A stretch of 36,607 bases of DNA, from the NCBI GenBank assembly GCA_021818865.1, contig JAKASX010000031.1:1-36607 (forward strand). Direction: 5' to 3'. The notes under the pieces were generated by a model, which saw nothing but the letters and a program-made list of their open reading frames with translations, was not told the origin of the DNA and did not search any database. Of this stretch, positions 1 through 36,607 are shown in pieces. The position numbers were made by a program, and so were the translations under genes. The stretch is from Acidobacteriota bacterium. Lineage in GTDB: Bacteria; Acidobacteriota; Terriglobia; Acidiferrales; UBA7541. Numbering within the stretch: position 1 is the first letter of the stretch; each line of letters opens with the position of its first letter.

Positions 1-894
1 GGCGTTCCGCTCGGCACCGGACCGTTCCGCGTCGCCCAGTTCACTCCCGCGCGCATCGTTCTCGACGCCAATGCGAATGGCTGGCGCGGCCGCCCGTTCC
101 TGGATTCGGTCGAAATCCTGCTCGGCCGTCCTCTACGCGAGCAGTGGATCGATCTCGAGTTGGGCCGCGCCGATCTGGTTGAAATCGCGCCTAGCGGCGT
201 TCGCCGCGCCCTGGAGAGCAACGTTCGCTTGTGGTCTTCCCAGCCGGACGAACTGGTTGCCATCGTCTTCCAGAATTCGAGCCCCGCGGCCCAGAATTTC
301 GCGTTGCGCCAGGCGCTCGCCTCGAGCGTCAATCGCGCCGCCCTGCGCGACGTCTTGCTTCAGAAGCAGGGCCAGGTCGCCGCGTCGCTCTTGCCCGAAT
401 GGCTCAGCGGCTACGCTTTTCTCTTCGCGCCGGCCTCGCTTCCCGCGCGTCCCGCCGGCGCATCCGCTCTTCCGCCGTTTTCGCTCGCCTACGATTCTTC
501 CGACGCGCTGCTTGCGAGTTTCGCCGGCCGCATCGCCGTGGACGCGCGCGCCGTCGGGCTCCGGCTGAATCTCGTTCCGCAAGCGCCCGGCGCCGTCTCG
601 CCCGCCGACGCCCGTCTGGTTCGCGCGCGAATCGCCTCGCTCGATCGCCGCGTCGCCTTCGCTCGCCTCGTCGAATCGCTCGGCGTGGCCGCGTCTTCGA
701 AGCTTCCGGCCACCGATTCGCCAGAAGCGCTCTATGCCGCCGAGCAGGCGCTCGTTTCGAGCGATTGGGTGATTCCGCTGGTGGATTTGCCGGAAATTTA
801 CGGCTTGGGCAAGCGCGTGGAAAATTGGATGCCGCCGGCCGTTTCGCTTGCCGGCGGCTGGAATTTGCAAAACGTCTGGAAGGAGCCGAAATAG
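1..894 (+). CDS. ABC-type solute-binding protein, family 5, C-terminal part (partial)
   Basis: The reading frame is open from the first base to the stop at 892-894, so the N-terminus lies outside the window. The visible 297 residues begin with the GTGPFRV-type motif typical of family 5 (peptide, nickel, oligosaccharide) extracytoplasmic binding proteins. A later stretch (ALRQALASSVNRAAL) matches the family pattern of a helix preceding the hinge. Proteins of this family capture a solute outside the membrane and deliver it to an ABC permease or a sensor. No permease or ATPase gene follows. Instead a histidine kinase starts on the next base, which suggests a role in sensing as well as or instead of transport; that is inference. 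The ligand cannot be told from the sequence. Confidence 0.8.
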   Translation, partial: GVPLGTGPFRVAQFTPARIVLDANANGWRGRPFLDSVEILLGRPLREQWIDLELGRADLVEIAPSGVRRALESNVRLWSSQPDELVAIVFQNSSPAAQNFALRQALASSVNRAALRDVLLQKQGQVAASLLPEWLSGYAFLFAPASLPARPAGASALPPFSLAYDSSDALLASFAGRIAVDARAVGLRLNLVPQAPGAVSPADARLVRARIASLDRRVAFARLVESLGVAASSKLPATDSPEALYAAEQALVSSDWVIPLVDLPEIYGLGKRVENWMPPAVSLAGGWNLQNVWKEPK

Positions 895-2700
895 TTGCGG
901 CTGCGGCTGAAATTATTCCTCGTTCTCGCGGCGCTCGTCGCGATTTCCGTCACCGCCGCCGCGTGGGCTGTTTCGCTAACCACTCGCCGCGCCTATCTGC
1001 GCGCCGATCGCCGCCAGACCGCCGCTCTGCTCGCCCAATTCGATCAGGAATATCAGCGGCTCGGCCAGGGCGTCCTCGCTCGCGTCAATGCGATCCAGGC
1101 CACGCCTTCCGTGCTCCGCATGGTCGTCGAGCTCAGCCGTCCCGGCGGCGACGCTTCGCCCTACGTTGACGCCGCCCCGCCGCTCGCCGCTTCTCATCAG
1201 CTCGATTTCCTCGATTTTCTCTCGGGTGATGGCTCGATCGTCTCTTCGGCTTCCTGGCCCGCGCGTTTCGGCTACCGCGAAACGTGGGTCACCCGCGCTC
1301 CGGTCGGAAAACCGTTCCTCCATCTTTGGAACTTGCCCGAAGGTCAGGCCGTCGCGCTCACCGCCGTTGCCGAAATCCATTTGCGCGGCAAAACGTTTTT
1401 CGTCGCTGGCGCCCAGCGTCTCGATCGCCAGTTCCTCGCCTCGCTCACGCTGCCGCAGGGCATGCGAGCCTTGCTCTATCGCAATACGACGCCGGCATTT
1501 TCCGCGGATAATCTCGTCGCCGCTTCCGGCGCGGTGCCGCAGCCCGAACGCCTGGCTCCGCTTATCGCCGAAGTCCTGCAGAAAAATCGCGCCGTCTCGC
1601 GCTCGGTCGAATGGACGCCCGATCCCTCGAGCGCCGAAACCTTCTATACCCTCCCACTCGCCGGCCCTTCCGGCCATCTGCTCGCCGTTCTTCTCGTCGG
1701 CAGCTCGCGCCGCGATCTCGTGCTGCTGATGCGCCGCATTCGCCTTTCCGCGCTCGCCGTCGGCGCCGCTGGCTTGCTCATCGGCCTCGTGCTCAGTTGG
1801 TGGGCTGCCGCGCGCGTTGCTCGTCCCGTGCTCCAGCTCGCCGAAGGCGCGCAAAAAGTCGCCGCCGGCGAGTGGAACGCCCGCGTCGAAGTGAAATCCC
1901 GCGACGAAGTTGGCCAGCTCGCCCGCAGTTTCAATCAGATGACCGGCCAGCTTGTCGAGCAGCGCGAGCGCCTCGTTCAGGCCGAGCGCGTCGCCGCCTG
2001 GCGCGAACTCGCCCGTCGCCTCGCTCACGAGCTGAAAAATCCGCTTTTCCCGCTCCAGATCACCGTCGAAAATCTCCAGCGCGCCCGCCAGCAAACTCCC
2101 GAGCAGTTCGACGAAGTCTTTCGCGAAAGCACCGCGACGCTCCTCGCCGAACTCGCCAATCTGAAAACGATTCTCAATCGCTTCGGCGATTTCGCGAAAA
2201 TGCCGGCGCCCGAGCGCCAGCCGCTCGATCTCAACGCCCTCGTCACCGAGGTCGTTCGCCTCTTCGAAGCCCAGTTTTCCGCGCCCGGCCGCCCGCCGAT
2301 TCACGCCGAGTTGCGCCTCGATCCCGATCTCGGCCCCATCGAGGCCGATCCTCACCTGTTGCGCCGCGCCGTCGAAAATCTCGTCTTGAACGCGCTCGAC
2401 GCCATGCCCGAGGGCGGCACGCTCACCGTCGGCACCGCGCGTCGCGACGCCGGCGCGGAACTCGTCATCGCCGACACCGGCAGCGGCCTCACGCCCGAGG
2501 AGCGCGACCGCCTCTTCACTCCCTACTACACCACCAAACGCCATGGCACCGGCCTTGGCCTGGCCATCGTCCAGTCGGTCGTCAGCGATCACGGCGGAAA
2601 AATTTCCGTCGAAAGCGTGCCCGAGCGTGGCACCACGTTTCGCATCGTGCTGCCCGCCCATCCTGCCGCCCCTTCTCACGAGCGAGGTGAATCGAAATGA
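895..2700 (+). CDS. NtrY-like membrane sensor histidine kinase
   Basis: 601-residue sensor kinase that autophosphorylates on His and passes the phosphate to the regulator encoded next. A TM segment lies at about residues 5-28, a large extracytoplasmic region follows, and a second TM segment lies at about 280-303. A HAMP linker (about 304-356) leads into the dimerisation helix with the H-box RRLAHELKNP (His378). The ATPase domain has an N-box (LVLNALDAMPEGG) and G-boxes (DTGSGL, GTGLGLAI). The H-box followed by PLFPLQ resembles NtrY kinases. The TTG start directly abuts the upstream TAG stop; AAGGAG at 880-885 gives 9 bases of spacing and supports this start. The 3' end overlaps the regulator gene by 4 bases (ATGA), so the two are translationally coupled. 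Confidence 0.9.
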   Translation: MRLRLKLFLVLAALVAISVTAAAWAVSLTTRRAYLRADRRQTAALLAQFDQEYQRLGQGVLARVNAIQATPSVLRMVVELSRPGGDASPYVDAAPPLAASHQLDFLDFLSGDGSIVSSASWPARFGYRETWVTRAPVGKPFLHLWNLPEGQAVALTAVAEIHLRGKTFFVAGAQRLDRQFLASLTLPQGMRALLYRNTTPAFSADNLVAASGAVPQPERLAPLIAEVLQKNRAVSRSVEWTPDPSSAETFYTLPLAGPSGHLLAVLLVGSSRRDLVLLMRRIRLSALAVGAAGLLIGLVLSWWAAARVARPVLQLAEGAQKVAAGEWNARVEVKSRDEVGQLARSFNQMTGQLVEQRERLVQAERVAAWRELARRLAHELKNPLFPLQITVENLQRARQQTPEQFDEVFRESTATLLAELANLKTILNRFGDFAKMPAPERQPLDLNALVTEVVRLFEAQFSAPGRPPIHAELRLDPDLGPIEADPHLLRRAVENLVLNALDAMPEGGTLTVGTARRDAGAELVIADTGSGLTPEERDRLFTPYYTTKRHGTGLGLAIVQSVVSDHGGKISVESVPERGTTFRIVLPAHPAAPSHERGESK

Positions 2701-4085
2701 GCGCCAAAGCGCACCTGCTGATCATCGACGACGACCAGAACACGCTCGCCTCGCTCGCCCGCGCCTTTCGGCTCGCCGGCTACGAAGCTACCGTCGCCGA
2801 CAACGTTTCCCGCGCTCTCTCCCTCGTCGCTGAACGCCGCTTCGACCTGATCCTCTCCGACGTCGTCATGCCCGGCAAGGACGGACTCGCGCTGCTCGAG
2901 GAACTGCGCGCGCTCGGCATCGCCTCGCCCGTCATCATGATTTCCGGCCAGGCGACCGTCGAAATGGCCGTTCGCGCCACGCGCCTGGGAGCCGCCGATT
3001 TCCTCGAAAAGCCTCTTTCCACCGATAAGCTTCTCGTCACCGTCGAAAACGCCCTCCGCCTCGCCCGCCTCGAACACGAAAATCTTCAGTTGCGCGAACG
3101 GCTCGGCCGCCATCAGATCGTCTGGTCCAGCCGCTCGATGGCGCAGCTCATCGAGCAGATCGATCGCGTCGCCGCCGGCGAAACCCGCGTCACCATCCTC
3201 GGCGAAAGCGGCACCGGCAAGGAACTCGTCGCCCGCACCATCCATGAAAAAAGCCCGCGCCACGCCGGCCCGTTCGTCACCCTGAATTGCGCCGCCGTTC
3301 CCGCCGAGCTGATCGAATCCGAGCTGTTCGGCCACGAAAAAGGCGCATTCACCGGCGCCGCCGGCCGCCGCGTCGGCAAATTCGAGCAAGCCGATGGCGG
3401 CACGCTCTTCCTCGACGAAATCGGCGATATGCCGCTCGCCATGCAGGCCAAATTGCTGCGCGTACTCGAAGAAGGCGAAATCGAGCGCGTCGGCGGCGAT
3501 CGCCCGATTCCCGTGGACGTCCGCGTCCTCGCCGCCACGCATCGCGATCTCGAACGGATGGTTCGCGAAGGCGCCTTTCGCCAGGACCTGTTTCACCGCA
3601 TCTACGTTTTCCCGCTGCGCCTGCCCCCGCTCCGCGAGCGCCGCGACGAAATCCCCGTGCTCGTCGCCCATTTCGCCCTCCAGGTCGCCGAGCAAAACGG
3701 CTGGAAACCCCGCTCGTTTTCCCCTGCTGCCATCGCCGAGCTTCAGCGCTATTCCTGGCCGGGAAACGTCCGCGAACTGCGCAACGTCGTCGAGCGCCTG
3801 CTCCTGGTTTCTCCCGGCGAAGAGGAAGTCGCCGTCGAGCAGGTTCGCGCCGCCCTCCCCGCGCTCGACGACTCCGGCGTCGCCGTCGGCTCGAGTCTCG
3901 GCTTCGGCCCGCTTGCCGCGCGCGTCGAAACCTTCGAGCGCGCCGCCATCGAAGCCGAATTGCGCCGCCAGAATTTCCACATCACCAACACCGCCAAGGC
4001 ACTCGGCCTCGAACGCAGCCATCTCTATAAAAAATGCCAACAGCTCGGCATCCATCTCGACGCCCTCCGCCGCCAGGAATCCTGA
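2697..4085 (+). CDS. NtrC-family sigma-54-dependent response regulator
   Basis: 462 residues in the classic three-domain order. The receiver domain (about 1-120) has the acidic pocket D11-D13, phospho-acceptor D55 and K105. The AAA+ domain (about 140-375) has Walker A GESGTGKE at 169-176, the sigma-54 contact loop GAFTGA at 216-221 and Walker B TLFLDE at 236-241. A Fis-type HTH lies near the C-terminus (around 435-455). The intact GAFTGA loop indicates that it activates sigma-54 RNA polymerase rather than acting as a simple repressor. Its partner is the NtrY-like kinase overlapping it upstream. Targets are unknown: I saw no convincing -24/-12 sigma-54 promoter (TGGCAC-N5-TTGC) in this window. 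Confidence 0.93.
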   Translation: MSAKAHLLIIDDDQNTLASLARAFRLAGYEATVADNVSRALSLVAERRFDLILSDVVMPGKDGLALLEELRALGIASPVIMISGQATVEMAVRATRLGAADFLEKPLSTDKLLVTVENALRLARLEHENLQLRERLGRHQIVWSSRSMAQLIEQIDRVAAGETRVTILGESGTGKELVARTIHEKSPRHAGPFVTLNCAAVPAELIESELFGHEKGAFTGAAGRRVGKFEQADGGTLFLDEIGDMPLAMQAKLLRVLEEGEIERVGGDRPIPVDVRVLAATHRDLERMVREGAFRQDLFHRIYVFPLRLPPLRERRDEIPVLVAHFALQVAEQNGWKPRSFSPAAIAELQRYSWPGNVRELRNVVERLLLVSPGEEEVAVEQVRAALPALDDSGVAVGSSLGFGPLAARVETFERAAIEAELRRQNFHITNTAKALGLERSHLYKKCQQLGIHLDALRRQES

Positions 4086-4178
4086 CCGCAAATCATCAAG
4101 GGGAATATCTCTTCGTCAGGTCTGCGCGTAGCACCGTCCGGAACTGCGCCGCTTGCATCCCGACGTGGTCGGTCGGGG

Positions 4179-4201
4179 CCGTCCCGACGCAGCCGGGACG
4201 G
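4179..4201. repeat. REP-like hairpin (CCGTCCCG/CGGGACGG)
   Basis: Perfect 8-bp inverted repeat with a 7-base loop, immediately followed by the GGCATTCG-type tail shared with neighbouring repeats. Confidence 0.6.
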
Positions 4202-4229
4202 CGGCATTCGCCTGTGTGGGTTGTGTAGC

Positions 4230-4247
4230 GCCGCCCTTAAGGGCGGC
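4230..4247. repeat. Perfect 18-bp palindrome after TGTAGC
   Basis: GCCGCCCTTAAGGGCGGC is fully self-complementary and is preceded by TGTAG. The same prefix is seen before the palindromes at 22571 and (as GGTAG) 12397, which suggests one family with exchangeable cores. Confidence 0.65.
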
Positions 4248-4257
4248 ATTCGCGCTC

Positions 4258-4293
4258 GGTGACTGGCAGTTTTTCGCCTAAAAAACTGTCACC
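4258..4293. terminator. Possible bidirectional terminator hairpin
   Basis: CAGTTTTT at 4267-4274 pairs with AAAAACTG at 4281-4288, and the flanking GGTGAC/GTCACC can extend the stem. The hairpin sits about 180 bases past the end of the NtrC-like gene and 280 past the end of the DnaC-like gene. The T-rich and A-rich arms are compatible with termination, but there is no clean T-run after the stem. Confidence 0.35.
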
Positions 4294-4568
4294 CGGGCAC
4301 AGCATTTTGCGACGACCCCAGGAAATCCCGACGTCTCGCGGTCGGCTAGGATCCCTATCGCCTGAAGCAAACCTTCCCTCCTGGCGGCATTCGGGCGTTC
4401 AGAGGCAGCGTGTTGCCCGCCTCGCCCCAAAAGACCCCCTGCCATCCTGAGCGAAGCGAAGGATCCCGATCGCTTCAAGGAAACCACTCTTCGGAGAGGC
4501 ATTCGACTCCGCGGTCGGAAATGAGGGGAAACTTCTATGTTGCAGGAAAGGAAGGCGGAACGCGCGGC

Positions 4569-5363
4569 TCAGCCGGTCGTCCGCGCTCGCCTGACGTCCC
4601 TTCGAAAATCCGGAGCCACGATTTCGATCGTCCGGCACATCTCGTACAGCCGCGACCGTATCCGTTGCCCCACGCGGTCCGCCAGCGTGTCCTCGCGCAC
4701 AGCCGTGCGGCCGTTTTCGCTCGTTCGCGGCGCGTCCAGGTAATTCGTCGTCACCAGCGTCACGCGCTTGTCGTTGTATCGCGCGTTCAGGATGTGCCCC
4801 ACCGTTTCAAGCGCCCACACCGAAGGTTTGCTCGCGCCCAGATCGTCCAGCAGCAGCACTTCCGTCTTCAGCACCGGCTCCAGCACTTCCATTTCCGTCG
4901 TTTGGCTTTCGGGATTGTAACTGGCCTGGATTTCTTTCAGCAGCTCGCGGTAGTCGTAGAAAAGCCCGTCGTGCCCGCGCCCCACCAGCGCCTTCAGCGC
5001 CGATACCGCCAGATGCGTTTTCCCCGTTCCGCACGGCCCCATCAGCAGCAAGCCGTGTTCGGTCCCGATCGGGTATTCCGCCACGAATTTCTCGACCACC
5101 GCGCGCGCCTGTTTCAGGCTCCGATTCCATTTCGCCGCGTCCGGGCCTTCGCAGCAGTAATCGACTTCGAAATTCTCGAAATCGCAATGCTCGTATCGCG
5201 CCGGTATCCGCGCGCGCCTGCGCGCCAGGCCCTCCCGGCCGCTCTCGGTGCACGAGCACGGCACTGCTTCGCGCCCGCCGCCCCGAGCCTTCGGGGCCAC
5301 TTGGACGCGCCAGCCCGTTCCGCCGCATTCTGGGCAATCTTTTCGTGCCACGAGGGCAAGCAT
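4569..5363 (-). CDS. DnaC/IstB-like AAA+ ATPase (putative helicase loader)
   Basis: 264 residues. The N-terminus carries a zinc-knuckle-like pair (CPEC, C10/C13) followed by a second Cys pair (PCSC). The AAA+ core has Walker A GPCGTGKT at 109-116, Walker B VLLLDDLG and a sensor-1-like VTTNY. This resembles DnaC/DnaI helicase loaders and the IstB transposition ATPase. No istA transposase is adjacent and the protein has a zinc-binding N-terminus, so a chromosomal DnaC-like role is more likely (inference). A start at 5363 (MLALVARKDCPEC) was chosen because upstream in-frame sequence looks non-coding; no strong ribosome-binding site helps. It lies 136 bases downstream of hspR on the same strand and may be transcribed with it. 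Confidence 0.8.
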   Translation of the reverse strand: MLALVARKDCPECGGTGWRVQVAPKARGGGREAVPCSCTESGREGLARRRARIPARYEHCDFENFEVDYCCEGPDAAKWNRSLKQARAVVEKFVAEYPIGTEHGLLLMGPCGTGKTHLAVSALKALVGRGHDGLFYDYRELLKEIQASYNPESQTTEMEVLEPVLKTEVLLLDDLGASKPSVWALETVGHILNARYNDKRVTLVTTNYLDAPRTSENGRTAVREDTLADRVGQRIRSRLYEMCRTIEIVAPDFRRDVRRARTTG

Positions 5364-5499
5364 AGGCGCGCGCCACGCCCCGCGCAACCCTCCCCGCTGC
5401 GGAAATCCCGCGCCGCTGTGGAAACCGCCAGCAGCACAGACCTCAGCCTGCGCAGCGGCCCATGGCCCTGCGGTCAAAGAACTGGAGTGGAAAGTGATC

Positions 5500-5910
5500 T
5501 TATCGTTCTACGCGGGTTACCTTGGAGGGTCGGAACCGCACAATCGCATTTCCCAGCCGCGAATCGGGAGCGTTGGCAAGCGCCCGTCCCATCTCCTCAC
5601 GCACGAAATCCACGAACGCCTGCACCTGTTTTTCCATGTCCATCATTTTGTCGCGCATGTTCAGCACCACTTCGATTCCCGCCAGATTCACGCCCATGTC
5701 GCGGCTCAGCGTCAGAATCACATCCAGCCGTTCGAGGTCCTGATCGGTGTAAACGCGCGTATTTCCCTGCGTCCGCGAAGGTTTCAGCAGCCCCAGCCGT
5801 TCGTACAGGCGCAGCGTTTGCGGATGAACGTGATAAATCTCGGCCACCGCGCTGATCATGTAGCCCGCGCGGCTCTTTTTCTTTCGCTTCGTCTGCGCTC
5901 GTGGCGCCAT
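5500..5910 (-). CDS. hspR: MerR-family heat-shock regulator HspR
   Basis: 136 residues. A basic N-terminus (KRKKKSR) precedes a MerR-type winged HTH in which AEIYHVHPQTLRLYERLGLL is the signature helix pair, followed by a wing (RTQGNTRVYTDQDLERL). The C-terminal half is a probable coiled-coil dimerisation helix. HspR proteins repress the dnaK operon, with DnaK acting as co-repressor, by binding the HAIR inverted repeat. Linkage to dnaJ (13-base gap) and dnaK upstream, and a HAIR-like site at the dnaK promoter, make the assignment strong. A GAGGAGAG ribosome-binding site lies just upstream of the ATG. Confidence 0.9.
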   Translation of the reverse strand: MAPRAQTKRKKKSRAGYMISAVAEIYHVHPQTLRLYERLGLLKPSRTQGNTRVYTDQDLERLDVILTLSRDMGVNLAGIEVVLNMRDKMMDMEKQVQAFVDFVREEMGRALANAPDSRLGNAIVRFRPSKVTRVER

Positions 5911-5923
5911 CCGCTCTCCTCGT

Positions 5924-7075
5924 TTACACTCCGGCGCGCTCGAACAGGTCCTTGCGCGGATCTTCCGGCTCGAGCTTTTCGAGTTCCTTCAGCAAATTCC
6001 GCACGCGCTCGTCAATCGGCCGCGGCACCACTACTTGCACCTCGACGAATTGGTCTCCCCGCCGCTCCGGATGCCGCGCCGATGCCACTCCCTTGCCGCG
6101 CAGCCGGAATCGCTGCCCGCTCGACGTTCCCGGCGGAATCCGCAAAAGCGCCCGGCCATCGATCGTCGGCACTTCGATTTTCGTGCCGAGCGAAGCTTCG
6201 GTCACCGTCACCGGCACAACGGTGCGAATGTCGTCGTCGCGCCGCTCGAAATACGCGTGCGGCTCGACTTCCGTGATGATGTAGAGATCGCCTCGCGCTC
6301 CGCCCAGCTTTCCGGCGTTCCCGTGTCCCGGCACGCGCACGCGCGAACCGGTATTCACACCCGCCGGAATCCTCACGTCGATCGTTTCCGCTTCCGCCGC
6401 GCGTCCTTCGCCGCCGCAAACCCGGCACACCGATCCCAGTTTTCCCGTGCCGCCGCACGAGCTGCACGTGATCTGGAATCGCATTCCGCCCGCGTTTTGC
6501 GTTACGCGTCCGCTGCCGCCGCACGTCGGGCACGTTTCCGTCTTCCCGCCCGCGACGCCCATCCCTCGGCACGCCTGGCAGGTCGCGAGCCGGCTGATCG
6601 TCATCTTCCGCACCGCGCCGCGCACCGCTTCCCAGAATCCGATGTGAATCTGGTATTCCAGGTCTTCGCCGCGTTCGGTTTCCTGCGTCGCTTGATGCGC
6701 TGCGCGGGCGCCGCGGAAAAACTGGCTGAAAATGTCGCGGAAACTCGCGCCGCCCAGGTCGCTCATGTCGAAACCGCCGAAATCGAACTGGACGTTTTGC
6801 CCGCCGGGCGTCGGCCCTCCCGGCGGCGGACCGCCGCGGTAATTTTCCGCGTAGAAACCCATCTCGTCGTACATCTTCCGTTTTTTCGGTTCGGAAAGGA
6901 CTTCGTAGGCTTCCTGGATCTGCTTGAATTTCTCTTCGGCGCTCTTGTCGCCGGGATTCAGATCGGGGTGGTATTTCCGCGCCAATTTACGATAAGCCGC
7001 GCGAATCTCCTTCGTCGACGCGCTGCGTCGCAGCCCCAGCAGTTCGTAATAATCCGTTTTGGCCGTCGTCGCCAT
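5924..7075 (-). CDS. dnaJ: Chaperone protein DnaJ
   Basis: 383-residue type I Hsp40, a co-chaperone that stimulates the DnaK ATPase and delivers unfolded clients. The J-domain (about 8-72) has the HPD motif at 36-38. A G/F-rich segment with many GG/GP runs follows (about 80-110). Four CxxCxGxG zinc-binding repeats run from C166 to about residue 224 ([32 protein letters not shown]). The substrate-binding C-terminal domains follow. The length is normal for DnaJ. The gene lies between the unknown small gene and hspR, in one transcriptional direction with dnaK. Only a weak GAGATAAG ribosome-binding site precedes the start. Confidence 0.96.
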
Positions 7076-7130
7076 CGCTTATCTCAATTTCGGTCCAACA
7101 ATACGTTGCAAAATGGCCCTCGGGAGCCCG

Positions 7131-7197
7131 CCATCCTGAGCCCAGCGCACCCCACTTCTGTCACCCTGAGCCCGCCGCAGCGGGCGAAGGGTCCCGA
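7131..7197. repeat. Dispersed CATCCTGAGC / GTCACCCTGAGC repeats
   Basis: Two consecutive related units (CATCCTGAGCCCAGCG and GTCACCCTGAGCCCGCCGCAG) lie between dnaJ and the small gene. They belong to the same family as the unit at 4443. The adjoining CGCCGCAGCGGGCG can form a short hairpin. Confidence 0.5.
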
Positions 7198-7270
7198 AAA
7201 TGGTGCCGCGTGGCAAGTCCAGCGACGGGACGTTGCGCTTCCTTCAGCACGACTCGCCGCCCCAGCGCGA

Positions 7271-7648
7271 TCACAGCTTCGCCCACGCCGTGTTCAATGC
7301 TTCCAGCTCCTGCCGCTCGCGAGCCAAATCATCCCGCCGCTGCCGCTGCTCTTCCGAACGACCCGCCATCGCCGCTTCTTTCTGGTTCGCGCGTTCCACC
7401 CACTTGTCGAGCAGAGGAATTCTGCCCTCGACGCTTGCCGCGTCGCTGCGGAATCGCAGAAGCGATCCCGAAATCTCGATTGCGCGCGTCGGGAAATCCT
7501 TCGGCACGTCCTGCTGCGTCTCGTAAAACAGCCGCCGCCAATCCGCGCTCGGCGCCGCCGAAAGCGGCACCTGCACCAGATACGTGCCTTCGCGCACTCT
7601 TTGTATCGCCTGCGGCGGCCCAACCCTCCGGATGTCTGCCTCGCTCAC
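7271..7648 (-). CDS. Uncharacterised 125-residue protein between dnaK and dnaJ
   Basis: I do not recognise this family. A GTG start at 7648 is favoured by a strong ribosome-binding site (GGAGGGAG, about 7 bases upstream). The frame stays open further upstream to 7843, but that extension is Arg-rich and overlaps dispersed repeats, so it is probably not translated. The protein has no signal peptide or TM segment. The N-terminal half is mixed alpha/beta (VREGTYLVQVPLS, AIEISGSLLRF). The last 45 residues are highly charged and likely a coiled coil (KEAAMAGRSEEQRQRRDDLARE written in part: heptad-like E/R/L spacing). Its position inside the heat-shock cluster suggests a chaperone-related or stress role, which is inference only. 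Confidence 0.6.
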   Translation of the reverse strand: MSEADIRRVGPPQAIQRVREGTYLVQVPLSAAPSADWRRLFYETQQDVPKDFPTRAIEISGSLLRFRSDAASVEGRIPLLDKWVERANQKEAAMAGRSEEQRQRRDDLARERQELEALNTAWAKL

Positions 7649-7892
7649 CGGTTTCTCCCTCCTTCGCCTCCCGCAGCCGATTCGCCTGCGTCTTCCTGTA
7701 GCCCAGCCATCCTCTGTGCCGCGCCTTGACGTGCCAAAGTGCGCCAATCCGTAAAATGCCGTCATCCTGGGGCCGAACGTCGAAACCGAACCCTGCCTCC
7801 TCCGATAGCGGCCGAAGCATCTGCTTTTCGCCGCGCCGCACAAGCAATTCGCCGGGCAGCAATCCGCTCATCCTGCCCGTGTCGGCTCGTGG

Positions 7893-7916
7893 TGGCACAG
7901 GCATCCTGCCTGTGTA
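7893..7916. repeat. GGCACAGGCATCCTGCCTGTG palindromic repeat
   Basis: CACAGGCA at 7896-7903 pairs perfectly with TGCCTGTG at 7907-7914 around a 3-base loop. It lies in the 290-base gap between dnaK and the small gene. A decayed relative (GTAGCCCAGCCATCC) lies near 7698. Besides these repeats I see nothing else in the gap. Confidence 0.6.
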
Positions 7917-7938
7917 CTTTCCCGCATTCCCGCCGCCC

Positions 7939-9891
7939 TCAGTTCGGCTTCTTCGATTCGTCCACGTCTACGAATTCGGCGTCAATCACTTCGCCCTGCT
8001 TCTCGCCGCCTGCGGCTTGTCCCGCGGCACCCGGCTCCGGTCCTGCTTGCGGCCCGGGTTCCGCGCCAGGTTGTCCCGCCGCGGCGCCGGCCGTGCGATA
8101 GAGCGCTTCGGCCAGCTTGTGCGAAGCTTTCGTCAGCGCTTCGACGGCGGCATTCAGCTTGTCGATTCCGCCCTCGCTCAGCGCGCGCCGGCTCTGCTCG
8201 ACGGCGTCTTCGGCCGTCTTGCGCTCGGCTTCGGGCAGCTTTTCGGCGTTTTCCTTCACCAGCTTTTCCGTCTGGTAGATGAGCGTATCCAGCCGGTTGC
8301 GCGCTTCGGCTTCCGCCAGCCGCTTCTGGTCTTCCTCGGCGTGCGATTCCGCCTCGCGCTGCATCCGTTCCACTTCGTCCTTGCCCAATCCGGTCGAAGC
8401 GGTGATCGTGATTTTCTGTTCCTTGCCCGTCGCGCGGTCTTTCGCGCTCACGTTCAGGATGCCGTTCGCGTCGATGTCGAACGTCACTTCGATCTGCGGC
8501 ACGCCGCGCGGTGCCGGCGGAATGCCCACCAGATGGAACCGCCCGAGCGTCCGGTTGTCGCCCGCCATTTTCCGTTCGCCTTGCAGGACGTGAATTTCCA
8601 CGTCGTGCTGGTTGTCGCTCGCGGTCGTGTAGACTTCCGATTTCCTCGTCGGAATCGTCGTGTTCCGCGATATCTGCACCGTCATCACGCCGCCGTAGGT
8701 CTCAACGCCCAGCGAAAGCGGCGTCACGTCCAGAAGCAGAATGTCCTTCACCTCGCCCGAGAGCACGCCGCCCTGCACCGCCGCGCCCACGGCGACCACT
8801 TCATCGGGGTTCACCCCTTTGTGCGGTTCCTTGCCGTTGAACAGGTCCTTCACGATCTGCTGCACGCGCGGAATTCGCGTCGAGCCGCCCACCAGCACTA
8901 CTTCGTTGATCTGGTCCGGCTTCATTCCCGCGTCTTCCAGCGCCCGCTTCACCGGCCCGACCGTTCGCTGCAAAATCTCTTCCATCAGCTGTTCCAGCTT
9001 CGACCGGCTCAGCTTCAATTGCAGGTGTTTTGGTCCGCTCGCGTCCGCGGTGATGAACGGCAGATTGATTTCGGTTTCCGGCGTCTGCGAAAGCTCGATT
9101 TTCGCCTTCTCGGCCGCTTCCTTCAGCCGCTGCAGCGCCATCCGGTCCTTGCTCAGGTCGATGCCCGGGTTGTCGCGCTTGAATTCCGCCACGATCCACT
9201 CGATGATTTTGTGGTCGATGTCGTCGCCGCCCAGGTGCGTGTCGCCGGCGGTGGATTTCACTTCCACCACCCCTTCGCCGACTTCCAGAATCGAAATGTC
9301 AAACGTGCCGCCGCCCAGGTCGTACACCGCGATCGTTTCGTCTTTCTTCTTGTCCAGCCCGTAAGCGAGCGCGGCCGCCGTCGGCTCGTTGATGATTCGC
9401 ACCACTTCGAGCCCGGCGATTTCACCCGCCTGCTTGGTCGCTTGCCGCTGGCTGTCGTTGAAATACGCCGGAACGGTGATGACGGCCTTTGTCACCTTCT
9501 CGCCCAGAAAATCCTCGGCCGCCGCCTTCAGTTTTTGCAAAATCTTGGCGGAAACTTCCGGCGGGCTGTAGGGTTTGCCCTCCAGCTGCACGCGCGCATC
9601 GCCGTTCGGCCCCTGCACCACCTTGTAGGGAATCCGCCGCGTCTCGTCGCCCACCTCGTCGAACCGCCGGCCCATGAACCGCTTGATGGAATAGACCGTG
9701 TTCTCGGGATTCGTGATCGCCTGCCGCTTGGCCACTTGCCCCACCAGCCATTCCCCGGCCTTAGTCAGGCCCACCACCGACGGCGTGGTCCGCGAACCCT
9801 CCTGGTTGGCAATCACCGTAGGCTCGCCGTTCTGCATCACGGCCACCACGGAGTTCGTCGTTCCCAGGTCAATTCCAATAATCTTGCTCAT
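7939..9891 (-). CDS. dnaK: Molecular chaperone DnaK (Hsp70)
   Basis: 650-residue Hsp70 of normal length. The N-terminus [19 protein letters not shown] is the phosphate-1 motif of the actin-like ATPase. The later [14 protein letters not shown] and the [12 protein letters not shown] segment are the phosphate-2 and adenosine motifs. The substrate-binding domain ([14 protein letters not shown] onwards) and helical lid follow. The protein ends in an acidic EFVDVDE tail. It folds and protects proteins in the cytoplasm together with DnaJ and GrpE (no grpE in this window). The start at 9891 has a GGGAGG ribosome-binding site 6 bases upstream; a longer frame to 9912 lacks conserved residues. Transcription is likely from the promoter at 9946-9974 under HspR control. 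Confidence 0.98.
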
Positions 9892-9945
9892 CCGAGCCTC
9901 CCACCAAAGCAATTCTGGCTGATAAGATAGCGCTCATCGCTGGTC

Positions 9946-9974
9946 AGTATAGAAGTTGAGCGAGATATTGTCAA
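9946..9974 (-). promoter_or_regulatory. Near-consensus sigma-70 promoter of dnaK
   Basis: On the minus strand TTGACA (9974-9969) is separated by exactly 17 bases from TATACT (9951-9946). The predicted start is near 9939, giving a leader of about 48 bases that contains the dnaK ribosome-binding site. Confidence 0.8.
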
Positions 9975-9975
9975 G
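9955..9975 (-). promoter_or_regulatory. HAIR-like HspR operator
   Basis: The minus strand reads CTTGACA-N7-GCTCAAC, close to the known HAIR consensus CTTGAGT-N7-ACTCAAG with the TTGA/TCAA cores intact. It covers the -35 box and most of the spacer, the expected place for repression. HspR is encoded in the same cluster. Confidence 0.65.
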
Positions 9976-10225
9976 TCAAGGTGGAACTGCTTTTATTCTA
10001 TTCATTACAAGCATGTTACTTTCACTTCGTCTTTGCCCAGCCCAGGCAATGCGGCTTGGCTTGGCATTTCTCGGCTCCTCTGCCTTGTTGCTTCCCCGCT
10101 CATAATCCTGTTTCCACAGCGCTTCGGCGCCCGCGCCGCCTTTTCGCGGGAAACCCTCTAGGCCAAACCTGCTTCAGGTACAATAAAGGGTTCTACACAA
10201 TGCTTCTTGAGGGGGAGGAGTAAAG

Positions 10226-10894
10226 GTGGCTTTTTTACGTAGGCGTTTTGCCGGTCCTGCAACTCTTATTTCCGTCTTTTTTGCTCTTTCCATCGCTTCG
10301 CCCGCCGTCGCTGGTGGCAAGGGCGCTACGGGGCGCGGCCTTCCGGCGATCACGCCGGCCGAAATTGCCCAGCAGAAATCCTTTGGCATGAAAAATGCGC
10401 CCATCGAAATCCAGGACTTCACGGATTTCGAGTGCCCAGCCTGCCGCGCTCTGTACATGCAAACCCTCCGCCCGCTGATCAACGATTACGTGGCGACCGG
10501 CAAGGTCTACCTGGTCCACCACGATTTCCCGCTCCCGATCCATCCCTATTCCCGCAAAGCCGCCTATTACGCCGACGCGGCCGCCGCCATCGGCCGCTTC
10601 GAAGCGGTCGAGCGCGTCCTCTTCACCACCCAGCCCACCTGGGCCGCGACGGGGAAAATCACGCCTGAGCTCGCCACCGTGCTCAGTCCCGAGCAGCTCA
10701 AGCAGGTCGAGGAACTCGCTCGCACTCCCGAAATTCAGAACGCCGTTCAGCAGGATGTGGATCTCGGTCAGCGGCTCAACATTCGCGAGACGCCCACGAT
10801 CTTCATCACTCACGACGGCAAAACGTTTCCCGTGATCGGAGTCGTTCAGTATCCGATTCTGCGCCGTTATTTGAACGATATCCTGCGGAAGTAA
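10226..10894 (+). CDS. DsbA-like thioredoxin-fold protein (copy 1)
   Basis: 222 residues. A signal peptide (hydrophobic about 12-30, ending near SPAVAGG) directs export. The thioredoxin fold has the active-site motif CPAC (C70/C73) after the strand IQDFTDFE, and a cis-Pro loop (RETPTIF), as in DsbA/BdbD-type disulfide oxidoreductases. These proteins oxidise or isomerise disulfides in exported proteins. The GTG start at 10226 is supported by a GGGGGAGGAG ribosome-binding site 5 bases upstream. It is followed by a paralogue 88 bases downstream; both share the SFGMKNAPI/TFGVSNAPI segment, the CPxC region and a PILRRY ending, so a tandem duplication is clear. Confidence 0.88.
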   Translation: MAFLRRRFAGPATLISVFFALSIASPAVAGGKGATGRGLPAITPAEIAQQKSFGMKNAPIEIQDFTDFECPACRALYMQTLRPLINDYVATGKVYLVHHDFPLPIHPYSRKAAYYADAAAAIGRFEAVERVLFTTQPTWAATGKITPELATVLSPEQLKQVEELARTPEIQNAVQQDVDLGQRLNIRETPTIFITHDGKTFPVIGVVQYPILRRYLNDILRK

Positions 10895-10982
10895 CCGGCC
10901 GGGCAAACCGCCGCGACGCAAATCCTCGATCCGGGTAGAATAGGGAAGCGTTCCCGGCGAATGGGGGAACGAAGGAGGCGTG

Positions 10983-11636
10983 GTGAAAGCACTGGCAAAT
11001 CGTTTCGCACTGGCGGCGTTCCTCTTGGCAGCCATCGCCGCCTCATCGAGCGCGCGCCCTCGGCCGCGCCGTCCCAGCCAGACGGCCATCCCCAAGGTCA
11101 CCTTGGCGCAAATCGCCCAGGGCAAAACTTTCGGCGTCAGCAACGCTCCCATTCGCATCGATGCCTACACCGATTTCGAATGCCCGCATTGCCAGGACTT
11201 GTACCTGAACACGCTGCGCCCCCTGATTGACGACTACGTCTCCTCCGGCAAGGTCTATCTGGTTGACCACGATTTTCCGTTTCATCCTTATTCGCGCATC
11301 GCCGCCTACTACGCCGATGCCGCCGCCGCCGTCGGCCGCTTCTCTCCCGTCGCGCAGGCGCTTTTCCTTCATCAAAGCGAATGGTCTTACACCGGCAAAG
11401 TCGAGCCGATTGTCGCCGCCGTTTTGAGCCCCGCCAAAATGAAGATCGTTCAGGCCCTCGCCCAGACGAGCGTCGTCCATCAGGCCGTGCAGGACGACTA
11501 CAACCAGGGCATGCACCTCGGCGTCAACCAGACCCCGACGATGTTCATCACCCACAACGGCCAGAAAATGCCGATCATCGGTTTCGTCAGCTATCCGATC
11601 CTGCGCCGCTATATTGACGCCTTGCTCCATCAGTAG
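10983..11636 (+). CDS. DsbA-like thioredoxin-fold protein (copy 2)
   Basis: 217 residues and a paralogue of the preceding gene. It has an N-terminal signal sequence, the active-site motif CPHC (C67/C70), the same dipeptide as E. coli DsbA, and a cis-Pro loop (NQTPTMF). Two GTG codons lie in tandem at 10980 and 10983. The second is preferred because GAAGGAGG at 10971-10978 then has 4 bases of spacing rather than 1. A TAGAAT box at 10936-10941 might be a -10 element, but no -35 is seen. The MauE-like gene follows 6 bases after the stop, so the two are co-transcribed and probably act in one thiol-redox pathway. Confidence 0.88.
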   Translation: MKALANRFALAAFLLAAIAASSSARPRPRRPSQTAIPKVTLAQIAQGKTFGVSNAPIRIDAYTDFECPHCQDLYLNTLRPLIDDYVSSGKVYLVDHDFPFHPYSRIAAYYADAAAAVGRFSPVAQALFLHQSEWSYTGKVEPIVAAVLSPAKMKIVQALAQTSVVHQAVQDDYNQGMHLGVNQTPTMFITHNGQKMPIIGFVSYPILRRYIDALLHQ

Positions 11637-11642
11637 CCGCCC

Positions 11643-12191
11643 ATGACGCCTCAAGCCCGCACGCGCCTCCGCCGCTGGCTTCTGATCGTAGGCCGCTTGG
11701 CCCTCGGCGCGCTTTTCCTCTTCGCCGCCTACGGCAAGCTCCGCCCGGTCGATAGCGCGCCCTTCACCCTCGCCTCGCTCAAAATCACGCCGAATTCGCT
11801 CGATGTATCCATGATGATGTTCGCCATGCAGATCGATTCCTACCAGATGCTGCCGAGTTGGGGCGTGATGGTCCTCTCGCACACGCTTCCCTGGCTCGAG
11901 CTGGCCATCGGCCTGTTTCTGGTCTCCGGTCTTTTGTTGCGCTGGGTTTCGCTGCTCACCACGCTGCTTCTGGCTGTTTTCTTCAGCGTTCTCCTCCACA
12001 GCTATTTCGCCGGCTTGCAGATCAATTGCGGCTGTTTCGGTCCCGGCACCGAAGCGCTCAATGGCTCCCGGCTCCTCCTCGAAGTCTTGTTCCTAGCGCT
12101 CGCGCTCGCCGTCACGATCGGCGCGTTTTTGGACGCCCGTTTCCGCCGCATCGCCCGCGCCGCCGTTCCTTCTGCCGCTCCCGCCGACTAA
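11643..12191 (+). CDS. MauE/DoxX-like integral membrane protein
   Basis: 182 residues with about four TM helices (roughly 13-33, 78-100, 103-121 and 142-162). The motif NCGCFG (C129/C131) in the loop after the third helix is characteristic of MauE/DoxX-type proteins. MauE is needed, with the thioredoxin-like MauD, for disulfide formation in methylamine dehydrogenase. Here no mau genes are present, and the partner genes are two DsbA-like proteins. A general role in re-oxidising or reducing these periplasmic thiol proteins is likely (inference). No DsbB or VKOR gene is nearby. Confidence 0.8.
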   Translation: MTPQARTRLRRWLLIVGRLALGALFLFAAYGKLRPVDSAPFTLASLKITPNSLDVSMMMFAMQIDSYQMLPSWGVMVLSHTLPWLELAIGLFLVSGLLLRWVSLLTTLLLAVFFSVLLHSYFAGLQINCGCFGPGTEALNGSRLLLEVLFLALALAVTIGAFLDARFRRIARAAVPSAAPAD

Positions 12192-12294
12192 GAGCCCAAA
12201 TCCGGCTCGCCACCAACCGCATCGCCGAACGCGGATTCCGTTCCCTGTCTGCCCCGACCGGCGCTAGAATGTCTCTCTTTCCGGAGGTCGCCAA

Positions 12295-14583
12295 ATGTCT
12301 CGCAGCGCCCGTTATCTTTGCCTGATCGCCGCACTTTTCTTCGCCGCGTTGCCGGCCACGACCCTCCACGCCGCTCCCGCCGGGCCAGGTGCACCGGTAG
12401 GGGCGGGTCACAGACCCGCCCTCGCTGCGGCGCGTAATACTCAATCGCCTCCGGACCCCGCCGACCAACTCACCGTCCCGGAAATTTTCGGCGAGCACGC
12501 CATTCATCCGCCGATGCTCGGCGCCGTCGAATGGAGTCCCAACGGCGAATGGCTCAGCTATTTCCAGTCCACTCCTCTCGGCCGCGAACTCTGGGCCGTG
12601 AATGCGGCGACGGGCGCGCGCAAGCGTCTGATTGACGCCGCGCATCTCACACAATTTCTCGATCCTTGGCCGAAAACCTGGCTCCAGCGCACGGGCTTCG
12701 GCCGCCGGCCGCCGCGCCGCTATCAATGGTCGTCCACGGGCAATGCGCTGCTCTTGCGTTCGGCCACGCGCCTCGTCTGGTACAACCTGAAAACCCACCA
12801 AAGCCGCCAACTCGTCGGCGGCACGGTTCCGCTCACCGATCCCAAAATTTCCCCCGACGGCCGCTGGGTCAGTTTCCTGCGTGATTACAACCTTTGGATC
12901 GTCAACGTTCCGAGCGGCCAGGTTCGTCAGCTCACCCGCGACGGCAAGGAATCGCTGCGCGACGGCCAGCTCGACTGGATTTATCCCGAGGAACTCGGCC
13001 TGTTCACCGCCTATTGGTGGTCGCCCGATTCCTCCCGCATCGCCTATTTGCAATTCAACGAACACGGCGTCATTCGCTACCCGCTCCTCAACCCTAATTC
13101 CTACAACTCCACCGTCTACTGGACGCGTTACCCGCGCGCCGGCACGGCAAATCCCGTCGTTCGCGTTGGCGTAGTTTCCGCGCGCGGCGGCAAAACGAAA
13201 TGGATGGACACGGGCAGCAATACGAACATCTATCTTCCCCGCGTCGAATGGGCTCCAGATGGCAAGCAGCTTTCGATCGAGCGCCTGAATCGCGCGCAGA
13301 CGCGGCTCGATCTTCTCTTCGCCAATCCCGCAACCGGCCATTCGCGCGTCGTGCTTACCGAAACCGATCGCTACTGGATCAATCTCGGCGGCAATCCCCG
13401 TTTCCTGTCGAATGGGGATTTCATCTGGTCGAGCGAGCGCACCGGTTTCCGCCAGCTCTACTTCTACGACGCGTCCGGCCATCTGATTCGCCCGCTCACC
13501 AGCGGCGACTTTGTCGTCACCGATCTCGCCGGCGTCGACCAGAAAAACGGCTTCGTCTATTTCGTCAGTACTCAGGCCAGCCCGCTCGAGCGCCAGCTCT
13601 ATCGCGTCGGTCTCGACGGCAAAAATTTTGAGCGAATCACCAAACGCCCCGGCACGCACGATATTTCCATGGCGCCCGGCGCCGCCGCCTATCTCGATAC
13701 CTATTCAAATATTAATCAGCCGCCGCGCCAGGAACTCCACACCGCCGAGGGCCGCCTCGTTTCCGTTCTCAGCGACGGCGTGATTCCGCGCCTCGCCCAG
13801 GTGCGCCTCGGCCAGGTGCATTTCCTGCATCTCCACGCTTCCGACGGCACGCTTCTTTACGCCGAAATGATCGAGCCGCCCGATTTTTCCCCGGCGAAAA
13901 AATATCCCGTTCTCTTCTACGTCTACGGCGGTCCGGAAGCGCAAAACGTTCGCGATATGTGGGGCGGTCAGACGTACCTGTGGCACCAGCTCATGGCCGA
14001 GCACGGCTACATCATCTTCATGCTCGATAATCGCGGCTCCTACAATCGCGGCCACGCCTTCGAAACGCCGATCTACCATCATTTCGGCACCGTCGAAGTT
14101 CAGGATCAGGTCACCGGCGCGAAGTATCTCGAAACCCTCCCCTACGTCAACGCGTCGCGCATTGGCGTTTGGGGCTGGAGCTACGGCGGCCATCTGACTC
14201 TCCATCTGCTCTTCCGCGAAGGCCAGATTTTCAAGGTCGGCGTCGCCGTCGCTCCCGTCACCGACTGGCGCCAGTACGACACGATTTACACCGAGCGTTA
14301 CATGGGCACGCCGCAGGAGAATCCCCAGGGCTACATCGCCGGCTCGCCCGTCACCTACGCCGGCCAATTTACCGGTAAATTGCTGCTCATCCATGGCACC
14401 GGCGACGACAACGTCCATTTCGCCAACACCACCGAGCTCATCGACAAGCTCATCGAAACCGGTCGCTACGCCGGACACGTCCAGCTCATGATTTTCCCCG
14501 GCCGCGGCCATCCGATCAGCGACTGGCCCGCGCGCGTCCAGCTCTTCGAGCGCATGACCGCGTTCCTGCTGAAAAATCTGTAG
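12295..14583 (+). CDS. S9 family peptidase (dipeptidyl peptidase IV type)
   Basis: 762 residues. A signal peptide (about 1-24) is followed by a low-complexity linker, an N-terminal beta-propeller (about 60-480) with WSPNGEWL, WAPDGKQL and similar blade motifs, and a C-terminal alpha/beta hydrolase domain. The catalytic Ser629 sits in GWSYGG, the acid is in GTGDDN (D704/D705) and the base is His739 in GRGHP. The order Ser-Asp-His and the DDNVHF motif match DPP IV. A double-Glu motif before the catalytic domain (YPEELG) may bind the substrate amino end. It probably releases dipeptides from peptides in the periplasm. The linker at residues 35-43 is encoded by a palindromic repeat (see 12397-12421). 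The ribosome-binding site is CCGGAGG. Confidence 0.93.
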   Translation: MSRSARYLCLIAALFFAALPATTLHAAPAGPGAPVGAGHRPALAAARNTQSPPDPADQLTVPEIFGEHAIHPPMLGAVEWSPNGEWLSYFQSTPLGRELWAVNAATGARKRLIDAAHLTQFLDPWPKTWLQRTGFGRRPPRRYQWSSTGNALLLRSATRLVWYNLKTHQSRQLVGGTVPLTDPKISPDGRWVSFLRDYNLWIVNVPSGQVRQLTRDGKESLRDGQLDWIYPEELGLFTAYWWSPDSSRIAYLQFNEHGVIRYPLLNPNSYNSTVYWTRYPRAGTANPVVRVGVVSARGGKTKWMDTGSNTNIYLPRVEWAPDGKQLSIERLNRAQTRLDLLFANPATGHSRVVLTETDRYWINLGGNPRFLSNGDFIWSSERTGFRQLYFYDASGHLIRPLTSGDFVVTDLAGVDQKNGFVYFVSTQASPLERQLYRVGLDGKNFERITKRPGTHDISMAPGAAAYLDTYSNINQPPRQELHTAEGRLVSVLSDGVIPRLAQVRLGQVHFLHLHASDGTLLYAEMIEPPDFSPAKKYPVLFYVYGGPEAQNVRDMWGGQTYLWHQLMAEHGYIIFMLDNRGSYNRGHAFETPIYHHFGTVEVQDQVTGAKYLETLPYVNASRIGVWGWSYGGHLTLHLLFREGQIFKVGVAVAPVTDWRQYDTIYTERYMGTPQENPQGYIAGSPVTYAGQFTGKLLLIHGTGDDNVHFANTTELIDKLIETGRYAGHVQLMIFPGRGHPISDWPARVQLFERMTAFLLKNL
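12397..12421 (+). repeat. REP-like palindrome inside the S9 peptidase gene
   Basis: GGGCGGGTC (12401-12409) and GACCCGCCC (12413-12421) are perfect inverted repeats around ACA and are preceded by GGTAG. The element is translated in frame within the linker just after the signal peptide. The same design is found in the intergenic repeats of this window. Confidence 0.7.
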
Positions 14584-14621
14584 GCCCGACTGGCACGCCG
14601 GGTCCGTGGGAGGGACCACCG

Positions 14622-15218
14622 ATGGCTATTGAACTCTCATGGGATCCGAAACGTGCGGCGCTGCTGAGCATGGATTACCAGACGGGCATCGTCTCCATTT
14701 TCGTCAAGGGTCGGGAGGAGTTGCCAGCCCGCGCCGCGGCTGTCCTGAGGCGCGCTCGCAGCTTGGGAGCCAGGGTAATACACGTTCAGGTCGGCTTTCG
14801 TCCCGGCTTCCCGGAGATCAGCTCGCGCAATGCCTTGTTCGGCGCGATCAAGGACTCCCAGACGCATCGCAAACTGTTTGAGGGCGAAGCCGGGGCGATC
14901 CATCCGGCGGTAGCCCCGGAAAAAGATGAAGTCATCATCACGAAGCATAGGGTCAGTGCGTTCGCAGGCACTGACCTCGACATGATCCTGCGAGCAAACG
15001 ACGTCGATACTCTCATCCTTTTTGGCATCGCAACCAGCGGCGTTGTCCTCTCCACCGTGCTCCACGCCGCCGACGCGGATTACCGTCTTGTTCTCATCAA
15101 AGACTGCTGCGCCGACCTCGATCCCGAAGTGCACGCCTGCCTTGTCGATAAAGTGTTCCCGCGCCAGGCCGCGGTAGTGACGGCCGCGGAATTCCTGAGC
15201 GAGGGAAGCGGAGGCTGA
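14622..15218 (+). CDS. Isochorismatase-like hydrolase lacking the usual Cys
   Basis: 198 residues covering one isochorismatase-fold domain. D18 (LLSMDYQ) and K108 (ITKHR) occupy the places of the conserved Asp and Lys. The nucleophile motif, usually GxxTxxCV, reads GIATSGVVLST, so the Cys position is Val. True isochorismatases also lack this Cys and hydrolyse a vinyl ether without it, while nicotinamidase-type amidases need it. The protein is therefore more likely a non-amidase member or has another chemistry. The following ADADYRLVLIKD matches the family. A GGGAGGG ribosome-binding site precedes the ATG. It lies 38 bases after the peptidase on the same strand. Confidence 0.85.
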   Translation: MAIELSWDPKRAALLSMDYQTGIVSIFVKGREELPARAAAVLRRARSLGARVIHVQVGFRPGFPEISSRNALFGAIKDSQTHRKLFEGEAGAIHPAVAPEKDEVIITKHRVSAFAGTDLDMILRANDVDTLILFGIATSGVVLSTVLHAADADYRLVLIKDCCADLDPEVHACLVDKVFPRQAAVVTAAEFLSEGSGG

Positions 15219-15274
15219 AACTCGCGGCGCTGCAGGCCCTCCTTGCACGCGAGGCCCGCTGGCGCGTGCGCCGT

Positions 15275-16498
15275 TTACGGATGCCCTTGCGAATCAGCCG
15301 GCGCGCCGGAGTAGTAGTAGCCTTCCCGCGCTTGGACGATCAGCCCCTTTTTCTTCGTGGTGAGTTCGATTTTGTGGTAGCCGGGGGTCGGATCGGGCTC
15401 CGGCGTATACGCCAGACTGTATTGGTTGCGCAGTTCTTGTTCGATTTGCGCGTAGATGGCGTCAATCGGCAGTTTTTTCGATACCTGAAACATCTCGCCG
15501 CCGGTTTCGCGGGAAATCTGCTCGAGAATTTTCTTGCCGTCCGGCCGTTCTTCGCGCGGAAACCGACCGGGGAATCGGCCCCCGGGCCGACCCATCCCGC
15601 CCCAGCCGCCGAATCCTCCGCGAGGCCGGAAAGAAGAATGGTCGTCGGCGAACAGGATCGAATACACGACAGTGTCCGAGCGCTGCGCGGCTTCCATCGC
15701 TTCTTCGAGCGTTTCCTGGCTGCCGCGATCCACGCCGTCGGAAAGAACGATCAGCGCTTTGCGCCCCTTCTGCTTTTGCATGACGTCGTGCGATGCCAGG
15801 TAAATCGCGTCGTAGAGCAAAGTGCCCGGGCCATGCCAGCCCTGACCGCGACGCCCGCCGCGCGGATAGCCCTGCGGCCCTCCACCATCCGGAGGCCAGC
15901 CGCCGCCCTGTCGTTGCGAACCGCCTCCTCCTTGATGCCTCCGCTCCATTTCCGGCGTGTGCAGATCGGCGAGCGCCGATTGCAATTTCTGCCGGGAAGA
16001 CGTCAGGTCCTGCAGCAGTTCGACTTCGCGATCGAAATGAATGAGAAACGCCTGGTCCTTGGCGCCGCTATTTGCGGGAGTGTCGCGCAGCATGTGGTCG
16101 AGAAAGCTGTAGCTCGCGCTGCGCTCCGCGTCGAGCACGTTTCTCTGGCTCAGGCTCGTGTCGACAAGCAAACCGAGCGTGAGCGGAAGATCGCTTTCCT
16201 GCGAGAAAAATTGGATCGCCTGGGTCTCGCCGTCCTGCTTCAGAACGAAATCGTCTTTGTCGAGGTTGGTGATGAGGTGGCCATGTTTGTCGCGCACCGT
16301 CGCGTAGACGGTAACGGCTTTCACTCCCACCCTTACTTTGTCGGCTTGCCGCGCTCCGTTCGCGGCCAGGCAAACCAGTGGCACGGCCAGCGTCGCCAGC
16401 ATGGCCCAAAGCCCGATCCGTTCGCTATTACCTCGGCTCGCGGCGCGCAAACCGCCTTTACGGCTCGTCGTCTGCCCGATTTGTCTGAGAAAGAGCAT
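15275..16498 (-). CDS. VWFA-related domain protein, acidobacterial type
   Basis: 407 residues from the preferred ATG at 16498. The N-terminus has a basic segment and a hydrophobic stretch (LWAMLATLAVPLVCLAANG) that looks like a long signal peptide or anchor. A short beta domain (VTVYATVRDKHGHLI...FVLKQDG) precedes the VWFA domain, whose metal-binding DxSxS is DTSLS at 113-117. Two Gly/Arg/Pro-rich insertions (around 187-225 and 290-315) interrupt the fold. The protein ends in a beta-rich domain (YSLAYTPEPDPTPGYHKIEL). The arrangement matches VWFA-related proteins abundant in Acidobacteria; their function is unknown, probably surface binding. The frame is open up to 16657, but that part looks non-coding. 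Confidence 0.85.
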   Translation of the reverse strand: MLFLRQIGQTTSRKGGLRAASRGNSERIGLWAMLATLAVPLVCLAANGARQADKVRVGVKAVTVYATVRDKHGHLITNLDKDDFVLKQDGETQAIQFFSQESDLPLTLGLLVDTSLSQRNVLDAERSASYSFLDHMLRDTPANSGAKDQAFLIHFDREVELLQDLTSSRQKLQSALADLHTPEMERRHQGGGGSQRQGGGWPPDGGGPQGYPRGGRRGQGWHGPGTLLYDAIYLASHDVMQKQKGRKALIVLSDGVDRGSQETLEEAMEAAQRSDTVVYSILFADDHSSFRPRGGFGGWGGMGRPGGRFPGRFPREERPDGKKILEQISRETGGEMFQVSKKLPIDAIYAQIEQELRNQYSLAYTPEPDPTPGYHKIELTTKKKGLIVQAREGYYYSGAPADSQGHP

Positions 16499-16703
16499 CT
16501 TGGATCCGCGCCGGCAGCCGCCAGCCGTAAAAAGTACCTCCGCATTTGCCTCGGGCAACGTTCTGCTTCTGTCTTCCGCTTCAAGGGCAGGAAAGTTCCA
16601 CGAATTAGAAGGAGTGATGGCGCCGGCGCGGCACAAGACGCCCGTCGTGCGTGGCACTGGGTTCCGAACCTGGCCCCTGCTGTGCCCGCCGGCACGCCGA
16701 GGC

Positions 16704-16714
16704 GGGGGGGGGGG
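16704..16714. repeat. Run of eleven G (C11 on the minus strand)
   Basis: Uninterrupted homopolymer between the end of the DUF4139 gene (stop at 16733-16735, minus) and the VWFA gene. It lies about 200 bases upstream of the VWFA start and outside both coding regions. It could vary in length in the population or reflect a sequencing problem. Confidence 0.8.
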
Positions 16715-16732
16715 CCTGCCGCCGGACGTGCG

Positions 16733-18175
16733 TCAGTCCGTCACGCGCACGCGATACGTCAGCTTCGCCTCGCCACCGGCCGGCACCGGCACGTCGAATC
16801 CCAGCGTGAACGCATTCAATTTCTTCGCCGGAAAATTCGATTCCAGCATTTGCCAGCTCCCATTCACCGGCTCGCGTACTTCCACCGTCACCGGCGTGTT
16901 CTTGTGATTGCGCAGCGTGATTTCAAACGCCGATTCGTAAACGTTCTGTGCGACGCGCCGGAAATCGGTCTGCTTCCGCGTCGCCACCACGTCGAATGCG
17001 CTGCCGATATTCAGCCGCACCCTTTCGTCTTTCGGCGTATGCGAAATCCTGTCTTCGCCCAGCAGAATCGGATTGCCCGCCGCATCCGGCTGGTAAACGC
17101 GAACCACCCCGGCGGGAAGCGGCTCGCCCAGCCCGGAAGCCTTGTCGTTGCGAAACGACAGTATCACCTGAACGCCTTGCGGCCTCGGCCGCTCGACCGG
17201 CATCGCCATCCGAAACATTCCCGGATTGCCCTCGAAAACGTACGTCTTGGTCACCGGCACGCTCGCCGCCGAGAGCAAACTGAACTGTTTCGTTTCGCGA
17301 TTCCGCAAGTCGATCCGGCGATTGAGCGTGTACAGGTGGTATTCGCCAATTGGCTGCTCGGCGAACTGTTGTACGACACCGCCTGCGATACCCGCCTGCG
17401 CTGCCATCACCGGATACGGCCTCGGCCCCGTCGTCGCGCGATGCACCTGCCCGGCCACGAGCAACAGCGCCGCGTCCTCGAAATTCGCCCCGCTGTTATT
17501 CGTCAGCGTCACCCATCCTTCCAGGCTCCCTCGCGTTCCCTCGCGAGTCAGATCCAGCACGTAATCCGCCGTCCAGTTCATCTGATCGGCCAGATAGGAA
17601 ACGGAAAGCTTCCGCTGCCCCGGTCGCTCGTTCCGCAGCGTCCAGACGAGCGTTGGCCGGCTGTACAGTCCTCCGGGAAGTTCCGGAAATCGGTAGCCGT
17701 CGGGTTTGATCCCGGTCACGATCTGATTGCCGATTTTCCAAACCGGCCCTTGCGTCGAGAGCAGAATCGCGCTTACGTCCTTGTCCTGCGTCGTCCCGTT
17801 CGCCTGTTCGCGAAAAATCAGCGTCATCGGCTTGCCCACGTATTTTTCGAGCAGCCGGTCCGGGCTCAGCAGGTCGTACTCATACGATTGGTCGAGCACT
17901 TCAAGGCCCGGCGCGGGCGCGATGTGCACCGTCGATGCCTCGATCGAGCTGGGCACATCCCGGAAATCCAGCCGCACGGTTCCCGCGGGCAACGTGACGT
18001 CGCGCGTGTCGCGGACGAGCGCGAAATTCGAGTTGTACAGCGTGATGGCCAGCGAAGTGCGGTTTCTCGAAGTGCTCGACGCCGTTCGCGGCTGTTGCGC
18101 CGCGGCCCACGGCGCGGCCAGCAAAAGCCAGCAGGCGACTCCGGCCCATAGCTTCCAGCTGTTTCCGGTGCGCAT
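16733..18175 (-). CDS. Exported DUF4139-type protein
   Basis: 480 residues with a clear signal peptide (WKLWAGVACWLLLAAPWAAAQQ). The body is predicted all-beta. It contains features of DUF4139-type proteins: a start with LYNSNFALVRDTRDVTLP, a central NWTADYVLDL segment and a C-terminal half with LRNHKNTPVTVEVREP. The family is common in Acidobacteria and related bacteria, and its molecular function is not known. The ATG at 18175 is preferred over an upstream frame extension because GGAGGGAAGG lies about 6 bases upstream and a signal peptide starts there. The VWFA gene follows on the same strand after 234 bases containing the G11 tract. Confidence 0.82.
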   Translation of the reverse strand: MRTGNSWKLWAGVACWLLLAAPWAAAQQPRTASSTSRNRTSLAITLYNSNFALVRDTRDVTLPAGTVRLDFRDVPSSIEASTVHIAPAPGLEVLDQSYEYDLLSPDRLLEKYVGKPMTLIFREQANGTTQDKDVSAILLSTQGPVWKIGNQIVTGIKPDGYRFPELPGGLYSRPTLVWTLRNERPGQRKLSVSYLADQMNWTADYVLDLTREGTRGSLEGWVTLTNNSGANFEDAALLLVAGQVHRATTGPRPYPVMAAQAGIAGGVVQQFAEQPIGEYHLYTLNRRIDLRNRETKQFSLLSAASVPVTKTYVFEGNPGMFRMAMPVERPRPQGVQVILSFRNDKASGLGEPLPAGVVRVYQPDAAGNPILLGEDRISHTPKDERVRLNIGSAFDVVATRKQTDFRRVAQNVYESAFEITLRNHKNTPVTVEVREPVNGSWQMLESNFPAKKLNAFTLGFDVPVPAGGEAKLTYRVRVTD

Positions 18176-18249
18176 CGTTCCTTCCCTCCTGTCCGCGGCC
18201 GGCCCAGCTCCCAGCCACGCCTCCGGCCTCCTTTTCACCCTAACCCATC

Positions 18250-18278
18250 TAGACATGGCCGCGGCAAGGAAATATGAT
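18250..18278 (+). promoter_or_regulatory. Sigma-70-type promoter of the molybdenum hydroxylase operon
   Basis: TAGACA (18250-18255) and TATGAT (18273-18278) each match the consensus at five of six positions and are spaced by 17 bases. The implied leader to the ATG at 18386 is about 100 bases. Confidence 0.6.
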
Positions 18279-18385
18279 GGTGGCTCACTTCAAAGAGCGA
18301 GGGACTCTGTTGCGGCCACTTTTCTCCTCGATCCTTCAATCCGCTGTTTGCCCGCTGGAGTTCAGATTTCACCGGAGGTATCCGC

Positions 18386-19072
18386 ATGGCCGATCGCGAT
18401 GAGCGAAATCATTCCAACGACTCCCAACGCGAGCCGGACGCGAAAGCCGAAGCCGGCGAAAAGACCGCCAAAGGTTTCTCGCGGCGCCAGTTCATCAAGG
18501 GCAGCGGCCTCGCGGTCGGCGCTGGCGTCCTCGCAAACGAAGGTCTGCTGAAAGCCGCCGGAATCGAAAGCACGCCGGTGGTGAGCGGTCCAGGCGCCGT
18601 TCCGGTGCAGCTGAAAATCAACGGCCGTTTGCATTCCTTGCGCCTCGAACCCCGCGTCACCCTCCTCGACGCCCTGCGCAACCACCTCGATCTCACCGGA
18701 GCCAAAAAGGTCTGCGACCGCGCCACCTGCGGCGCCTGCACCGTCATCATGGACGGCCGGCCAGTCTATGCCTGCACCGTCCTGGCGATCGAAGCGCAAG
18801 GCCACGCGATCGAAACGATCGAAGGTATCGCCCCGGCGCACAAACTCCATCCGGTTTCCCAGTCCTTTGTCGATAACGACGCCCAGCAATGCGGATTCTG
18901 CACCTCGGGTTTCGTCATGGCCGTCAAATCCTACCTCGACCATCATCCCAACCCCACGTATGACGAAGCGAAAGCTTCGCTCAACGGCAACCTCTGCCGC
19001 TGCGGCACTTACATGGGCATTCGCAAAGCCGTCCTTGAAGCGGCGACAAAAGAGAAGGGAGGGCGGCTCTGA
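18386..19072 (+). CDS. Molybdenum hydroxylase 2Fe-2S subunit with Tat signal (PaoA/YagT-like)
   Basis: 228 residues. The N-terminus carries a twin-arginine signal (SRRQFIKGSG followed by LAVGAG), so the folded complex is exported to the periplasm. The plant-ferredoxin-like domain binds one cluster through C110, C115, C118 and C130 (CDRATCGAC...C). The all-helical domain binds the second through C169/C172 (CGFC) and C204/C206 (CRCG). It transfers electrons from the Moco subunit to FAD in xanthine-oxidase family enzymes. The Tat signal resembles E. coli PaoA (YagT) of periplasmic aldehyde oxidoreductase. A GGAGG ribosome-binding site lies 8 bases upstream. The stop overlaps the next gene by one base (TGATG). 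Confidence 0.93.
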   Translation: MADRDERNHSNDSQREPDAKAEAGEKTAKGFSRRQFIKGSGLAVGAGVLANEGLLKAAGIESTPVVSGPGAVPVQLKINGRLHSLRLEPRVTLLDALRNHLDLTGAKKVCDRATCGACTVIMDGRPVYACTVLAIEAQGHAIETIEGIAPAHKLHPVSQSFVDNDAQQCGFCTSGFVMAVKSYLDHHPNPTYDEAKASLNGNLCRCGTYMGIRKAVLEAATKEKGGRL

Positions 19073-21213
19073 TGGCCAATATCGCGTGGCCTCCAGCATC
19101 GAAACGCGGTCTCATCGGCAAATCCATTTCCCGCATTGATGGCCCGGAAAAAGCGTCCGGTCGTGCGAAATACACCTACGACCAGAATCCGGTGAATCTG
19201 CTCTACGCCAAAATGCTCACCTCGCCTTACGCCCACGCCAAAATCACCGCGCTCGATACGAGCGAAGCCGAGCGCATGCCCGGCGTCCGCGCCGTCTACG
19301 TCTTCAACGGCGTCGGCAAGGAAGTGAATTGGGAAGGGCACGAAATCCTCGCCGTCGCCGCCGATTCCGAAGAGTTGGCGGAAGACGCCGTTCGCCGCGT
19401 CCGCGTCGAGTTCCAGCAGTTGCCCTATCTCGTCGACGACGCCGATCTCGCCCTGGCCACCAAAGACGGCCGCACCCGCCAATTGGGCGCGGAAACCAGC
19501 GGCGATCCCGCTGCCGGCTTCCAGCAGGCCGAGGTCACCAGCGAAGGAAACTACGCTATCCCCGTCATCACCCACTGCTGCCTGGAATCGCACGGTTCGG
19601 TGGCGCAATGGGCGGGCGACAAACTCAACGTCTGGATTTCCACGCAAAACGTCAGCGGAGCCGCCGGCGAATATGCCCAATCGCCTGACTTGAACGTCCC
19701 CGCCAGCAACGTCAACGTGGATTGCCAGGTGATGGGCGGGGGGTTCGGCTCCAAATTCGGCATCGACACCTGGGGCCTCGCCGCTGCAGCGCTCGCCAAA
19801 AAATCAGGTCGGCCGGTGAAACTCATGCTCGATCGCAAACCCGAGCTGCTCATGGCCGGCTCCCGTCCCTCCCTCCGCGGCAAAATCCGCGTCGGAGCCA
19901 AGCGCGACGGCACGATCGTCGCCTGGGATTCCGATTCCTGGGGAACGGGTGGCATGGGTGTCGTCGGGATTCACGGCCTGCTCCCGTATATTTTCCGGGA
20001 CATCCCGAATCGCGGTTCGCGCTACACAGCCGTCCGCACCAACACCGGACCGGCTCGCGCCTGGCGCGCGCCCAATCATCCCCAGGCCTGCTTCCTCACC
20101 ATGGCCGCGCTCGACGATATGGCGGCGAAACTCGGCATGGATCCGCTCGATTTCTTCCTGAAAAATCTCTCGCTCGCTGGCGAACGCGCCGCCCTCTATC
20201 AGGAGGAACTCCAGAAAGCCGCCGAATTGATGGAGTGGAAAGCGAAGTGGCATCCGCGCGGCGATAAAACGCCCGGCCCCATCAAGCGCGGCGTCGGCCT
20301 TTCCATCCACACCTGGGGCGGGCTCGGCCACGACGGTTATTGCCGCACCACCATCCATCCCGATGGCTCCGTCGAAGTCGCCACCGGCACCCAGGATCTC
20401 GGCACGGGAACCCGCACGGTAATCAACATCGTCGCGGCGGAAACGCTCGGCTTGCCGCTCGATGGCATTCGCGTCGAAATCGGCGACAACAAATATCCTC
20501 CCGACGGCGCCTCCGGCGGCTCGACCACCGTCGGCGGCGTCAGTTCGTCCACTCGCGTTTCCGCTACCAACGCGCTCAATCAGCTTCTGGCCAAAGTCGC
20601 GCCCGCGCTCGGGACCACCCCCGACAAGCTCGAAGCGGTTGCCGAAAAAATCCAAGTGATTGGCGACCCGGCCAAGGCGATTTCCTGGAAACAGGCTTGC
20701 GCCCGCCTCGGCACCACACCTATCGTCGCCATGGGCCAGCGCAATATGTCGCTGATTTCAAGCGGCGTCGGCGGCGCGCAAATGGCCGAGGTCAGCGTCG
20801 ACGTCGAAACCGGCGTCGTCCACATGGAAAAAATGGTCGCCGTGCAGGATTGCGGCCTCATCATCGACATAAAAACGGCCACGAGCCAGGTCTACGGCGC
20901 CTGCATCATGGGCACCTGCTATGCGCTCCATGAGGAAAAAATCATGGACCAGCAGACCGGTACGTGCCTCAATCCCAATATGGAGTTCTACAAACTTTCC
21001 GGCCTCGACGACGTCGGCGACATCGTGGTTCACATGATGACCGATCCCGCGATCGAAAGCCGCGGCGTGATCGGCCTCGGCGAGCCGCCCGTAATTTCTC
21101 CCGGCGCGGCCATCGCCAACGCCGTCGCCAACGCGATCGGCGTCCGCGTCCCCGAGTTGCCGATGACGCCCGAGCGCGTGCTCGATGCGCTCGGAAAAGG
21201 AGAGATGGCCTGA
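19072..21213 (+). CDS. Molybdopterin-binding catalytic subunit of xanthine dehydrogenase-family enzyme
   Basis: 713 residues. The N-terminal a/b hammerhead domain (ISRIDGPEKASGRAKYTYD...) leads to Moco-binding motifs including the GGGFGSKFG loop (about 223-231), GPARAWRAPNHPQ and GTQDLGTGTRT. The C-terminal RGVIGLGEPPV segment contains the conserved Glu that acts as catalytic base. No Tat or Sec signal is present, so it is probably exported by association with the Tat-bearing small subunit, as in PaoABC. The substrate may be an aldehyde or a heteroaromatic compound and cannot be decided from the sequence. The gene overlaps its neighbours by one base at both ends. Confidence 0.93.
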   Translation: MANIAWPPASKRGLIGKSISRIDGPEKASGRAKYTYDQNPVNLLYAKMLTSPYAHAKITALDTSEAERMPGVRAVYVFNGVGKEVNWEGHEILAVAADSEELAEDAVRRVRVEFQQLPYLVDDADLALATKDGRTRQLGAETSGDPAAGFQQAEVTSEGNYAIPVITHCCLESHGSVAQWAGDKLNVWISTQNVSGAAGEYAQSPDLNVPASNVNVDCQVMGGGFGSKFGIDTWGLAAAALAKKSGRPVKLMLDRKPELLMAGSRPSLRGKIRVGAKRDGTIVAWDSDSWGTGGMGVVGIHGLLPYIFRDIPNRGSRYTAVRTNTGPARAWRAPNHPQACFLTMAALDDMAAKLGMDPLDFFLKNLSLAGERAALYQEELQKAAELMEWKAKWHPRGDKTPGPIKRGVGLSIHTWGGLGHDGYCRTTIHPDGSVEVATGTQDLGTGTRTVINIVAAETLGLPLDGIRVEIGDNKYPPDGASGGSTTVGGVSSSTRVSATNALNQLLAKVAPALGTTPDKLEAVAEKIQVIGDPAKAISWKQACARLGTTPIVAMGQRNMSLISSGVGGAQMAEVSVDVETGVVHMEKMVAVQDCGLIIDIKTATSQVYGACIMGTCYALHEEKIMDQQTGTCLNPNMEFYKLSGLDDVGDIVVHMMTDPAIESRGVIGLGEPPVISPGAAIANAVANAIGVRVPELPMTPERVLDALGKGEMA

Positions 21214-22193
21214 TGCGCGACTTCGAATATGGCAACCCCTCCTCGCTCAAGCAGGCCATCGCCCTGCTCGGCGCGAATTTCGACCAGGCCCAGGTCCTCG
21301 CCGGTGGCACCGATCTCATCAGTTTGATGAAAGACTACATCGTTACGCCGCGCCGCGTGGTCAACATCAAGGGCATCGCCGATCTGCGCGGCGTCCACGA
21401 AAGCGCCGCCGGTTTGCGCATCGGCTCGGCCACCGTTCTCGAGGACCTCTTCGAGCGCCCCGCGCCGCTTCACCCGTTTCCGTCTCTGCGGACGGCGATC
21501 GCAGGCGTTTCGAGCGCCCAGATGCGCAGCATGGGCACCGTCGGCGGCGATCTGCTTCAGCGTCCGCGCTGCTGGTATTTCCGCAACGGTTTCGGCCTTC
21601 TCGCGCGCGATTCCCAGGGCCGTTCGCTCGTCCCGAATGGCGATAATCGCTACCACGCCATTTTCGATAACGCCGGTCCCGCCTATTTCGTCTCTCCGTC
21701 TAGCCTTGCGCCTCCGCTCATCACGCTTGGCGCAACGGCGCGCGTCACGGGCCCGAAAGGTTCGCGCGAAATCCCGGTCGCCGAGCTCTTCCGCACGCCG
21801 CGCGATGCGAGCGAACGCGAGCACACGCTCGGCCCCAAGGACATTCTCACCGAAATCCTGATTCCCGCGCGTTCGCGCACCCTTCGCAATGCCACCTACG
21901 AAGTCCGCGAGCGCCATGTGATGGATTGGCCGCTCGTCACCGCTTCCGTCGCGCTGCGCATGGAAGGCAAGCGCGTCCGCCAGGCCACCGTCGTCCTCGG
22001 CCAGGTCGCGCCTACGCCGTGGCGTTCCCAGGCCGCCGAACGCGCGCTCGCCGGCAAGGAACTCGACGAAGCCGCTGCTGCGCATGCCGGCGATGCCGCC
22101 GCCCAGGGCGCCCATCCGCTTAGCCGCAACGGTTATAAAGTTCAATTGGTGCGCGTCGCCGTCAAGCGCGCATTGCTCCAGGCGATCGCCTGA
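21213..22193 (+). CDS. FAD-binding subunit of molybdenum hydroxylase (PaoB/YagS-like)
   Basis: 326 residues from the ATG that overlaps the preceding stop (TGATG at 21211-21215). The FAD pyrophosphate loop is VLAGGTDLISLMKD near residues 28-41, and the second motif is MGTVGGDLLQRPRCWYFR. The Cys-containing RCWYFR segment is similar to YagS, where Cys residues bind an extra cluster; only one Cys is kept here. The C-terminal CO dehydrogenase flavoprotein domain follows (RHVMDWPLVTASVAL). It passes electrons from the Fe-S subunit to an acceptor. The gene order Fe-S, Moco, FAD differs from the E. coli pao order (Fe-S, FAD, Moco). Confidence 0.92.
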   Translation: MRDFEYGNPSSLKQAIALLGANFDQAQVLAGGTDLISLMKDYIVTPRRVVNIKGIADLRGVHESAAGLRIGSATVLEDLFERPAPLHPFPSLRTAIAGVSSAQMRSMGTVGGDLLQRPRCWYFRNGFGLLARDSQGRSLVPNGDNRYHAIFDNAGPAYFVSPSSLAPPLITLGATARVTGPKGSREIPVAELFRTPRDASEREHTLGPKDILTEILIPARSRTLRNATYEVRERHVMDWPLVTASVALRMEGKRVRQATVVLGQVAPTPWRSQAAERALAGKELDEAAAAHAGDAAAQGAHPLSRNGYKVQLVRVAVKRALLQAIA

Positions 22194-22206
22194 AAAGGGG
22201 GCCGAA

Positions 22207-22422
22207 ATGAAAAGCCTGCAAATTCAGATTGAAAAGGGCAGCCTCTGCCGGTCGATTCGCACCAAAACGATGTTCTATCAGAGCGACGATCCCTCGATTG
22301 CCGATCACGAGGAGCGCGGCCCCTTCTGGTGCGGCCGCACGCAAGGTCTCTACGGCCCCGACGGCGAAATCGCCGAACCCGAAAAGTGCAAGCCCGGTCG
22401 CCCCTGCTGCGAAACCGGCTGA
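22207..22422 (+). CDS. 71-residue Cys-rich protein at the end of the molybdenum hydroxylase operon
   Basis: I do not recognise this family. The ATG at 22207 follows the FAD-subunit stop by 13 bases and has an AAGGGGG ribosome-binding site 5 bases upstream, so it is very likely co-translated with the operon. It has five Cys (C14, C42, C61, C67, C68), a WCGRTQG motif and a C-terminal CKPGRPCC, and no signal or TM segment. The spacing suggests metal or Fe-S binding. A role in cofactor insertion or electron transfer for the upstream enzyme is possible but is inference. Confidence 0.75.
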   Translation: MKSLQIQIEKGSLCRSIRTKTMFYQSDDPSIADHEERGPFWCGRTQGLYGPDGEIAEPEKCKPGRPCCETG

Positions 22423-22570
22423 CGCCCGCGTAACAATTCAAAAGGTTGTCATTCTGAGGAGCGCGCCGCGATCGTCGCGGCTTGAATCCGTTTACCGCGC
22501 GACGAAGAATCTGCTGTGCCCCGCCTTGGCGTTCGTGCGGGCCGACGCCCGCCTCGCCCCATTCCCCTCC

Positions 22571-22599
22571 TGTAGCACAGCCATTCTTGGCTGTGCAGG
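22571..22599. repeat. TGTAG-prefixed palindrome (GCACAGCCA/TGGCTGTGC)
   Basis: GCACAGCCA at 22575-22583 pairs perfectly with TGGCTGTGC at 22588-22596 around TTCT, with an outer CCT/AGG pair. It has the same TGTAG prefix as the palindrome at 4230. Confidence 0.65.
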
Positions 22600-22687
22600 T
22601 GTGCGTTGACTCAAGCCTCGCCGGTCGCCGACGGCTTGGCGGTGGAGAACCTTCCCGCCATAGCGCCGGCCTCTACGCCTTCCGCAT

Positions 22688-22743
22688 CCCGACGCCTTCC
22701 ATCGGGACCACGTTTTTCGCAGTCCGATGCCTCTCATCGGACC
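22688..22743. repeat. Two tandem related hairpins
   Basis: TCCCGA/TCGGGA (22688-22708) and GTCCGATG/CATCGGAC (22723-22743) share a CCGAYGCCT...CATCGG core and lie 14 bases apart. Confidence 0.55.
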
Positions 22744-22802
22744 TACCGGCCGCTCTCTCACGCGTTAACGCCGCAGCTCACCCTCCCCGTCGCGCCCTAT
22801 AG

Positions 22803-24209
22803 CTACCGCGTCGCAGCCAGCACGTAGCGAGGCGCTTTCGAAATCGGAACGGCTTTCGCCGAGGCAATCCCCGGCGGCCTGAAGTTGCACCGCTCCCAGC
22901 CATGCGAAGGCGTCCACACGTCAACCGGCTCGGGATGGAGTCGTTCCGGCGAATCGGCGAGAGAAAGATGAATCTTTCCTTCCTTTTCCAACTGTCTGTA
23001 CAGCATGTCGTACCACGAGTCGTAGCGCAGAGAAATCGGCCAAATCGAAGGGGCCGTACGAAACTTATAAATGGTACTGGCCGCAGCCCTCCCCTCAGCC
23101 TCGATCTTCATGACCTCGGCCCGGTCGCCAGCGGCGACTATCGTTCCCACAGGATCTTCGTAAATTCCCTCCACCCGGTTCACCTCTGTCCGGGGGAAAA
23201 CAAAGTACTCGTCGGGGACACCGGGAGGGCAACTGACGCAGTAATGGCGCGTCCCCGAGGTCTGCGGGGATGCCGCGAATGGCTTGTTTTCGTTGATCAC
23301 CGCCAATATTCCGGCCGAGTACTCATTGTTGAATCCGCCGGCCAGGAGATAAGTCGCGCCCTTAGCCGTCACTTCATTCAAAGCGTACAAGACTCCTGTG
23401 TTCACAAACCGAAGCTTCGCACGGCCCGTCGCCGGATCTATCTCGAAGACCAGGGCGTTCCCCCACCGGTAGTGCCCCTCCGCCACCCAAAGTTCCGGCC
23501 TGCCGTTGTCGTAAGAAAGGAACAGTGTGGTGACATCCCAGGGTCCATGAAGCTCGTTGGTTCCAAATTTCAGCTTTTCGTGCGCGACGTAGGACCAGAG
23601 GAGCCTTCCACGGTTGGAAAAGCAATCCACTGGCGTCTCAACGATGCTGTTCGGATCCGGTTCCATGCGGAAAGGCGCCACCAAAATCACCACCGTTTTG
23701 TCAGAGCGCGGCAGCCGCACGATCCGCACGAAGCGGTCTACAGTTCGGTTCAGGTCAAAGCCGTTGGCGACAATCGGGTGCGCAAATTTGTATTTCCAAA
23801 GCTGCCGGCTCCCATTCCACGCCACCACCGCGTTATACGTGAACGTGACGCGCGTCACATGGGGCGCAGGCGCTTTCCCGAGCCGATGCGAGAAAAGGAG
23901 GACGGCCGACAGAGCAAAGGCGGAAGCTCCCAGCCCCGCCCCGGCAATCCACTTCCAGCGCCTTAATCCCTTCGGGGATTGTTTGGCCTCGCCCTCGGTA
24001 TCATTGTCAGTCTGCTTGGAGAGCCAGCGGGAAATTTCGGCACGCGACGCAAACACTCTGCCGTGTTTGCCGCCCGGACCTCGATGCACGGGCATACCTC
24101 GACCGGCCCAGCGCATCGCCGTTCTCTCATCGCGGCCTATGAAAGCCGCGATTTCCTTCCAGGATTCCAGTCGGTCAGATTCGTCGTCCAGCCGCGCGTT
24201 CGAAGACAC
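22803..24209 (-). CDS. Membrane-anchored HTH protein with beta-propeller-like periplasmic domain
   Basis: 468 residues. The N-terminus is an excisionase/MerR-like winged HTH (SWKEIAAFIGRDERTAMRWA, then a wing with FASRAEISRWL; about 15-65). A single TM helix lies at about 84-108, and a 350-residue beta-rich region that resembles a propeller follows. HTH domains of this SWKEIA type fused to TM and propeller domains are common in Acidobacteria and are thought to be one-component transmembrane regulators. It is divergent from the exosortase cluster, 303 bases away, so it is a candidate regulator of that cluster (inference). The GTG start at 24209 lacks a clear ribosome-binding site and is uncertain. 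Confidence 0.8.
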   Translation of the reverse strand: MSSNARLDDESDRLESWKEIAAFIGRDERTAMRWAGRGMPVHRGPGGKHGRVFASRAEISRWLSKQTDNDTEGEAKQSPKGLRRWKWIAGAGLGASAFALSAVLLFSHRLGKAPAPHVTRVTFTYNAVVAWNGSRQLWKYKFAHPIVANGFDLNRTVDRFVRIVRLPRSDKTVVILVAPFRMEPDPNSIVETPVDCFSNRGRLLWSYVAHEKLKFGTNELHGPWDVTTLFLSYDNGRPELWVAEGHYRWGNALVFEIDPATGRAKLRFVNTGVLYALNEVTAKGATYLLAGGFNNEYSAGILAVINENKPFAASPQTSGTRHYCVSCPPGVPDEYFVFPRTEVNRVEGIYEDPVGTIVAAGDRAEVMKIEAEGRAAASTIYKFRTAPSIWPISLRYDSWYDMLYRQLEKEGKIHLSLADSPERLHPEPVDVWTPSHGWERCNFRPPGIASAKAVPISKAPRYVLAATR

Positions 24210-24512
24210 GTACCATTACCGCCATCAGTGCATGTATGAGCAATTTCCCGGGCCCATGTCCACTTTCGTCACCTTTTGTCGGTTTATGTCCGTTGCGGGA
24301 CTCTATAGCAATTGGCGTATAAGCGCAAGAGTGTTTCGAGAAGAAACACGCGGTGCTGTCGGACGAGCACTTTTCCGCCATCTTCGGCCGATTAGGGGAA
24401 ACGGACCAAGCCCAGTCGCCGTCCCTTGGCCGAGAATTGATGCTGGTAGGAAAAGGGGGCCTCGGTTGCTGTGCGAGGGGCCGACTTACTTTCAAACAAG
24501 GAGATGCTAGTC
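24210..24512. promoter_or_regulatory. Divergent intergenic region with an inverted repeat
   Basis: This 303-base gap must contain the promoters for the regulator (-) and the exosortase cluster (+). GTGTTTC (24331-24337) and GAAACAC (24343-24349) form a perfect 7-bp inverted repeat that could be an operator. No convincing -35/-10 pair was found. The 3' end supplies AAGGAG (24498-24503) for the small gene at 24513. Confidence 0.4.
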
Positions 24513-24737
24513 ATGTTAAAGAGAAACCTGCGCGTTCGCCCGGGGTGCGTAATGTCGAACCGGCCGGTAATCGCCGCCGGCCAGGTTTTTATGCTTCTCT
24601 TGGCCTGTTGTGTGGCCGGCTATGCCCAAAGCGGGTGTGCGCAGGCCTCACCTGAGAATCCGTCGGTTGTTCTCGCCTTGCTTGGCGGCGGAATTGCCGC
24701 CTTGTCATTGATACGGGCGCGCCACAAATCGAAATAA
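24513..24737 (+). CDS. 74-residue protein with PExP-CTERM-like sorting tail
   Basis: An N-terminal signal sequence (basic residues 3-17, hydrophobic about 19-38, AGYAQ) is followed after only a few residues by a tripartite C-terminal tail: PENP at 47-50, a hydrophobic helix (VVLALLGGGIAALSLI, 52-67) and a basic end (RARHK). This is the architecture of PEP-CTERM-type exosortase substrates. An exosortase gene begins 29 bases later. After both cleavages only about QSGCAQAS would remain, with one Cys (C42). The ATG at 24513 is preferred because AAGGAG is 9 bases upstream; ATG 24504 has none in range. This is a likely dedicated substrate, but another small membrane peptide is possible. Confidence 0.7.
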   Translation: MLKRNLRVRPGCVMSNRPVIAAGQVFMLLLACCVAGYAQSGCAQASPENPSVVLALLGGGIAALSLIRARHKSK

Positions 24738-24766
24738 CGAACCACCCAGCCGGACTGCCAAGAGTC

Positions 24767-25702
24767 ATGGCCACGAAGCTCGAATCTGATGTTCTCGTGC
24801 AGTCACTTCGGGAAGACGCCCCCGGCATAAGGAATGGTCGCTCGGCGCTGCTCGGCGTTGCCGTCCTAGCGATTGCCGGGATGGCTCTGTTTTGGTGGCA
24901 GTTTTACTCGCTGTTCTATCTGTGGACCAGCGACAGTCTGCGCTCGATCGGAATCCTCGTCATCCCCGCTGCCGCCTTCCTCGCCGCGCGAAAGCTCTGC
25001 CGTGAGGATTTGAGCCTGGGTGGAAGCTGGTGGGGGATGGCCCTTGTGGCTCTGGCGTTCGCCGGCGCCGTTCTCGGCGATTACGGAGGCCTGCATCTGG
25101 TCTGGGGCCCGCGTTTGGCGTTGAACCTGGCCGCGCCCGGAGTGCTCTTCTTCCTTTACGCCAGTGGCGTTGTGATCTTGTTGGGCGGTACGAGGGCATG
25201 GCGCAAGGCATGGTTTCCGCTTTCTCTGTTGCTGCTCGTCAACCCCGTGCCCGGGGCGTTTTCGACTCTAGTGGATTTGCCATTGCAACACTTGGGAGCG
25301 GAAGCGGCCCGTTCTTTCGCCGCGCTCCTCGGCGTTCCGGTCCAGGGCGCCGCGCTCAACCTGATGTTCTATCACGGCGTGCTGGGCATGTTCATTGCCC
25401 CGGCTTGCAACGGACTGCATGGCGCCGTGGCAATGGGGATGGTCGCGCTGGTGGTCGGCCACTTGCGCGGGCTGCGCCTCACGCGACACGCGCTTTTTGT
25501 CACCGCGGCCGTTTTGCTCGCCTATCTCTTTAATTTTCTGCGCCTCTGCGCCCTCGTGCTCTATTACGCGCTCGCCCACCGGTTCCCCCTTCTCGGCGGC
25601 TACGCGGTTGGCGCGGATTACCTGATTGGCGGAACGCTATTCCTTCTGGCCGCCGCATTTCTCTTTTGGCCTCGTGGCCTGGGTCGCGCCAGTGAAGCGT
25701 AA
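24767..25702 (+). CDS. xrtJ: Exosortase (exosortase J-like)
   Basis: 311 residues with about eight TM helices. The motif APACNGLHGAVAM (C214) is the conserved Cys region of exosortases, and NFLRL (R259) is the conserved Arg. Exosortases cleave the C-terminal tail of PEP-CTERM-type proteins and probably pass them to a cell-surface acceptor. The third catalytic residue, a His usually in a (L/F)HD-G-type motif, is less clear: the nearest is H271 in ALAHRFP, while the aligned stretch further on reads GADYLIGG. The J type is suggested by the acidobacterial context and is tentative. The gene overlaps the EpsI-like gene by 11 bases and follows the small tail-bearing gene. Confidence 0.85.
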   Translation: MATKLESDVLVQSLREDAPGIRNGRSALLGVAVLAIAGMALFWWQFYSLFYLWTSDSLRSIGILVIPAAAFLAARKLCREDLSLGGSWWGMALVALAFAGAVLGDYGGLHLVWGPRLALNLAAPGVLFFLYASGVVILLGGTRAWRKAWFPLSLLLLVNPVPGAFSTLVDLPLQHLGAEAARSFAALLGVPVQGAALNLMFYHGVLGMFIAPACNGLHGAVAMGMVALVVGHLRGLRLTRHALFVTAAVLLAYLFNFLRLCALVLYYALAHRFPLLGGYAVGADYLIGGTLFLLAAAFLFWPRGLGRASEA

Positions 25703-26345
25703 GCTCATCGTTTTCGGGGCTCTGCTGGTTGCCTGCGGAATTGCCGAGTATTTTCTCCACGCGCTTTCCCCCCGCTTTTCCCGAATTCATGCGCAAAAAG
25801 CGATTGCCCAGACCTTGCCTCCGGCGATCGGAGACTTCCGCAGTGTCAGGAGATGGAATGTTCCGTCCAGCACCGGGGTGACCGAGGCCGGCGCCAGCTA
25901 CCTTAACCCTTCCGGCGTGGAAGCCAGCGTGGACATTCGCCTGAATAACGGGGGACCTCACAACGGCGTTGCCTGTTGGCTGGTCGAGGGATACCCCATG
26001 ATTTGGCAACGGCTGATCACCGTGCGTGCGCGCAGCGGGACTTCCACCTTCGACGCCGCTCTCTTCCGCCGCAAGCGCGGCCTCGCCTTGCTCGCCAACA
26101 CGGAATGCTTTGCGGCGGGGTGCACAGAAACCCGTCTTCCGAACAGCTTCGGCCTCCGCATGGAGTCCGCTCCGGCGCCGGCCATTTCCGCCGTCCCGGT
26201 TTCGATCGTTGTCAAGGATCCCTCTGGACTCGCGCCCGTAACCGGCGGGAGGGAGTCTTCGCAGTTGGTCCAAAGGTTTCGGGGATTTGTGGCCCATTTG
26301 AATCTGAGGGGTCTGTTTTGGACTGAGCCCGCGCGACAGCGCTAA
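25692..26345 (+). CDS. EpsI-like exosortase-associated protein
   Basis: 217 residues from the GTG at 25692 (another GTG at 25674 is possible; neither has a good ribosome-binding site). An N-terminal membrane anchor (KLIVFGALLVACGIAEYF) precedes a periplasmic domain. The LPPAIGDFRSV segment matches the start of EpsI/DUF3485 domains, which accompany exosortases as separate proteins or C-terminal fusions. Two Cys in NTECFAAGCTE may form a disulfide. Its biochemical role is not known. It overlaps the exosortase gene, so translational coupling is likely. Confidence 0.72.
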   Translation: MKRKLIVFGALLVACGIAEYFLHALSPRFSRIHAQKAIAQTLPPAIGDFRSVRRWNVPSSTGVTEAGASYLNPSGVEASVDIRLNNGGPHNGVACWLVEGYPMIWQRLITVRARSGTSTFDAALFRRKRGLALLANTECFAAGCTETRLPNSFGLRMESAPAPAISAVPVSIVVKDPSGLAPVTGGRESSQLVQRFRGFVAHLNLRGLFWTEPARQR

Positions 26346-26387
26346 CGCCCAGCCGACAGAGTCACTCAACAGGAAGGAAAGGACAAT

Positions 26388-28664
26388 ATGGCAACGAAAG
26401 GATTTCGGACGCGGGCATGGCGGGGATCGAATCTTGCGGTCTCTGCCCTTCTGTTCGCCCTGGTGTCGCTCGCCGCGTGCGGCTCGGGCAGCCAGAACGC
26501 TGCCGTCAGCACCAGCGGCTCAGGCAATGGAACGCCCCCGGCCGCCGCTTTGCACGGCCGGGTCGACGGTGGCGGGCCGCAGAATCCTATCAGCGGGTCA
26601 ACAGTGACGCTCTTTGCGATGGGGCCGGCTGGCGCCAGCGGCGGAACGTGCACCGGAGCATCCTGCTATGGCTCCGGCTCGCTGCAACTGGCGCAAACCA
26701 CCAGCGATAGCTCCGGCTCGTTCAGTTTCAGCAGCACCCCCTACACCTGCCCCTCCGGCGACACCGGGGACCAGACGTACCTTGTTGTGACCGCCGGCAA
26801 TCCGGGCTCGGGTGCAAATCCGGCGATTGGCCTGATGGCGCTGACCGGCCCGTGCAACCAACTCTCCAACTCGACCTTTGTGGTGGCGAATGAACTCACG
26901 ACGGCGGCGGCCGAGTGGGCGCTCGCCCAATTCACGGGCGCGGACGGCCAGACAGTAGGAACGTCCTCGGCGAATACGACCGGCCTCGCGAACGCGGCGA
27001 ACGAGGTAATGAGCGATTTGGTGAAGAGCGTCGGGACGGACACGACCGACTCGGGCATTCCTGCCAGCCTCATGCCATGGTCATCCTCATCCTCGAGCTG
27101 TACGTCTACTACCGCAACCTCGAACTGTGACGGGTTGGAGAGAATCGATACCCTCGCGAATATCTTGGCGGCGTGCGTGAACAGCAGCGGCCCGAGCAGC
27201 GTACCTTGCACGAATCTCTACGACGACACGGGCGGCTCCGGCTCCCCGCCATCGGCGTGGACAACGCTTGCGGCAGCACACGCGGTGGTGACGGACCCCA
27301 CTGCCAACGTCTCCGCCATTTATGGCCTGCAAACCGACTCCACTGTCGCTCCATTCCAGCCTGAGCTTGCTTCGGCACCTGCCGATTGGACATTGGCGCT
27401 CAATTTCCAGCCACTGGGAGCACAGTTTAATAGCCCGAACTTTCTGGCTATCGATAGTACGGGCAACATTTGGATTGTTAACTCGAGCGGCGGGTCGGGC
27501 TGCAGCTCCACCCTCCCAGTCGCACCTTGCGGTAGCGTCAGCGAGCTTAGCGCCGCGAGCGGTTACGCAACGGGAGCCAATTTTGCGCCTTCAGGGGCAG
27601 ATTTCGCCCTCCCAGACGCCCTCACTGTCGACGTCGCCGGTAACGTGTGGGCCGCGAACCTTCTTGGAGGCTCGGGCTGCAGCGCCAACGTCACCCCCTG
27701 CGGCAGCGTTAGCGAATTGACGGCGGCCAGCAATTACGCCACAGGTGTAAATTTCGCTCCCTCCGGCGCTCAATTTGACGTCGTCGGTACAGTTGCCCTG
27801 GACGCCCACGGGAACGTGTGGGCCACGAACGAAGAAGGCGGCACTGGATGCGCCAACAACCTCGCACCCTGCGGCAGTATCAGCGAACTCACGGCCTCGA
27901 GTAATTATGTAACGGGGGCGAATTTCGCCCCTTCCGGCGCCGAGTTCAGCGACCCTTTGGACATTGCCGTGGACGCTTCCGGCGATGTCTGGGCTGCGGA
28001 CGAGAACAACATCTCCACGACCTCCACTAACTTCATTGGCGGTGTGAGCGAACTCACGAGCAGCAGCAACTACACCACAGGGTTGGGTTTCGATCCCTCA
28101 GGAGCCGCGATTGCGCTGCCGGACATTCTCGCGCTGGACAACGCCAACAATGCTTGGCTGAGCAATCTCTCTGGGGGTTCCGGATGCAGTTCGACAGACC
28201 CAAACAGCACTGTTCCGCCTTGCGGAAGCATCTCTGAGCTCACTGCATCGAGCGGCTACGGGACGGGGCTGAATTTAGCTCCCAGCGGCGCGGTGTTTGA
28301 CCGAGCAGAGGGAATCGCGTTCGATGCCTCTGGAAACATTTGGGCCGCGAATAGGTACGGCGGCTCAGGTTGCTCCAGCAGCACGGCTCCATGTGGGAGC
28401 CTCGCCGAGTTAACGGCAGCCAGCACATACACGACCGGCATAAACTTCGCCCCGGAGGGAGCCGGTTTTGACTTGACCGGCTTCGTCGCGATCGACAGTA
28501 CAGGGAACATCTGGATCGTAAACATTACCGGCGGGTCCGGCTGCTCCTCCAGTTCCCAAGTGGCTCCGTGTGGCAGCGTGAGCGAATTCATCGGCCTCGC
28601 CAAACCGGTTCTAACGCCCAGCCAAGCTTGCTTGGTCAAAGGCAAGAATGTTTGCCTACCTTAG
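26388..28664 (+). CDS. Lipoprotein with seven-repeat Cys-paired beta-propeller
   Basis: 758 residues. A lipobox (SLAAC, C31) marks a lipoprotein. The N-terminal module (about 55-330) starts with GGGPQNPISGSTVTLFAMGP, a carboxypeptidase-regulatory-like beta fold, and continues into a helical part (VANELTTAAAEWALAQF). From about residue 333 come seven units of about 50-57 residues with the pattern VDxxGNxWxxN and SELTAASxYxTG, as in NHL-like propellers. Six of the seven contain a GGSGC...PCGS Cys pair; the fourth lacks it. Seven units would close one propeller. An AGGAAAGGA ribosome-binding site precedes the ATG, 42 bases after the EpsI-like gene. A surface binding role is likely; the ligand is unknown. 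Confidence 0.85.
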   Translation: MATKGFRTRAWRGSNLAVSALLFALVSLAACGSGSQNAAVSTSGSGNGTPPAAALHGRVDGGGPQNPISGSTVTLFAMGPAGASGGTCTGASCYGSGSLQLAQTTSDSSGSFSFSSTPYTCPSGDTGDQTYLVVTAGNPGSGANPAIGLMALTGPCNQLSNSTFVVANELTTAAAEWALAQFTGADGQTVGTSSANTTGLANAANEVMSDLVKSVGTDTTDSGIPASLMPWSSSSSSCTSTTATSNCDGLERIDTLANILAACVNSSGPSSVPCTNLYDDTGGSGSPPSAWTTLAAAHAVVTDPTANVSAIYGLQTDSTVAPFQPELASAPADWTLALNFQPLGAQFNSPNFLAIDSTGNIWIVNSSGGSGCSSTLPVAPCGSVSELSAASGYATGANFAPSGADFALPDALTVDVAGNVWAANLLGGSGCSANVTPCGSVSELTAASNYATGVNFAPSGAQFDVVGTVALDAHGNVWATNEEGGTGCANNLAPCGSISELTASSNYVTGANFAPSGAEFSDPLDIAVDASGDVWAADENNISTTSTNFIGGVSELTSSSNYTTGLGFDPSGAAIALPDILALDNANNAWLSNLSGGSGCSSTDPNSTVPPCGSISELTASSGYGTGLNLAPSGAVFDRAEGIAFDASGNIWAANRYGGSGCSSSTAPCGSLAELTAASTYTTGINFAPEGAGFDLTGFVAIDSTGNIWIVNITGGSGCSSSSQVAPCGSVSEFIGLAKPVLTPSQACLVKGKNVCLP

Positions 28665-28846
28665 CGACCACCCGAGCCGCCTCGCGAACCGAACAGAACG
28701 CTGCTTCCAGAGATAACTTTGCCCGTAGCTGGCCGCGGGCGGGACGGTCAGAATTACCCGAGACCGGGTCCGAACCAACGACGGAGAACGAACGGGGACA
28801 GAAAAGGGAAGGCGGAAGAACCGTCGGGAGTGCAGTAGGTCGAGCG

Positions 28847-30787
28847 TTGGGCAAAAGCGAGCCGCTCGCACCTTGTCTTGCGGCGCTAGCCGCGTTGCTC
28901 CTGGTCGGGTGCGGCGCGGGCAGCGCTGCGCTCGCTTCGTCCGGCGGTTCAACGGGCAACGGGGCACCACCGGCAATTGCATTTTCAGGCAACGTGAACG
29001 GCGGCGGGCCGCAGAATCCGATTGCCGGTTCGACGGTAACGCTCTACGCGATGGGGCCGGCCGGCGCCGCAGGCGGTATCTGTAACGGTTCGCCTTGCTA
29101 CGGCGCCAACGCTCTGGCGCTCGCGCAGACCACCTCGAATAGCTCGGGTTCGTTCAGCTTCGCCGCGGGGTCTTACAACTGTTCGTCCTTGAACGATCCC
29201 GCCGATCAGACTTACATCACTGCCATCGGCGGCAATCCGGGCTCGGGAGAGAACACGGCGATAGGGTTGATTGCGCTCACCGGACCATGCAATCTGCTGT
29301 CTTCCTCCACCTTTGTCGTAGTGAACGAACTCACCACCGTTGCAGCGGAGTGGGCGTTCACGCAGTTCACCGACGCTTCAGGAAAGAATCTCGGCGCAGC
29401 CTCGGGCGACCAAACCGGACTGAACAACGCGTACGCGATCTTCGGCAACCTTGTGGCCATGGACTATTCCACAGATTCCGTGAATGGAAACCCGTCGAGC
29501 TTCTTGCCGACGGCGTCCCAGTGCTCATCCGCAAGCCCGCCGGCAAATTGCGAAGCTTTGCAAAAACTCGATACGCTAGCGAACATTCTGGCTGCCTGCG
29601 TGAACAGCAACGGCCCCAGTTCTGGTGCCTGCTTAAATCTATTTGCCGACACTAGCATTTCGCCAAGTAGCACAACGCTCAGCGCGGCTCATGTGATTGC
29701 CGCTCAACCCGCCACCAACGTGACCACACTCTTTTCGCTACTCGCTGCTGCCTCGACAACTCCGTTCGAGCCGGGTCTACAATCGGCTCCTAACGACTGG
29801 ACGCTTGCTTTAGCTTATCCCGGTGGCGGACTCAACGGTCCGGCCGCGATCGCCATCGACGCCGCAGGCAATGCCTGGGTCGCCAACGACGCCGGTGTGG
29901 TCGTGGAACTCGCTCCCAACGGCAGCGCGTTATCCGGCCCTGCTGGTTTCACTGGCGGAGGGCTTGACCACTGCTTTGCCATTGCCGTTGACGCTTCGGG
30001 GAACGTCTGGGTGACGGATAAATACAGTTCCACAACAAACGGCGGAGTGACGGAACTCTCTGCGAGTGGCGCCATACTATCGGGTCCTAATGGGTACGCA
30101 AATGGAGGAATCGACTACCCATTGTCTGTGGTCATTGATTCGTCCGGCGACCTCTGGGTGGCCAATTACGCCAATGCCAGCCTGACGGAAAACCCTCAGT
30201 CCTCCTCTGCGACGAGTATTACTGGAGGCGGCCTCAGCTTTCCCGTGTCGATCAGCCTGGACGCTTTGGGGCACGTGTGGGCGGCGAACTTCGGTAATAG
30301 CAGCGTCTCTGAATTCGACTCTAGTGGCGGCGCCTTATCGAGCAGCACCGGCCACACGTCGGGAGGGGTGGATGGCCCGGACGCGATTGCGTTGGACCCA
30401 AGCGGCTACGCCTGGATCGCAAATTATTACGGGAACAGCGTAACGCTATTGGATGCCTCTGGAGACGCCGCGAGCGGATCACCGTTCACCAGTGGGGGTA
30501 TGGTTGGCCCGGCAGGGATTGCGCTTGATGGTGCCGGCAACGTGTGGATCTCGAATTACGTCGGCAATAGCATCACCGAGCTGGAAGGATCGGCGGAATC
30601 AAATCCGGGCGCACCGCTCTCCGGCTCCCCGGGCTACAAAGCTGAGCTCTCCCAGCCCGATGGTCTCGCCATTGATTCCAGCGGAAACGTCTGGGTGCCG
30701 AATTACGGCGACAACAGCGTGACCCTATTCCTTGGTGCAGCCGCGCCCGTAAAGACCCCAGTGTTCGGCCCCCCTACCAAGCCCTAG
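28847..30787 (+). CDS. Paralogous lipoprotein with seven-repeat beta-propeller, no Cys pairs
   Basis: 646 residues from a TTG at 28847. A lipobox (LLLVGC, C22) is followed by the same N-terminal module as the preceding protein (GGGPQNPIAGSTVTLYAMGP..., VVNELTTVAAEWAFTQF), similar even at the DNA level. Seven NHL-like units follow (NAWVAND, NVWVTD, DLWVANY, HVWAANF, YAWIANY, NVWISNY, NVWVPNY) without the paired Cys. It arose by duplication of its neighbour. The start is odd: no ATG or GTG lies in frame between the previous stop and the signal sequence. TTG 28847 is the best standard choice. A GTC at the place matching the start of the upstream paralogue has a GGGAAGG-like sequence before it. 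Confidence 0.8.
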   Translation: MGKSEPLAPCLAALAALLLVGCGAGSAALASSGGSTGNGAPPAIAFSGNVNGGGPQNPIAGSTVTLYAMGPAGAAGGICNGSPCYGANALALAQTTSNSSGSFSFAAGSYNCSSLNDPADQTYITAIGGNPGSGENTAIGLIALTGPCNLLSSSTFVVVNELTTVAAEWAFTQFTDASGKNLGAASGDQTGLNNAYAIFGNLVAMDYSTDSVNGNPSSFLPTASQCSSASPPANCEALQKLDTLANILAACVNSNGPSSGACLNLFADTSISPSSTTLSAAHVIAAQPATNVTTLFSLLAAASTTPFEPGLQSAPNDWTLALAYPGGGLNGPAAIAIDAAGNAWVANDAGVVVELAPNGSALSGPAGFTGGGLDHCFAIAVDASGNVWVTDKYSSTTNGGVTELSASGAILSGPNGYANGGIDYPLSVVIDSSGDLWVANYANASLTENPQSSSATSITGGGLSFPVSISLDALGHVWAANFGNSSVSEFDSSGGALSSSTGHTSGGVDGPDAIALDPSGYAWIANYYGNSVTLLDASGDAASGSPFTSGGMVGPAGIALDGAGNVWISNYVGNSITELEGSAESNPGAPLSGSPGYKAELSQPDGLAIDSSGNVWVPNYGDNSVTLFLGAAAPVKTPVFGPPTKP

Positions 30788-31599
30788 CCCCGGGCGCACG
30801 CAGTTCGCTGCAATTGCCCAATGTGACTGCTGTCCCGTTTACGGCGGGAGCGGAGACAGCGACAGCAAATGACCGGAGACGCGCCCCGTTCGGGGGCGCA
30901 GATTACCGGCCCTGGGCCTGAAGCCGCAGGGCGCGGAATATCAGAAATCGCCAAGGGATTCGCCCGCTAATGCCATACCTACGGGGTCGAGAACGGCCAA
31001 AACGTCGAAGACCTCCTGTGCTACGGCCCCACCAGTCGGTGGAGGAACGCCGGACGAGCGGCAATCATGCCTGGTAAATTCGGACCCGAGCCCCACGTCT
31101 CCCCTCCGAAAGCCAAGCGTCCCACACTCCGCCCGACGAGAATGAATTCGCTCACCGAGAGCAGGGAACGGAGCAGTCGGGACGCGAGCACTGTACGCCC
31201 AACCCCCACGTAGATCCATCCCTTGCACCAACCCTGCCTCGCCCGTACCCTACTGCCATCGTGACCCGCCTGCCCAAACGAGCAACCGCCCCAGCCCGGC
31301 GCTTCGACCTTCAAAAGGCCCTGGAGGCGTTGCCGCGCACCAACCCCGCAGCCGCCAACCCGTGCGCAGCCGTCCCCGTCCTCCACGCGAAAGAGGCCCA
31401 AAAAGTGACACCCTGCGAAAATTATCTTACTGAAACAAAAACAGTTACCAACTTTTTTGCTCGACCAGGTGTGACACCCTCGCCTGAATCGTCGCCCACC
31501 CCTGCCGCATCAATTCCACCACGCTCTCGCTCCCACTCCTGCGTATTGCAGTTGTGCTCCGGAGCATGGGAAAATGGGCGACGGCGAAGGGGGAGAATC
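30788..31599. other. Intergenic region without a recognisable gene
   Basis: About 810 bases. Open frames on the minus strand (around 30941-31401) have no recognisable domain and I do not support them. The visible structure is the hairpin at 30881, and an AT-rich island at about 31415-31462 that stands out against G/C-rich flanks. The island lies between two direct copies of GTGACACCCT (31405 and 31471). It may hold the promoter of the DUF1326 gene or be a remnant of an inserted element. Confidence 0.5.
30881..30899 (+). terminator. Hairpin after the lipoprotein pair
   Basis: GCGCCCC/GGGGCGC (7-8 bp stem, loop of about 4) lies 94 bases after the stop of the second lipoprotein. No T-run follows, so intrinsic termination is uncertain. 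Confidence 0.35.
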
Positions 31600-32274
31600 A
31601 TGAACAGGAAAATTCTGGCCGCGGGCTTCGCGGCCATGTTTGCGCTTCCCGTGCTGGCGATGGCCACTCCGAAAGGCATCACCGGCGATTACGTCGAATT
31701 TCGCAACGCCGACGTTTACACCGGCCCGTGTTTCGCCAATAGCGAGATGGGTCTTGTGGGCCGAAACGCGGTATTGGGCTGGCGCGTGCGCCAGGGCTCT
31801 TGGAATGGCGTCTCGCTCGCCGGCTTGAGCGTGGTCGCGGTCGTGCGCGCGTCGAATACGCTCGGCGATCCCGACGTCAACTCGCTTCCGGCTCGCTCCG
31901 TCGTGATCGTGGACGAGCGCGCCGACGCGGCGCAGCGCACCGCGCTCGTGGATTTCGCCAAGGCGCAGGCGGGCCGTCTGCTTTCGGACGTCGTCGCCGT
32001 CCAACCCGAACCGATCAATTTCCAGGTCAATCAAAACAACCCCGGTTCCTCGGCGCTCACCGCAGGGAATCTGGTCGTCCTGCGCACCCGGGGAATCGAA
32101 ATGAAAGACATGCTCTGCCACAACGAGCAGGTTTACTATCAGCCGCTCGTCGGCCATCTGAAACACGCCGTTCCCGCGGTCGAGCAGATGAGCGCCTACA
32201 CCGGCAAGCAGCTTGGCGTCACCTGGAAAGACTCGGAGCGTCGGAGTTCCTTCGTGGCTGAATTTTCCCGCTGA
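31600..32274 (+). CDS. Exported DUF1326-type protein
   Basis: 224 residues with a signal peptide (KILAAGFAAMFALPVLAMA). The mature part begins GDYVEFRNADVYTGPCFANSEMG, typical of DUF1326 proteins, whose function is unknown. Two Cys are visible, one in TGPCF and one in DMLCHNE. The ATG at 31600 is preceded by AAGGGGGAG at suitable spacing; the frame is open upstream to 31261, but that stretch looks non-coding. The stop lies in the loop of the terminator hairpin at 32267. Confidence 0.82.
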   Translation: MNRKILAAGFAAMFALPVLAMATPKGITGDYVEFRNADVYTGPCFANSEMGLVGRNAVLGWRVRQGSWNGVSLAGLSVVAVVRASNTLGDPDVNSLPARSVVIVDERADAAQRTALVDFAKAQAGRLLSDVVAVQPEPINFQVNQNNPGSSALTAGNLVVLRTRGIEMKDMLCHNEQVYYQPLVGHLKHAVPAVEQMSAYTGKQLGVTWKDSERRSSFVAEFSR

Positions 32275-32290
32275 TTTCGTGCGGGTTTTT
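32267..32290 (+). terminator. Intrinsic terminator of the DUF1326 gene
   Basis: CCCGC (32267-32271) pairs with GCGGG (32281-32285), followed directly by TTTTT. The stop codon TGA is in the loop. Confidence 0.6.
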
Positions 32291-32310
32291 CGCTTCCGTT
32301 TCGGCGCGGT

Positions 32311-32346
32311 AAAATAAGCTCGCACGTTGTGCGAGCTTATTTTTTT
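32311..32346. terminator. Perfect 15-bp hairpin with flanking A and T tracts
   Basis: AAAATAAGCTCGCAC (32311-32325) and its exact complement (32329-32343) enclose a GTT loop and are followed by more T. It is a strong bidirectional terminator or leader hairpin. It lies only 22 bases before the ATG at 32369. A TAAAAT box (32310-32315) overlaps its left arm. Confidence 0.75.
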
Positions 32347-32368
32347 CAAAAGAAAGAAAGGTGTGTGG

Positions 32369-33094
32369 ATGATGATGACGATCACCGCTCGGGGCCGCGC
32401 TTCGCGCGCGATTCGCCAAGCCGCCGTTGCTTTTGGCGCGCTCCTCGTTTTCGCTTCAGTCGCTGCGGCGCAGGGCTACACCGCCAGCACGGCCGCCGCC
32501 GCTCCTCCAGCCGAATTGAGCGCTGCGATTCGCGCTTCGCTCTCCAGTCAAGCGATTGAAGTGAAAGGGCCGCAGGGCGTTTTCTGCGAACTCTGGCTGC
32601 GCAAGGAGATCCCCGCTGCCGCCACGGCGCCCATGGCGCTCGGCGTGGTCTATTCGCAACTCACGCCGGGCACGCTCGTCGGCGCGATCCAGTTTCCCGC
32701 GCAAGTGGTGGATTTTCGCAATCAAAAAATCAAGCCCGGCGTCTACACGCTTCGTTACGAATTGAGCCCGGTCAATGGCAATCATCAGGGCGTCGCACCG
32801 CAGCGCGATTTCCTGCTGCTTTCACCGCCCGCCGCCGATACCACCACCGCCAATCTCGATTTCAAAGCCCTCGTCAAGCTCAGCCGCGAAACCGTTTCCA
32901 GCAGCCACCATCCCTCGGTTTGGAGCCTGACCGCGGCCGATGGCGCTCCCGCGCAACTTCCCGCCGTCGCCGCGCAGGATAGCGACAACGGCACGATTCA
33001 AGTGCTTTTCTTCGACGCCAACATGGGGCCTGCCGGCGCCGCCAAGCCCACGCCGGTGGGACTCGTCATCGTCGGCGTTTCTTCGGCCTCCTGA
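32369..33094 (+). CDS. Exported protein of unknown function
   Basis: 241 residues from the first of three consecutive ATG codons. A signal peptide (AVAFGALLVFASVAAAQG) is followed by a beta-rich protein with KGPQGVFCELWLRKEIP, a central VVYSQLTPGTLVGAIQFP and an ending in PTPVGLVIVGVSS. Similar exported proteins occur in Acidobacteria, but I cannot name a function. GAAAGG lies about 10 bases upstream. The 15-bp hairpin just before the ribosome-binding site means that expression needs either a promoter overlapping it or read-through, so attenuation is possible. Confidence 0.75.
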   Translation: MMMTITARGRASRAIRQAAVAFGALLVFASVAAAQGYTASTAAAAPPAELSAAIRASLSSQAIEVKGPQGVFCELWLRKEIPAAATAPMALGVVYSQLTPGTLVGAIQFPAQVVDFRNQKIKPGVYTLRYELSPVNGNHQGVAPQRDFLLLSPPAADTTTANLDFKALVKLSRETVSSSHHPSVWSLTAADGAPAQLPAVAAQDSDNGTIQVLFFDANMGPAGAAKPTPVGLVIVGVSSAS

Positions 33095-33109
33095 TCGGGC
33101 GTTTGCGCG

Positions 33110-33649
33110 GTGTTCACCTGTCCCTCCTGCGAGCAGACGATCAATCCGGCCAGCGAAATCTGTCCGTATTGCCACGCCGAGCTTGTCCCCGCGCGGCCGG
33201 CGGCTCACCACAAGGAGCAGCGCCGCGGCCTGTTGATCACGATTGCCGCCGCGCTGGCGCTGGTCGGCGGAATCTGGGCGGTCTTCTATTTCGTTCTGCC
33301 GAAGCCGACCGTCGCGCCGCCGCCCATTGCCGAAAGCGCCGCCGTCGCGGCCCTGCGGCAAGCGGCCGCCGCCGTCCAGTCCTACGCCCGCCACGAGGGC
33401 GGCTATCCCGTAACGATCGTTCAGGTGCAGAGTCAGGCCAGCGCCGCATTCGCCAGCGCCCGCGGCAACGGCTATTACCTTGTCTACCGCGCCGGCTCGC
33501 CCGGTAACGACGGCAACATCCACTCGTTCGTTTTGCTCGCCCGGCCCGATTATTACGGCTATCGCAATTTCTACGTGGACCAGACCGGCATCGTTCGCGC
33601 CACACGCCAGAATCGCCCCGCCGACGCACACGACCCTCCCATTTCCTGA
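33110..33649 (+). CDS. Zinc-ribbon protein with one TM helix and extracytoplasmic domain
   Basis: 179 residues from a GTG start. A rubredoxin-like zinc ribbon (CPSC and CPYC; C4, C7, C18, C21) is followed by a basic stretch (HHKEQRRG) and a TM helix at about 40-64. An extracytoplasmic domain of about 110 residues comes next (ALRQAAAAVQSYARHEGGYPVT, then YYLVYRAGS and YRNFYVDQTGIVRAT). This domain resembles the globular part of type IV pilin-like/pseudopilin proteins, but the pilin signal is missing. The function is unknown. It starts 15 bases after the preceding gene and may be co-transcribed. Confidence 0.7.
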   Translation: MFTCPSCEQTINPASEICPYCHAELVPARPAAHHKEQRRGLLITIAAALALVGGIWAVFYFVLPKPTVAPPPIAESAAVAALRQAAAAVQSYARHEGGYPVTIVQVQSQASAAFASARGNGYYLVYRAGSPGNDGNIHSFVLLARPDYYGYRNFYVDQTGIVRATRQNRPADAHDPPIS

Positions 33650-33726
33650 TCCCGTTGCGCAGCGCCCATCCGCTCGGCGAGTTGCGTTTCGCCCGCATCG
33701 CCGCCGGCCCGCGTTCGAATCGCGCA

Positions 33727-33735
33727 TGTTATACT
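33727..33735 (+). promoter_or_regulatory. Extended -10 promoter of tRNA-Ser
   Basis: TGTTATACT fits the extended -10 pattern TGnTATAAT. The predicted start is about 20 bases upstream of the tRNA. No -35 box is visible. Confidence 0.5.
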
Positions 33736-33761
33736 TCCCCGCGGTGGCTTTCTCACCTCGC

Positions 33762-33855
33762 GGAGAGGTGCTGGAGTGGCCGAACAGGGCTGCCTGCTAA
33801 GCAGTTACACCGGCTAAAACCGGTGTCGGGGGTTCGAATCCCCCCCTCTCCGCCA
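33762..33855 (+). tRNA. tRNA-Ser (anticodon GCT)
   Basis: The 94-base sequence folds as a class II tRNA. The acceptor stem GGAGAGG/CCTCTCC is followed by G and an encoded CCA. The anticodon loop CTGCTAA has GCT at 33796-33798, reading AGC/AGU serine codons. A long variable arm (ACACCGG...CCGGTGT) and the T-arm GGGGG-TTCGAAT-CCCCC are intact. Confidence 0.97.
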
Positions 33856-33887
33856 GCCTCTTCCTGTGTCCAGCCCGGAGACATGGG

Positions 33888-33964
33888 TAACACAATGTAC
33901 CGGTCACATGGGTGACACTTTGGGTCCGAACGGGTTGTCGAGCGATTCCCGCACCCGAGTTTCC
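33888..33964 (+). repeat. Direct repeat copy 1 (ACATGGGTGACAC type)
   Basis: It shares GTACCGGnCACATGGGTGAC, AACGGGT, AGCGnTTCCC and ACCCGA in the same order and orientation with 36140-36213. ACATGGGTAACAC just upstream is a half-copy. The motif resembles sequences seen at ends of IS481-like elements (from memory, not verified). Confidence 0.65.
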
Positions 33965-34042
33965 AGATCGAAGCGCCCGAAATCCTAATCCCCGAAAGCT
34001 CACTAGCCAGATATCGCCGGGATTTAGCCCGCGAAGACTGTG

Positions 34043-34066
34043 CTGAAGTTGACTCCTTTATGGCCC
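34043..34066 (+). repeat. 24-bp repeat, copy 1
   Basis: CTGAAGTTGACTCCTTTATG followed by GCCC. It is closely related and in the same orientation as the copy at 35850-35873 on the other side of the sulfatase gene. Confidence 0.5.
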
Positions 34067-34275
34067 AAACAGATGCTCCCGCAACGGGCGCCGAACGCTC
34101 CTTGCAAGGCATTAATCTCCCAGGGAGGAGTGTTGACTCCTGAACTTGGCAGGCGTACAACGGAAGAAAGGTCGTGAAAACTGCTCCGCGAGCAATGCCC
34201 CAGGTGCCGGTTCGCCCGGCCTGAGTCAGATAGGCTTCTTCTCCTCGCGGCTACAAGCGATGGGAGCAACGCACC

Positions 34276-35787
34276 ATGAGCCGACGCAATATTTCTCCAT
34301 TGGCCGTCCAAACCACTGCCCGCGCAAACTCTCGCAGGTCTCGGCGTTCAGATGCAGCGCATGCCGAAACGCCTGTCAGGGGAGGGGAAACCGCGTTCCG
34401 AAGTATGCCCGGACCGTCACGGAGCACCCAGAGACTGCCCAACATCGTCCTTGTCTTGATGGACAATCTCGGCTATGGAGAGCTAGGGGTTTACGGTGGC
34501 GGCATCCTGCGTGGCGCACCGACTCCCCGCATCGATCATCTGGCCGCCGAAGGAACGCGTCTGCTGAATTTCAACGTCGAGGCGCAATGCACGCCGAGCC
34601 GGGCCGCGTTGATGACGGGAAGATACGCCATCCGCACCGGCAACGGCTCAGTTCCCATTGGGACGGCGCGCTACGGTCTCGTGCAATGGGAATACACCAT
34701 TGCGGAAATGCTTTCCGATGTCGGCTACGCCACTGGTGCTTTTGGCAAATGGCATTTGGGCCACTCGGAGGGTCGCTACCCGACGGATCAGGGCTTCGAC
34801 GAATGGTATGGGATCCCCAACTCCAGCGACGAGTCTTTTTGGCCGGATAGCTCGACGTACAGACCCGACTCGCATCCCATGGCGGCGCCCGAGTTTGTGA
34901 TGGAGAGCAGGAGTGGCCAGACCCCCAAGCAACTCAAAATCTACGACCTCGCTTGCCGCCGGATCATGGACCGGGAACTGACCGACAAAGCTAAAGACTT
35001 CATGACGCGCCAGGTCAAGGCGCGGAAGCCATTCTTCGCGTTCGTCCCCTACACCATGCCTCATCACCCGGTAATTCCGGCCCCGGAATTTGACGGCAAG
35101 ACCGGCAACGGCTACTGGGCCGACGCGCTGGCCCAAATCGACGCCTACGTAGGCGAGCTGCTGGACACCATCGGAAAGCTCGGCGTCAGAGAGAACACCA
35201 TTTTCATCTTCACATCCGACAATGGTTCCGAGATGTTGGAACCGTGGAACGGCTGGGCTGGTCCATGGCGTGGAACATACTTTACCGGTCTTGAAGGCTC
35301 GTTGCGCGTTCCTTTCATCATCCGCTGGCCCGGCAAGGTTCCCGCCGGTCGCGTGAGCAATGAGATCGTGCATGAGATGGATTTATTCACAACGGTCGCG
35401 TCCATCGTAGGTGGAAAAGTGCCGACAGACCGTGCAATGGATGGCGTTGACCAAAGTGAGTTCCTGCTGGGTGGACAGGAGAAGTCCAACCGGGACGCCA
35501 TCGTCGTTTATGTCGGCAATGAGATCTACGGGGTGAAGTGGCGGAACTGGAAAATGATGTTCAGGGAACTCGCGACGGGAACGGCCCCGGTCGAACAATG
35601 GAGCATACCCAGGCTCTTCAATCTCAACCTGGACCCAAGAGAGGAGCACTCGCTCAGCTACGAAGGTCAGTGCACCTGGGTGCTGCTGCCGGCGAACAAG
35701 GTCCTGTCCGACCACTTGGCATCGCTGAAGAATTATCCGCCGATTCCGCCAGGCACGCCGGACCCCTACCTGCCCCATAACCTGTAA
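34276..35787 (+). CDS. Sulfatase (arylsulfatase type)
   Basis: 503 residues of the alkaline phosphatase/sulfatase superfamily, hydrolysing sulfate esters. The maturation motif CTPSRAALMTGR is at C105; the Cys is converted to formylglycine by a separate enzyme. Metal and sulfate ligands are seen in LVLMDNLGYGELG (the second Asp of the usual DD is Asn), FGKWHLG, PHHPV and TSDNGSE. The first 50 residues are basic and not a clear signal peptide, so location is uncertain. A start at ATG 34405 would remove them; 34276 is kept because GGGAG lies upstream. Base composition looks less G/C-saturated than neighbours, and the gene lies between repeat pairs beside a tRNA, which suggests acquisition by transfer. 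Confidence 0.88.
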   Translation: MSRRNISPLAVQTTARANSRRSRRSDAAHAETPVRGGETAFRSMPGPSRSTQRLPNIVLVLMDNLGYGELGVYGGGILRGAPTPRIDHLAAEGTRLLNFNVEAQCTPSRAALMTGRYAIRTGNGSVPIGTARYGLVQWEYTIAEMLSDVGYATGAFGKWHLGHSEGRYPTDQGFDEWYGIPNSSDESFWPDSSTYRPDSHPMAAPEFVMESRSGQTPKQLKIYDLACRRIMDRELTDKAKDFMTRQVKARKPFFAFVPYTMPHHPVIPAPEFDGKTGNGYWADALAQIDAYVGELLDTIGKLGVRENTIFIFTSDNGSEMLEPWNGWAGPWRGTYFTGLEGSLRVPFIIRWPGKVPAGRVSNEIVHEMDLFTTVASIVGGKVPTDRAMDGVDQSEFLLGGQEKSNRDAIVVYVGNEIYGVKWRNWKMMFRELATGTAPVEQWSIPRLFNLNLDPREEHSLSYEGQCTWVLLPANKVLSDHLASLKNYPPIPPGTPDPYLPHNL

Positions 35788-35849
35788 AGCTGACCTGCCA
35801 GTTATCGTCTCGACTCCCTTGATGCCGACGGCCTGCTAGGCAAGGCAGT

Positions 35850-35873
35850 CTGAAGTTGATCCTTTTGCGGCCC
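35850..35873 (+). repeat. 24-bp repeat, copy 2
   Basis: CTGAAGTTGATCCTTTTGCG followed by GCCC, matching copy 1 at 34043-34066 with a one-base shift in the middle. Confidence 0.5.
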
Positions 35874-35951
35874 GCGAAGCACGTCCGGGCGTTACCGATC
35901 GAATTTCCCTCTATACGCTGGCAATTTCCCGGCGACGCCATTGCGAGACGT

Positions 35952-36137
35952 CCTAGCCCAAGTTCGTCACGGAAGGGGACTGAGCGTGGATAAGTCGAGT
36001 GGAATCAGCTCAGGCTGGGGCTGAGTCTGCACTACATCGCCTTCTCGACGAGGCTGCCCTGGAAAGAAATTGCTTCGGAAAGGGAGCCCGCCCCAAAGAT
36101 CGTTAAACCACAGCCACGGTGACGAACTTGGGCCAGG
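35952..36137. mobile_element. 186-bp inverted-repeat element (MITE-like)
   Basis: CCTAGCCCAAGTTCGTCAC (35952-35970) and GTGACGAACTTGGGCCAGG (36119-36137) are 19-bp inverted repeats with one mismatch. The 148-base interior has no coding capacity. No clear target-site duplication is seen at the edges. It could be a MITE or the two ends of a collapsed insertion sequence. Confidence 0.5.
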
Positions 36138-36139
36138 GC

Positions 36140-36213
36140 TAACAGACCGTACCGGACACATGGGTGACACCCGTTCGCCAAACGGGTCAGGAGCGGTTCC
36201 CATACCCGAATCC
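36140..36213 (+). repeat. Direct repeat copy 2 (ACATGGGTGACAC type)
   Basis: Homologous to 33888-33964 in the same orientation. It starts 2 bases after the right inverted repeat of the 186-bp element. Confidence 0.65.
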
Positions 36214-36239
36214 AATGATTGTCCTATGTTCGGCTTGCC

Positions 36240-36491
36240 TTACGCCGAGAAAGAAAGCGAAGCGAGCTGCTTTTGCCCGCTCGCCAGCAGGTAGATTTTT
36301 CGGCTGACCGCCGAGGCGTAGATGTAGTAAACCGAATCGTCGTCGTGGACTTCGTAGAAGCCCGGCCGGCGCGGATCTTCATGAACGTCCGAGCCATCAG
36401 CCAGCAGCGTGCGCAGCCTTTCGACGACCGGATACGGATGATTCCGCGGATCTTCGATCCGCCAGTCTCGATTCCAGTTGAACTTCGTCAT
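36240..36491 (-). CDS. Uncharacterised 83-residue protein
   Basis: I do not recognise the family. The ATG at 36491 (MTKFNWNRDWRIEDPRNHPYP) is preferred; the frame runs open to 36596, but that extension overlaps a promoter-like region and looks non-coding. The product is small, rich in charged and aromatic residues, and has a predicted beta hairpin (GFYEVHDDDSVYYIYASAV, then RKIYLLASG). There is no signal peptide or TM segment. A GGGGTGG stretch lies about 6 bases before the start. Its stop is 26 bases from the right end of the ~75-bp repeat. Confidence 0.55.
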   Translation of the reverse strand: MTKFNWNRDWRIEDPRNHPYPVVERLRTLLADGSDVHEDPRRPGFYEVHDDDSVYYIYASAVSRKIYLLASGQKQLASLSFSA

Positions 36492-36607
36492 GTTGCCACC
36501 CCGGGCATAGCTTTCATGTATGGTCACAGATACGAGGCTGGAACGGGAAATGTTTCCTGCGGTGGCCCGCCCTTTATCCACAGGGCCTCGAAACATTGGA
36601 TCGAGGA

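Follow-up and report, generated by a model that had tools for sequence, protein, structure and literature searches.

The locus described here pairs an exosortase with a presumed substrate that has almost nothing between signal peptide and sorting tail. It lies in a stretch of 36,607 nucleotides, the whole of which is called the window below, from the draft genome (165 contigs) of a soil acidobacterium. A first-pass annotation had placed a small gene, an exosortase gene and a third ORF in a row and had pointed out that the signal peptide of the small protein is almost joined to its PENP-hydrophobic-RARHK tail. Reading the sequence directly, with gene starts picked by eye, we found this arrangement on the plus strand (Table 1): the 74-residue product, MLKRNLRVRPGCVMSNRPVIAAGQVFMLLLACCVAGYAQSGCAQASPENPSVVLALLGGGIAALSLIRARHKSK, has hydrophobic stretches at about residues 17–38 and 50–66, just QSGCAQASPENPS between them and the basic tail RARHKSK.

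Table 1. Features of the exosortase J locus and its downstream neighbours, in positions of the window.
Feature	Position	Strand	Evidence
Ribosome-binding site AAGGAG of the small gene	24498–24503	+	9 bases before ATG 24513, read directly
Small PExPT-CTERM protein, 74 aa	24513–24737	+	TIGR04200 46.4 bits, cut-off 40
Predicted signal peptide, residues 1–38, signal peptidase I site GYA↓Q	24513–24626	+	hydrophobic stretch; x-x-A↓Q or similar in most homologues
Predicted mature stretch QSGCAQASPENP, residues 39–50, conserved Cys42	24627–24662	+	Cys position in 20/20 distinct acidobacterial homologues
PExPT-CTERM tail: SPENPS, transmembrane stretch, RARHKSK	24648–24734	+	tail-profile E=5.7e-14
Exosortase J, catalytic half	24767–25702	+	TIGR04199 240 bits, cut-off 200, model 1–269 of 522; Pfam PF09721 E=6.7e-32
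Cys214 of C-x-G	25406–25408	+	motif scan; CNG in window
Arg259 of N-x-x-R	25541–25543	+	motif scan; NFLR in window
Asp284 of D-x-x-x-G, presumed substitute of the triad His	25616–25618	+	motif scan; DYLIG in window
Detached EpsI-like C-terminal half of XrtJ	25692–26345	+	XrtJ model 304–450, E=3e-5
NHL-repeat lipoprotein, 758 aa	26388–28664	+	Pfam NHL; A4 profile E=7.7e-194; lipobox-like LAACG
Second NHL-repeat lipoprotein (start TTG inferred)	28847–30787	+	37% to L070 NHL; A4 profile E=7.3e-231

The small protein is a member of TIGR04200 in NCBIfam ('PExPT-CTERM protein', targ_of_XrtJ), and the exosortase ORF alone matches exosortase J (XrtJ, TIGR04199), each above its cut-off, in agreement with the exosortase J-like locus proposed at first. 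With E-values of 2.5e-12 and 5.7e-71, respectively, and an order of genes that recurs in 17/19 acidobacterial XrtJ loci and in a Reyranella MAG, the three-gene locus is not due to chance. The pairing of enzyme and target is therefore already catalogued, and it cannot be claimed as new, since NCBIfam names TIGR04200 as the presumed XrtJ target. Judged by sequence comparison, the window locus is a new, split and divergent member of this pair. At 240 bits, compared to about 550–700 in Acidobacteriaceae (as which group f2 is taken by inference), its enzyme is far more divergent, and the window genome is the only one among its 61 relatives with an XrtJ over cut-off, leaving this copy isolated in its family.

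In Acidobacteriaceae, the exosortase and EpsI-like halves constitute one protein of about 540–590 aa. In the window, the EpsI-like C-terminal region of the 522-position TIGR04199 model resides on a separate, unfused ORF, which matches this part of the model alone. Window XrtJ is thus split, with the third ORF as its detached C-terminal half. The 'EpsI-like' gene of the first-pass annotation is present as an ORF, but the full frame (25626–26345) matched neither a Pfam family nor an EpsI model, and its reading as an EpsI-family protein was rejected. Its start is most likely GTG 25692 rather than TTG 25626, and from this GTG it overlaps the exosortase stop by 11 bases. The same split is seen in the Reyranella MAG (L068; small protein 5560–5766, XrtJ 5839–6828 with 215 bits, over cut-off, and EpsI-like ORF 6825–7424), beyond which no further alphaproteobacterial relative was found in 337 genomes of the class and 61 of the family.

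Among 396 Acidobacteriota genomes, TIGR04200 and TIGR04199 were each found over cut-off in 17, and these 17 are identical (Fisher p=3e-30, with independence overstated by the relatedness of the genomes). XrtJ-carrying genomes are phylogenetically clustered, most of them belonging to one genus, g4, in which 14 genomes carry both families and the other 6 sampled carry neither (p=3e-5, where kinship again overstates independence). The small gene sits directly upstream of 16 of the 18 XrtJ genes outside the window, or 17/19 with it, at a spacing of mostly 33–66 bp in loci with clear start codons. Absence of the small gene beside homologous exosortases, which the first-pass annotation had named as a refuting observation, was thus not the rule; the two XrtJ genes without an adjacent small gene are second copies in the genomes G130 and G202.

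The window exosortase had no match among plasmid sequences. In a genus mate, a copy of the upstream HTH gene (56% identical) is flanked by unrelated response-regulator genes, which rules out a clean empty site in that genome. Elsewhere in the window, the ORF 7726–9930 (+) carries a Pfam NAD-GH match (PF10712, E=2.5e-161) opposite a 657-aa minus-strand ORF (7939–9912) and near a DnaJ gene (5924–7075, −). We take PF10712 to be a family of spurious ORFs antisense to chaperone genes, and ORF 7726–9930 is therefore probably no real gene.

Predicted processing would leave about 10 amino acids of the small protein. An x-x-A↓Q-like signal-peptidase site, followed by Q-x-G-C, is kept in most homologues, paralogues included, and in 20/20 distinct acidobacterial small proteins a Cys precedes SPE at a spacing of 3 residues, or 4 in the window. 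Motif, basic tail and single Cys are conserved, contrary to the lack of conservation at the PENP and basic-tail positions that the first-pass annotation had named as its other refuting observation. The very short mature product, noted at first for this locus, is no oddity of the window: the site and the closely spaced Cys recur across homologues, making such a product a property of the whole family, with both cleavages predicted.

A profile of the tail alone (A3), searched in 16 system-carrying genomes, revealed no larger protein with a PExPT tail; every match at E below 0.02 was a small protein, and in the window genome the small protein of the locus was the single match at E≤0.05. Each genome has one to three small genes, and in four genomes extra copies lie away from XrtJ. 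G147 (L084 9691–10317, +) has two in tandem, far from XrtJ and downstream of a DUF6599 protein, G202 has two, and G112 has one beside a GH28 glycosidase. The extra copy of G130 (L088 about 9560–9730, −) has the motif PECPT (MKILTRIAFLGSLFMVPALLQAQGACVDSPECPTAILGVVGAAGAALYVRWRSR) and lies directly upstream of a Poly_export/SLBB gene that apparently shares an operon with an O-antigen-ligase-like gene, which hints at an exopolysaccharide link. VPEID-CTERM, considered as a precedent for tiny targets, was dropped because a single match, in an open frame of 166 aa, exceeded the cut-off. We additionally observed two proteins of about 1400 aa next to the second XrtJ copy of G202 (L083 10617–14819 and 15045–19199, +). 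In their C-termini, a helix is followed by an RRK or RRRK stretch, another helix with a CG motif at its end and then a short beta-like segment, possibly another surface-anchoring tail.

Since the extra small genes are scattered far from XrtJ, a substrate role fits better than that of an enzyme subunit. The latter is the alternative that survives best: the small protein would remain uncleaved and bind XrtJ as a membrane subunit of two helices, be it as assembly factor, pseudo-substrate or inhibitor, while the true substrates bear an unrecognised tail. A protein that is essentially two membrane helices joined by a short loop, and whose gene immediately precedes that of the enzyme, would suit such a role, and partner-dependent exosortases exist, given that xrtF and the adjacent Fjoh_1449 share a biofilm phenotype in Flavobacterium johnsoniae (PMC10936215). 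We nevertheless regard it as unlikely, as two XrtJ paralogues have no adjacent small gene, PExPT is the kind of motif by which a substrate would be recognised, and a pure helix subunit would need neither the signal-peptidase-like site nor the Cys of the predicted mature stretch, both of which are kept. The guide or inhibitor role suggested in the first-pass annotation is likewise not favoured, because the 16 genomes searched contain no other tailed protein to guide and the extra copies, far from the enzyme, look like substrates.

The small protein from Reyranella (23 bits, below the TIGR04200 cut-off) has the predicted mature part ELILSPEDPS and no Cys. The Cys is thus not universal, and its chemistry is not essential everywhere. 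This weighs against a second alternative, in which lipidation of the conserved Cys would precede cleavage at the C-terminus, in the manner proposed for MYXO-CTERM, to give a lipopeptide rather than a transpeptidation product. The position of the Cys directly before the motif in all 20 acidobacterial proteins would agree with lipidation, and cleavage of MYXO-CTERM proteins requires an invariant Cys that is proposed to be lipidated (PMC11980579). However, the exosortase is unrelated to the CPBP-type myxosortase and no lipobox is present at the conserved Cys (mostly A-Q-x-G-C), which rules out reading the small protein as a lipoprotein and renders lipidation quite improbable. The window that encodes this predicted Cys-containing exported peptide also encodes, at 10226–12191 (+), a pair of DsbA-like thioredoxins and, after them, a membrane protein of the MauE/DoxX type.

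An NHL beta-propeller lipoprotein is encoded directly after 17/19 acidobacterial XrtJ genes, the exceptions being G273 and copy 1 of G130; in Reyranella, no NHL gene adjoins XrtJ. From the coordinates of both XrtJ copies in G130, the small gene lies at one copy and the NHL gene at the other. At its C-terminus, the NHL protein carries a conserved GLAxPVKTPxLGPPQxP-like tail, and in the window the second lipoprotein, with the C-terminus APVKTPVFGPPTKP, is the nearest counterpart of the XrtJ-downstream NHL lipoprotein elsewhere. Weaker relatives occur in 6 XrtJ-free genomes, 5 of them in genus g4, and within this genus the mere occurrence of an NHL relative shows no association with XrtJ (p=0.3). 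Presence alone is therefore unspecific in g4, while adjacency and the strongest scores are specific. That the NHL lipoprotein is the real effector and the small protein a merely vestigial or regulatory reading frame is very hard to credit: the NHL gene does lie next to the XrtJ copies that have no small gene (second copies of G130 and G202), but the sequence of the small gene is conserved between orders and among paralogues, with a distribution perfectly matching XrtJ, and the NHL protein lacks a sorting tail and, as stated, is not always beside XrtJ.

Turning to the enzyme, the six invariant residues of EpsH are those of C-x-G, N-x-x-R and H-x-x-x-G (Haft et al. 2006, PMC1569441). By motif scan, C-x-G and N-x-x-R were found in 20/20 XrtJ-type sequences, and in the same 20/20 the third motif is replaced by D-[YL]-x-[IL]-G, with DYILY as the Reyranella form, compared to H-x-x-x-G in 14/14 other exosortases of the same phylum. 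The window enzyme has C-x-G and N-x-x-R of the exosortase (EpsH) superfamily and lacks the triad His; since all 20 XrtJ-type sequences have Asp at this motif, the entire XrtJ family represents a superfamily variant. Motif order and spacing suggest that the Asp substitutes for the triad His. In a MAFFT alignment the Asp falls one column off the His, AlphaFold2 with a two-sequence alignment reached a pLDDT of 44.7 and gave no usable structure model for this question, and the PDB holds no sequence relatives of the exosortase ORF or the EpsI-like ORF.

We consider it probable that exosortase J operates as a single-purpose system with always tiny substrates, a 'dedicated system', as Haft 2011 called a sorting enzyme that has a single target (PMC3237569). 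The family matches over cut-offs, the identical distribution over 17 genomes, the small gene upstream and the lack of any larger tailed protein in 16 genomes all argue for this reading, as do the scattered extra small genes, the kept signal-peptidase-like site and Cys, the invariant catalytic Cys and Arg and the NHL neighbour at 17/19 loci. Against it stand the absent triad His, the two XrtJ paralogues without an adjacent small gene, the missing Cys in Reyranella, a product so short that it is unusual for an exosortase, and the NHL relatives in XrtJ-free genomes, together with the g4 result for NHL presence; moreover, Pfam scans of the window ORFs recognised no exopolysaccharide genes beside XrtJ. 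In the dedicated system, the small protein would be exported by the Sec pathway and cut by signal peptidase I at GYA↓Q, which would leave about 12 residues, one of them Cys, in the periplasm, still tethered through the C-terminal helix. XrtJ, by means of Cys214, Arg259 and probably Asp284, would cut at the PENP motif and, in line with proposals for other exosortases, may pass the new C-terminus of the Cys peptide to an envelope acceptor. Candidate acceptors are a lipid, an exopolysaccharide or the NHL lipoprotein itself, and the EpsI-like half together with the downstream NHL lipoprotein would help to receive or present the product. Spelled out in full, and in this form put forward only tentatively as rather improbable, XrtJ would be a single-purpose Cys-Arg-Asp sortase that fixes a ribosomal peptide, about ten residues long and with one Cys, to an envelope acceptor, perhaps in concert with the NHL lipoprotein, and would perform peptide tagging rather than surface-protein sorting.

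The literature searched, with partial coverage, yielded no relevant paper on XrtJ, TIGR04199, TIGR04200 or PExPT-CTERM. As far as this partly covered literature shows, it has not been described that all substrates are tiny, that the small proteins of Acidobacteriota share an invariant Cys, that XrtJ has Asp instead of His or that an NHL gene lies beside it. The system is naturally minimal, with one enzyme, one to three tiny substrates and one frequent lipoprotein neighbour, and several of the genomes are nearly complete. The acceptor onto which exosortases transfer their substrates is a long-standing question, and a product of ten residues lends itself better to identification by mass spectrometry than a large surface protein does. 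In addition, an invariant Asp in place of His bears directly on the presumed Cys-Arg-His triad.

Compared to known systems, the window locus is closest to the catalogued TIGR04199/TIGR04200 pair, with which it shares the gene order and the target architecture of signal peptide, short Cys loop, PENPT, helix and RxR tail; it differs in the split of XrtJ into two ORFs, its far greater divergence and a motif that ends in PENPS instead of PENPT. With the classical PEP-CTERM/exosortase system of the EpsH or XrtA type (PMC1569441), it has in common the multi-helix enzyme with C-x-G and N-x-x-R and the tripartite tail of motif, helix and basic residues. In contrast to that system, XrtJ features D-x-x-x-G for H-x-x-x-G, there are one to three targets per genome versus a median of eight, and the small substrate is devoid of a surface domain, with no exopolysaccharide genes found beside the window XrtJ. 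XrtF with Fjoh_1449 (PMC10936215) is comparable in that an enzyme of the exosortase family has a partner gene beside it and is not known to have conventional PEP-CTERM substrates, although XrtJ belongs to another subfamily and the likeness to Fjoh_1449 is one of gene adjacency. Finally, the invariant Cys beside a tripartite C-terminal tail is reminiscent of MYXO-CTERM (PMC11980579), where, however, myxosortase is an unrelated protease and a genome encodes dozens of MYXO-CTERM proteins.
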